A DNA stretch of 48,996 nt. Origin: Myxococcaceae bacterium. GTDB lineage: Bacteria; Myxococcota; Myxococcia; Myxococcales; Myxococcaceae. The notes beneath the pieces are model-generated. The model was given only the letters and a program-made list of their open reading frames with translations, was not told where the DNA came from and did not search any database. This document shows, piece by piece, positions 1 to 48,996 of this stretch. The stretch lies in NCBI GenBank assembly GCA_022842905.1, contig JALHOS010000006.1, forward strand, positions 1 through 48,996, written 5' to 3'. Numbering within the stretch: the first letter of the stretch is position 1; the number at the start of each line of letters is the position of its first letter. The position numbers and the translations under genes are program-made.

Positions 1-1215
1 GGCACCGCAGGCGCCGTCGACGCAGCTCAGGTCCGAGCCGCACACCGCGCAGGCCCCGGCGCCGACGCCGCAGGCCAGCGGCTGGTCGCCTGCTTGGCAC
101 CGCCCAGCCGCGTCACAGCAGCCAGGGCAGGTCGCGGGGCTGCACACCTGGAGCGGACCACCGCCCGTGCCCGCCGCGCCGCCCGCGTCGGTGGTCGAGC
201 CAGCGTCGACCGAGCCGCCAGCGCCCGAGGCACCGCCGCTGCCGCCTGCGCCTCCACTCCCGCCGCTTCCCCCTGTACCGCCGGCTCCACCCGAACCACC
301 AGCGCCGCCGTCCACCCAGTCCGGGTGCAGGAAGCCACCCGGCGGCGGAAAGCCGCGCAGGACGATCTCCCCACTCGGCGTCGCCCGGCTGCAGCTCGTC
401 CCGAAGCCGTTGAGCGCAGGCGCGCCCGCGTCAGCCCAGGCGGTCCAGAGGATCGACGCCATGAGCGTGAGCGCGTCGGCGAAGCGCCGCGCGGTCAGGT
501 CCCTCACCTGCGTGTAGAACGCCGGAAGGTCGCCGGGCGTCGCCACGTCGGCCTGCACGAGCGTCGGCACCAGGCCGTTTCCCACCAGGACGATGTCGAA
601 GATGTTGTGCCGTGGATCGGCGCGCCCCGGGGTGCCCACGTAGCTCCCGGCGAGCGCGCTGATGCCGTCCAGGTTGGCCCGCACCTCGAGCATGTCCGAC
701 TCCCAGCGCGCGTGGACGCCGTTGGGGTCTGAGTTCTTCGTGTCGTGGAGGATCGAGAACGAGTCGGTCACGTAGTGCGACAGCCAGAACGCGCGGTCGA
801 GAATGCGCGCTTCGTCGCGGGCGCGGAAGGCGGCGACGAGCTCGGCGTACACCTGCTCCACGCGCCAGGGGACGATGCCGTTGCGCAGCGCGTTCGTCGC
901 GCCCACTCGCTGCTCCACCGCGGCATAGCTGCGCGGGTAGTCCCGCGGCGGCGTCACCCAGTCGACTTCGATGAAGTGCCGCGGCCACTCGTTGGGGTCG
1001 TAGTTCGCGCCCGCGGTCATGTAGCGGTAGCGGTCGGGATCACACGCGCGATCCTGCAGCGCCGACGTCTGCCGCGCGGTGAACCAGGCGCGCAGGCAGT
1101 GCCCAGTCGGCAGCGGGTCCTGCATGGTGGCGGCCAGGCGCCGGTGGCCGGCGAAGCCCCACGCGTCGACGGTCAGCGCCACCAGGAACACACCCACGCC
1201 CGTCAACCGAACCAT
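1..1215 (-). CDS. Exported zinc phospholipase C / P1-nuclease-like protein with Cys-rich tail (partial, runs off left edge)
   Basis: The N-terminus is a signal peptide whose predicted cleavage after Ala18 exposes Trp19, with His24 five residues later. This matches the W1/H6 zinc ligands of P1 nuclease. Further ligand-like residues follow: His80, His147-x3-Asp151-x5-His157 and His168-x3-Glu172, the last resembling the HxxxE of bacterial phospholipase C. The catalytic domain (about 20-300) is followed by a Gly/Ser/Ala linker (about 308-350) and a Cys-rich module containing CPGCCD. The 3' end lies outside the window. I chose the ATG at 1215 because GAGG sits 8 nt upstream. An in-frame ATG at 1236 overlaps the stop of the upstream gene and is the alternative. 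The family hydrolyses phosphodiesters in phospholipids or nucleic acids; which substrate applies here is not visible. Confidence 0.75.
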   Translation of the reverse strand, partial: MVRLTGVGVFLVALTVDAWGFAGHRRLAATMQDPLPTGHCLRAWFTARQTSALQDRACDPDRYRYMTAGANYDPNEWPRHFIEVDWVTPPRDYPRSYAAVEQRVGATNALRNGIVPWRVEQVYAELVAAFRARDEARILDRAFWLSHYVTDSFSILHDTKNSDPNGVHARWESDMLEVRANLDGISALAGSYVGTPGRADPRHNIFDIVLVGNGLVPTLVQADVATPGDLPAFYTQVRDLTARRFADALTLMASILWTAWADAGAPALNGFGTSCSRATPSGEIVLRGFPPPGGFLHPDWVDGGAGGSGGAGGTGGSGGSGGAGGSGGASGAGGSVDAGSTTDAGGAAGTGGGPLQVCSPATCPGCCDAAGRCQAGDQPLACGVGAGACAVCGSDLSCVDGACGA

Positions 1216-1225
1216 GCGGCGAGCC

Positions 1226-2686
1226 TCAAACCGCATCCGTCACCGGGTGTGCAAGGGGGCCGGGCCCGCGCCGCGGGCGGTGGACCAGCTCGGCCACCCA
1301 CTGCTCGGCGACCCAGGACCAGCGCTCGAAGGCCGTCCCGCCACGGGCGGCGGTGGGACCGCGCCCGCCGTCGAAGACCGGCGTGGGCCCGCTCACGTCG
1401 ACGACCACCGCACCCGCCCCTTCGGCGCCGACGGTCGCTGTGACGAGGAGCACCCGACCACGCGTGGCCCACTCGGCTTCGAAGGTGGCAATGGCCTGTG
1501 CGGCCGCCGACGTGCGGCTGACCACGAGCTGCCCCGACGCCACGAACTCGCGCAGGACGAGGGAGGTGACCTGGAGCTCGTCGTCCAGCGCGTCGTCGGC
1601 CCCGGCGAGGACGAGCTCGAAGGTGAGCGCGTGGGAGTCGTACCAGCGGGCGAGCGCGCGCAGGAGCGCCGCCACGGCGCCGAACGCCCAGACCAGCCGC
1701 TGGACCGACTCGCCCGGATCCACCAGCCGCGCCTGCCTGAGCGACGTGTCCAGGACGACGAGGACCCGGCGGCGCCGGCGCACCGCGACGGCCTCGTCTC
1801 GGTCGAAGTACAGCAGCTCCCCTTCGACGAAGCGCACGTCGAACAGGTCCGGCCGCGGCGCGCCCTTCCCGTCCAAGTAGACCAGCTCGCTCGAGACCAG
1901 GTTCTCCAGCGAGCCGCGCGTGGTGAGGCTCGAGAACCCCCCGACGGGGTACGCCGACGCTTCTTCGATCGCCGTCGGGGCGCTGCCTTCTTCGAACAGC
2001 TGGCCCTTGAGCCGCTGCGGAATGCGCTCGCCGAGCGCCTGGCTCACCTCGGCGAGCTGCGCGAGGGCCACGCGAGCGGCCAGCGACTGGAGCGCGCGGA
2101 CGTTCTCCACGACGAAGACTTCGGCGTCCGACAGCAGCTCCGTCGACCCTCGCGCGGCTCGGGCCAAGGCCACGAAGCCCCGCGTCAGCGGCTCAGCGAC
2201 GGCGTCGAGCCCGCAGGCCAGCCGGCCGCGCTCGACGAACTCGGTGGGGCTCTTCTGGGCGACGCGGCGGAGCACGGCAGGGCTGAGACCGACCCCCTGC
2301 CCCGGAGCCAAGCGCCCCAAGATCAACGCCGCGGCCAGGCCGACCGCCTGGGCGCGCCGAGCCGGCTCCAGCGCGCTCAGCGCTTCTTCCAGCCGTGGCC
2401 ACCGGCGATCCGCCACGAGCCGCGCCAGGACATGATCTTCATACTGGCGCCGCGCGTCACCCAACGGCCCGGGCGGCTGCCACCGGGCGGCTTGAAGCCG
2501 GTGCCCGTTGGCGAGCAGCAGCAGATCGACCGCGAGTGAAGGGGCGGCGAGCACGGGCCGCTCCGCCAGCGCGGCCTCCATGGCCTGGCAGGCCTGCTCG
2601 AAGCCTCCGGGCAACAACACGGCGTCACGCGCCAGCGCGAGGCAGGCCGCTGCCGTGTCTTCCGCCGCCGCGCCGTCGAGCTTCAT
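1226..2686 (-). CDS. vWA-like protein with degenerate MIDAS
   Basis: A 486-residue protein (489 if the in-frame GTG at 2695 is used) with no signal peptide or membrane segment. The N-terminal half (about 1-230) is Ala/Leu-rich and helical. Around residue 252 comes a GGFSSLTTRG segment, then DLFDVRFVEGELLYF. At about 311-322 a hydrophobic strand ends in DTSLR, the position of the DxSxS metal site of von Willebrand A domains but with the second Ser replaced by Arg. This arrangement recalls the vWA partner of MoxR-AAA/vWA ternary systems, but no MoxR ATPase is visible nearby. It lies immediately upstream of the phospholipase-like gene, so the two are probably co-transcribed. Function unknown. 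Confidence 0.6.
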   Translation of the reverse strand: MKLDGAAAEDTAAACLALARDAVLLPGGFEQACQAMEAALAERPVLAAPSLAVDLLLLANGHRLQAARWQPPGPLGDARRQYEDHVLARLVADRRWPRLEEALSALEPARRAQAVGLAAALILGRLAPGQGVGLSPAVLRRVAQKSPTEFVERGRLACGLDAVAEPLTRGFVALARAARGSTELLSDAEVFVVENVRALQSLAARVALAQLAEVSQALGERIPQRLKGQLFEEGSAPTAIEEASAYPVGGFSSLTTRGSLENLVSSELVYLDGKGAPRPDLFDVRFVEGELLYFDRDEAVAVRRRRRVLVVLDTSLRQARLVDPGESVQRLVWAFGAVAALLRALARWYDSHALTFELVLAGADDALDDELQVTSLVLREFVASGQLVVSRTSAAAQAIATFEAEWATRGRVLLVTATVGAEGAGAVVVDVSGPTPVFDGGRGPTAARGGTAFERWSWVAEQWVAELVHRPRRGPGPLAHPVTDAV

Positions 2687-2799
2687 CGCTGCCACGTTCG
2701 CCGACGACTGTAGCGCGAAGTGTCCTTTCCAACCGGACCGGGTTTGGGCAAGGAGCCAGCCGCCGCACTCACCCCAACCGTTCTGGAGTTTCCAAACCC

Positions 2800-3426
2800 A
2801 TGCGCCTCATCGCGTACCTCGTCGCCGCCCTGCTGAGCCTGTCTGCCTTCGCCGACAACGCCAAGGGCATGGAAAAGAAGGCCGAAGCGGCGGCCAAGCA
2901 GGAAGAGAAGAAGGCTGACGCCGCCGAGAAGAAGGAAGAGAAGAAGGACGACAAGGCCGAGAAGGCGAAGGCCCGCGCCGACCGGAAGGCCGCCGCCAAG
3001 GCGAAGGCCGCCGAGCGCAAGGCGGCCGCGAAGGCCAAGGTGAAGGAAGCGCGCGCGCAGGCCAAGGCCAAGGTCGACGAGGCCAAGAAGGCCGCGCAGG
3101 AGAAGGTCGCCGCCGCGAAGGAAGAGGGAAAGAAGAAGGTCGAAGCGGCCAAGGAGAACCTCAAGAAGGCCGAAGCTGCGTTCAAGGAGAAGAAGGACGC
3201 GGCGGCCAAGGCCGACGCGGCCAAGGCGAAGGCCGACGTCAAGCGCGCCGAAGCGCAGGCCAAGGCGGAGACCATGCGCGCCGAGGCACAGGCCAAGGCG
3301 GAGCAGGCCAAGAACGAGGCCGACGCGAAGCTCGCGCAGGCACTGGCCGACGCCGACGACGTCGCCGAGGCTGGCAACGCCGACGCCGATCAGGCCGGCG
3401 AAGAGGCCGAAGCCGACAAGGACTGA
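2800..3426 (+). CDS. Exported Lys/Ala/Glu-rich coiled protein
   Basis: 208 residues. A short signal peptide (MRLIAYLVAALLSLSAFA) precedes a low-complexity region that runs to the C-terminus, built almost only of Lys, Ala, Glu and Asp with spaced Arg and Val. The pattern predicts one long charged helix or coiled coil, similar in composition to the TolA stalk or to histone H1-like tails. The last 30 residues turn acidic (ADADDVAEAGNADADQAGEEAE). A GGAG stretch lies about 12 nt before the ATG. The gene is divergent from the vWA-like gene and convergent with the GT51-like gene. No catalytic domain is visible. The signal peptide argues for a periplasmic or surface role rather than DNA binding. Confidence 0.7.
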   Translation: MRLIAYLVAALLSLSAFADNAKGMEKKAEAAAKQEEKKADAAEKKEEKKDDKAEKAKARADRKAAAKAKAAERKAAAKAKVKEARAQAKAKVDEAKKAAQEKVAAAKEEGKKKVEAAKENLKKAEAAFKEKKDAAAKADAAKAKADVKRAEAQAKAETMRAEAQAKAEQAKNEADAKLAQALADADDVAEAGNADADQAGEEAEADKD

Positions 3427-3448
3427 CCGGCACTTCCGACGGCGGTCA

Positions 3449-4237
3449 CTACCGCTGGACGGACAGGCACCGCACCGGCTGAGACGCCGCGGTCTTCGCG
3501 ACGTCTCGGCTGATGAAGCCGTCGGTGACGAGCAGGTCCAAGATGACGTCGCGGTTCTGCCGAATGAGCGCCGCGTTGGTGCACAGCTTGAGCAGGCTCC
3601 ATTCCTCGTGCGGCGGCAGCGCCACCGCGAGCTCGGCCAGCTCGGCCAGGTCCAGGTCGAGCAGCGGCTTCTGCATGAGCAGCTGTGAAGCGGCGTCGAC
3701 ACCGACGATGCCGCGCTCGAACCACAGGCCTTCCAGGTTGTAGGCCACGAGCTTCTTCTTGCCCAAGATGCTGCGGACGCGGTCGGCCGTCACCGTCTCG
3801 GCCAGCGCGGTGGTAGCGCCAAGCTGCAGCGCGATGCGGCGCGCGAAGTCCAGCTCGCAGCTCCCGTCGCCCGGAACCCCGCTGCGCCGCACGGCTTGGA
3901 GCAGCCGGTACGTCCAGGCGAGCGCGCCCTCCGGCCCACTCTTGAGGTAGCCGGGGCAGGCGTTCATGGCGACGTACATGTTCACCAGCTGCGGCGGCAG
4001 GTGGCCGAGGTCGGGCTTCTCCCAGCGCACCGCCTCGCGCTGCTTGTGGTGGAACATGGCCTGCAAGCTCTGCCGCTCGGACTCGAAGCTGTTGCGCAGG
4101 AAGCTCTCGATGTCGTGCTCCGTCTCGACCGCCTGCGGCATGGTGGCGACCGCGTAGAGCCACACCGAGGACGCCAGCACGACGACCACCAGCACCAGCA
4201 GCACGCCCAGGAAGAGCACGAACTTCAGGCGCCGCAC
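3449..4237 (-). CDS. Membrane-anchored GT51 transglycosylase-like protein, probably catalytically degenerate
   Basis: 262 residues. A basic N-terminus (MRRLK) and one long hydrophobic helix (about 6-30) anchor it in the inner membrane. The rest resembles the peptidoglycan glycosyltransferase fold: an ALAWTYRLL segment, a RIALQLGAT segment where GGSTITQQL is usual, and at 163-210 YNLEGLWFERGIVGVDAA followed by LDLAELAELAVALP, which matches the end of the GT51 domain. The normally catalytic AAED motif is replaced by AMNA at about 90-93. Start chosen at the GTG at 4237, just before the anchor. The reading frame is open to a GTG at 4297, but that would overlap the divergent neighbour. No transpeptidase domain is present. 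It may bind glycan strands rather than polymerise them. Confidence 0.6.
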   Translation of the reverse strand: MRRLKFVLFLGVLLVLVVVVLASSVWLYAVATMPQAVETEHDIESFLRNSFESERQSLQAMFHHKQREAVRWEKPDLGHLPPQLVNMYVAMNACPGYLKSGPEGALAWTYRLLQAVRRSGVPGDGSCELDFARRIALQLGATTALAETVTADRVRSILGKKKLVAYNLEGLWFERGIVGVDAASQLLMQKPLLDLDLAELAELAVALPPHEEWSLLKLCTNAALIRQNRDVILDLLVTDGFISRDVAKTAASQPVRCLSVQR

Positions 4238-4281
4238 GGTTTTTCCCGGAAAGCACGAGGGCCGTTTGTTACGTGAGCGGC

Positions 4282-4959
4282 ATGTCCGACACACCACGGG
4301 CAGCGCTGGCGTGGCGACGGCACCTCGGCGGGGCGCTGTGGCTCGTCGGCCTGTCGGCGGAAGAGCCGTTGCTTCGGGCGTTTCACGCGGCCGGACAGTA
4401 CCAGAGCCTCAGGGTGGACGAAGGTTTTGAGGCGCCGTTCGCGCTCGCGTCGGCACCAGGGGAACGGCCCTTCGAGTACCTGGTGCGCGAAGAGGGCGAC
4501 GTGGCGCGGGCGCTGGTGGGCTTGCCTGAGCGCGCGCCCGTCTTCGTGGGGCCCCCGCGGGGCCGCGGCTTTCCCGTGACGCGCGCGGTGGGCCGACCGC
4601 TCTTGTTGGTCGGCACCGGCACGGGCTTAGGTCCGCTCCGCTCGGTGCTGCGGCTCGTCGTGGCGAACCGAGCCGCCTATGGCGCAGCGACGCTCGTGTG
4701 GGGCGTGCGCACCGAAGCCGAGCTGGTGCTGGCCGAGGAGCGCGCGCAGTGGGAAGCGGCGGGCGTGGAGGTAATGCCCACCGTCAGTCGGCCCAGTCCG
4801 GCCTGGGCAGGACGGCGCGGGCGCGTGCAAGCGCACCTGCCGGCGGTGACGAGCGAGCATGAAGTCTTCGTGTGTGGTCAGCCGGAGCTGCTGCCCGAGC
4901 TGCGCGTCCTGCTCGAAGGCCGAGGGGTGCCGCCCACCCAAGTGCACGGGAACGTCTGA
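4282..4959 (+). CDS. Ferredoxin-NADP reductase-like oxidoreductase
   Basis: 225 residues, soluble. An N-terminal flavin-binding-like barrel (AGQYQSLRV near 37-45, FALASAPG near 53-60) is followed by a nucleotide-binding Rossmann domain. That domain has GTGTGLGPLRS at 111-121 for the pyrophosphate and CGQPEL at 198-203. This order is that of FNR-type reductases that pass electrons between NAD(P)H and a flavin. The usual RxYS flavin motif is not evident and the C-terminal aromatic is missing (the end is VHGNV), so cofactor binding may differ. The ATG at 4282 is preferred over the in-frame GTG at 4273 because it has a GAG-containing stretch at ribosome-binding distance. It lies 58 bp before ogt. 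Confidence 0.7.
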   Translation: MSDTPRAALAWRRHLGGALWLVGLSAEEPLLRAFHAAGQYQSLRVDEGFEAPFALASAPGERPFEYLVREEGDVARALVGLPERAPVFVGPPRGRGFPVTRAVGRPLLLVGTGTGLGPLRSVLRLVVANRAAYGAATLVWGVRTEAELVLAEERAQWEAAGVEVMPTVSRPSPAWAGRRGRVQAHLPAVTSEHEVFVCGQPELLPELRVLLEGRGVPPTQVHGNV

Positions 4960-5017
4960 CGAGCGCCAGAAGGAAACGGTCGCGGCGCTGTGGCCGACCC
5001 GGTAGAAGCCTGGAGGC

Positions 5018-5566
5018 ATGGCTTCGGTAGTGACTTATTCGCGCGTGGACAGCCCGGTCGGCTCGCTGCTGCTGACGTCGGACGGGGTGGCGCTGACCGG
5101 CCTGTACCCGGAAACGCACCGGCAGCTGCCAGTCCCCAGCCTGGGCTGGCACCGAGACGACCGCTGGTTCTCCGGGGTGAGTGACCAGCTCCAGGAGTAC
5201 TTCCGCGGGCGCCTGCCGCGCTTCGAGGTGCCGCTGGCGCTGGAAGGCACCCCGTTTCAGCGTCGAGTCTGGGAGCTGCTGCTGGACGTGCCCTACGGCG
5301 GCACGACGACGTACGGCGCGCTGGCGCTGCAGCTGGGCAAGCCCAAGTCGTCTCGGGCGGTTGGGCTCGCGGTGGGGCGAAACCCCGTGTCCTTCGTCGT
5401 CCCCTGCCACCGGGTGGTTGGGTCCGGAGGCGAGCTGACGGGCTACGCCGGCGGCGTCGAGCTCAAGGAATGGTTGCTGGCACACGAAGCGCGCAGCCCG
5501 ACCATGCCCTTCGTCGCGGCGTACGCGTCGGCTCCGGCGCGGAGGCTGTGGGCCCCGGCGTCTTGA
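5018..5566 (+). CDS. ogt: Methylated-DNA--[protein]-cysteine S-methyltransferase
   Basis: 182 residues. The protein takes the alkyl group from O6-alkylguanine onto its own cysteine in a one-time reaction. The C-terminal DNA-binding domain is intact: GTPFQRRVWELLL (77-89), YGGTTTYGALA (93-102), the RAVG helix with the Arg finger region (113-116), NPVSFVVPCHRVV (122-134) with acceptor Cys130, and GYAGG (142-146). An N-terminal subdomain of about 70 residues gives the normal Ogt length. About 25 extra residues follow the usual end at LLAHEA. No AraC-type regulatory domain is attached, so it is the Ogt form, not Ada. Confidence 0.93.
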   Translation: MASVVTYSRVDSPVGSLLLTSDGVALTGLYPETHRQLPVPSLGWHRDDRWFSGVSDQLQEYFRGRLPRFEVPLALEGTPFQRRVWELLLDVPYGGTTTYGALALQLGKPKSSRAVGLAVGRNPVSFVVPCHRVVGSGGELTGYAGGVELKEWLLAHEARSPTMPFVAAYASAPARRLWAPAS

Positions 5567-5634
5567 TGTTTTCTTGAGGCTCCGCAGCGGTTTTTGACGC
5601 GGGCTTGAGGCCCCAGGCCGTACGCAGTCCGGTC

Positions 5635-7533
5635 ATGAGTACGCCGGCCCCCCACCCGAGCGCCGGACGAGCCTTGCCGCTCGCCCTCGGAGCGCTCGGC
5701 ATCGTCTTCGGAGACATCGGGACGAGCCCCCTCTACGCGCTGACCGAGTGCTTCGCGAAGACCGCCGACGGGACGGTGAAGCCGCACGCGCTGCCGGTGA
5801 CGCCCGCGAACGTGCTGGGGCTGCTCTCGCTCTTCTTCTGGTCGCTGATGATGGTGGTCACGGTCAAGTACCTCGCCTTCATCATGCGCGCGGACAACCG
5901 CGGGGAAGGCGGCATCTTCGCGCTGCTGGCGTTGGTGCCCAAGGCGGCGACGTTCCCCTTCAAGGCCGGCGTGACGCTCGCGGCGCTGTTTGGCGCGGCG
6001 CTGCTCTACGGCGACGGTGTCATCACGCCGGCGATCTCCGTCTTGTCGGCGATCGAAGGGCTGGGCGTGGCGACGCACGCGCTCGAAGCGTGGGTCGTGC
6101 CGCTGACGATGATCGTGCTGGCCGGCCTCTTCGTGGTGCAGAGCCGCGGCACCGAGCGAATCGGCCGAGCGTTCGGCCCGGTCATGTTGGTGTGGTTCCT
6201 CGTCCTCGCGGTCCTGGGACTGGTGCAGTTGGTGAGCGAGCCGAGCGTGCTGGCCGCCGTGAGCCCTCTCCACGCGGTGCGGCTGTTCGAGCGCGATCCC
6301 TGGCACGCGTTCCAGGTGCTGGGCAGCGTGGTCCTCTGCATCACCGGCGGCGAAGCGCTGTACGCCGACATGGGCCACTTCGGCCGCCAGCCGATTCGGC
6401 TGGGCTGGTTCACGCTGGTGCTGCCGGCGCTGCTCCTCAACTACTTCGGCCAGGGCGCGTACCTGCTGACGCACGGGTGGGTGGAGCGGCCGTTCTGGGC
6501 GCTGGTGCCGTCCGCGCTGCTGTACCCCATGGTGGCGCTGGCGACGGCGGCAACGGTCATCGCGTCGCAGGCGCTCATCTCCGGGGCCTTCTCGCTGACG
6601 CGCTCGGCGGTGCAGCTGGGCTACCTGCCCCGCGTCACGATCGTCCACACGTCCAAGGAGCAGGAAGGGCAGATCTACATTCCCGAAGTGAACACCGTGC
6701 TCATGGTGTCCTGCTTGGCGCTGGTCGTCGCGTTCAAGGAATCGAGCGCGCTGGCGGCGGCGTACGGTCTCGCGGTCACGGGCACCATGAGCATCACGTC
6801 GGTCCTCTACTTCGTGGTCTTGGTGAAGACCTGGGGCTGGAGCTGGGCCAAGGCGCTGCCGCTGCTGCTGCTCTTCCTGGCGTTCGACCTGCCGTTCTTC
6901 CTCGCCAACGCGATCAAGTTCTTCGAAGGCGGCTGGTTCCCGGTCGCGGTCGGCGTGGTGCTGTTCGCCGTCATGACCACGTGGAAGCGTGGGCGTGAGG
7001 TGCTGGCGGGCCGCTTCCAGACGACGCTCATGCCCCTGACGGCCCTGCTGGAGGACCTCGCCAGCACGACCCCGCACCGGGTCCGAGGCACGGCGGTGTT
7101 CATGTCGGGAAACCCCGACGGCACGCCCCCGGTCCTGCTCCACCACCTCAAGCACAACCAGGTGCTGCACCGTCAAGTCGTGCTCCTGTCGATCCTCCAC
7201 GAGAACGTGCCCAGCGTGCCGAAGGAAGAAGCGCTGACGGTGCAACCTTCCGAGCAGGGCTTCTTCCGGGTGCTCTGGCGCACCGGCTTCATGCAGACGC
7301 CGAACGTGCCGGCGATCCTCGAAGCGGCGCGAGAGCAGGGGCTCGTGTGTGAGCCGTCGACGACCAGCTACTTCCTCGGCCGAGAGACGCTGCTGACCAA
7401 CGGCGAAGCGACGATGATGACGTGGCGCAAGACGCTGTTCGCCTTCATCTCACGCAACGCGCTGTCGGCGACCAGCTACTACGGGATCCCACCGGGCCGG
7501 GTCGTCGAGCTGGGCATGCAGGTCGCGCTCTAA
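5635..7533 (+). CDS. kup: Low-affinity potassium transporter Kup
   Basis: 632 residues. The N-terminal signature GIVFGDIGTSPLYAL is diagnostic of the KUP/HAK/KT family of K+/H+ symporters. About twelve hydrophobic helices run to residue 460, including the conserved VITPAISVLSAIEGL stretch. A cytoplasmic C-terminal domain of about 170 residues follows, with GTAVFMSGNPDGTP and the ending MTWRKTLFAFISRNA. Length is normal for the family. The ATG at 5635 is used; upstream in-frame TTG codons add only low-complexity residues. The gene ends 19 bp from the convergent KdpE-like gene, suggesting a K+ homeostasis locus although no KdpFABC pump genes are in the window. Confidence 0.95.
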   Translation: MSTPAPHPSAGRALPLALGALGIVFGDIGTSPLYALTECFAKTADGTVKPHALPVTPANVLGLLSLFFWSLMMVVTVKYLAFIMRADNRGEGGIFALLALVPKAATFPFKAGVTLAALFGAALLYGDGVITPAISVLSAIEGLGVATHALEAWVVPLTMIVLAGLFVVQSRGTERIGRAFGPVMLVWFLVLAVLGLVQLVSEPSVLAAVSPLHAVRLFERDPWHAFQVLGSVVLCITGGEALYADMGHFGRQPIRLGWFTLVLPALLLNYFGQGAYLLTHGWVERPFWALVPSALLYPMVALATAATVIASQALISGAFSLTRSAVQLGYLPRVTIVHTSKEQEGQIYIPEVNTVLMVSCLALVVAFKESSALAAAYGLAVTGTMSITSVLYFVVLVKTWGWSWAKALPLLLLFLAFDLPFFLANAIKFFEGGWFPVAVGVVLFAVMTTWKRGREVLAGRFQTTLMPLTALLEDLASTTPHRVRGTAVFMSGNPDGTPPVLLHHLKHNQVLHRQVVLLSILHENVPSVPKEEALTVQPSEQGFFRVLWRTGFMQTPNVPAILEAAREQGLVCEPSTTSYFLGRETLLTNGEATMMTWRKTLFAFISRNALSATSYYGIPPGRVVELGMQVAL

Positions 7534-7552
7534 AGCGCGTGCGCGGCGCCCG

Positions 7553-8245
7553 TCAGTCGTCCTTGAGCCGGTAGCCGACCCCCGGCTCCGTCTTGAGCAG
7601 CTTGGGCCGCGTCGTGTCGGCCTCGAGCTTGCGGCGCAGCTGAGCCATGTACACGCGCAGGTAGTGGGTGTGCTCGACATGTCCCGGCCCCCAAACTTCA
7701 CGCAGCAGGAAGGAGTGCGTGAGCACTTTTCCGGCGTGCTGCGCGAGCAGCGTGAGGAGCCGATATTCGATGGGCGTCAGGTGCAGCTCCTGGCCGTCCA
7801 GGGTCACTTCGCGCCGGGCGAGATCGACGGTCAGCCGGCCCAGCTCGAGCACCGGGGAAGGCTGCCCGCCCAGCTGCGCGGCGTGCCGCAGCGCGACCCT
7901 CAGCCGCGCGAGCAGCTCGTTCATGCCGAAGGGCTTGGTGAGGAAGTCGTCGGCGCCGGCGTCCAGCGCTTCGACCTTGCGCGCCTCGCGGCCCTGCGCC
8001 GACACCACGATGATCGGCATGCGCGCCCACTCACGCAGGCGGCGGGTCAGGCTCACGCCGTCTTCGTCCGGCAAGCCCAGGTCCAGGAGGATCAGCTCGG
8101 GGTTGTGGCTGGTGGCGAGCGAGAAGCCTTCCTGGGCGGTCCCGGCCTCGACGACGCGGAAGCCCGCGCTGCCCAAGGACGCGCGGAGGAAGCGGCGCAG
8201 CGGCACCTCGTCTTCGACGATCAAGACGGTCGCGCTGCTGGTCAT
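7553..8245 (-). CDS. kdpE: KdpE-like OmpR-family response regulator
   Basis: 230 residues. Receiver domain at 1-120 with the acidic pair Glu11/Asp12, phospho-acceptor Asp55 (ILLDLGLPD) and the TKPF lysine near 105. An OmpR/PhoB winged helix follows, with LTPIEYRLLTLLAQHAGKVLT and the C-terminal GVGYRLKDD. The sequence PELILLDLGLPDEDG and the winged-helix details are KdpE-like. Its start codon overlaps the stop of the upstream kinase gene (ATGA), so the two are translationally coupled. It faces kup with a 19-bp gap. Regulation of kup by this pair is an inference from position only. Confidence 0.88.
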   Translation of the reverse strand: MTSSATVLIVEDEVPLRRFLRASLGSAGFRVVEAGTAQEGFSLATSHNPELILLDLGLPDEDGVSLTRRLREWARMPIIVVSAQGREARKVEALDAGADDFLTKPFGMNELLARLRVALRHAAQLGGQPSPVLELGRLTVDLARREVTLDGQELHLTPIEYRLLTLLAQHAGKVLTHSFLLREVWGPGHVEHTHYLRVYMAQLRRKLEADTTRPKLLKTEPGVGYRLKDD

Positions 8246-9318
8246 CGCGCGGCACCTTCGGCTTCGGGCTCGACGGGGACGGCCGGCGCGGCTTCGGGCT
8301 GAGGCAGCGACACGGTGAAGCGCGCGCCGCCCGCGGGGGAACGGCCGGCGGTGATCGTCCCACCGTGCGCTTCGACGATGCCGCGGCAGATCGCCAGGCC
8401 CAGGCCGGCGCCGGACGCCGCGGCTGAGCCGCCGCGGACGAACTTCTCGAACACGCGGGCCTCTGAGCCCGGCGCCAGCCCAGGGCCTTCGTCGTCGAGC
8501 GTGACTTCCACCCGGTCGCCCACGGCACGAGCGCTGAGCGTCAGCGCGGTGCCCGCGGGGGTGTACTTGGCGGCATTGTCCAGCAGGTTCACGAAGACTT
8601 GCTCCAGGAGGACCGGGTCCACCGACAGCAGCGGGAGCCCGTCGGGCAGCTCGGTGCGGACGGCGCGCCCGCGCAAGGCGGGCTCGAGCTGCTCGAGTGC
8701 GACGCCGACCAGCTCTTCGAGCGGAACCCACTCACGCTTGAGCTCCAACGCGCCAGACTCGAGCCGCGACATGTCCAGGAGGTTGGCGACGAGCCGCTCC
8801 AGGCGCTCGGCTTCGTCGCAGACCGCGCCGGCCAGCTCGCTGCGCTGGGCGGGATCCAGGCTGTCCCAGCGATCGCGCAGCGTGGTGGCGGCGCCGGTGA
8901 TCGCCGCGAGCGGGGTGCGCAGATCGTGCGAGACGGCGCTCAGAATGGAGCTGCGGAGCTCTTCGACGTGCGCGCGCCGCGTGGCCGCCCGGGCCGAGTC
9001 CGCCAGCGCGCCGATGACCAGGCCCGTGACGAAGAGCGTCAGGAACGTCAGCACGTGGCGCTGGTCGTCGACCGCGAAGGTGAAGTGCGGGGTCACGAAG
9101 AAGAAGTCGTAGGCGAGCACGGACAGGGCCGAAGTCACCAGCGCGGCGAGGCGGCCGAAGCGCGTGGCCGCCGCGACGATGGCGAGCAGGTACAACATGA
9201 CGAAGTCCGGCTGGGCGAACTGGCTGCGCGCGAGCAGGCCCAAGGCGGTCGCCAGCGCCACGAGCCCCGCAGAGAGCCCCGCTGCTCGCCAACCGGACGT
9301 CCGAGTGTCGGTGGACAC
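8242..9318 (-). CDS. kdpD: Short KdpD-like sensor histidine kinase (DUF4118 + HisKA + HATPase)
   Basis: 358 residues, against about 890 for canonical KdpD. The N-terminal KdpD/UspA sensor domains are absent. What remains begins with a four-helix membrane domain (DUF4118, about 12-108, including AYDFFFVTPHFTF). The HisKA helix follows with phosphorylated His131 (AVSHDLRTPLAAI), then an ATPase domain with N-box VNLLDNAAKYTP, G1 DDEGPGL and G2 GAGLGLAI. The tail is Pro/Glu/Ala-rich. It starts at a GTG and is 24 bp downstream of a small membrane protein gene on the same strand. The lack of the cytoplasmic sensor means it cannot read K+ or c-di-AMP through that domain. Confidence 0.88.
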   Translation of the reverse strand: MSTDTRTSGWRAAGLSAGLVALATALGLLARSQFAQPDFVMLYLLAIVAAATRFGRLAALVTSALSVLAYDFFFVTPHFTFAVDDQRHVLTFLTLFVTGLVIGALADSARAATRRAHVEELRSSILSAVSHDLRTPLAAITGAATTLRDRWDSLDPAQRSELAGAVCDEAERLERLVANLLDMSRLESGALELKREWVPLEELVGVALEQLEPALRGRAVRTELPDGLPLLSVDPVLLEQVFVNLLDNAAKYTPAGTALTLSARAVGDRVEVTLDDEGPGLAPGSEARVFEKFVRGGSAAASGAGLGLAICRGIVEAHGGTITAGRSPAGGARFTVSLPQPEAAPAVPVEPEAEGAAR

Positions 9319-9342
9319 GGCCGTTGAATACCGGGTTCGCCG

Positions 9343-9621
9343 TCACCCCGCACGCCGTTCCCGGCGCACGACGCGCAGCCGCCGCCAGAGGTGAACGGAC
9401 GACCAGGCGACGGAGCCGGTGCAGAACGCCCACGGAAAGAGGCAGACGCGCCGCCACAGCTCAGAGACGGCGTCTGGCCAGACCGCCAGGACGAAGACGG
9501 GGATCGACGACAGCGCCATGACTTGCACCCGCGCCAGCCACTCGGAGTGGGCGGCCTCGAGGGCGAGCGCCACGTCCAGCGCAGAGTCGGCGGACTCGAA
9601 GTCGAGGCGGCTGGGGCTCAT
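9343..9621 (-). CDS. Small two-helix membrane protein
   Basis: 92 residues with an acidic, Ala-rich amphipathic N-terminus (SADSALDVALALEAAHSEWL), two hydrophobic segments (about 37-50 and 60-78) and a strongly basic tail (RRLRVVRRERRAG). No family recognised. It lies just upstream of the short kdpD on the same strand, separated by 24 bp, and may be the first gene of that operon. An upstream start would add about ten Arg-rich residues. I chose the ATG at 9621. A membrane partner of the truncated sensor is possible but only a guess from position. Confidence 0.5.
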   Translation of the reverse strand: MSPSRLDFESADSALDVALALEAAHSEWLARVQVMALSSIPVFVLAVWPDAVSELWRRVCLFPWAFCTGSVAWSSVHLWRRLRVVRRERRAG

Positions 9622-9846
9622 CACCTGCGAGTCTGCCCTTCGGCTTCTCAAGGTGGCCTCAAGACAGGCCGAGGAGACATCAACGAAGCATCAAGTCGCG
9701 GCCACGACAGGTCGTGGCCGTCCTCATCGCTCGAGCAGGCGCGGACCCTGCGGTGGCCCGAAACGGCGACCCGGCTCAGCAGCGGTGAGGCGGTACCCCA
9801 GAACACCTCGCCGCCACGCGCGACCCAAGCGACGAGCTGCGCCCCC
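9622..9846. other. Intergenic region with a 10-bp-stem inverted repeat
   Basis: 225 bp between the small membrane protein and the WD40 lipoprotein. CGGCCACGAC-AG-GTCGTGGCCG lies at 9699-9720, 78 bp upstream of the small gene's start. No U-tract follows on either strand, so it may be an operator or RNA hairpin and not an intrinsic terminator. Confidence 0.5.
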
Positions 9847-11460
9847 TCAGCGTCCAGCCGTCGGCACCGCGGGAACTCCGGCCTCGGCGCCTTCCCAGGC
9901 CACCTCGAACACGGCCGCCGCGAGATCCGACTGCCGGTCGTTCAGCGGGTTGATGGGCGTCCACGCGGCCAGGACCAGCCGGCTGCCGTCGCGCGAGAAG
10001 CGCACGCGACGCGGCGGGTAGCCCAGCTTGCCGAGCGATTCGATCCACGGCGTCGGCCCATGCAGCCGCACGGTGCGATCCCACCCGGCGCTGGCCAACC
10101 ACCGCCCGTCGGGGCTGATCGCCGCGCTCACCACGACGCCGCGGTGCCCAGCCTTCACCTCGAGCACCCGCCCCGTGGCCGCGTCGAGCCGCGCCGCGAC
10201 GTCCCACTTTCGCTCGGGCGGCGACTCACCGCGCTTCTCCTGCTCGTAGACTTCCCTGCTCCGCTGCGCCTTGGCTTCGGACAACGCGACGCCGAGGACC
10301 AGCCCCGCCGCGTCGATCGACAGATCGTTCACCGCGCCGTCGAGCTTGAAGCGCCCCTGCTCGACGAAGGCCAGCGAAGGCCCGGTCGCGTCGAGCCCCG
10401 AGCCTGCCTTCGGCGTGAGCACGACCTCGCTCGTGGTCTCGTCGAGCGCCACGTCCACCGAGTCCAGGAACGGCTGCCCCAGCACCGCGAGCGTGTCCTT
10501 CGGAACACACGCGTCGCACACCAGCAGGTCCACGGCGGGCCAGCGCAGGCCCTTGATCGACAGCCCGTGCCGCTCGGAGCGCTTGGTCACCTGGCTGCCG
10601 AGCGCGGTCAGAATCGTCGGCCCGTCAGGCAACGTCTGCGGCGTCAACCCCAGCGTCGACGCGAGCGCGGCGTTGATGACGACGCCGGGCACACGCTGGT
10701 CCACGGACACCGCCCCGAGTGCCTTCGCGTCGAAAGCGGCGCGGAAGACGACGAGCCCGTTCTTCTTCTCGAAGCGGGTGCGCAACGCCTTGCCGCCCGG
10801 CTGCAGGTCCAGCTTCCAGCGAGCGATGGACCGGTCCCAGCTGCCCGAGAAGACGTGCCCGTCGGCCGCGACGACCAGGCCCCGCACCTCGTCGGCGTGG
10901 GCCCGCACCTCGGCGACGTACTCGAGCGTGGGCAGCGCCAGCACCGTGAGCAGCCCCTTGCTCGTCCCCACCACCACCCACGCGCCGTCAGGTGACACGG
11001 CGAGCGCGCTGAGCGGCTCCTCCACGAGCCACGCCTTGAGCAGCTTCCCGTCTTGTGCCCCGAACAGCCGCACCACGCCGTCGCGCGAGGCGGTGAGCAC
11101 GTGCGCGCCGTCGGGCGTGAAGTCGAGCGCCTCCACGTCGAACTCCAGGGGCACGACCTCCACGTCGAACGCCTTCGTCTTCCCCACTTCCTTCGTGAGG
11201 TCGTGCAGCGCCAGGAAGTACGAGTGCACGTCGAGCCGGGCGAGGGCCACCTTCGTCCCGTCGGGTGAGGGCTTCGCGTCGTAGACGAAGTCTTCCCGGT
11301 TGAGCGCGAGCGGCTTGTGGAGGCCGACCGGCGTGCCCGTGACGAACCCGCCCTTCGCCTTCACGTCGGCCAAGAGCGCCGCGGGGACGACGGGGAGCGT
11401 TCGACACCCGCCGAGCAGCGCCACGCCGACCAGCCACGCGAACCGCACGGCGCGCTTCAT
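9847..11460 (-). CDS. WD40-repeat lipoprotein with retropepsin-like insert
   Basis: 537 residues. Lipoprotein signal peptide with LLGGC (Cys19). Several WD40-type blades are visible before and after a central insert, for example SPDGTKVALARLD, TPDGAHVLTASRDGVVRLF, GHVFSGSWDRSIARW and SPDGRWLASAGWDRTVRLH. Between about 225 and 345 lies a segment resembling a retropepsin-like fold: VVINAALASTLGL, a loop, then KGLRWPAVDLLVC, TLAVLGQPFLDSVDVAL and SEVVLTPK. The catalytic DTG/DSG triplet of aspartic proteases is absent. Its ATG overlaps the stop of metG (ATGA), so the pair is translationally coupled, although no functional link to tRNA charging is obvious. Confidence 0.78.
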   Translation of the reverse strand: MKRAVRFAWLVGVALLGGCRTLPVVPAALLADVKAKGGFVTGTPVGLHKPLALNREDFVYDAKPSPDGTKVALARLDVHSYFLALHDLTKEVGKTKAFDVEVVPLEFDVEALDFTPDGAHVLTASRDGVVRLFGAQDGKLLKAWLVEEPLSALAVSPDGAWVVVGTSKGLLTVLALPTLEYVAEVRAHADEVRGLVVAADGHVFSGSWDRSIARWKLDLQPGGKALRTRFEKKNGLVVFRAAFDAKALGAVSVDQRVPGVVINAALASTLGLTPQTLPDGPTILTALGSQVTKRSERHGLSIKGLRWPAVDLLVCDACVPKDTLAVLGQPFLDSVDVALDETTSEVVLTPKAGSGLDATGPSLAFVEQGRFKLDGAVNDLSIDAAGLVLGVALSEAKAQRSREVYEQEKRGESPPERKWDVAARLDAATGRVLEVKAGHRGVVVSAAISPDGRWLASAGWDRTVRLHGPTPWIESLGKLGYPPRRVRFSRDGSRLVLAAWTPINPLNDRQSDLAAAVFEVAWEGAEAGVPAVPTAGR

Positions 11461-13388
11461 TCCTTGGCCGGCTCGGCGTCGGGGACGGACGGGAAGTACG
11501 GCACGTTCGGGCCGACCTCGTGGCCCGCGGGGATCGGCGTGCCCAGGTTGTCGAGCCGGAACACGTCTTCGGGCAGCCTGAGCGCTCGGCGCAGCGTGTC
11601 CATGGTCGACGGCACGAAGGGGTACAGCATGATCATCATCGTCTTGAGCACGTAGAAGGACGTGAAGAGCGCGTCCTGCCGCGCCTCGAGCGGGAACCGG
11701 TCGTCGTGCGGCTTGTGCTGGGTGAACAGGCTGTTGACGGTGCGCGCGTAGTTCTCGATCTCGAACAGCAGGCTCGCGTACTCGGCCTTGTCCATGCGCC
11801 GCACGTACGTCTGGACGAGCTTGACGGTGTCGGCGACGACCTTGGGCAGCAGCTTGCCGTCGGGCACCTTGCCGCCGAACTTGCTGTGCGCGGCGGAGAT
11901 CGGCTTCTCGAACGCGGCGTTCATGGGCCCGGCGAGGAAGCGGTTGCGCTCGTCGAGCTTCTTCACGTCGAAGTCGCTGGGCCGCTCGGAGAGGTCGAGC
12001 AGCGCGAGGAAGTAGCGGACCTGGTCCGCCGAGTACTTCATCTCGTCGAGCAGCTGATCGCCGGTGAAGAAGTTGCCCGTGCTCTTGCTCATCTTCTGGC
12101 CGTTGACGAGCAGGTGGCAGCAGCCGAACACGTCGGTAAGCTGAAACTCTCCGGGCACGGGCAGCCGCTGCGGGTCTGCCTGGGTGCCCAGCCACATCGC
12201 GCCCTGCATGAGCACGTAGAAGAAGACGTTGTCCTGCCCCAGGAACTGGACGATCCGCGCTTGGGGGTCACACCAGAACTCGGTGTACCGCGCGGCCGCC
12301 TCACCCTTGGCCTCGAGCGCCGTCTGCGAGAAGGAGATGGGGGCGATCAACGAGTCTGGCCACACGTAGAGCGTCTTGCCCTTGAGCTCCGGGTCGAGGT
12401 CCGGCAGCGGAATGCCCCAGGCGATGTCGCGGGTGATGCTGCGGTGCGCCCAGCCGTCCCCGAGCTCGGGCGCGAAGCCTGCCGTTCCGAGCCGCTCGAA
12501 GGCCTGCGTCAGGTCCGCCTTGTTCTCGAACTGGAGCTGCACCTTCTTGCCGGCGGCGTACTTGCTCTTGTGCTTGGGCAGGCTGGCCTTGAGCTCCTTG
12601 TACGCGGGCTCGTGCACGTTGCTGAACTTGAGCGACGGGAGCACCGTCTCGAGCACTTCGGCGATGACCGACGAGCGCCAGGTCTTCTGTTTGCCCTGAA
12701 TCCACACGCGCAGCGTCTCGGACACCTTCCACATGTCGAGCCACCAGTGGGTGGTGTCCCGCATTTCTGGCGCGACGTCGGTGAGCGCCGACTTGGGGTT
12801 CTTGAGCTCCGTCGGCTCGTACTGCTTGCCGCAGCTGTCGCACTCGTCGCTGTACGCCTTGTCGTAGCCGCAGTTCGGGCACGTGCCGCGGACGAGGCGG
12901 TCGGGGAGGAACCGCGCTGCCTTGGGGTCGTACCACTGCCGGCTCGTGCGCTTCTCGAGCATGCCGTGTGCGTGCAGCTTGGTGAGGAAGTCCTGGCAGA
13001 GCGCGGCGTGTGTGGGGAACGTCTCCGGGCGAGAGGTCCCCGTGTACGTGTCGAGCGAAATGGCGTAGCGGCTGAGCGTCTTCTCCTGCTGGTCGTGGAT
13101 GACGTCGAGGATCTCTCGGGGAGTTTTTCCGGCGTTGAGCGCGGCCACCTCCGTCGTCGACCCGTGCTCGTCCGTGCCGCAGACGAAGAGGACGTTCTCC
13201 CGTCCGATCACCAGCCCCAGCCAGCGCGCGTAGATGTCGGCGGGCAGCTGGGCGCCAGCCAGGTGGCCCAGGTGCAGCGGCCCGTTGGCGTACGGCATGC
13301 CCGCGGTCACGACGGCGCGCTTGGGCCGCTTGACGTGCTGGAGAACGGAGGGGACGTCGGTGGGCGGTCCTGCGTGGGTGGCGGCCAT
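11457..13388 (-). CDS. metG: Methionine--tRNA ligase
   Basis: 643 residues, charging initiator and elongator tRNA-Met. Class I signature HLGH at 39-42 (after YANGPLHLGH), connective-peptide zinc knuckle with Cys170, Cys173, Cys183 and Cys186, ITRDIAWGIPLP at about 318-329 and KMSKS at 432-436. The anticodon-binding helical domain follows (about 460-620). There is no C-terminal EMAP/Trbp111 tRNA-binding domain. About 55 Lys-rich residues between VLPSLKFSNVHEP and ITRD (about 260-315) appear inserted relative to the usual core. The ATG at 13388 gives a family-like N-terminus. Much longer in-frame extensions upstream look non-coding. Confidence 0.95.
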   Translation of the reverse strand: MAATHAGPPTDVPSVLQHVKRPKRAVVTAGMPYANGPLHLGHLAGAQLPADIYARWLGLVIGRENVLFVCGTDEHGSTTEVAALNAGKTPREILDVIHDQQEKTLSRYAISLDTYTGTSRPETFPTHAALCQDFLTKLHAHGMLEKRTSRQWYDPKAARFLPDRLVRGTCPNCGYDKAYSDECDSCGKQYEPTELKNPKSALTDVAPEMRDTTHWWLDMWKVSETLRVWIQGKQKTWRSSVIAEVLETVLPSLKFSNVHEPAYKELKASLPKHKSKYAAGKKVQLQFENKADLTQAFERLGTAGFAPELGDGWAHRSITRDIAWGIPLPDLDPELKGKTLYVWPDSLIAPISFSQTALEAKGEAAARYTEFWCDPQARIVQFLGQDNVFFYVLMQGAMWLGTQADPQRLPVPGEFQLTDVFGCCHLLVNGQKMSKSTGNFFTGDQLLDEMKYSADQVRYFLALLDLSERPSDFDVKKLDERNRFLAGPMNAAFEKPISAAHSKFGGKVPDGKLLPKVVADTVKLVQTYVRRMDKAEYASLLFEIENYARTVNSLFTQHKPHDDRFPLEARQDALFTSFYVLKTMMIMLYPFVPSTMDTLRRALRLPEDVFRLDNLGTPIPAGHEVGPNVPYFPSVPDAEPAKE

Positions 13389-13510
13389 GGCGAGGGGGCT
13401 TTTGCCGTGGGTTCTGGCCGCTGGGAAGCCTGACGTCACGCCGGGTTCAGGCGAGTCGGAGACGGTCGCCACCACCGCGCCCGCCCAGCCGCGCGCTCGA
13501 GGCCGAGCGC

Positions 13511-14215
13511 TCAGGTCGCCACGTCGTCTCGCTCCAGCCACCGCTTGAGCCAGTGTCGACCGCCCAGCAGCCGGTGAATGAAGAGCGCCGCGTGGACATA
13601 GAGCGGCAGCAACCACGCCGCCGGCACCGTCGTCCCCAGGCACGCCTCGCTCGGGCACACGGGGTACGCGAACGCGCCCTTGCTCGTCGCCGTCCACTCG
13701 AAGCCCACGCCCAGCGCCGCCACCAGCAGCACGAAGACGAACAGCCACGTGCGCCGCGCGGCCCACAGGTCCGGGAGCGCCCACACCCACAACAAGGCCA
13801 TGCCCAGCCACGGCGTCCACCCGTGCGCGTTCTCCGGCGCGCCGAGCAGGCCGGTGAGCGTGTAGGCCGCCACCCAGCTGCCCATGCCCAACGCGAAGTC
13901 CGTCAGCGAGATGGGCTTGCCGCCGAAGAGGCCCTGCTGCCGGCCGCGGTGGCCCACCACCAACGTGTAGAGCAAGAAGAAGCCCACGGTGGCCGCCAGG
14001 TACGCGGGCGAGACGGGGAGCTTCTCGCCCACCCATTCCTTGTTCGGGTACGCGACGACGCCGAGCCACTCGTGGATCTTGTCGATGTACGTGCCCACCC
14101 CGCCCATGAAGAGCCAGGCGGCGAAGGCCAGCGGCTTGCGCGAATGGGGGCGGCGATCGAGCTCGAGCTCGGCGGGCAGGACGACGGCGACGGCGACGGC
14201 TGCGGGCGACTTCAT
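13511..14215 (-). CDS. Polytopic membrane protein of unknown function
   Basis: 234 residues with about six hydrophobic helices. Recognisable elements are AAWLFMGGVGTYIDKIHEWLGV near the first helix, a PAYLAATVGFFLLYTLVV helix, and a final periplasmic or loop region containing CPSEACLG between the last two helices. The N-terminus is a short cytoplasmic Ala/Val stretch followed by a charged patch (ELELDRRPHSRK). I do not recognise the family. It lies 122 bp upstream of metG on the same strand. Two closely spaced cysteines could form a disulfide in an extracytoplasmic loop. Confidence 0.72.
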   Translation of the reverse strand: MKSPAAVAVAVVLPAELELDRRPHSRKPLAFAAWLFMGGVGTYIDKIHEWLGVVAYPNKEWVGEKLPVSPAYLAATVGFFLLYTLVVGHRGRQQGLFGGKPISLTDFALGMGSWVAAYTLTGLLGAPENAHGWTPWLGMALLWVWALPDLWAARRTWLFVFVLLVAALGVGFEWTATSKGAFAYPVCPSEACLGTTVPAAWLLPLYVHAALFIHRLLGGRHWLKRWLERDDVAT

Positions 14216-14421
14216 GGGACTGCTCCAACGTTGTTCGGCCGCCTTCATTCTCGCTCGGGAGAACGCGCGCTGTCGCGAGGGGGGCCTCGTCGACCCGGGT
14301 GGCGACGTGGGCCTGCGCGCACACGAACTGGGGAACGCGCACGCCGCCGTGCACCGCCCTCCTTGCGGCAGACCCTCGGTCGGCGCTCTGATTCGGCCAG
14401 GCCGCTCGGCAGGCGGTGTGG

Positions 14422-16479
14422 TCACCCCTGCGGAGGCTTGCGCTCGATCTCCCGCACCCCGCGCGGCGTCACGTTCAGCAGGAACAGCGGCCGCTGCGCT
14501 TCGCGCTGCTCGTCGAAGCTGATGGTGCCGGTCGCTCCTTCGTACGCCTTGGTGCCCGCCAGCGCTTCGCGGACCTGGGCCCGCGTCTTCGGCTGCCGGT
14601 CCATGACGGCGCGAACCAGCCCGCCGGTGTCGTACGCGACCGCGTCGACGAGGGTCAGCTGCGCGTCGCGGTGCAGCTCGCGGAACGCCTGCACGTACGC
14701 CTTGGTCTGCGGCCGGTCGCTGTTCTCGTAGAAGCCGTCCACGAAGATGCTGCACAACACGTACTTGCCGCCACGCTCGATGAGCTGCGGGTCGCCCGAC
14801 GCGCCCTTGGGCGAAGACCAGGTCGACGGGCCCAGCAGCGTCACCGTCTTGAGCTTCTGCTTGCCCGTCGTCTTCTGAATTCGCTCGATGTCCTTGCGGT
14901 CGCAGGCGTTGGTGACGACTTCCTCGACCGCCAGCGCCGGGGCGACGAGCGCGACCTTGGTCCACAGATCGGGAATGAAGAGCGCTTCGAAGTCGATGAT
15001 GGGGTCCACCGCGTCGCGGGCCTTCTCGAGCGCGTGCCGTCGCTTGCGGTCGTCGGCGTTGTCGAGGCCTTCTCGGAAGTCCTTGAGCTTCTCGTAGTAG
15101 TCGTAGCGGTCTTCCAAGAAGTACCGGCCGACGAGCTTCTTGGCTTCGGTGGTGAACGTCGTCTGGTCGTGCTCGTACGTCTCCGCGCCGCGGATCTGCC
15201 CGCCGCGCTTCTCGACGGCGTCCCAGAAGGCGTTGCTCATCTCCGCCCCGAAGTTGATGTTCGGGTAGAGCACGGCGAACGATTTGTAGCCGAGCGTCCC
15301 CATCGTGTAGTCGACGAGCGCCGCGGCCTGCTGCTCACTGGTCACCATCGTCCGGAAGATGTGCGGGCCCACCTTCGTCACGTCTTCGGCCTTGGACAGG
15401 GTGATGAGCGGCACTTGCAGCTCTTCGGCGACCAGCGCGGCGCGCTTGGTCTCGTCCGGCGACAGCGGGCCAATCACCGCCATGACGCCCTCTTCGAGCG
15501 CCAAGGTCTCGACGTGCTTGGCTGCCAGGCTCGGGTCGCCCTGCGAGTCCTTCACCACCAGCTCGAGGTCGCTGCCCTTGAGCGCCAGGGTGAGCGAGCG
15601 CTGCACCGCTTCACCGACCGGCTTGAGCTTGCCCGTCAGCGGCAACACCGCGCCGACGGCCTTGGGCTTGACCTGGGCGCGACGGGCAACGCGCTGCTGC
15701 AGCGCCTTCCCTTCGGCCGCGTACGGTGAGTCGGGCGCGGTCGCGAGCAGCTTCTTGAGCGTCTCGTCCAGGCGCGGCCAGTCGCGCAGGTGGAAGTAGA
15801 CGCGCGCCATCTTGAAGGTGAGCAGCGGCCAGGCCGGATTCGACGTGGGCAGGTCGTGCCAGGCCTCAGCCAGGGCAATGAAGGGGGTCTTCGTCTCGAC
15901 GACGTCTTCGAGCCGACCGAGGGCCTGGGTGAGCTCGGGCCCCTGCGCGCCGTCGACCGCCTTGAGCCCCAGCTTCAGCGCCTCGCCGTACTGCTGGTTG
16001 GCGGCGGCGGCCTGGGCCAAAGCGTCTTCGGCGAGGCGACGGTCGTCCCCGGACAGCGAGTCCACCAACGGCTGCAGCGTCTGGTACGCGTCGCGGTGTT
16101 GCTTGAGCTCCAGCGCCGCCAGGCCGGACTTGAGCCGCGCGTCCTTTGCCTTGTCGTGGAGTGGGTTCTCGAAGACGAGCTGGTTGAATCGCTGCCGGGC
16201 CGCCTGGAAGTCGCCGTCGTCGAAGGCGAGCACCCCCGCCCGGTACAGCGCGTCTTGGCCCGCCACGGTGTTGGGGAAGCGCTTGTGCACGTCGACGAGC
16301 GCCGCGACGCCGTCGGCACGCGTGCCCGAGTCGAGCTGGTTGATGGCCTTGGCCAGCGCCTCGTCAGCGGCGGGGCTCTTCTCGACGGCGCGCGCCGGAC
16401 TCGACGCGGGGTCCTGCCCTCGGACGGACTTGGGGCACGCCAGGAGGACCAGGCACACACTCGCGACGACGGAACGCAT
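14422..16479 (-). CDS. LpoA-like penicillin-binding protein activator (TPR + type 1 periplasmic-binding fold)
   Basis: 685 residues. N-terminal lipoprotein-type signal (MRSVVASVCLVLLACPK). A helical TPR-like region of about 230 residues follows (VAGQDALYRAGVLAFDDGDFQAARQRF and similar). From about 282 the protein has a type 1 periplasmic-binding-protein fold: GAVLPLTGKLKPVGEAVQRSLTLA, GVMAVIGPLSPDETKRAA, VPLITLSKAEDVT, then IFRTMVTSEQQAAALVDY. This order of TPR then ligand-binding fold is that of LppC/LpoA, the outer-membrane lipoprotein that activates PBP1A. Branched-chain amino acid binding proteins share the second domain but lack the TPRs. The ATG at 16479 sits directly before the signal sequence. 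An upstream start adds eight residues. Confidence 0.82.
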   Translation of the reverse strand: MRSVVASVCLVLLACPKSVRGQDPASSPARAVEKSPAADEALAKAINQLDSGTRADGVAALVDVHKRFPNTVAGQDALYRAGVLAFDDGDFQAARQRFNQLVFENPLHDKAKDARLKSGLAALELKQHRDAYQTLQPLVDSLSGDDRRLAEDALAQAAAANQQYGEALKLGLKAVDGAQGPELTQALGRLEDVVETKTPFIALAEAWHDLPTSNPAWPLLTFKMARVYFHLRDWPRLDETLKKLLATAPDSPYAAEGKALQQRVARRAQVKPKAVGAVLPLTGKLKPVGEAVQRSLTLALKGSDLELVVKDSQGDPSLAAKHVETLALEEGVMAVIGPLSPDETKRAALVAEELQVPLITLSKAEDVTKVGPHIFRTMVTSEQQAAALVDYTMGTLGYKSFAVLYPNINFGAEMSNAFWDAVEKRGGQIRGAETYEHDQTTFTTEAKKLVGRYFLEDRYDYYEKLKDFREGLDNADDRKRRHALEKARDAVDPIIDFEALFIPDLWTKVALVAPALAVEEVVTNACDRKDIERIQKTTGKQKLKTVTLLGPSTWSSPKGASGDPQLIERGGKYVLCSIFVDGFYENSDRPQTKAYVQAFRELHRDAQLTLVDAVAYDTGGLVRAVMDRQPKTRAQVREALAGTKAYEGATGTISFDEQREAQRPLFLLNVTPRGVREIERKPPQG

Positions 16480-16568
16480 GGCCACGCACTTACCGCGCGG
16501 CACGGGGCGTCACCAGGGCTTCGCTGGCCATTCGTGGTGCGGCCAGCGGGCCACACGAACGCAGGTGA

Positions 16569-17585
16569 TTATCGGAGCGCTTCGTCCAGCGAGCGGGCGA
16601 CGAGGAGCTGCGTGGCGTAGCGCTCGAGCGCTTCCGGCGAGGCCTTTGACAGGCGCTCTTGCACGGCTTTGGGGAGAACTCCGAACTTCGTGCTCAGCAG
16701 CGAAACGAGCAGCTGAACGCGGCCTTCGCGGAGGCCCTCTTGCCTGCCCTCGTGACGACCCTCCTGCCTGCCCTCTTGCCGGCCCTTCTGCTTGCCCTGC
16801 CGCCGCCCCTTCCGCAGCAACTGTTCAGCTGGTGTCATGAAGACCTCCTCGGCGGACGACGCCGCCTGCGCGAAAACTACCCTCAGTCGATCCGCGCGAC
16901 CAGCGCTGGCCCAGAGCAGGTAGGTCGCCACCGCGGTCAGCGCTTCCCGCCGCTGGCTGCTCGTCGCCAGGGCCCCCAGCACGTCGAGCCAGCGGCGCAG
17001 CACGCGCTCGGGGTGCGCCGAGCCTCGACACCACGCCAGCAAGACCAACGCCATCGTCGCCCAGGGTGTCAGCCCGCGGGTTCGCAGCCCCGCCGCGCGC
17101 AGCTTCGTCAGGTCATCGAGCACGAACGTGAAGCTGGGCACGTACGTCTGCAGCGTCGACGCGAGCACTTCGTCCAGTTCGAACAACTCCACCAGGCTCC
17201 GCGCGGCCGTCCACCGAGCCTGGCCGTGATACAGCACCACGGGGACGATGACTGGGAGCGGCTGGTCGGGCTCGTCCGCGACGAAGCGCTCCCAGGTGCG
17301 CGTCATGTACGTCAGCAGCCTCAACGGCATGCGCGGGTCGACCCGGCTCTGGTGCTCGAAGACGACGAGCAGCCGTGCGTCACGGTGCCCGACGCGCACG
17401 CGGTAGATGAGATCCGCTTGCCGGCGATCGAGCCCGGCGTCGACGGACTCGGGGCTGACCAACTCGAGCGTGCTCCAGTCGATCCGCTTGACGAGCGCCC
17501 GCGGAAGGACCGACGCCAACAGGCTCGCGGCCTCGCCGGGCTGGGAAAACGTCGTCTTGAACAGCCGGTCATGCGGCGAGTCCAC
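16569..17585 (-). CDS. Rpn-family PD-(D/E)XK nuclease (transposase_31-like)
   Basis: 338 residues. The N-terminus PHDRLFKTTFSQPGEA, an ADLIYRVRV strand with Asp near 58, and LLVVFEHQSRVDPRMPLRLLTYM form the Rpn nuclease core, with the ExQ of the PD-(D/E)XK site in EHQS. Rpn proteins promote RecA-independent recombination and have been linked to phage defence. The C-terminal third has a Gly/Arg/Gln/Glu repeat (about 260-290, units of GRQEG and variants) typical of the family, then a short helical DUF4351-like end. It is a single gene without transposon ends or target duplications nearby. A perfect 12-bp palindrome lies 45 bp upstream. Confidence 0.88.
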   Translation of the reverse strand: MDSPHDRLFKTTFSQPGEAASLLASVLPRALVKRIDWSTLELVSPESVDAGLDRRQADLIYRVRVGHRDARLLVVFEHQSRVDPRMPLRLLTYMTRTWERFVADEPDQPLPVIVPVVLYHGQARWTAARSLVELFELDEVLASTLQTYVPSFTFVLDDLTKLRAAGLRTRGLTPWATMALVLLAWCRGSAHPERVLRRWLDVLGALATSSQRREALTAVATYLLWASAGRADRLRVVFAQAASSAEEVFMTPAEQLLRKGRRQGKQKGRQEGRQEGRHEGRQEGLREGRVQLLVSLLSTKFGVLPKAVQERLSKASPEALERYATQLLVARSLDEALR

Positions 17586-17629
17586 CGGGGCGCTTTCTCA
17601 GCAAGCGCCGCGCCCGCCGCGCCCTGCGC

Positions 17630-17641
17630 CCTGAGCTCAGG
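17630..17641. promoter_or_regulatory. Perfect 12-bp palindrome CCTGAGCTCAGG upstream of the Rpn gene
   Basis: 45 bp upstream of the Rpn start codon; a second inverted repeat (GCGCTT/AAGCGC, 17590-17608) lies between it and the start. Candidate operator. Confidence 0.35.
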
Positions 17642-17728
17642 AAAGCACTGGAGCCTCTCTGCGCCGAAGAGCGCGGTGGAGTCTGCGTGCACCAACAGCA
17701 GCAGCCCCTACGCGCTTCGGCAATGGCC

Positions 17729-19213
17729 TCAGCGCAGCGGCCCGACCCACCGGACGGCGAGCTGGAAGCTGGTGCTCGGCGCGTAGCCGACAACCATCAC
17801 GTGCGCCGTCGCTTGGCCTTCGGGCACCGTGACGCTGCAGCTCTCCTGGGCCCCCGTCTGGAACGGTCGACAGTCGAAGGCGGTCAGCGTCGGCGCTTGC
17901 CCAAAGCGCACGTACAGATCGGCGTCGCCCGTGCCCGTCATGGCCACCGAGAACGCGCTGCCCGGCGTGACGGCGATCGGCGCGAGCGCCAGCTGCTGGT
18001 CCTTGACCGCCGTGCCGCTGAAGCTCCCCGTCTGCTCGACGCCCGGGCTCGCCGCGACCGGGGCGGGCTGCTTGACGTACTCGACGCGCAGCGTGAGCTG
18101 GGCGTCAGTGGCCGCCACCACCGCGACGTAGACCTGCGAGGCGACGTCGGTGACGGTGACGGCGCACTCTTCGTCGGCCGTCGAGGTGAACGGCCGGCAG
18201 TCGTAGGACCCAGCCGTCGGCGCGGTGCCCAACCTCACGAACAGGTCCGCATCACCCGTCCCGGCGAGCGTCGCGTGGAAGACCGTCCCGGGCTTCGCGG
18301 CGAAGGGCCCAAAGCTGCGCACCCCGTTGGCCGAGAGGGTCGCGGTGACCGTCTCCACCGTCGTCGGCCCAGCGATCCCCGCGTCGGCAGCGGGTGCAGC
18401 ACCCTGCGGGGCGCCGTAGATGGCCTGCGCGCCCTGCTTGTCGAGCGCCGTCAGCGGCAGGTTCCACGTGTTGGTGCCGCGGCAGTGCGGGTAGTGCATG
18501 ACCGACGCGGAGTCGTACGCCGTGAGCGCCCGGTACTGGCGGTCTTCGAAGCACGCGCGCGCCTCGGGACGGGTGTGCTCATGCCGAAACCCAAGCACGT
18601 GGCCCAGCTCGTGGCGCAGGATCCCCACGAACGCTCCGGCGGTCTCCGAGAACATCGAGTTGTCGATCAGCAGGTTGCGCGCCCAGCGCGAGTCCGCCGG
18701 GAAGAAGCTGCGCGCCATGTAGGCCCCGCGCACGTTGACGGGGTTCACGTCGAAGACGACCTCGCGGTTGCCGGCGGTGCAGCGCGCGTCATGCTCGGGA
18801 AGGTAGACGAAGCGGACGTCGGCCGCGGCCATCCACGACTGCGTCGCCAGCCGCAACGCGTTCACGACGGTGGCCTTGCGCGCGCCGAAGCCGTCGGACA
18901 CGCAGTACGTGAGGTTGCGCTTACGCGTCGCGTCCCACTTGTCGTCCGCCGAGCCGATGCGGTTGATGACGAGCTGCCCGTGGCGCACGTTCAGCTCGTA
19001 GAACTCGCGCAGCTGCTTGAGCCCTTTGAACGCGGTGTCCCCGTCGGCGATGTAGATGTCCCGGTCCGGCTCCTTGAAGGCGTGCTCGGCGACGAACTGC
19101 TCGAAGGACAACCCCACCTCGCTGCTCGCGGTCTGGTCCGAGCCGATCGACAGCTGCTGGCCCGAGCAGGCCACGACGAAGGGAACGCACGAAGCGCACA
19201 GCCGGCGAAACAT
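17729..19213 (-). CDS. Secreted metzincin metalloprotease with two PPC-like domains
   Basis: 494 residues. Signal ends in a lipobox-like VVAC (Cys16), so it may be a lipoprotein. Zinc motif HELGHVLGFRH at 201-211 with the third His at 211, and the Met-turn SVMHYPH at 237-243 (Met239), place it among metzincins (matrixin/astacin-like). Two similar beta domains follow, at about 290-370 and 395-490. Each has a GDADLYVRFG or GDADLFVRLG core, a YDCRPF or FDCRPF Cys and an EESCSVTV-like Cys; these are pre-peptidase C-terminal (PPC) domains, often removed on activation. Start chosen at the ATG at 19213. An in-frame ATG at 19255 would add 14 residues before the signal. Confidence 0.88.
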   Translation of the reverse strand: MFRRLCASCVPFVVACSGQQLSIGSDQTASSEVGLSFEQFVAEHAFKEPDRDIYIADGDTAFKGLKQLREFYELNVRHGQLVINRIGSADDKWDATRKRNLTYCVSDGFGARKATVVNALRLATQSWMAAADVRFVYLPEHDARCTAGNREVVFDVNPVNVRGAYMARSFFPADSRWARNLLIDNSMFSETAGAFVGILRHELGHVLGFRHEHTRPEARACFEDRQYRALTAYDSASVMHYPHCRGTNTWNLPLTALDKQGAQAIYGAPQGAAPAADAGIAGPTTVETVTATLSANGVRSFGPFAAKPGTVFHATLAGTGDADLFVRLGTAPTAGSYDCRPFTSTADEECAVTVTDVASQVYVAVVAATDAQLTLRVEYVKQPAPVAASPGVEQTGSFSGTAVKDQQLALAPIAVTPGSAFSVAMTGTGDADLYVRFGQAPTLTAFDCRPFQTGAQESCSVTVPEGQATAHVMVVGYAPSTSFQLAVRWVGPLR

Positions 19214-19566
19214 GGAGGGCAGCCTCTTGGGGCCAGGGTTGACGAAACGGAACAACGGGTGCGCCTCCGGTGAGCAGGACCCGTGCCGACGCGCTAACCA
19301 CCTGAATGAAGACTGGAAAGCTCGATTGAGCGGCCCGTCGAGCCTCCATGTGGTTGTAGGTGTCGCTTACAGCGCAAGACGACGCACGCGTCGGATCAAG
19401 GTCTTCCCGCATCGGGGCCGCTTGTTCACCCCAGTGCACAATCACCCACGTTGAGCGACCTGAGCGCAGACAGTCCGGCTTCAAGCCCGGTTGTCGGACA
19501 ACGGGCGCCCAGGCTCGGCTTTTCGGCTGCCGCGCGGAGGAACGGAGCGGCTACAAGGCCGCCCGC
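19214..19566. other. Intergenic region of 353 bp between divergent protease and hmgA
   Basis: No coding frame. A near-perfect palindrome GCCCGGTTGTC-G-GACAACGGGC lies at 19485-19506 about 61 bp before the hmgA ATG (one extra G in the left arm), placed as an hmgA operator would be. Confidence 0.55.
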
Positions 19567-20727
19567 ATGATTGAGCGCGTCGTCGCCGGCAGTGTCCCCA
19601 AGAAGCACCACGTGCAGCTCAAGGACCCGTCCGGGCACCTCCACTTCGAGCAGTGCATCACCCAGGACGGCTTCGAAGCGCCGTACACCATCACGTACCA
19701 CCGGCATGCGCCGCACCGGCAGCTGCGCGCGCCGACGTCTCACGGCTTTGGGGGGCGCGTGGCGGCGACGACGGACGGGCTGGCCAAGCGGCACTTCCTC
19801 TCACAGCGGCTCGAGGCGTCGACGAAGAGCCCCATCGACGCGCGCGTGCCGCTGCTCTTCAACGCCGACGTGACGCTCGGCGTGCTCAAGCCCGGCGCGG
19901 CGGACCCGGTCTACTTCACGAACGGCGACGGGGACGATCTCTTCTACATCCACGAAGGTGGCGGCACGCTGCGCACGCTCTTGGGCGACCTGTCCTTCGG
20001 CCCGGGCGACTACGTGTTCGTGCCCCGCGGAATCCTCCACCGCTTCATTCCCACGGCGGGGGTGCCGCAGTGGTGGCTCGTCATCGAGTGCCGCGGAGGG
20101 CTGCACCTGCCCAAGCAGTGGCGCAACGGCGTGGGCCAGCTGCGCATGGACGCGCCGTACTGCCACCGCGACTTCGTCAAGCCGACCTTCATGGGGCCGC
20201 TCGACGAAGGCCTGCGCGAGTGTGTCGTCAAGCGCCAGGACGTCTTCCACGGCTTCACCGTCAAGGAAGCGCCGCTCGACGTGGTCGGCTGGGACGGCAC
20301 CGTGTACCCGTGGAAGTTCAACATCCTCGACTTCCAGCCGCGCGTGGGGCTCACCCACCTGCCGCCCACGTGGCACGGCACGTTCGCGGCGCGCGGGGCG
20401 CTCGTGTGCAGCTTCGTGCCCCGCCCGGTGGACTTTCACCCCGAGGCGATCCCCTGCCCGTACCCGCACAGCTCCGTCGACGTCGACGAGTTCATTTTCT
20501 ACTGCAAGGGCAACTTCACCTCGCGCCGCGGCGTGAGCCCCGGCTCGATGAGCTACCACCCGGCCGGCGTTCCGCACGGGCCGCACCCGGGCGCTTATGA
20601 GGCCAGCATCGGCAGCAAGGACACCAGCGAGCTGGCGGTCATGCTCGACTGTGCGCTGCCCCTGCAGGTGACCGCGCAGGCGCAGGCGCTCGAAGACGCG
20701 AACTACCACGCGAGCTTCGTTCCCTGA
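19567..20727 (+). CDS. hmgA: Homogentisate 1,2-dioxygenase
   Basis: 386 residues. The enzyme opens the ring of homogentisate to maleylacetoacetate in tyrosine and phenylalanine catabolism. Cupin-type core residues are visible: GDLSFGPGDYVFVPRGILHRF at about 140-160. The Fe(II) ligands are probably His301, Glu308 and His337, in PYPHSSVDVDEF and HPAGVPHGPHPG, matching the H-E-H order of the family. It is shorter than human or Pseudomonas enzymes (about 430-445) because the N-terminus is reduced. It stands alone: no maleylacetoacetate isomerase or fumarylacetoacetase is next to it. A palindrome lies about 61 bp upstream of the ATG. Confidence 0.93.
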   Translation: MIERVVAGSVPKKHHVQLKDPSGHLHFEQCITQDGFEAPYTITYHRHAPHRQLRAPTSHGFGGRVAATTDGLAKRHFLSQRLEASTKSPIDARVPLLFNADVTLGVLKPGAADPVYFTNGDGDDLFYIHEGGGTLRTLLGDLSFGPGDYVFVPRGILHRFIPTAGVPQWWLVIECRGGLHLPKQWRNGVGQLRMDAPYCHRDFVKPTFMGPLDEGLRECVVKRQDVFHGFTVKEAPLDVVGWDGTVYPWKFNILDFQPRVGLTHLPPTWHGTFAARGALVCSFVPRPVDFHPEAIPCPYPHSSVDVDEFIFYCKGNFTSRRGVSPGSMSYHPAGVPHGPHPGAYEASIGSKDTSELAVMLDCALPLQVTAQAQALEDANYHASFVP

Positions 20728-20875
20728 GGAAAACGGGTCGCGATCGAGCGCGACACGGAGTCCCTCGCCCTCCCGGCCACGTCCCCGGTGGCCAGCCGCC
20801 GCCCAGGTGCATGACCGCGCGGCAACGGTCGTCGTCCGCAGCGCTGGTGTCTGCGGCGAGCGAGCCGCGCCAACT
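20728..20875. other. Convergent intergenic region with small hairpins
   Basis: 148 bp between hmgA and the TolC gene. Inverted repeats GTCGCG/CGCGAC (20737-20754) and GGCCAC/GTGGCC (20775-20793) are candidate bidirectional terminators, without U-tracts. Confidence 0.35.
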
Positions 20876-22309
20876 TCAGCGTGACTCGTCGGCCAAGCCG
20901 ACCAACGTCGCCAGGCGCCCTTCGGCCGCGGCGAGCTCGACCTTGCGGATCTGCACCTGCGCCCGGGCCTGCGCGGCGGCGCTCGCCGCGAGGAAGCGCT
21001 TGTTGTCCATGTCGGACACCTCGAGGGACGTCGCGAAGCCCGCCTGAAACGCCGCGCCGAGCTGCTTCTGCGCGCGCTCGGCGAGCTGGGCCTGGGCCTG
21101 CGCCTGCTCGAAGGCCACCTCCGCCGTCGCCAGGCTGGCCTTCACCGAGATCCAGTTCGCGCGGGCGCGCACGCGGGCCGCCTCGAGCTGCGCGCGCTGC
21201 TGGGCCGTCTTCGCGTCGTTCTCGCGCATGTTCACGTAGCGCACGCCGCGATCGAACAGCACCCACTGCGCCGCGAGTACGCCGTCGAAGGTGAAGTTCG
21301 TGTTCACGAACCCCTTGTTCGAGTTGTAGTTGCCCTTGGCCTGGGCGACGAGCGTGGGGAGGAACGCGAGCCGGTCCACCAGGTTGAAGCGCTCCGCCGA
21401 CTGCACGCCCAGCTTCCCGGCGCGCAGCGCGTACTGCGTCTCCCACGGGGCCTGGCTCTCGTCGCCGGCGACGACCTCGAGCTGCGTCACGTCCGACACC
21501 GGACGCACCGGCTCACCCGCCAGCGCCTCGAGCATGGCGAGCAGGGCGACGCGGTTGCCGGACAGCGAGACCAGCGTTGCTCGGGCCTGTGCCGTCTCAC
21601 TCTGCGCGCGAATGACGGCGATGTCGGTCTCCTTGCCCGCGGCGACCTGGGCCTTCGCGTCCTTCTCGCGGCGGAGCGCGACCTGCTCGGCTTCCTTCGC
21701 TGCCACCTCGAGCTGCTCCAGGCCCTCGAGGCCCAGGTACACCCGCGCCGCGGCCAGCAGGATCTGCTCGCGCGCCTCGAGGGTGCCCAGAGCCGCCGCG
21801 TCCTTCGCTTCCTTGGCGACGGGCAGCAGGAAGAAGCTGGGAGAGAACAGCACCTGCTGCACGGTGACGTTCCCGAACAGCGACGCCGCCGCTTGAATCG
21901 TCATGCTCCGCGGCGCGCTGTTGAGCCCGCTGACGATTTGCTCCTGCGCTTCCCGAGGCAGCAACGACGCCCGCGTCAACGTGCTGAGCAGGTCGATCTG
22001 TCCGCCGTTGTCGAAGACGGCCGGCGCGCTCGTGTAGACGAACGATGCGCCGACGGTGATCTCCGGCAGGAACGCGGTCGTCGACAGCCCGGCCTTGGCC
22101 ACGACCTGCTGCGCCTGGGCGTGCGCGACCTTGAGGTCCAGGTTGTTCTTCGCCGCCAGGCCCAGCGCTTCCTTGAGCGTCACGGCGCGCCGCGTGGCCG
22201 CGAACGCCGCTTCGGACTCGAGCGCCGCCGCCACCTTCGACGAGTCCTGCGCCCACGCCAGCTGGCTGGCCAGCGCGCCCACCAAGAGCGACCAACGCGC
22301 GGACTTCAT
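20876..22309 (-). CDS. TolC-family outer-membrane efflux protein
   Basis: 477 residues. Signal peptide (MKSARWSLLVGALASQLAWA), then the duplicated OEP architecture. First repeat: VTLKEALGLAAKNNLDLKVA, a barrel hairpin and long helices. Second repeat: ETQYALRAGKLGVQSAERFNLVDRLAFLP, helices rich in Ala/Gln/Arg/Glu, ending near VGLADESR. It forms the outer-membrane channel of a tripartite pump. The start codon overlaps the stop of the RND gene (ATGA), so it is the last gene of the tetR-adaptor-RND-tolC operon. The gene ends in a short convergent space with hmgA that has several small hairpins. Confidence 0.92.
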   Translation of the reverse strand: MKSARWSLLVGALASQLAWAQDSSKVAAALESEAAFAATRRAVTLKEALGLAAKNNLDLKVAHAQAQQVVAKAGLSTTAFLPEITVGASFVYTSAPAVFDNGGQIDLLSTLTRASLLPREAQEQIVSGLNSAPRSMTIQAAASLFGNVTVQQVLFSPSFFLLPVAKEAKDAAALGTLEAREQILLAAARVYLGLEGLEQLEVAAKEAEQVALRREKDAKAQVAAGKETDIAVIRAQSETAQARATLVSLSGNRVALLAMLEALAGEPVRPVSDVTQLEVVAGDESQAPWETQYALRAGKLGVQSAERFNLVDRLAFLPTLVAQAKGNYNSNKGFVNTNFTFDGVLAAQWVLFDRGVRYVNMRENDAKTAQQRAQLEAARVRARANWISVKASLATAEVAFEQAQAQAQLAERAQKQLGAAFQAGFATSLEVSDMDNKRFLAASAAAQARAQVQIRKVELAAAEGRLATLVGLADESR

Positions 22310-25300
22310 GTTCCCTCCGTCGGCTGGACCGGGCTGGGCACGGCCGCGGAGAGCGCCGCGGCGGCAGGGCTGGGCGCGGGTGGCGGTGAGGCGGAAGGTG
22401 TTCCCGCTTCACTCGCCGTCAGCGTGGACTGGCCGATCCTGAAGCGCTTGGGCGTGAGCTTCTCGAGCACGGCGAACACGAGCGGCACGACGAGCAACGT
22501 GAGGAACGTCGACGTGATGACGCCGCCGATCACCGCCACCGCCATGGGCGCGCGGAACTCGAAGCCCTGGCCACGCCCCACCGCGGTCGGCACCATGCCG
22601 ATCGCCATGGCGGCGCTGGTCATGAGGATCGGCCGCAGCCGCCGCGGGCCGGCCTTGACGAGCGCCGTGTTGAGGTCGTCCCCCGCGCGGAGGTTCTGGA
22701 GCGCCTGGTCCACCAGGAGGATCGCGTTCTTCGTCACCAGCCCCATCAGCAGAATGAAACCAATGGAGCCACCGAGCGTGAGCGAGAAGCCTCCCACGAC
22801 GAGCGCCAGCAGTCCGCCGACGAGCCCGAGCACCATCGACACCATGATGGTGAACGGGTGCTTGAAGGATTCGAACTGGGAGGCGAGCACCATGTACGTG
22901 AAGACCAGCGCGAGGAGCCCCGCGAAGGAGAACGCTTCCTGCTGCTCGTCCAGCGATTTGATCTGCCCGTCGTAGAAGACGCCGAAGCCCGGCGGCAGCC
23001 CTTCTTCCTTCGACGCGAGGCGCCGCTTGAGCTCCTTGGAGATGGAGCCCAAGTCCGTGCCCGCTTCCATGTTGGCGAGCACCTGCACCCGGCGCTGCCG
23101 GTTGAAGTGTTCGATCGTCGACGGAGCGTTCGTCGACCCGACCTTCGCCACGTCACGCAGATCGCGCACGCCGGCCGGCGTGAAGATGCCCATGGTCTTG
23201 AGCTGCTCGGGGCTGGCGCGGTCTTGCTCCCGCAGCCGCACGACGATGTCGGTCTCCGCGCTGCCCTCGCGGAGCTTGCCCGCCGTCTGCCCGTTCATGG
23301 CCAGGCGCAGCTGCATGCCCAACATGGCGCTGGTGAGCCCCGTGTCGCCGGCGCGCGTGCGATCGATCGCCACCGACAGCTGCGGCGTCGGCGGGTTGCT
23401 GACGACGCGCACGTCGGTCAGGCCCTTCATGCCCTTCATGAGCGTGGCGATCCGCCCGGCTTCCCGCTCGAGCCCTTCGATCTCCGGCCCCGTCACGTAG
23501 AGCATGATCGGAAAGAAGTCGCCCAGGCCTTCGATCACCGGCGGGTCGAGCACGGCGACCAGCGCGGTCTGCGGCAACGCTTCGAGCACCTTCGCCTTCG
23601 CCTGCTGCTGCAGCGCCGGCAGCGCGATCCGCCGCTCCGTTCGGGGCTTCACCAGCACGCGCAGGCGCGCCTTGTTCACCGTTCCGTTGAAGCCGTCTTC
23701 ACCGGCCAGCGTGTAGATGTGCTGGACGTCGTCGAAGCTCGACACCTGGGCCTCGGCCACCTTCGCCAGCGTCAGCGTCTCGGACAGGCTCGTCCCGGTG
23801 GGCAAGGTCAGCTCGAGCATGAACTGTGAGCGGTCTTCGGGCGTCATGAACTCGTTGCCCAAGTTGCGCGACATGAACAGCGACCCGCCGATGACCGCCA
23901 GCGTGATGAAGCCCGTCGCCCAGCGGTGCACCAGCGTCCACTGGAGGATCCGCGCGTACAGGTGCTCGAGCCCTTCGAAGCCTCGGCGCAGGAAGCCCGC
24001 CACCGCGTTCTCCTTGTGCGCTTCGCCTGGCTTGCGCTGCTTGGCCAGCCGCGCCGACAACATGGGGTCGAGCGTGAAGCTGACGAACAGCGAGATGAGC
24101 ACCGCCGCCGACATGGTGATGCCGAACTGCTTGAAGAACTGTCCGATGATGCCGGGCATGAACGCCACGGGCACGAACACCGCCACCAGCGACAGCGTCG
24201 TCGCGAGCACCGCCAGGTACACGTCCTGCGTGCCGCGGCTGGCCGCGTGGTACGGGCTCTCACCCTGCTCGAGCCGGTGGGTAATGGCCTCACGCACCAC
24301 CACCGCGTCGTCGATCAACAAGCCGATCGCCAACGACAGCGCGAGCAGCGTCATCTGGTTGAGCGTGTAGTCGAGCACGTACATGACGAAGAACGTGCCG
24401 ATGACCGACGTCGGCAGCGCCAGCCCGGAGATGAAGGTGCCGCGCGGGTCCAGCAGGAACAGCAAGATGATGATGATCGCCATGAGCCCGCCGAAGAGCA
24501 GGGCGATCCACACTTCGTGCGCGTTCGCTTCGATGAAGATCGCGTTGTCGATGAGCACCGACGCCTGGAACGAATGACCCAACGTCGGGCCGACCTCGTT
24601 CATTTGCGCCTGCGCGGCCTTCGACACTTCGACGGTATTGCTGCCGGGCCGCTTGATGATCTCGACGATGATCGAGTCCGCCCCATTGAGCCGCGCCACC
24701 TGCCGCCGCTCGGCCAGCGCGTCGGTCACGGCGGCGACCTCCTCCAGCCGCACCTGCGCGCCCGTCTGCCCTCGCAAGATCGGCAGGCTGCGAATGTCGT
24801 CCACCGACCGGAACTGCCCCAGCGCGCGCACGCCGAGCTCCGTGGGCCCCAGTTCCATGCGCCCGGCCGGCACGTCGATGTTCTCCATGCCGATTCGCTC
24901 GGCCACCTGCGCCGGCGCAATGCCCGCGGCCTTGGCTTTGTCCAGGTCCACGTCGACACGCACCTCACGCACGTCGCCGCCGCGCACGCGCACCTGCGCG
25001 ACGCCGTCGATCTGTGAGAGGGCGGGCTCGAGCCGATCGGTGATGAGCCGCTTGAGCTCGCTCGTCGGCAGGTCGGCGGACACGGCGAAGGTGAGGATCG
25101 GCGCGGCGCCCAGGTCGACCTTCTCCACCCGCGGCACCTGCGCTTCCTTCGGCAGCAGCTGCTGCACGCGGCCGACCTTGTCGCGGACCTCCTGCACCGC
25201 CTTCTCCAGTTCCATGGTCAGCTTGAACTGCACGAACACCAGCCCCACGTTCTCGCGCGAGAACGACTGCACCGTCTCGACGCCGCTGATGCCGGAGATG

Positions 25301-25509
25301 GCGTCTTCGAGCGGCTTGACGATCTGCTGTTCGATCTCCAGTGGACCTGCGCCGGGGTAGACCGTCGTCACCGAGACGAAGGGGAAAGCCACGTCGGGGA
25401 ACAGGTCCGTCCCCAGGCGCCCTAGGCCGATGACGCCGAGCACCATGAGCAGCACGGACAGCATGGTCGTGAAGACCGGGCGCCGAATGAAGACGTCGGA
25501 CAAGGACAT
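22306..25509 (-). CDS. RND multidrug efflux transporter (HAE1-type)
   Basis: 1067 residues, the usual length. N-terminal MSLSDVFIRRPVFTTMLSVLLMVLG, twelve transmembrane helices in two halves, and two large periplasmic loops. TM4 carries the proton-relay pair in LAIGLLIDDAVVVREA. The PDVAFPFVSVTTVYPGA segment and the Pro-rich FMPGIIGQFFKQFG motif support the inner-membrane drug/proton antiporter family rather than the heavy-metal group. The C-terminus after TM12 is Pro/Ala/Ser-rich. It is 33 bp downstream of the adaptor gene and coupled to tolC. Substrate cannot be told from sequence. Confidence 0.94.
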   Translation of the reverse strand: MSLSDVFIRRPVFTTMLSVLLMVLGVIGLGRLGTDLFPDVAFPFVSVTTVYPGAGPLEIEQQIVKPLEDAISGISGVETVQSFSRENVGLVFVQFKLTMELEKAVQEVRDKVGRVQQLLPKEAQVPRVEKVDLGAAPILTFAVSADLPTSELKRLITDRLEPALSQIDGVAQVRVRGGDVREVRVDVDLDKAKAAGIAPAQVAERIGMENIDVPAGRMELGPTELGVRALGQFRSVDDIRSLPILRGQTGAQVRLEEVAAVTDALAERRQVARLNGADSIIVEIIKRPGSNTVEVSKAAQAQMNEVGPTLGHSFQASVLIDNAIFIEANAHEVWIALLFGGLMAIIIILLFLLDPRGTFISGLALPTSVIGTFFVMYVLDYTLNQMTLLALSLAIGLLIDDAVVVREAITHRLEQGESPYHAASRGTQDVYLAVLATTLSLVAVFVPVAFMPGIIGQFFKQFGITMSAAVLISLFVSFTLDPMLSARLAKQRKPGEAHKENAVAGFLRRGFEGLEHLYARILQWTLVHRWATGFITLAVIGGSLFMSRNLGNEFMTPEDRSQFMLELTLPTGTSLSETLTLAKVAEAQVSSFDDVQHIYTLAGEDGFNGTVNKARLRVLVKPRTERRIALPALQQQAKAKVLEALPQTALVAVLDPPVIEGLGDFFPIMLYVTGPEIEGLEREAGRIATLMKGMKGLTDVRVVSNPPTPQLSVAIDRTRAGDTGLTSAMLGMQLRLAMNGQTAGKLREGSAETDIVVRLREQDRASPEQLKTMGIFTPAGVRDLRDVAKVGSTNAPSTIEHFNRQRRVQVLANMEAGTDLGSISKELKRRLASKEEGLPPGFGVFYDGQIKSLDEQQEAFSFAGLLALVFTYMVLASQFESFKHPFTIMVSMVLGLVGGLLALVVGGFSLTLGGSIGFILLMGLVTKNAILLVDQALQNLRAGDDLNTALVKAGPRRLRPILMTSAAMAIGMVPTAVGRGQGFEFRAPMAVAVIGGVITSTFLTLLVVPLVFAVLEKLTPKRFRIGQSTLTASEAGTPSASPPPAPSPAAAALSAAVPSPVQPTEGT

Positions 25510-25542
25510 GGAAGGCTCCGAAGTGAAGACCGTGCGTGAGGG

Positions 25543-26589
25543 CTACCGCTGGGTGACCTGCGTCCCGTCGCTCAGCGCGGCGGGCGGGTAGTCGACGACG
25601 TCCTTGAGGGGCTCGGGCGCGCTCACCGTCACCTCACGCTGCGTGCGGTCGACCACCGTTACCGCCACGCGCCGCGACCGGCCCTGCTCGTCGACCAAGA
25701 TCACGTGCTCACCGCCGCTGCTGCCGAGCGCCGTCGCCGGCAGGACGAACAACGCCTGCGAGCGCCCAGCCGGGAACGTCACCCGCGCCAGCGTGTTCGC
25801 CACGAAGCGGCCGTCCTTGTTCGGCACCATGATCTCCACCGGGATCCGCCGGCTCTGGGGATCGGCGCTGTTGATGACGGCCTTCACCACCGCGTCGTCC
25901 GTCGTCGCCTCACCCGCGACCGATTCCACCCGGACCTTCAGGCCCGGCTTGACCACCGCGCGCATACCCTCGGTGATGGTCGTCTTGAGGATCAACGGAT
26001 CGAGCTGCTGCAGCACGTAGACCGGCGTACCCGGCCCGACCATGCCGCCCGTCTGATCCGGCGCGTCCACGAGCGTTCCACCGAAGGGCGCGAACAGCGT
26101 GTGCCGCTTCTTCCCCGCCCGCGCCTGCGCCAACCCCGCCCGCGCCTGCAGCACTTGAGCCTTCGCCGCGCGCGCCTGGGTGTCGGTCTGCCGGAACTGC
26201 ACGTCGGACACGCCGCCCTCGGCCTTGAGCTTCTCGTTGCGCGACGCCACGTCGGAAGCCAGCGCCGCGCCCGCTTCGGCCGCTTCGACGGCGGCTTCGG
26301 CCTGCGCCACCTGCGCGTCGACGATCTCACTGTCGAGCGCCCCGAGCAGCTGACCCGCCTTCACCACGTCGCCGCGGCTCACCTTCGACTGCGACAACCG
26401 CCCACCGAGTTCGAAGCCCAGCGGCAACAGCCGAGACGGCATGAGCGAGCCCGTGACCACGTCCTTGCCGGTGCCCTTCCCCTCGCTCGCTCGCACCACG
26501 CGCAGCTTCCCGCCTTCGGCCTGCGCCAGCGCCGCGGCCAACAGCGCCGCCACCGCCAGCACCCGCCCCGCTCCACTGATTCGCCTCAC
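25543..26589 (-). CDS. RND periplasmic adaptor subunit (membrane fusion protein)
   Basis: 348 residues. A signal peptide (MRRISGAGRVLAVAALLAAALAQA) without lipobox cysteine. The order is that of HlyD/AcrA adaptors: a barrel-sandwich half (GGRLSQSKVSRGDVVKAGQLLGAL), an Ala-rich coiled-coil hairpin (about 95-150), the second half (HTLFAPFGGTLVDAPDQTGGMVG), then the beta-barrel. It links the RND pump to TolC. The stop of tetR overlaps its start (ATGA), so it is translationally coupled to the regulator. Confidence 0.92.
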   Translation of the reverse strand: MRRISGAGRVLAVAALLAAALAQAEGGKLRVVRASEGKGTGKDVVTGSLMPSRLLPLGFELGGRLSQSKVSRGDVVKAGQLLGALDSEIVDAQVAQAEAAVEAAEAGAALASDVASRNEKLKAEGGVSDVQFRQTDTQARAAKAQVLQARAGLAQARAGKKRHTLFAPFGGTLVDAPDQTGGMVGPGTPVYVLQQLDPLILKTTITEGMRAVVKPGLKVRVESVAGEATTDDAVVKAVINSADPQSRRIPVEIMVPNKDGRFVANTLARVTFPAGRSQALFVLPATALGSSGGEHVILVDEQGRSRRVAVTVVDRTQREVTVSAPEPLKDVVDYPPAALSDGTQVTQR

Positions 26590-27302
26590 GTCGCTCTCCT
26601 CTTCGTCCGTGTACGCCCTGTCACCTTCTTCGAAGTCCCGAGTCGCACGGCCCGCGGGATCGGCGCGATTCCCCGGCTCAGCAGCTCCTTGAGCGAGCGC
26701 ACCCAGAAGTCGAGGTCCGGCTTTTCCTTCAGGTCAATCATCGACCGCGCCAACAGCAACCACGTGCCGACGACCATGGAGCCGACGACCTGCGTGGGGA
26801 GCCCTTGCCGGCACAGCCCGAAGGCGACGCGCTGCTCGAGCTCTTCGCCGATGCGGCCGGCCTCGGCGTCGAGGAAGTCCCACAGCACACCTTCGAACTC
26901 GGTGCCCCGCGAACCGCGCATGAGCACGTCGATGACGTGGCGGTTCTCCCACATGGTCTCGAGCGTCTGGCGGTCGGCGCGCTCGTCGATCGCCTCGAAC
27001 GCCGCCACCGCTTCGGCCGGCGCCCGACCACGCTCGAGCTGCGCGCGGAACGTCTCTTCCAGCGCGGCGTACGCCTCCCGCCGCTCGCTCAGGAGCACCT
27101 GCATGCGGTGCATGGCCAGCGCCGCTGCTTCACCGAACGCGGCCTCCTTGGACTCGAAGTGCAGGTAGAAGGCGCCCTTCGACAGCCCCGCCGCTTGGGT
27201 GATGTCTTCGATCCGCGCGCGCTGCAGCCCGTGCTGGCTGAACGCCCGCACCGCCGCGGCCAAGAGCGCTTCCTTCGCGTGTGGATCTTTCGGCCGTGCC
27301 AT
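26586..27302 (-). CDS. TetR-family transcriptional regulator of the efflux operon
   Basis: 238 residues. N-terminal DNA-binding domain with KEALLAAAVRAFSQHGLQRARIEDI and recognition helix AGLSKGAFYLHFESKEAAF (about 38-56). The C-terminal ligand-binding domain has a LEETFRAQLERGRAP helix and a Cys-containing GLCRQGLPTQVVGSMVVG helix that would line the ligand pocket. It is the first gene of the operon and translationally coupled to the adaptor. Two related palindromes lie 31-78 bp upstream of its ATG, as expected for autorepression. Confidence 0.92.
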   Translation of the reverse strand: MARPKDPHAKEALLAAAVRAFSQHGLQRARIEDITQAAGLSKGAFYLHFESKEAAFGEAAALAMHRMQVLLSERREAYAALEETFRAQLERGRAPAEAVAAFEAIDERADRQTLETMWENRHVIDVLMRGSRGTEFEGVLWDFLDAEAGRIGEELEQRVAFGLCRQGLPTQVVGSMVVGTWLLLARSMIDLKEKPDLDFWVRSLKELLSRGIAPIPRAVRLGTSKKVTGRTRTKRRAT

Positions 27303-27332
27303 GTGGAGTGGACCCGAAGCTGCCGCCCGTAA

Positions 27333-27348
27333 CTAACCCGCGGGTCAA
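27333..27348 (+). promoter_or_regulatory. Palindromic operator-like site 1 upstream of the efflux operon
   Basis: CTAACCCGCGGGTCAA, with a perfect 10-bp core palindrome (ACCCGCGGGT, 27336-27345). It is 31 bp upstream of the tetR ATG. It matches site 2 (read on the other strand) at 13 of 16 positions. The likely binder is the TetR protein. Confidence 0.55.
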
Positions 27349-27364
27349 GAACCGCAACGGATCA

Positions 27365-27380
27365 TTGAACCGCCGGTCAG
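27365..27380 (-). promoter_or_regulatory. Palindromic operator-like site 2 upstream of the efflux operon
   Basis: On the minus strand CTGACCGGCGGTTCAA, closely related to site 1. Centre-to-centre distance is 32 bp, about three helical turns, so two TetR dimers could sit on the same face of DNA. The site also lies 58 bp upstream of the divergent vWA lipoprotein gene, which could be co-regulated. Confidence 0.5.
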
Positions 27381-27395
27381 AAACGGTGCTGGAGC

Positions 27396-27405
27396 CAATT
27401 AATTG
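27396..27405. repeat. AT-rich palindrome CAATTAATTG
   Basis: A perfect 10-bp palindrome inside GCCAATTAATTGCC, 32 bp before the ATG of the vWA lipoprotein gene. It is an AT pocket in very GC-rich DNA and could be an operator or part of the promoter of either divergent transcript. Confidence 0.3.
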
Positions 27406-27437
27406 CCGTCGCGCCCCGCACAACTACTCTTGCCTAC

Positions 27438-28517
27438 ATGCAGACGCTCTCGAGCAGGTGGTGGTTGGCCGGCGCGTTGGTGATGGCGGCCGCGTGCGGG
27501 CCCGAAGCGGTGGACGAGCAGCAGGCCTGCCTCACCCTCACCGAGCCTGAAGGGTCCAGCCTGGCGACGTCACTGCCGGCGCGGGTGTCGCTCCTGTTCG
27601 GGGTGGACACCTGCGGCGGCAAGCCAGTGGCCGGCTTGCCGGCATCGGCCTTCGTCCTGACGGAGGACGGGCGGCGCGTCAGTGACTTCGAAAGCCAGCA
27701 GGTGGTGCGCGCGCAGGGCCAGCAGTCGGCCATGTTCAGCGTGGTGCTGCTGGACATGTCGGGGAGCCTCCTCAAGTCCGGACAGTTTCCGGAGCTCAAG
27801 AGCGCGGCGGGGCGCTACCTGACGGCGGTGCTGGGCGCCGGCGCTGGGCAGCAGGTGGCCGTGTACACGTTCGACGGGCGCGCCGAGCCGCAGCGGGTGG
27901 TGCCCTTCACGTCGGACCTAAACCAGGCGCTGCGCGGCCTCGACACGCTGGACGTGCGCGAGTGCAGCGCGGCGGCGGACTGTGCCGGCTTCGCGGACCG
28001 GCGCAGCTGCGCGGGGTGGCGCTGCATCGACGACTCGACGAACTTGTACGGGGCCTTCGTCAGCGCGCTCCAGCAGCTCGACGCGAAGGTCGCGCAGGCG
28101 GACGTGCGGTGGAAAGACGCGGCGCTCGTGGTGTTCACCGACGGAACGGATCAGGCCGGGCGCGCTTCGGTGCACGACGCGTTCGCGGCGCTGTCCAAGT
28201 CGACCGCGCATCTCTTCAGCGTGGGGCTGGGCGCCGAGGTCGACGAAGCAGTCCTCCGCGCGTTGGGTCGCTCGGGCTACTTCCCCGCGAGCCGCGCCGA
28301 AGAGCTCGGCCAGGCGTTCACCGCCGTCGCGGACAAGGTGACGAGCCTGGCCAACCGCTTCTACGTGCTCGACTACTGCTCACCCAAGCGCGCGGGCACG
28401 CACACGCTCAAGGTGACGGTGACGGCGACCTTGCCGGACGGCCGCGTGGCCACCGGCGGCCTGTCGAAGGACTTCGACGCCACGGGCTTCGGCAGCGGCT
28501 GCGCGATCGGGCCCTGA
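27438..28517 (+). CDS. vWA-domain lipoprotein
   Basis: 359 residues. Lipobox MAAAC with Cys20. An Ig-like region (about 35-95) precedes a vWA domain that begins at VVLLDMSGS, an intact DxSxS metal site (Asp106, Ser108, Ser110). Further MIDAS elements are the DSTNLYGAF Thr and LVVFTDGTDQAG. A Cys-containing loop (ECSAAADCAGFADRRSCAGWRC) interrupts the domain and probably forms disulfides. The final 50 residues form another beta domain. It is divergent from the efflux operon with 135 bp between. vWA lipoproteins usually bind protein partners at the surface; the partner is not evident. Confidence 0.82.
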   Translation: MQTLSSRWWLAGALVMAAACGPEAVDEQQACLTLTEPEGSSLATSLPARVSLLFGVDTCGGKPVAGLPASAFVLTEDGRRVSDFESQQVVRAQGQQSAMFSVVLLDMSGSLLKSGQFPELKSAAGRYLTAVLGAGAGQQVAVYTFDGRAEPQRVVPFTSDLNQALRGLDTLDVRECSAAADCAGFADRRSCAGWRCIDDSTNLYGAFVSALQQLDAKVAQADVRWKDAALVVFTDGTDQAGRASVHDAFAALSKSTAHLFSVGLGAEVDEAVLRALGRSGYFPASRAEELGQAFTAVADKVTSLANRFYVLDYCSPKRAGTHTLKVTVTATLPDGRVATGGLSKDFDATGFGSGCAIGP

Positions 28518-28581
28518 CCTTCTCCGTCGGTCCCATTCACGAAGTGAACCCAAGCGGTCCCCTCCTCGCCCCAGGACGCCC

Positions 28582-29799
28582 ATGGTCCGGAACGTCATCT
28601 TCCTCGCGCCCTTCCCCATCGAAGACATCATGCGCTTCGTGCGCGCGACGGCGCGGCTCGAGAACGTGCGGCTGCTGGGCATTTGCCACACGCTGTCCGA
28701 CGAAGGACGCCGGCTCTTCGCCGACGTGGCGCGCGTGGAAGACCCGTTCAGCGTGGACGACGTCAGCCACGCGGTGGCGCTGCTGAGCAAGAAACATGGT
28801 CCGGCGCACCGGATCCTCGGCACGCTGGAGAAGATGATGGTGCTCCTGGCGGAAGTCCGAGAGCGCGCTGGCGTGCCGGGCACTGGCGTTCGCACCGCAA
28901 CGCTGTTCCGCGAGAAGGCGCTCATGAAGGACGTGCTGCGCGCGGCCGGGCTGCCCGTCGCCAAGCACGCGCTGGTGACCAACGAAGGCCAGGCCAAGGC
29001 GTTCGCGAACCAGGTCGGGCTCCCGCTCATCGTCAAGCCGCCCGCAGGCGTCGGGGCCAAGGCGACGTTCCGCGTCCGCACCGTGGAGGCGCTGGGCAAG
29101 GCGCTGGCCCTCGCGAAGGCGGAGAGCTCGGGGCCGGTGCTGCTCGAAGAGCTGATCCAAGGCAGCGAGCACAGCTTCGAGACCATCACCATCGGCGGGC
29201 AGCCCGTCGTGTCGTCCTTCGCCGACTACTACCCAGGGTGTCTGGAGGTCCTCGAGAACCCGTGGATTCAGTGGGCCTGCGTGCTGCCGCGCGAAGTCGA
29301 CAAGCCTGGCTACGCCCAGGCCAAGGAGCTTGGACACAAGGCCATTCGCGTGCTCGGGCTGGACGACGGCATGACGCACATGGAGTGGTTCCTCCGCAAG
29401 GACGGCTCCGTCGCCATCGGGGAGATCGCCCAGCGGCCTCCCGGACCGCAGCTCTGCCAGATGACGGGGCTCGTGAACGACGTCGACATTTACCGGGCGT
29501 GGGCGCGTGCGGTCGTCGACGGTGAGCTCGATCGGCCGTGGCACCGACGGTCCGCCGCGGGCACCGCCTTCGTCCGCGGCGTCGGGAAGGGTCGCATCAC
29601 CGCCGTGCGCGGCGTGCGCGAGGTCCACCAGGCCGTCGGCCCGTACCTGGTGGAGGCCAAGCTCCCCGTCGTCGGCAAGCCCAAGAACGAGAGCTACGAG
29701 GGCGACGGGTACGTCGTCGTTCGGCACGAGCGCACCGAGATGGTGCGCCAGCTGATCACCACCATCATCGAGACGATGAAGGTGCACTACGAAGGGTGA
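28582..29799 (+). CDS. ATP-grasp domain enzyme
   Basis: 405 residues. A pre-ATP-grasp domain (1-110) starts with a Rossmann-like strand (VIFLAPFPIE). The ATP-grasp fold follows: RTATLFREKALMKDVLRAAGLPVAKHALV, LPLIVKPPAGVGAKATFRV (phosphate-binding Lys), VLLEELIQGSEHSFET and the Mg-binding HMEWFLRKDGSVAIGEIAQRPPG. This is the carboxylate-amine/thiol ligase superfamily, near biotin carboxylase-like enzymes, but substrate is not predictable. The C-terminal 100 residues are specific to this subfamily. It ends 4 bp from the convergent peptidoglycan-binding gene. Confidence 0.85.
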   Translation: MVRNVIFLAPFPIEDIMRFVRATARLENVRLLGICHTLSDEGRRLFADVARVEDPFSVDDVSHAVALLSKKHGPAHRILGTLEKMMVLLAEVRERAGVPGTGVRTATLFREKALMKDVLRAAGLPVAKHALVTNEGQAKAFANQVGLPLIVKPPAGVGAKATFRVRTVEALGKALALAKAESSGPVLLEELIQGSEHSFETITIGGQPVVSSFADYYPGCLEVLENPWIQWACVLPREVDKPGYAQAKELGHKAIRVLGLDDGMTHMEWFLRKDGSVAIGEIAQRPPGPQLCQMTGLVNDVDIYRAWARAVVDGELDRPWHRRSAAGTAFVRGVGKGRITAVRGVREVHQAVGPYLVEAKLPVVGKPKNESYEGDGYVVVRHERTEMVRQLITTIIETMKVHYEG

Positions 29800-29803
29800 C
29801 GCT

Positions 29804-30418
29804 TCAGGCCTTGGCGGCGACGAAGCGGTCGGTCTTGGCGGGGGCTTCCTTCTCCGCGCCTGAGCCGAAGACGTCCGTCAGCAGCGCGGCGGGCACCGTG
29901 CCCAGGTCCGTCCACTTCGTCGGGGAGCCCGGGACGATGGTCGTCTGCTTGAGCCACGCGCGGCCCTGATCCACCACGACCTCCTTCTTTCCACCCAGCA
30001 GCGCGTCGATGCGCACCGACAGCGGGGCCTTCAGCGTCGGCGCCTTCTCGGCTGCCTTGGGCTTGGCGAGCAGCGCTCGGTACGCGAACGCAGCGAGCCG
30101 GCGCTGCGGCAGCGTGAGCTTCGCCGGCAGCCGCTTGGGCATCATCGGCTTGTCCGCCAGCTCGTGCGAGAGCGCCTTGCGGGTCGCCATGTTCAGCAGG
30201 CCCGTCGGCTCGAGCCCGACCGCAAGCTGGAAGGCCTTGAGGTCCTGCTCCGTCTGCGGCCCGAACTTCCCGTCCGGCGTGTGGAGGAGGAAGCCGAGCT
30301 TCGAGAGCTGCTCCTGGAACGCGCGGACGACGGCCCCCTGGTCACCCCGCTTGAGGGTGGCGATGAGCAGCTTGGGCGGCAGGGCGATGGACGGAGAAGC
30401 GGCGGCGACGGTCGACAT
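29804..30418 (-). CDS. Peptidoglycan-binding (PGRP_1-like) domain protein
   Basis: 204 residues with no signal peptide. Residues about 27-88 form a classic peptidoglycan-binding domain: LKRGDQGAVVRAFQEQLSKLGF, PDGKFGPQTEQDLKAFQLAVGLEPTGLLNMATRKAL. The remaining 115 residues are Lys/Ala-rich with no recognised catalytic motif. Start chosen at ATG 30418. Lack of an export signal suggests either a non-classical route or an intracellular or contractile-system role, as similar domains occur in effector-linked proteins. No secretion genes are near. Confidence 0.75.
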   Translation of the reverse strand: MSTVAAASPSIALPPKLLIATLKRGDQGAVVRAFQEQLSKLGFLLHTPDGKFGPQTEQDLKAFQLAVGLEPTGLLNMATRKALSHELADKPMMPKRLPAKLTLPQRRLAAFAYRALLAKPKAAEKAPTLKAPLSVRIDALLGGKKEVVVDQGRAWLKQTTIVPGSPTKWTDLGTVPAALLTDVFGSGAEKEAPAKTDRFVAAKA

Positions 30419-30752
30419 GGGGCACCCTTTTTCTTGAAGCACGGCGGGTTGGTGCCCCTCAAGACGACGTCAGCGAGGGCCACCACTCAGCGCGAGGCTG
30501 TCACGGGCCTTGCCCTTTGATCACTGAGCGGGACCGGCGAAGTCCGTGTGGGGCTTGCGGGAGCCGGGAACGCAGCCTGGCGCGCCCCGAAGCCTGGAGA
30601 ACGCCTTGGGACTCGTCCGGTCCCGTCCAGGCGCCCCTTTTCACCGCGCGAGAGGACTGGCGTGGAGGCTGTCCCCGGTCACGGCCCGGGCCGCGGGAAC
30701 CGTCTCGCCGATGCTCCTGGCCCGCGCGTTGAGCGAGGCTCGGGCGAGCCCT
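30419..30752. other. Intergenic region of 334 bp with no gene
   Basis: Between the peptidoglycan-binding gene and the end of dapE. No convincing coding frame is present on either strand. A small inverted repeat GGCTCG/CGAGCC at 30737-30750 lies just past the dapE stop and may be a weak terminator, but no U-tract follows. Confidence 0.5.
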
Positions 30753-31811
30753 TCAGCCCCGAAGGAACGCGTCGAGCACGTCGTAGCTGGCCTGCAGCGC
30801 AGCGACCGAGCAGCTCTCGTCGCGCTGGTGCGCCTGCGCCGTCTCACCCGGCCCGTAGTTCACCGCGTCCACACCCCACTCGGAGAACCGCGCCACGTCC
30901 GTCCAGGCCTGCTTGGCCTCGGCGGCGCGCCCGGTCGCCTGCACCAGCCGCTGGACGAGCGGGTTGCCCAGACAGACCCGCCCAGACGGCGCCGCGTCGC
31001 TGAAGTCCACGACACAGCGCTCGCGCACCAGCGCGCGAACGTCGGCCTGCGCCTGCTCCACGCTCTTCCCCGGCGCGAAGCGGTAGTTCACATTGACCTC
31101 GAAGTGCTCCGGCACGACGTTGCGCGCCCGACCGCCCTTGGCCAGCGTCGCGCTCATCACCTCGTAGAAGGTCAACCCGTCCTGCGTGACGGCGACGCGC
31201 TCGCGGGCAGCCAGCTCGCTCAGCACCCCACCCGCCGCGTGGATCGCGTTCTTGCCCTGCCACGGCCGCGCCGAGTGCGCCGCCTGCCCTTGAAAAGAGA
31301 GCGTGGCGTGGAGGGAGCCGACGCAGCCGACCTGCACCGCGCCGTCCGTGGGCTCCATGGCGATGCCGAGCTTCAAGCGCCCCAGTTGCGGCACCCGCTC
31401 GAAGAGCGGCCCCAACCCCGACTCGAGGTAGGGACCTTCTTCCTTCTCGTACAGCACCCACAGCACGTTGACCGGCAGGCTCGCGCGCGGGAGTTCCTCG
31501 GCGAGCGCCATCATCACCGCGAGCGCGCCCTTCATGTCTGAGCTGCCGAGCCCGAAGAGGCGGTCTCCGTCGAGATGCGGCTCCTTGGATCCCGGGTGCG
31601 CCGGCACCGTGTCCAAGTGGCCGATCAACGCCACCGTCGGCCGCGTGTCCTTCAAGTCACCCAACACGAAGCTGTGCGAGACCCGGTGCAGCTCGTGCGC
31701 CCCAAAGTGCCGGTGTGCCCAGTGCTGAACCAAATCCGCCAACGGCCCTTCGTGGCCAATCGGCGAAGGCAGTCGCACCAATTCCAGCGCGCGCTCAGCG
31801 AGGCTCGGCAT
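30753..31811 (-). CDS. dapE: Succinyl-diaminopimelate desuccinylase
   Basis: 352 residues, M20 family. Hydrolyses N-succinyl-LL-diaminopimelate in the succinylase branch of lysine/DAP synthesis. Metal ligands: His65 and Asp67 (IGHLDTVP), Asp92 (GSSDMKG), Glu124/Glu125 (YEKEEG), a Glu in AMEPTDG and a late His. The dimerisation domain begins near CVGSLHATLSFQG. The start is 6 bp after the dapD stop, so dapD-dapE are one operon. ArgE-like deacylases share the fold, but the dapD neighbour supports DapE. Confidence 0.93.
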   Translation of the reverse strand: MPSLAERALELVRLPSPIGHEGPLADLVQHWAHRHFGAHELHRVSHSFVLGDLKDTRPTVALIGHLDTVPAHPGSKEPHLDGDRLFGLGSSDMKGALAVMMALAEELPRASLPVNVLWVLYEKEEGPYLESGLGPLFERVPQLGRLKLGIAMEPTDGAVQVGCVGSLHATLSFQGQAAHSARPWQGKNAIHAAGGVLSELAARERVAVTQDGLTFYEVMSATLAKGGRARNVVPEHFEVNVNYRFAPGKSVEQAQADVRALVRERCVVDFSDAAPSGRVCLGNPLVQRLVQATGRAAEAKQAWTDVARFSEWGVDAVNYGPGETAQAHQRDESCSVAALQASYDVLDAFLRG

Positions 31812-31817
31812 GGGCGC

Positions 31818-32639
31818 TCAGACTTGCACGGCGAAGTCGCGCAGCACCTGGTTGAGCGACGTCTTCTGGTCGGTGGTGGCGCTGCGCTGGCCGATGATGA
31901 GCGCGCACGGCACGTGGTACTCGCCTGCGGGGAACTTCTTCACACGGCTGCCAGGAATGACGACGGACCGCGGCGGCACGCGCCCCTTGTGGACGATCTC
32001 CGCGCTGCCGCTGACGTCGATGATCGGCGTCGACGACGTCAGCACCGTGTTCGCGCCGATGACGGCCTCTTCGCCCACCTGCACCCCTTCGACGATGACG
32101 CAGCGACTGCCGATGAACGCGCCGTCTTCGATGATGACCGGCGACGCAGCGGGCGGCTCGAGCACCCCGCCAAGGCCGACACCTCCGGACAGGTGCACGT
32201 TGCGGCCGACCTGCGCGCAGCTGCCGACGGTGGCCCAGGTGTCCACCATGGTGCCGCTGCCCACCCACGCGCCGATGTTGACGTAGCCCGGCATGACGAC
32301 GGCGCCGCGCTCGACGAAGGCGCCGTAGCGAATGACGCCGGGCGGGACGAGCCGCACCCCAGCCTCTGCCAGCCCCTTCTTGAGCGGGATTTTGTCGTGG
32401 AACTCGAAGGGCGGCACCTCCAGCGTCTTCATCTCGCAGGTCGCGAAGTAGAGGAGGATCGCCTCCTTGATCCACGCGTTCACTTCCCACCCGCTGGCGC
32501 CCTTCTGCGCCACGCGCACCACGCCGCGGTCCAGCAGACTGAGCGTCTCCTTCACCGCCATCGCGTAGAAGGGCTCCTTGATCTTCTCGCGCTCGGTGAA
32601 GGCCGCATGCACCCGCGCTTCCAGATCCGCCAAGTTCAT
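31818..32639 (-). CDS. dapD: 2,3,4,5-tetrahydropyridine-2,6-dicarboxylate N-succinyltransferase
   Basis: 273 residues, the usual length of DapD. Transfers succinyl from succinyl-CoA to tetrahydrodipicolinate. An N-terminal helical domain (1-100) precedes the left-handed beta-helix of hexapeptide repeats, seen in VPPGVIRYGAFVERGAVVMPG, YVNIGAWVGSGTMVDTWATVGSCAQVG and NVHLSGGVGLGGVLEP. The C-terminal RSATTDQKTSLNQVLR is family-typical. The ATG at 32639 gives a normal N-terminus. First gene of the dapD-dapE operon. Confidence 0.95.
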   Translation of the reverse strand: MNLADLEARVHAAFTEREKIKEPFYAMAVKETLSLLDRGVVRVAQKGASGWEVNAWIKEAILLYFATCEMKTLEVPPFEFHDKIPLKKGLAEAGVRLVPPGVIRYGAFVERGAVVMPGYVNIGAWVGSGTMVDTWATVGSCAQVGRNVHLSGGVGLGGVLEPPAASPVIIEDGAFIGSRCVIVEGVQVGEEAVIGANTVLTSSTPIIDVSGSAEIVHKGRVPPRSVVIPGSRVKKFPAGEYHVPCALIIGQRSATTDQKTSLNQVLRDFAVQV

Positions 32640-32716
32640 GTGACGGAATTGAGTCGATTTCGCGCGGAAACTCACGCGGCGTTTGCCGGCGTGGTGCGAC
32701 GCCTCGCGCTGGAGGC

Positions 32717-34450
32717 TCAGAGTTCGAAGAACAGCGACAGGTTCTGCGCCCGCCGCCCCTGCTGCTCGACGGCCACGCTCTGCGCCCCGCGCTGCCCGGC
32801 GTAGTGCAGCGACCGGGAGAAGAAGCCGCCGTCACATGACGCGCTCGCGCTGGCGGCGGCGCCCGGCCCGAACACCATCACCGGCCCCGCGTCGGGCTGA
32901 CAGGTGCCCAGCACGTCGAAGTCCCGTCCGTCGATCGACCCCGCGCCAGGCCAACTCGCCGAGGCCAGCGGCTCGCAGACGTTGGCGCCGCCGTCGGGCA
33001 CGAAGCACGTGTAGAGAATGCCAAGCGGCACGAAGGACTCGTGCCCTGCGCGGTGGAAGGAGATTCGCGCCCGCGCCGAGAGGTCCGGCTGGTTGGGGAA
33101 GAAGCGCCCACCCCAGAACGTGCGGCCGATCTCCCCTCCGGTGAGCCACAGCACGTCGCCCCGCACCACGGTGACCGGGCCGACGTTGCCCTGCGGCAGG
33201 TGGCTCGCGCGCCCGAAGCTGTCCGCCTGCGCGTCGTACACCAGCACGTCGTTGTACGTGCCGAAGCGGGGAAACGTCTGCACGCCGCGCCCGCGTTGAA
33301 CGCCGAAGTTGGCCCCGCCGTCGGGAAACGCGAGGCAGCCGAAGTCGTAGCCGCCCGGCAGCAGCACGTAGCGATCGCGCCAGGTGAGCTGGCCGCGCGG
33401 GTAGAGGCCCAGGGTCGTGGGCGTGTCGCGCAGCCGCGTCCACTGGTTCGTCGCAGGCGTGTACGCCCACGAGTCGGCGACGTTGCAGTTGCGCGGCGAG
33501 GAGACCGCGGCTGCGGTCGCGAACGCCGTCCCACCGAAGACGACGAGCCTTCCGCCGACCGCGGCCACCGCGGCGTTCGAGCGCGGCGTCCCAGGGAGGC
33601 TGTCCAGCTCCTGCCACGCCGAAGGTGCGGCGAGCTCGAGCTTCCAGAGCCGAGCGCCCAGCCGAGGGAAGCCGCCGTCGCGTGCCCGCTCGGTCAGCGC
33701 CGCGAAGGTCGGCGGTCCGTAGTCGCCACCGCCGACCAGATAGAGCGCGCCGCCCAGCACCGCGGCCCCAGCCTCCGTCAGCCCCGTCGGCAGTGGCGGC
33801 AGCGCAGCCCAGCGCCAGGTGCCGCCGTCCTTCGAAAGCCGCCAAGCGTCCGTGGTGCTGCCGTCGTCGTTGAAGCCGCCCAGCACGAAGAGCGCGTCGT
33901 CGGACGACGCCACGGCCATGCCTTGCCGCGGCGGGCCCGGGAGGTCCGGCAGCCCGAGCCACTGTCCGCCGTCGACGGCGCTGAAGAAGGCGCGGCTGTG
34001 GAAGCCGCCGAGGAAGGCCGCGGGGTCCTTGCCTGGGACCGCGTCGCGCTGGTTGTGCCCTCCAGCCACGATGAAGTCGCCGCCGACGTAGCCCGCGGCG
34101 TTGCCCTGCATGGCCACGGGGAGATCGGCCGTCAGCTCCCAGTCGAGGTCGAGCCACTGCTCGAGCGACGACTCTGCCTGGGGCAGCGGTGAGGGCGGGA
34201 GTGTGCCTGCGTCGGGCCAGCCCGCATCGTCGAGGCCGCCGTCGCGCGCGCCGGAGTCTTCTGCTCCCGCGTCCGTGTCATGCAGTCCCGCGTCGACTTC
34301 GCCCGCGTCGGTCACGCCACCGTCGCGTCGGCCCGCATCGACGAGGCCCGCGTCGGTGCAACGCGACGCCTCACACGTCGGCTTGGCGCAGCGCGGCGCC
34401 AGCACGGCGAGGAGCCCCACCGCGAGCTGAAGGAGGTGCTGAGGACGCAC
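32717..34450 (-). CDS. Kelch-repeat exported protein with DAG linker
   Basis: 577 residues, GTG start. Signal peptide (MRPQHLLQLAVGLLAVLAPRC) with a possible lipid-anchor Cys21. A 60-residue linker built of repeated DAG/DGG units follows, a hallmark of myxobacterial surface lipoproteins. From about 100 there are at least five Kelch-type blades (GGDFIVAGGHNQ, ALFVLGGFNDDG, ALYLVGGGDYG, RLVVFGGTAF, VLWLTGGEIG), predicting a six- or seven-bladed propeller. Several Cys residues in the last 100 residues may pair. No enzymatic motif is seen. Likely a surface adhesion or scaffold protein. Confidence 0.83.
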   Translation of the reverse strand: MRPQHLLQLAVGLLAVLAPRCAKPTCEASRCTDAGLVDAGRRDGGVTDAGEVDAGLHDTDAGAEDSGARDGGLDDAGWPDAGTLPPSPLPQAESSLEQWLDLDWELTADLPVAMQGNAAGYVGGDFIVAGGHNQRDAVPGKDPAAFLGGFHSRAFFSAVDGGQWLGLPDLPGPPRQGMAVASSDDALFVLGGFNDDGSTTDAWRLSKDGGTWRWAALPPLPTGLTEAGAAVLGGALYLVGGGDYGPPTFAALTERARDGGFPRLGARLWKLELAAPSAWQELDSLPGTPRSNAAVAAVGGRLVVFGGTAFATAAAVSSPRNCNVADSWAYTPATNQWTRLRDTPTTLGLYPRGQLTWRDRYVLLPGGYDFGCLAFPDGGANFGVQRGRGVQTFPRFGTYNDVLVYDAQADSFGRASHLPQGNVGPVTVVRGDVLWLTGGEIGRTFWGGRFFPNQPDLSARARISFHRAGHESFVPLGILYTCFVPDGGANVCEPLASASWPGAGSIDGRDFDVLGTCQPDAGPVMVFGPGAAASASASCDGGFFSRSLHYAGQRGAQSVAVEQQGRRAQNLSLFFEL

Positions 34451-34888
34451 GGCGGCGCAGCATAGTTCCCGGGTGATGCACGGGCTGCCGCTTCACCGCA
34501 GCCGGGTCGCCTTCATCGGCGCGCGACCGCGGTCCAGCGGCTCGCGCGGGGCTGCGGCGCGCACCTCGGCTCGCGGGCGACGAGCGGGTAGACGCTTCAC
34601 TCCAGACGTCGGCGCGTGAGCCGCGAGCATTGCCTCGTGAGGAAGCGCGGCGCGCACCTCGGCCTCGCCGGCGACGGACGGGCAGACGCTTCACTCAGCC
34701 GCGTCACCTCCGTCGGCGCGTCAGGCGTAGCGCAGCGAATGGTGAGGAACCGCGGCTCGCGCGCGACGAGCGGGCACACGCGCCCTCCAGCCGCGCTACC
34801 TTCGTCGGCGCGTCAGGCGTAGCGCAGCGAATGGTGAGGAACCGCGGCTCGCGGGCGACGAGCGGGCACACGCTTCCCTCCAGCCGCG
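34451..34888. other. Intergenic region largely occupied by tandem repeats
   Basis: About 440 bp between the small reading frame ending at 34889 and the Kelch gene. It holds four of the five tandem repeat units described separately and no convincing gene. Confidence 0.6.
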
Positions 34889-34990
34889 TCACCTTCGCGG
34901 CGCGTCAGGCGTGGCGCAGCGAATGGTGAGGAACTGCGGCTCGCGAGCGACGAGCGGGTAGGCGCTGCCGACGACGCTCACCTTCGGCGC
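34561..34990. repeat. Tandem repeat, about 92-bp unit, five copies
   Basis: Equivalent points recur at 34561, 34654, 34752, 34844 and 34936 (spacings 93, 98, 92 and 92). The three right-hand copies are nearly identical and contain the shared stretch GTCAGGCGTAGCGCAGCGAA; the two left copies are degenerate. A 92-bp period is not a multiple of three, so the array is not a repeated protein domain. The right-most unit lies inside the 3' end of the small minus-strand reading frame (34889-35125), so the array looks like serial duplication of that 3' end. Confidence 0.9.
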
Positions 34991-35125
34991 TGCGTGAGCC
35001 GCGGCGCGGCGGCTCATGACGAGCTTCAGGGCGCACTGCGGCACGGCACAATCCGCGTGCGCCTCCCAAGCCGCCTCGACCTCGTCGCTCGTGCGCCGCG
35101 GCCCGGAACGACGAGCGCGCCGCAC
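34889..35125 (-). CDS. Small hypothetical protein, its 3' end is the source of the tandem array
   Basis: 78 residues, GTG start, 6 bp after the stop of the CxxCH MYXO-CTERM-like gene. Third codon positions are almost all G or C, which supports coding. A middle part reads DEVEAAWEAHADCAVPQCAL; the C-terminal part YPLVAREPQFLTIRCATPDA is repeated (in shifted frames) in the downstream array. No family recognised. It could instead be the decayed end of a longer gene. Confidence 0.4.
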   Translation of the reverse strand: MRRARRSGPRRTSDEVEAAWEAHADCAVPQCALKLVMSRRAAAHAAPKVSVVGSAYPLVAREPQFLTIRCATPDAPRR

Positions 35126-35131
35126 TTTCCG

Positions 35132-35578
35132 CTACCGACTGCGCCGACGCACGCGGAGCAGCAGCGCGGCCGCGGCGAAGCCGAAGAGCGAGGGCGCCAC
35201 GTTCGCGCCACAGCCGTACTTCAGGCTCGGCGGCATGGGCGTCGGCGTCGCATCGGACACGTTCGGGTTCCGCCCGGCCTTGAGCTCGGCGATGTCTGCG
35301 GTGCCGTCCATGTCGCTGTCGGTGCCCGCCATCTCCAGCTGGGTCAGCGCGTTGTCCAGGAGCATCACCGAGCTGCCGCCGACGAGCCCCTTCCCCTTCA
35401 TGGCCAGGCCAAACGGCTTGCTCACCGTGTCGCCGCCCGACGAGCTCATGTGGCACAGGCCGCACGACGCTTCAGGCTCGGTGGCCAGCCCGAGCTTCGT
35501 CTTGATGCTGGAGGGGTACACCGACGACGCCAGCGCCGGCACCGCGAAGACCGTCACTGCTACGAGAATGGTTCGCAT
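35132..35578 (-). CDS. Exported CxxCH protein with calcium-loop-like segment and MYXO-CTERM-like tail
   Basis: 148 residues. Signal peptide (MRTILVAVTVFAVPALA), then one c-type haem motif CGLCH at 39-43. A DSDMDGTADIAEL loop at 87-99 resembles a calcium-binding Asp/Gly loop. The C-terminus has Gly-Cys-Gly (122-124), a hydrophobic helix and an Arg-rich end (RVRRRSR), the layout of MYXO-CTERM surface-sorting tails. It is 11 bp downstream of the barrel gene with its own CxxCH, so the two form an operon. Possibly an electron-carrying partner; a role as a haem protein is inferred from the motif only. Confidence 0.75.
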   Translation of the reverse strand: MRTILVAVTVFAVPALASSVYPSSIKTKLGLATEPEASCGLCHMSSSGGDTVSKPFGLAMKGKGLVGGSSVMLLDNALTQLEMAGTDSDMDGTADIAELKAGRNPNVSDATPTPMPPSLKYGCGANVAPSLFGFAAAALLLRVRRRSR

Positions 35579-35589
35579 CGAGGGGCGGC

Positions 35590-36789
35590 TCACAGGAAGA
35601 AGTGCAGCTGGGTGAGAACGGACAGGTTGTGCGTCGGCGCGAGGCCTGCAGGCATCAGCAGGCGGTAGATGGCGTCGAGCCGGAGCTCCACGTGCGGCAG
35701 CACGTACCACGCCGCGCCCGCCCACCCGCCGAAGCCGGTCTCTTGGCCCAGGTGTTTGCCTTCGACCGTCGCCATGAGGTGAACGCCCTGCACCACCTCG
35801 AAGTCGCTCATGAGCGCCGCCGCGAAGCCCAGGCCCGTCGCCTGGCCCACCTGCTGGTTGATGAGCAGGTTCGACTCGAGGTTGAGCGAGACGATCTCCG
35901 CTGGCGCCCAGCGCGCGAAGAGACCGTGCGCGTGCCGCGTCGCCACCCCCAGCGCCGTTTGCGACGCCGCCGCCCAGGTGATGAGAGAGCTGGCCCCGAC
36001 GAAGAAGCGGTCTGCCGCGACGTACTCGGCGAAGAGGCTGTAGCCGCGCTCCCGCAGCGCGTCGGGCTGCACCTGGAAGTTGCCGGCGATGCCCATGACC
36101 TCGCCGCGGAGCTTCTCGGTGTTGAGCGCGAGCGCGAGCCCCACCTGCTGATCCGCCGCCACGTTCGTGTACGTCAGGTCGCGAATCCACATGGGGTGCT
36201 CGTTGTTGCGCAGGCCGAACGGCAGCTGCATGCGCCCGGCCCGCAGCATGAACATGTCGTCGGCGCCGAACTTGAGGCCGGCCCAGAACTCGCGGGCGAT
36301 CCACTGCACCGGACACGTCGTCGCGCCCGGGTTGCAGGCAGGGAGGATCGCCGCTGGCCCCGAGTTGCGCCGCGCGAAGAAGCCGACACCCGTCGAGCCG
36401 TGAAGCACCACCGGTCCCAGGTTGAAGGTCGCGTTCAAGTCCGCCGCCATGGGCATGGGGCGGATCCCCACGCTCGGCGTCAGCGTCACCAAAGGCCCGC
36501 CGCGGAAGTTCCCCGACAGGTTGACGGCCTCCGGCAGCTCCAGGAACCAGAGGAAGTTGACCGACTTGGGAATGTCGCCGTCCTCGTCGGCCTTGGTCTT
36601 CACCGGCTTCCAGCGCAGCAGCACGTCGGACTGCGCCCGGCCGTATTGGGTCAGCTGGCCCGCACCGGACGGATCGACATGGCAGGCAGCGCAGCTCGCG
36701 TAGTTGTGCCGCACCATCCACGGGAACGCGCTGGCCGAACCGGCGACGGCGAGCACCGCGAGCGCGGCAAAGGGTGAGAGTCGACGCAT
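35590..36789 (-). CDS. Outer-membrane beta-barrel protein with N-terminal CxxCH haem motif
   Basis: 399 residues. Signal peptide ending ASA, then FPWMVRHNYASCAACHVDPSG with a haem-binding CAACH at 33-37. The remaining 330 residues alternate short amphipathic strands and loops (VVLHGSTGVGFFAR, DMFMLRAGRMQLPFGLRNNEHP, GYSLFAEYVAADRFFVGASSLI), ending in aromatic LHFFL, the usual barrel C-terminus. Such porin-like proteins with a single N-terminal haem site are common but uncharacterised in myxobacteria. Start chosen at ATG 36789 before the signal. Confidence 0.8.
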   Translation of the reverse strand: MRRLSPFAALAVLAVAGSASAFPWMVRHNYASCAACHVDPSGAGQLTQYGRAQSDVLLRWKPVKTKADEDGDIPKSVNFLWFLELPEAVNLSGNFRGGPLVTLTPSVGIRPMPMAADLNATFNLGPVVLHGSTGVGFFARRNSGPAAILPACNPGATTCPVQWIAREFWAGLKFGADDMFMLRAGRMQLPFGLRNNEHPMWIRDLTYTNVAADQQVGLALALNTEKLRGEVMGIAGNFQVQPDALRERGYSLFAEYVAADRFFVGASSLITWAAASQTALGVATRHAHGLFARWAPAEIVSLNLESNLLINQQVGQATGLGFAAALMSDFEVVQGVHLMATVEGKHLGQETGFGGWAGAAWYVLPHVELRLDAIYRLLMPAGLAPTHNLSVLTQLHFFL

Positions 36790-36806
36790 GGGACGCGCGG
36801 TTTTGC

Positions 36807-36851
36807 ACAAAGACAAAACGAGGTGGCTCGAAAAGACGAGCCACCTCGTTT
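36807..36851 (-). terminator. Intrinsic terminator of the YceI-like gene
   Basis: A perfect 15-bp stem (36816-36830 pairs with 36837-36851) closes a 6-nt loop AAAAGA. On the minus strand it is followed by TTTTGTCTTTG. It lies 47 bp past the stop of the YceI-like gene and upstream of the barrel gene, so it separates the two transcripts. Confidence 0.88.
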
Positions 36852-36897
36852 CTTGGAAGCGCCGAGCACTTCCCAACGCGCTGAAGGACCGTCAGCT

Positions 36898-37440
36898 TTA
36901 GGTCTTCTTCACCTGGAAGGTCGTCTTCACGACCAACTCCGGCTTCACCGTCACGCCCATGTAGCTGGGCACGTTGATGCCGTAGTCCTTGTAGTTGATG
37001 TCCGCCTGCCCATCGACGTCGCAGACCCCGGCCTTGCAGGTGGCCTTGTACTTGAACGTGATCTCCTTGGTCTGGCCGTGCACCGAGAAGGTGCCCTTGC
37101 CCTCGCCGTCCAGCGACTTGCCGTCTTCGGGGACCTTGAGGGAATCGACGGGCACGTCGAGCTTGGCTTCGGGGAACTTGTCCGTCTCGAGGTACTTCTC
37201 GCGCATGTGCCTGTCGCGCAGCGAGATGCCCGTCTCGAGATCTTTGAGCGGGACGATGACGCTGAGCGTCTTCCCGTCGTCCTTCACTTCGACGGCCTTC
37301 GTCTTCCCGTCGATCTTGAAGCCCATGGGCCCCGTGCCGTTGAAGCTGGCGCTCGTGGCGCCGTCACCCTTCGTCCACCCTGCAAGCGCTGCCGCGCTCG
37401 TCACCATCACCAGCGCTGCGACCAGTCGTCTCGTGTTCAT
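36898..37440 (-). CDS. YceI-family periplasmic protein
   Basis: 180 residues. Signal peptide (MNTRRLVAALVMVTSAAALA) then the YceI lipocalin-like barrel, with SASFNGTGPMGFKIDGKT, ETGISLRDRHMREKYLETDKFPEA (the conserved MR..F segment) and KGTFSVHGQTKEITF. Members bind isoprenoid or polyprenyl lipids in the periplasm. It contains two Cys residues (CKAGVC) likely forming a disulfide. The gene has its own strong terminator. Confidence 0.88.
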   Translation of the reverse strand: MNTRRLVAALVMVTSAAALAGWTKGDGATSASFNGTGPMGFKIDGKTKAVEVKDDGKTLSVIVPLKDLETGISLRDRHMREKYLETDKFPEAKLDVPVDSLKVPEDGKSLDGEGKGTFSVHGQTKEITFKYKATCKAGVCDVDGQADINYKDYGINVPSYMGVTVKPELVVKTTFQVKKT

Positions 37441-37551
37441 GAAGAACTCTTCCATTTCCGTGTGGTGGGACCCCGTTTGAAATGCGGGGCGGAGTTTCGG
37501 TCCCTCGTTCGTCAAACGCCAAGCGAATAGACGGAGGGCGCGGCCGGAGCT

Positions 37552-37986
37552 TCACGCCAGCGTGCCGTGGTACGTCAGCGTGAGCCCGCGTGTGTGCCCT
37601 GCGTGCCGGTGCTCGTACACGTAGACGGCCTGCCAAGTGCCCAGGGCCAGCCGACCGCTCCGCACGGGCAGGGTCAGCTCGGTCGCGGTCAGCGCCGCGC
37701 GGACGTGGGCAGGCATGTCGTCGGGCCCTTCGGCGTCGTGTTGGAAGCGTGGGTCTCCGTCCGGCACGAGCGCGGCGAAGAAGCGCTCGAGATCGGCGCG
37801 CACCGTCGGGTCGGCGTTCTCCTGCACCACCAGGCTCGCCGAGGTGTGGCGCAGGAACACGTGCAGCAAGCCGTCGGCGGCGCGCTCGCCCGACAGCCAG
37901 CGCGACAACAGTCGGGTCACGTCGACGAAGCCGCGCCCCGCAGTCGCGACATCGAGACTCCCGAGCCGCTGTTCGAGTCCTGGCAT
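37552..37986 (-). CDS. YjbQ/UPF0047-family protein
   Basis: 144 residues. Matches the YjbQ fold: GRGFVDVTRLLSRWL, LLHVFLRHTSASLVVQENADPTVRADLERFF, the conserved HDAEGPDDMPAHVRAALT and LALGTWQAVYVYEHRHAGHTRGL. The His residues in RHTSAS, HDAEG and EHR form a likely metal site. Members have weak thiamine-phosphate synthase activity in vitro. Start placed at ATG 37986; a GTG at 38022 would add 12 residues. Divergent from the DUF1444-like gene. Confidence 0.88.
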   Translation of the reverse strand: MPGLEQRLGSLDVATAGRGFVDVTRLLSRWLSGERAADGLLHVFLRHTSASLVVQENADPTVRADLERFFAALVPDGDPRFQHDAEGPDDMPAHVRAALTATELTLPVRSGRLALGTWQAVYVYEHRHAGHTRGLTLTYHGTLA

Positions 37987-38084
37987 CGGCGGTCGTGGCT
38001 CTAGCACGACGCGCTGCGACACCCAGGGCCCGAGTTTTTTGTCTGCGGGGCAGCGGGCGGGCCGTGCCAGTATGCCCAGCGCCC

Positions 38085-39314
38085 ATGTCGACCAGCCGCG
38101 CCGCGTTTGCCCAGCAGGTCATGGACTTCCTGAAGCAGGAAGGCGAGCTGCGGCCCATGGCGATGCAGGAGAACACCTTCACGCTCGTCGCGGGCGACGG
38201 CCAAGACGGCACGTCGTTCGCTTACCTGGGCCACCTGTACAAAGAGTACGTCGAGGCCAACGGCGAGAACGCGCCGCGCCTCTTCAAGCGCCGCCTGTGG
38301 TCCATGATCCGCCGCGCCGCCGAGCTCGATCGAGAACGCGTGCTGACGGCGGTGCTGCCGCGGTGCCGAGATCGCGCCTGGTTCTCAGCGGTTCGCCGTC
38401 AAGCCGAGCTCGAGCTGGGCGGCGACGAGCCGACGATCGACTCGCTCATGCTGCCGCACGCCGAGCTGAACGACGAGCTGGCCGTGCACCTGGCCTACGA
38501 GCTGCCGACGTCGGTCACCGAGCTGGGGAACGACACGCTGGAGAGCTGGGGCGTGCCTTTCGAGCTGTTGCTCAAGCGGGCCGTCGAGAACCTGCGGCAG
38601 CGCTCGCTCGAGGGCTTCGAAGAGGCCGAGCCAGGCGTGTTCTTGTCACCGTTCCGCGACACGCTCGACGCCTCGCGCATGCTCCTGACCGACGACATCG
38701 CCGAGCTGCCGCTCAAAGGCGCGCCGATCGCCGTGGCGCCGACACACGACACGCTCTTCATCACCGGCGAAGACGACGCGCAGGGGCTGCAGACGGTCGC
38801 GGCCTGGGCGGAGGAAGCGCTGCTCGAACCCCGCGCACACACGGCCATCGCCTTCAAGCTGGACGCCGGCCGGTGGACGCCGTGGCTGCCGCCCATGAGC
38901 CACCCCTCGTGGGCCAAGCTCAAGATGTTGTCGCTGCAGACGGTGGCGTCGGCCTACGCGCGGCAGAAGGAGATCCTCGACGCGCTGCTGACTTCGAACG
39001 GCCACGACATCTTCGTGGCGACGCTGCGCGCCTTCCGCACGCCGACCAACCACATCTTCACGGCCTGTGCGTGGACCGACGGCGTCGAAGCGCTGCTGCC
39101 CCAGACGGACCGCATCGACTTCATTCGCATGCCACCCGACGGCGACACGAAGAACGCCACCGTCTGGTCGACCACCTTCGAGGTGGCCCAGCGCTACGTC
39201 GGGGAGCTGATGATCCCCACCGGAGACGTACCGCAGCGCTTCCGCGTGGCGGCGTTCCCCGAAGAACCCACGCTCGAGAAGATGGTGGACGAAGGCAAGC
39301 TGCCTTCGTCCTGA
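38085..39314 (+). CDS. DUF1444 (YtpQ-like) family protein
   Basis: 409 residues, cytosolic. Features resembling the family: NLRQRSLEGFEE, the DASRMLLTDDIAELP segment, APIAVAPTHDTLFITG and a mixed alpha/beta C-terminal domain. It is longer than Bacillus YtpQ by about 140 residues, partly from an N-terminal helical region (MDFLKQEGELRPMAMQ, FKRRLWSMIRRAAELDRERV). Function of the family is unknown. The match is by pattern and not certain. Confidence 0.6.
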   Translation: MSTSRAAFAQQVMDFLKQEGELRPMAMQENTFTLVAGDGQDGTSFAYLGHLYKEYVEANGENAPRLFKRRLWSMIRRAAELDRERVLTAVLPRCRDRAWFSAVRRQAELELGGDEPTIDSLMLPHAELNDELAVHLAYELPTSVTELGNDTLESWGVPFELLLKRAVENLRQRSLEGFEEAEPGVFLSPFRDTLDASRMLLTDDIAELPLKGAPIAVAPTHDTLFITGEDDAQGLQTVAAWAEEALLEPRAHTAIAFKLDAGRWTPWLPPMSHPSWAKLKMLSLQTVASAYARQKEILDALLTSNGHDIFVATLRAFRTPTNHIFTACAWTDGVEALLPQTDRIDFIRMPPDGDTKNATVWSTTFEVAQRYVGELMIPTGDVPQRFRVAAFPEEPTLEKMVDEGKLPSS

Positions 39315-39331
39315 CCACTGACGCCCTCGCC

Positions 39332-39793
39332 TTACTTCTTCTTGGCGTCCTTCGCGGGCGCCGGTGCCGGCTTCGCGTCCTTCGCGGGGGCGGCCTTGGT
39401 GTCCTTCGCGTCCTTGGCGGGCGCCGCGGCGGCCGGCGCGGCCTTGGCGAAGGCGCGCACGTAGGCGGTCACGTCGCGCAGCTCCTGCTCCTTGAGGCTG
39501 CCCTTCCACGCCACCATGAGCGGTGACTTGCCCTTGGCCGCGCCACCTTCCTTGATGATCGTGTACACGTACTCGTCGTCGATCTCGGCGGCGCGCTTGG
39601 CGTCAGTGAAGTTCGCCGGCTTGGGCGTCAGCGCCGCGGCGGCCGCGCCGTTCCCTTCACCCTTCTCGCCGTGGCAGCTGACGCACAACGTCTTGTAGTG
39701 GGCTTCTCCCTTGGCGGCGTCGCCCTTCAGTTCGAAGCCTCCAGCGAACGACAGACCCGAGACGAGGACGGTTGCGGCGAGCAGCTGCTTCAT
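39332..39793 (-). CDS. Periplasmic c-type cytochrome with Ala/Lys/Pro-rich tail
   Basis: 153 residues. Signal peptide (MKQLLAATVLVSGLSFA), haem motif CVSCH (Cys37, Cys40, His41) and probable axial Met in SPLMVAWKG. The core is about 90 residues, a class I cytochrome c. The last 40 residues are low-complexity Ala/Pro/Lys/Asp repeats (APAKDAK units) that may be a flexible tether. Convergent with the DUF1444-like gene, 17 bp apart. Confidence 0.85.
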   Translation of the reverse strand: MKQLLAATVLVSGLSFAGGFELKGDAAKGEAHYKTLCVSCHGEKGEGNGAAAAALTPKPANFTDAKRAAEIDDEYVYTIIKEGGAAKGKSPLMVAWKGSLKEQELRDVTAYVRAFAKAAPAAAAPAKDAKDTKAAPAKDAKPAPAPAKDAKKK

Positions 39794-39961
39794 AAGAGAC
39801 GGCTCCTTCAAGCGAGGTGGGGAACGCTACTTTTTTCGTCGGTGAGCGCCGCCAATGGACGAAACCAGAGCGTCGGCATTCACCGCCCACCTCGTAACCA
39901 GCCGGCGGTGGGCTCGGCAAGCGTGAGCAGCGGGCCGCGGCAGCGTCTTCGCAGCCCGTGT

Positions 39962-40558
39962 TCACGGCTTCATGAGCGGGGCTTGCAGCTGCGCGGCCAG
40001 CGCCTGGGCGAGCGCCTCGAGCCGCTCGCGGTGCACCGGCGACGATGGGTGGAGCACCAGCTCCGGCCCCAACAACGTGCGGCCGTCGCGCAGCTCCACC
40101 GTCAGCCGCCAGCGCTCGAGGGGAAGAGCCACCGCCTCACGCAAAGGTCCACACACCACCGCGCGGACCTCCGCCCGCGCCTCCGAGACCCTTTGCTCGA
40201 AGTAATCGCCCACCAAACGCCCCCGCGGGCCGACGACACCGCGAACCAGTCCCTGCTCGGCGCCGAGCTCGAGCGGGCCGAGCACCCGTCGGCCCAAGCG
40301 CAGCGAGTCGAGGGCCCACAGCGCGCACACCAGCAGCAGCAGCACGAGCACCGGCCAGACGACGAGGGCCCAAGCGCCGTCGCTGCCGACGTACGCAGCG
40401 CAGGCGATGGTGAGCACGGTGGGGACGAGAGCCTGCGCGAGCCTCAAGCCGAGGTCCTTCGCCGCCTGCCGTGGTGACTGCTGCACCCGCACACCGCCGT
40501 CGTCGGCGCGGAGGACGACCCACCCCCGCCCCAAGTCGTCGGCGACGGACAGCTTCAC
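39962..40558 (-). CDS. Membrane protein of unknown function coupled to atpH
   Basis: 198 residues. Two hydrophobic helices (about 38-58 and 66-82), then a soluble domain with Arg/Glu-rich segments and SSPVHRERLEALAQALAAQL at the end. The start codon overlaps the stop of atpH (GTGA), so it is translated with it. Not recognised as an ATP synthase subunit. Confidence 0.68.
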   Translation of the reverse strand: MKLSVADDLGRGWVVLRADDGGVRVQQSPRQAAKDLGLRLAQALVPTVLTIACAAYVGSDGAWALVVWPVLVLLLLVCALWALDSLRLGRRVLGPLELGAEQGLVRGVVGPRGRLVGDYFEQRVSEARAEVRAVVCGPLREAVALPLERWRLTVELRDGRTLLGPELVLHPSSPVHRERLEALAQALAAQLQAPLMKP

Positions 40559-41100
40559 CGCACCGGCGCGGACAGCTTCTGCGCCATGTCACTCAGCTGG
40601 GCGCGCAGCGAGCCGTCGTACATGTGCGTGCCGACCTGAGCGACCAGGCCGCCGAGCAGCGACTTGTCGATCGCCGACTCGAGGATCACCTTGCGCTGTG
40701 ACAGCCGCTCCAGCTGCACGCGCAGCGCGTCGACCTGCGGCCCGGACAGCGGCACCGCGCTGGTCACCTTGCCGCGGACGCGGCCGAGCTTGGTGTCGAC
40801 CTGCTCCCGGAACAGGCGCCCCAGCGAAGGCAGCACGGGGAAGCGGCTGCGATCGGTCAGCAGCTTGAGCAGGTTGGCCAAGGAGCCGTGCATACCCGGC
40901 GACGCGGCGATGAGGCCCGCGGTGATGGCGTGGCGCTGCGCCTTGGTGAGGGCGGGGCTGCAGAGCGCGTCGAACACCGGGGGGTTCTGGTCCAGGAACG
41001 CCACGACGGCCTCGAGCTGCGTGAGCACCTGATCCGCGCTGTCTTGTGAAGCAGCCAAGAGCGCCCGAGCGTACCTGCGTGCGACCGACACGTTGATCAT
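40555..41100 (-). CDS. atpH: F-type ATP synthase delta subunit
   Basis: 181 residues. Typical OSCP/delta features: [13 protein letters not shown] at the N-terminus, the helical domain to about 105, then [37 protein letters not shown] and [32 protein letters not shown] at the C-terminus. It joins the F1 head to the peripheral stalk. No other atp gene is within this window. The upstream gene is divergent (Hsp70), and the downstream one is an unknown membrane protein. Confidence 0.93.
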
Positions 41101-41197
41101 GACGCGGCTGGCCCTAGCACGCGCCTCGGACGTCTTCCAAGGCTCTTCACACGCACGCCGAACCCGCGGCCACTGTGCTTTGGTGCAGCGCGACTTT

Positions 41198-43015
41198 ATG
41201 GAACCCGTCATCGGCATCGACCTCGGGACCACCTACAGCGCCGTCGCGACCGTCGACGCGGGCAAGCCCGTCATCATTCCCAACCGGCACGGCGGGCGGC
41301 TGACCCCTTCGGTCGTCGGCTTCACCGTGCTCGGAGAGCGCGTGGCCGGCGAGAAGGCTCAAGTGTTGGGTGACGAGGCGCCAGATCGGGTCGCGCCGGC
41401 CACCAAGCGCTTCATCGGCCGGCGGTATACGCCGGAGCTCGCGCACGCGGCGCGCAACGTGGTGCCCTACCCGCTCATCGCCGGGCCCAACGGCGAGGTC
41501 CGCATCAAGGTCGCCGGCCGGGTCATGCCGCTGACGCAGGTGTCCGCCATGCTCTTGGGCGAGCTCAAGCTCGACGCCGAGGTGCACTTCGGTCGGCCCG
41601 TCAGCCGGTGTGTCATCACGGTGCCGGCGAACTTCAACGACGGTCAACGAGAGGCGACGCGGGAAGCGGCCCGCATCGCCGGGCTCGACCCCTTGCGGAT
41701 CGTCAACGAACCGACGGCCGCGGCGATCGCCTACGGCCTCGTCAACAGCTTCCACGGCCGGGCGCTGGTGTTCGACTTGGGCGGCGGCACCTTCGACGTG
41801 TCGATTCTGGAGATGGAGGACGGCGTCTACGAAGTCAAAGCGTCCGGCGGAGACCCGAACCTGGGCGGCGACGACTTCGACGCGCGGATCGTCCAGTGGC
41901 TGCTCGCGCAGGTGCCGGACCTCTACCGGGAAGCGGTCATGAACGACCGCGTGTCGGTGCAGCGGCTGCGCTACGCGGCGGAGCGGGCCAAGCGCGCGCT
42001 GTCGGACAAGCCCGAAGCCTTCATCAGCGTGTCGGACTTGGGCAACCACGCCGAAGGCAACGACGGCCGCTTCTGCCAGATCGACACGGCGCTCACGCGC
42101 GAGTTCTTCGAAACGTTGGCGGAGCCGCTCACCAAGCGCTGCGTGGCGGTCTGCCAGCAAGCGCTGGAGGCGGCCAAGGTCGGCGCGAGCGACATTCAGG
42201 CGGTCATGTTGGTCGGCGGCATGACGCGCGTGCCGCTCATTCGGCAGATCGTCTCGCGCTTCTTCGGGCAGAAGCCGGTCAGCGGCATCAACCCCGACGA
42301 AGCGGTGGCGCTGGGCGCGGCGGTGCATGCGGCGGAGCTGTCGAACAAGCAGGGGCACACGGTCCTCATCGACGTGGCGACGCACTCGCTGTCCGTCGGC
42401 GTGCTCGGCGGCACGGTGCGGCGGCTGCTGACCAAGAACACGCCGGTGCCGGCGACCGCCAAGGACACGTTCCTGCCGAACCGCGCCGGCCAGACGCAGG
42501 CCCGCATCCCCGTGTACCAGGGTGAGAGCGACTACGCGGACGAGTGCACGAAGCTCGGCGAGGTCGTCTTGAGCGACCTGTCCGTCGAGCACCGCTCGCA
42601 GGTCCCCATCGAAGTGACGTTCGAGCTTTCGAACGAAGGCACGCTGGGCGTCCGCGCGGTGGACACGACGACGGGCTCGGCGCAGTCGATCCGCATCGAC
42701 GCGCGCACCACGCTGGCGCAGCCCGAAGTCGACAAGCTCAAGGCCGAGCAGGCCGCGTACGCCACGGAGCAGGGCGAGAAGAACAGCAAGCTCGTCATGG
42801 ACGCGTTCCCGCGCGTGCTGGACAAGGCGGAGCGGCTGGTGCGGCTGCTGGAGCAGTCGGCCCAGGAGAACCCCAGCCCGGCCGCCGACGCCGCCGTCGG
42901 TCAGGTCAAGTCGCTGCTCGCGCAGGGGCGCATCGCCATCAAGCTGGCGGACACCGCGCAAATGGCCGAGGTCACCCGCCTGCTGGAACGGCTGACGGCT
43001 CCGTCGGCGCGCTGA
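41198..43015 (+). CDS. Hsp70 (DnaK-like) chaperone
   Basis: 605 residues. ATPase domain with phosphate-1 motif [52 protein letters not shown], phosphate-2 [14 protein letters not shown] and adenosine motif [14 protein letters not shown] substrate-binding beta domain follows ([47 protein letters not shown]), then a shortened helical lid (about 510-600). It ends without the EEVD-like tail. No dnaJ or grpE is nearby, so it is probably an additional paralogue. Confidence 0.9.
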
Positions 43016-43119
43016 AGTTCGCAGAGCGCTCGGGCTCGTGTCCGCTCGACGTCGAGCGCGGTGTCGCGAGGGTGCCCACGTCGCTCCGAAGGCACGTCAC
43101 CGCGCGCGGGCCCGCCAGC

Positions 43120-43400
43120 GGCCTTCCGTCAGCGCAGGAACCCGTACGCGCCCGCGAGTTCCGACGCCCGGCCGGGCGCTCCTCGGGCGGCAGTCGAGCT
43201 CACCCGCCACGTCGCTGGGGACTGCGAGCGGCCTTCCGTCAGCGCGGGAACCCGTGCGCGCCCGCGAGTTCCGACGCCCGGCCGGACGCTCCTCGGGCGG
43301 GCAGTCGAGCTCACCCTCCACGTCGCTGGGGACTGCGAGCGGCCTTCCGTCAGTGCAGGAACTCGTGCGCGCCGGCCACTTCCAACGCCCGGCCCAGGCG
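43120..43400. repeat. Tandem repeat, about 110-bp unit, derived from the sigma factor gene 3' end
   Basis: Copies begin at about 43120, 43230 and 43341 (GGCCTTCCGTCAG). The right copy overlaps the last codons of the sigma-32-like gene on the minus strand; the other two extend downstream of its stop. Within copies about 65 bp match the gene's end (GACGCCCGGCC, GCGCGCC), with a further stretch shared only by the two outer units. Periods of 110 and 111 are not multiples of three, so no repeated protein domain results. Confidence 0.9.
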
Positions 43401-44210
43401 CTTCTTGAGCCGCAGCTCGATCTGCCGCAGCCGCTCCCTCGAGAGCGAGAACTTCTGCCCCAGGTCGCTCAGCGTGGCGTCCCCCTCGTCGGCGAGGAGC
43501 CGTTCCTCCAGCACCGCGCGCTCCCGGGAGTCCAGACCCTTGAGCACCCGCTGCACGGTGGCCTGCACCAGCTCGTCGCGTTCGAGGCCGACGACTTCAT
43601 CGACCGGGCTGACGCGCCCGCAGGCCAGCAGATCGCCGCGCGTGGTGTCGGCGTCTTCCCCGACGGGCTCGTCGAGCGACACGTCGGACTGGCCGAGCCG
43701 CGCGCTGTACTGACGCACCTGCTCTTCGGTGACCCCAAACTGCCGCGCCAGCATGCCGTCGATGCCGTCGGCCTGCGGTCCGTACTGCGCTTCGAGCCGG
43801 GCCCGGGCGCTGCGCAGCTTGAAGAAGAACTTGGCCCCCAGCGCCCCCGTCGCGCTCGTCACGAGCGTGCCGGCGCGCATCGCGTGCGCGAGCATGTACG
43901 CGCGGATCCAGTACGTAGCGTACGTCTTGAAGCGAACGCCGCGCAGGTCGAACTTCTCCACGGCCTTGAGCAAGCCCAGGTTGCCTTCCGCGATCAGCTC
44001 GTCCTTGGGGACGCCGTAGCCACGCAGCCGGGAGGCTTGGCGGATCACCAACGGCAGGTGCGCCGTGACCAGCTCGTCGGCCGCGCGCCGGTCTCCGCGT
44101 TCCCGCCAGGCGCGCGCGAGCCGCCGCTCGTCTTCCAGCGACAGCTCCGGGGCACGGGCGACCTTGGCGCAAATGCGCTCGAACGGGGTGTCGGAAGCGG
44201 ACGAGGGCAT
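43350..44210 (-). CDS. Sigma-32-like (RpoH-type) RNA polymerase sigma factor
   Basis: 286 residues. Region 2: LITEGNLGLL-like ELIAEGNLGLLKAVEKFDLRGVRFKTYATYWIRAYML, with the -10-binding helix. Region 3 is short. Region 4.2: ATLSDLGQKFSLSRERLRQIELRLKKRLG. The lack of region 1.1 and short region 3 are those of group 3 sigma factors near RpoH; myxobacteria have several paralogues used in heat shock and development. A strong AAGGAG lies 8 nt upstream of the ATG. Its 3' end seeds a tandem repeat. Confidence 0.88.
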   Translation of the reverse strand: MPSSASDTPFERICAKVARAPELSLEDERRLARAWRERGDRRAADELVTAHLPLVIRQASRLRGYGVPKDELIAEGNLGLLKAVEKFDLRGVRFKTYATYWIRAYMLAHAMRAGTLVTSATGALGAKFFFKLRSARARLEAQYGPQADGIDGMLARQFGVTEEQVRQYSARLGQSDVSLDEPVGEDADTTRGDLLACGRVSPVDEVVGLERDELVQATVQRVLKGLDSRERAVLEERLLADEGDATLSDLGQKFSLSRERLRQIELRLKKRLGRALEVAGAHEFLH

Positions 44211-44262
44211 GGACGAAGCTCCTTCACGACGACGAGGGAGCCCATGTCTAAGCTTTGTTCAC

Positions 44263-44290
44263 TGTAAGGAAAATATGATAATTGTGCACC
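44263..44290 (-). promoter_or_regulatory. AT-rich candidate promoter of the sigma factor gene
   Basis: An AT pocket in GC-rich DNA. A TATCAT (-10-like, 5 of 6) lies at 44275-44280 on the minus strand about 65 nt from the start codon. No clear -35 hexamer is seen at 17 nt, so an alternative sigma factor may be used. Confidence 0.35.
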
Positions 44291-44313
44291 GAATCTTCTG
44301 ATTACTCGAATCG

Positions 44314-45198
44314 TCAGGTTCGCCACCGGCGCGGGCGTTCGGCGAGGGACTCGGCGCCGACGCGGCGGCACCACGCGTGGAAGGTGGCGGCTTCGGTCCC
44401 CGCGAATGCGAGCGCGTCGACGGTGGGCGAGATCGGCGCGTCGGTGCGCAGCGTCGCGAGCGTGCGGTACAGGACGGCGTCGGCGCGGCCCTGCTCGAGC
44501 GTGGCCGACAGCTTGGGAGCGCCGCGCGGCTTGACCGACCACGCCGCGACGTCCGAAGGAATCGCCTCGAGCGTTGGGTAGACGCCGAGCACCGCGGCCG
44601 CGCCCTTCTCACCCCAGCCGTCGAGCCCGGGAATGCCGTCGGCCGAGTCTCCGACCAGCGCCAAGAAGTCGGGCACGCTGCTCGGGGCGAAGCCGCGGTC
44701 GGCGCGGAAGCTCGCTTCGGTCACGGTGCGCGCGCGCATGCGATCGACCTGCACGACGCGCTCGCCGGACAGGCACTGCGCGAGATCTTTGTCAGGCGTG
44801 AGCACGCGCACCTGCGTGACCCGCTCGTCTGAAAGGCACAGCGCCACGCCACTGGCCAGCCCGTCGTCGGCTTCGAAGTCCCGCATCGACCAGACGACCA
44901 CCCCCAGCGCCGCCACGGCGGCCTCGACGTCGTCGAACTGCGCGCGCAGCTCCTGCGGCACGCCCTCGTCGGTCTTGTAGCCAGCGAAGAGTCGATTCCG
45001 AAAGCTGGTGATGGGGTTGTCGAAGGCGACGGCGAGGTGGGTGACGGCCTCGGCCGAGTCCTGCAGCAGGCCGAGCAGCGACTGGACGACGCCCACCGTG
45101 GCCTTGAGGTCCTTCCCGTCGGGTCCGCGGTGCGGAGGCCGCTTGGCGAAGTGTGCGCGAAACAGCTCGAAGGTGCCGTCGACCAGGTGGACTCGCAT
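44314..45198 (-). CDS. 5'-3' exonuclease / flap endonuclease-like protein
   Basis: 294 residues, matching the stand-alone 5' nuclease domain of DNA polymerase I. Metal-binding acidic residues are in HLVDGTFELFRAHF, FEADDGLA, VLTPDKDLAQCL and DFLALVGDSADGIPGLDGWGEKGAAAVL (helix-hairpin-helix with SADGIPG). It would trim RNA primers or flaps during replication and repair. It is not fused to a polymerase. Confidence 0.93.
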   Translation of the reverse strand: MRVHLVDGTFELFRAHFAKRPPHRGPDGKDLKATVGVVQSLLGLLQDSAEAVTHLAVAFDNPITSFRNRLFAGYKTDEGVPQELRAQFDDVEAAVAALGVVVWSMRDFEADDGLASGVALCLSDERVTQVRVLTPDKDLAQCLSGERVVQVDRMRARTVTEASFRADRGFAPSSVPDFLALVGDSADGIPGLDGWGEKGAAAVLGVYPTLEAIPSDVAAWSVKPRGAPKLSATLEQGRADAVLYRTLATLRTDAPISPTVDALAFAGTEAATFHAWCRRVGAESLAERPRRWRT

Positions 45199-45239
45199 GG
45201 AAGGTCGCGCTTCTACGCCGGAAAACCGGCCTCAGCGGC

Positions 45240-45258
45240 GTTTTAACCGCATTAAAAC
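45240..45258. repeat. Inverted repeat GTTTTAA-CCGCA-TTAAAAC upstream of mreB
   Basis: Seven-bp perfect arms around a 5-nt spacer, 45 bp upstream of the mreB -35 hexamer. AT-rich palindrome in GC-rich DNA; candidate regulator site for mreB or the divergent exonuclease gene. Confidence 0.4.
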
Positions 45259-45302
45259 CGGGCGGTTGGCGCCCAAAGGGCTTGAAATCTCTTACCTCTT
45301 TC

Positions 45303-45331
45303 TTGGCATAGCTCGTGCGTTGAACTACAGT
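45303..45331 (+). promoter_or_regulatory. Candidate promoter of mreB
   Basis: TTGGCA (-35, 5 of 6) and TACAGT (-10, 4 of 6) separated by 17 bp, ending 48 bp before the mreB ATG. The same stretch also resembles a sigma-54 site (TTGGCAT, then TGCG with GG to GC spacing of 12), but the sigma-70 reading has the better fit. Confidence 0.55.
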
Positions 45332-45336
45332 GTTGA

Positions 45337-46413
<1,077 letters not shown>

Positions 46414-46478
46414 CGCAGTTCTCGCCACGCGCGTCCCGACAGCCTTTTCCCACGCGAGCGGCTAGCTTGCGCCGCGCC

Positions 46479-47504
46479 ATGACCGTCCCCTCTGCGGCGC
46501 CTGGACAGGCCGCCATTCTGCGCGCGCTCAAGAAGCTGTACCCCGCCCAGCGCCCCCGCCACTTCGAGACCGTGCGCCGCTGGGCCGACGGAGGCCCGGA
46601 CCCGCTCGACGCGGTGTCGGTGTTCGAAGCCGCCGGGCCGCTCAAGCACTGGCACTACGTGTCCTTCGGGCTGTCGGAGCTCTACGACAAGGTCAGCGCC
46701 GAGCCGGATCGCAGCGGCTTCGGCTTCGAGCTGACGTTCCGCCTCGCACGCGCGGCGAAGGAGAAGGACCCGCCGACCTGGCCCATCGCGCTGCTCCACA
46801 ACCTCGCGCGCTACGTGTTCCAGTCGGGCAACGTGTTTCACGCGAACGACTACGTCGACTTCAACGGGCCGATCGCCGTGGGCGTGCGCACGCTCCTTCG
46901 CGGAGGGCTGTTCACGCAGGATCCCCAGCTCCCGCCGCGCACCACGCCCAACGGCCAGCTCACCTTCGTGCAGCTCGTCGGTGTGACGGCCGACGAGTAC
47001 GACGCGGCGCGCGCGTGGGATCCTGCGGGCGTGCTCGAGCTGTTGGCGGTGAAGAACCGCCAGCTCGTGACCGACGTCCGCCGCGGCTCCATTCGCAAGA
47101 ACGCGCGGGTCGAGAAGGCGATCGCCAAGCGCCTGTCGAAGGAAGGCTCGACGACGGCGCAGCTGGCGCTCAGCCAGCTCGACTACCAAGCCACGGCCAC
47201 GACGGCGACGCTCACCGTCGGAGCCGACGAGGTGCCGTTGCTGCGGAGGCTGTTGCCCGGCCGGCTGTCCTTCGGGCGCCCGCTCAAGCTGACCGGCCCG
47301 ACGCACGGCGTGGTGCTGCTCCCCGCCCCGCGCTTCGCGGCCACGCTCCACGTGCTGTGCCTGAGCAACGCGGACGTGGCCGACCTGCTCGACGTGCTCA
47401 AGCCGAAGGTCGGCCGCTACCACGTCAACGAGCGGCTCAGCGTCGAGGTCGTCCGCACCCGCATCACCGACGACTCGGGGCGCCTGATCCGTACGGTGGG
47501 CTGA
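46479..47504 (+). CDS. SUFU-domain protein
   Basis: 341 residues. The N-terminal half fits the suppressor of fused domain: PLKHWHYVSFGLSELYDK, SGFGFELTFRLARAAKEKDPPTWPIALLHNLARYVF, NDYVDFNGPIAVG and GQLTFVQLVGVTADEYDAA. The C-terminal 140 residues contain a helical, Lys/Ala-rich section (RKNARVEKAIAKRLSK) and beta-strands ending KVGRYHVNERLSVEVVRT. Bacterial SUFU proteins are often polymorphic-toxin immunity proteins, but no toxin is adjacent here. It lies 65 bp after mreB. Confidence 0.8.
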   Translation: MTVPSAAPGQAAILRALKKLYPAQRPRHFETVRRWADGGPDPLDAVSVFEAAGPLKHWHYVSFGLSELYDKVSAEPDRSGFGFELTFRLARAAKEKDPPTWPIALLHNLARYVFQSGNVFHANDYVDFNGPIAVGVRTLLRGGLFTQDPQLPPRTTPNGQLTFVQLVGVTADEYDAARAWDPAGVLELLAVKNRQLVTDVRRGSIRKNARVEKAIAKRLSKEGSTTAQLALSQLDYQATATTATLTVGADEVPLLRRLLPGRLSFGRPLKLTGPTHGVVLLPAPRFAATLHVLCLSNADVADLLDVLKPKVGRYHVNERLSVEVVRTRITDDSGRLIRTVG

Positions 47505-47519
47505 AACAACGCGCGCGCC

Positions 47520-48275
47520 GTGAAGCACTTCCCCCGCGAATTCGAAGACGCGCTGTCGGCTCGTGGCCGCCGCTTGCTCCGTCGACCGAACGCGCCTGGC
47601 CGCCGCGGAGCGCTCACCGGGCTGCTTCGCCGGGACTTCGCGCAAGCCCTGCCCGCGCTGCTCGAGCGAGCGCTCGGTGATTGCCTGGTGCTCATGGACG
47701 AGCCGATTCCCCCAGAGCTCATCACCGACGCCACGGAGAACTACGCCGAGCGGCTGCCCAAGTCGGTCCGCGTGCGCACGGCGCTGCTCGCCAGCCGGCG
47801 TTCGAAGGCCGCGCTGAGGCTCGAGGAGCTGGGCGTGTCGGCCATGCTGCGCTCGAGCAGCTTCCACGCGTTCGCGCAGGCGCTGTCGGGCCGGGCGCTG
47901 CGCAAGGGCTGGGGCACGCAGGTGCTCTGCTACGAGCCGGGCGACTACACCGGGCCGCACACCGATCATCACCCCGAAGAGCCCGACGCGCGGAACGGCT
48001 ACGTCGACCTGCACCTCACCTTCTGCAACGACGACGTGGCCCACCAGTGGCTCGTCAGCGAGCAGGACGGGCACCTGACGGAAGTCACCAGCCTGGCCAC
48101 TCGCGGCGGGGTCACCTGGTACCGGCTGCCCTTCTGGCACTACACGACGCCGCTGGTCGCCAAGCGCGGGCGTGAGGCGAGCGCTCGGCGGTGGGTGCTG
48201 CTGGGCACCTTCCTCGACGCTCGCCTGCCCGCGTCACGACCCGAGGGCCGCGCGCGGGGGCGCCCCACCAAGTAA
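47520..48275 (+). CDS. 2OG-Fe(II) oxygenase-like protein
   Basis: 251 residues, GTG start, 16 bp after the SUFU gene. Iron-binding HxD in GDYTGPHTDHHPEEP (His147, Asp149), distal His207 in RLPFWHYTTPL and an Arg downstream (ARRWVLLG) fit the cupin 2-oxoglutarate dioxygenase site. The N-terminal 100 residues are helical and basic. Possibly modifies a partner protein or small molecule; its place after the SUFU gene suggests they are co-transcribed. Confidence 0.62.
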   Translation: MKHFPREFEDALSARGRRLLRRPNAPGRRGALTGLLRRDFAQALPALLERALGDCLVLMDEPIPPELITDATENYAERLPKSVRVRTALLASRRSKAALRLEELGVSAMLRSSSFHAFAQALSGRALRKGWGTQVLCYEPGDYTGPHTDHHPEEPDARNGYVDLHLTFCNDDVAHQWLVSEQDGHLTEVTSLATRGGVTWYRLPFWHYTTPLVAKRGREASARRWVLLGTFLDARLPASRPEGRARGRPTK

Positions 48276-48292
48276 GACGTCCACCGCGCTCC

Positions 48293-48996
48293 ATGGACCT
48301 CCCTGCCCGCCAACTCCGCTTCCTCCGCGCCTGCGCGCTGCTGCTCGGGCTGAGCTTCGCCGCGAGTCACGCCGCCTGCGCACGCAGCCAGCCGCTGTGC
48401 GGGCCGACCAACTGCACGGGCTGCTGTGACGGGCAGAGCCAGTGCCGCCCCGGGACGTCGGTCGCGGCCTGCGGTCAGGTCGGGTTGACCTGCCGCGCGT
48501 GTGGCCCCAGCGAGTTCTGCGCGCCGGCCGGCTGCACGCCGCGCGGTGGCAGCGTCGATGCTGGCCTCTGCGGCCCACAGAACTGCGCTGGGTGCTGCCT
48601 GGCGTCGGGGCAGTGCGTGGCGGTGAGCAACCTGTCGGCGTCCGCCTGTGGCCTGCGCGGCGCTCGTTGCAGCAGCTGCGTTCAGGCGGCGGGCCAGACG
48701 TGTGACGTGACCACGGGCCAGTGCGGCGGCTGCACCGGCTGCCGCAGCTCGTCGGGAGCGTGTAGCCCGCTGGCGCTGTCGGCCACGGACCGGCGCGCGT
48801 GCGGCGTCGGTGGCCAAGCCTGTGTCGACTGCGGCGTCGCCGGCACCTGCAACAGCGGCCGCTGCGTGGGCGGCTGTGACGGGTGTGTCACCGGGAGCCG
48901 CTGCATTCCGTCGGTGGTGAGCGGCAGCTCGGCGACCTCCTGCGGACTGGGCGGCGGCGCGTGCGTGACCTGCGGGGCGGGCCAGCAGTGCGTTGC
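48293..48996 (+). CDS. Cys-rich exported lipoprotein with repeated CxGCC modules (partial, runs off right edge)
   Basis: At least 234 residues in the window. Signal peptide with a likely lipid-anchor Cys29 (AASHAAC). The rest is a tandem series of at least four modules of about 45-50 residues, each with eight Cys: LCGPTNCTGCCDGQSQC, then about ten residues, ACG, about five residues, C-x2-C, and a closing C-x5-C. Second, third and fourth copies are less regular. The same module occurs at the C-terminus of the phospholipase-like protein at the left edge. Each is likely a disulfide-knotted unit at the cell surface. Confidence 0.75.
   Translation, partial: MDLPARQLRFLRACALLLGLSFAASHAACARSQPLCGPTNCTGCCDGQSQCRPGTSVAACGQVGLTCRACGPSEFCAPAGCTPRGGSVDAGLCGPQNCAGCCLASGQCVAVSNLSASACGLRGARCSSCVQAAGQTCDVTTGQCGGCTGCRSSSGACSPLALSATDRRACGVGGQACVDCGVAGTCNSGRCVGGCDGCVTGSRCIPSVVSGSSATSCGLGGGACVTCGAGQQCV

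Follow-up and report, generated by a model that had tools for sequence, protein, structure and literature searches.

Cys-rich repeats are already known as a kind among myxobacterial proteins. The repeat described by TIGR04201 (Myxo_Cys_RPT), which occurs in TraA, comprises three invariant and two weakly conserved Cys residues (PMC3325183). CglB, a lipoprotein, is an adhesin of the cell surface (PMC12288465), and folded proteins bearing a MYXO-CTERM tail are thought to be sent to the surface of myxobacteria by the type II secretion system (PMC11980579). The Cys-rich module analyzed here is absent from Pfam and NCBIfam, and nothing on it was found in a literature search that left most subscription papers outside. 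The module occurs in the proteins at both edges of a 48,996-nucleotide stretch of Myxococcaceae DNA (the window). This stretch is one complete contig (C6) of a 7.85-Mb genome assembled in 667 contigs, and both edges therefore are both contig ends.

The edge proteins of the window

The original prediction proposed a repeated unit common to the two edge proteins with at least four copies on the right. Four tandem modules were mapped in the right-edge protein and one in the left-edge protein, all five matching the module profile, which bears out both statements. The features are as follows.

48293-48996, plus strand: right-edge Cys-module protein; ATG at 48293, open at the contig end; the mature part consists of four tandem modules
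48293-48379, plus strand: putative signal peptide; the lipobox, HAAC, is non-canonical, and Cys29, the candidate for lipidation, is at 48377-48379
48398-48535, plus strand: module 1, ten Cys; E 9.5e-15; best of five structural models with a mean pLDDT of 88.6
48569-48724, plus strand: module 2, ten Cys; E 1.7e-14
48725-48865, plus strand: module 3, eight-Cys variant without Cys1 and Cys4; five-copy profile
48869-48994, plus strand: module 4, eight-Cys type, cut by the contig end ahead of Cys10; five-copy profile
1-1236, minus strand: left-edge protein; signal peptide, Zn-dependent phospholipase C (PLC)/P1-nuclease-like domain, Gly-rich linker, one module, contig end
385-1164, minus strand: PLC/P1-nuclease-like domain with a W-G-F-x-G-H N terminus and conserved H-x3-D-x5-H ... 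H-x3-E
145-330, minus strand: Gly-rich linker of the left-edge protein, delimited approximately from the sequence
7-144, minus strand: left-edge module, ten Cys; E 9.7e-14; DNA unique in the genome

The five window modules scored E values of 1e-11 to 1e-15 with a profile built from these same five copies, and all were recovered also with a profile of 33 modules. Within the window, matches were confined to the two edge ORFs, and the reversed sequences of all fetched ORFs yielded no match to the module profile. When the five-copy profile was searched against the source genome, as proposed with the original prediction, dozens more modules emerged.

Designation of the right-edge protein as a lipoprotein is plausible, but the lipobox (H-A-A-C29) is non-canonical; seven residues separate Cys29 from Cys1 of module 1, which is the modal spacing in the family. 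Contig C609 of the same assembly may hold the remainder of this gene, which is put forward as a suggestion only: the contig begins with two eight-Cys modules, a 3-base overlap of the window end with C609 would read C-V-A-G-R-C in frame, and in relatives modules of the eight-Cys type precede the same C-terminal domain as in C609.

The left-edge protein matched the Zn-dependent PLC/S1-P1 nuclease profile with an E value of 0.071, short of the cut-off. Its earlier description as phospholipase-like gains support via homologues, nine of 12 of which matched PF00882 at E ≤ 0.1 (best, 3.2e-6) and three of which matched PF02265. The PLC/P1-nuclease-like family (window 385-1164, minus strand, and loci L210-L226) is almost exclusive to genomes of the same bacterial family, mostly module-rich ones, and no plasmids carrying the left-edge protein were found.

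The fusion of this enzyme with the module is a genuine swap or, with lower probability, an assembly misjoin. The homologues from other genomes with a C terminus that could be read nearly all possess MYXO-CTERM-like tails and none possesses a module, and contigs frequently end in Gly-rich linkers of this type, both of which would fit a misjoin. However, the module DNA has no second copy in the genome, and the linker DNA of the left-edge gene has only weak matches (68-79%) elsewhere in it, so that no long exact repeat at which contigs could have been misjoined is seen. A misjoin thus is judged fairly unlikely.

Among module loci of known contig size, 15 of 26 are positioned ≤310 bp from a contig end compared to an expectation of 5.3% (binomial p about 3e-13, with the 310-bp limit set after the data were seen), and most contig ends at module loci fall in Gly-rich linker DNA. 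The presence of the module at both edges, although real, is therefore a coincidence made in part by the breaking of the assembly at module genes. Separately, the start of contig C179 (L032:1-13) consists of the Illumina adapter GCTCTTCCGATCT, which is read as 'ALPIS' in a module ORF and represents adapter contamination of the assembly.

Cys pattern and distribution of the module

The module had been described with eight Cys and a first gap of five residues. Instead, the full form contains ten Cys in about 46 residues, copies 3 and 4 of the right-edge protein being eight-Cys variants, and the first gap is four residues. The consensus from the profile of 33 modules of the source genome is C1-x4-C2-x-G-C3-C4-x5-C5-x8-C6-G-x5-C7-x2-C8-x5-C9-x4-C10, and the spacing ranges are C-x4-C-x1-3-CC-x3-7-C-x5-16-CG-x4-7-C-x2-C-x~5-C-x~4-C. 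The Cys and a few Gly residues are nearly invariant; the loop residues vary strongly.

Cys1 and Cys4 are kept or lost together. Upstream context was available for 342 distinct modules, and an upstream Cys was scored as Cys1 only when it was not Cys10 of the preceding module. Of these 342, 307 possess both residues, 35 possess neither, and none possesses only one. Fisher's test returns a p value of about 1e-48 for this co-occurrence, which overstates the significance since the modules are related. Clustering by sequence divides the 35 modules that lack the pair, which come from 26 loci, into 29 groups, and many of the losses thus probably are independent. As the two residues always are jointly present or jointly absent, the pattern is read most simply as a Cys1-Cys4 disulfide that may be dropped as a pair. 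The all-or-none behavior makes this a directly checkable disulfide prediction.

The best of five AlphaFold models of a single module reached a pLDDT of 88.6, with only two of the five models confident, and a four-module model was unreliable (pLDDT 49). Nothing matched when the single-module model was compared with structures by Foldseek and VIA-align, and the module profile produced a chance match alone (E 1.2) among solved structures.

The source genome contains at least 65 modules at E ≤ 0.001, and at least 146 were identified among 150 scored candidates in a relative (G150). These and other module counts are of scored candidates and hence are lower bounds. At least one module is present in 99 of 195 Myxococcota genomes. 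Several genera of the Myxococcaceae have at least 36 modules, genera with genomes of 9-14 Mb, several of them closed, have 0-5, and cultured-type genera have only 1-5. A scan of genome contigs, which requires a conserved peptide and is of low sensitivity, returned 28 module loci, all in metagenome-assembled genomes labeled as Myxococcota or as uncultured delta-proteobacteria (named Myxococcales, Myxococcaceae, Archangiaceae, Polyangiaceae, Myxococcus, Archangium, and uncultured delta-proteobacteria). Given this low sensitivity, restriction of the module to the Myxococcota phylum is likely. No relative was found among viral contigs.

Protein architecture and candidate roles of the module

The 131 non-redundant module ORFs include 80 with a single module and others with up to 14. 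In 61 of the 131 (of which 123 are 5'-complete), a lipobox-like Cys, the mark of a lipoprotein signal peptide, is located by a simple pattern ≤20 residues ahead of Cys1; about half of the module ORFs have no near lipobox by this pattern. The spacing between the lipobox Cys and Cys1 mostly is 4-10 residues with a mode of 7, and in 40 of 59 lipobox-bearing ORFs the first module is succeeded by a stretch rich in Gly. The usual layout comprises a signal peptide, the lipidated Cys, ~7 residues, one or more modules, a Gly-rich linker, and a variable domain. The partner domains are extracytoplasmic and include subtilase, clostripain, HmuY, CAP, FG-GAP, Kelch, pectinacetylesterase, IgGFc-binding, and CglB-like VWA domains. 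In the last case, L028 (610-1707, minus strand, on contig C98), the module is placed between the anchor and a VWA domain that matches the CglB profile NF033757 from profile position 34 onward (a score of 180 bits, below the cut-off of 200).

The anchor-proximal position is common but not universal, as is evident from the left-edge protein and from the 22 of 79 3'-complete module ORFs in which a module is at the extreme C terminus. None of these 79 ORFs has a MYXO-CTERM by a simple pattern. Four conserved lipoproteins (L140, L146, L149, and L154), encoded in genomes of the family that are closed or large, have a long stretch between anchor and module, and their last module is at the C terminus. 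A C-terminal Cys-rich domain of ~250 residues is common to several module proteins (L170:951-2259, minus strand; L026 on C609; L168-L178), and L170 carries another short Cys repeat where the others have the module. Misannotation of module proteins as 'tryptophan synthase alpha chain' also was considered, a guess that published papers did not support.

The favored reading, assigned a probability of roughly 0.55, is that the module is a disulfide-stapled mobile block that serves chiefly as the folded unit nearest the lipid anchor and acts as a spacer of surface lipoproteins. A small stapled domain of the Myxococcota would be reused across exported proteins, in which it would be followed by the flexible Gly-rich linker and then by the working domain. 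That the module sits between anchor and flexible linker whichever of the unrelated domains is attached suggests a general function, as a compact, oxidized spacer at the membrane. Module proteins probably are located on the cell surface, judging from this layout and from CglB, a known surface lipoprotein of which L028 is a module-bearing relative. With less certainty, the module may form a protease-resistant spacer or collar that distances the working domain from the membrane and shields the stretch adjacent to the anchor.

Alternatively, the module, folded close to the lipid anchor, may serve as a tag for sorting or retention, with an exporter such as the type II secretion system recognizing it and delivering the lipoprotein to the outer surface. 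The spacing from the lipidated Cys to Cys1 is near-constant whatever the partner domain, the module is grafted onto unrelated domains of which one is CglB-like, and in the left-edge protein it stands where relatives have MYXO-CTERM. The proposed export of folded MYXO-CTERM proteins by the type II system (PMC11980579) makes a sorting role possible. However, many modules are far from any anchor or are arrayed 4-14 in tandem, and both tandem and C-terminal modules count against a pure tag. Cultured-type genera, moreover, have very few modules. CglB itself apparently is displayed without a module, as NF033757 has just 33 positions before the part matched by L028, which leaves no room for a module ahead of the VWA region. 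A sorting tag is therefore an unlikely reading, and slightly less likely still is its extension to a folded, disulfide-stapled N-terminal surface-display tag that routes lipoproteins outward alongside the C-terminal MYXO-CTERM route, with heavy use among uncultured Myxococcota.

A binding domain for glycan, protein, or kin recognition that diversified through copy number is similarly improbable: strongly variable loops around fixed Cys and Gly residues, tandem arrays of up to 14 modules, and the Cys-rich repeats of TraA, a kin receptor (PMC3325183), would agree with it, but no conserved exposed residues other than Cys, Gly, and Pro are available to form a site, most of the 131 ORFs (80) carry just one module, and separate recognizable functional domains often are attached.

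In the favored reading as a spacer or otherwise, dozens to more than 100 modules per genome that are unlisted in Pfam and NCBIfam keep a large share of the proteins exported by several uncultured myxobacterial genera from being annotated. A module profile would at once mark such proteins as a class and delimit the attached domains. The module-bearing proteins of cultured-type genera, which have 1-5 modules, make the lipoprotein route to the myxobacterial surface testable.

Relationship to described Cys-rich families

The original prediction set the module apart from Stig1 and from the named Myxococcus Cys repeat, though with a distant likeness to both. This distinction was upheld, as no module matched any Pfam or NCBIfam entry significantly. 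In the comparisons that the prediction proposed, the Stig1 profile PF04885 matched none of the 33 modules even at E ≤ 10, and the matches listed for modules and for module proteins include none to TIGR02232 (myxo_disulf_rpt). The TIGR04201 profile reached a best E value of 0.15 in one of the 33 modules. The profile of the MXAN_6577-like Cys-rich protein (NF041328) matched six of 74 module proteins. Where the Stig1 and MXAN_6577 matches in whole module proteins were located (L129), they fall outside the module, and the NF041328 match in this protein also is under the cut-off.

It is possible, although only tentatively so, that the module is a divergent branch of the Stig1 or TIGR04201 Cys repeats and not a separate family. 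A common C-terminal trend (C..CG..G..C..GQ.C..G.C) is consistent with this view, as is an hhalign probability of 32.5% for the module against bacterial Stig1 repeats, over 31 columns confined to the C-terminal half. The expansion of Stig1 repeats and the module in the same Myxococcota genomes also agrees. Against a shared origin stand the lack of any significant Pfam or NCBIfam match to a module, the difference in Cys spacing, and the additional N-terminal C-x4-C-x-G-CC of the module. Stig1 repeats, a family named from plants, had 37 matches in the source genome, where L186 on contig C96 is one of the loci, and 114 in genome G155, with none in 14 control genomes.

Like the module, the Stig1 repeats (PF04885) are small, Cys-rich, and tandem, with a CG and a C-x5-C-x4-C tail. 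The two differ in central spacing, which is CG-x5-C-x2-C in the module and CG-x-C-x3-C in Stig1, and the C-x4-C-x-G-CC start is exclusive to the module. The TIGR04201 repeats of TraA, as with the module, are myxobacterial, Cys-rich, and part of cell-surface proteins, but the module has eight fixed Cys plus one removable pair. TIGR02232 shares with the module only name and host group. L028 resembles CglB (NF033757) as a lipoprotein with a CglB-like VWA domain, which in L028 comes after the module and a Gly linker, whereas no module fits ahead of the VWA part of the CglB profile.
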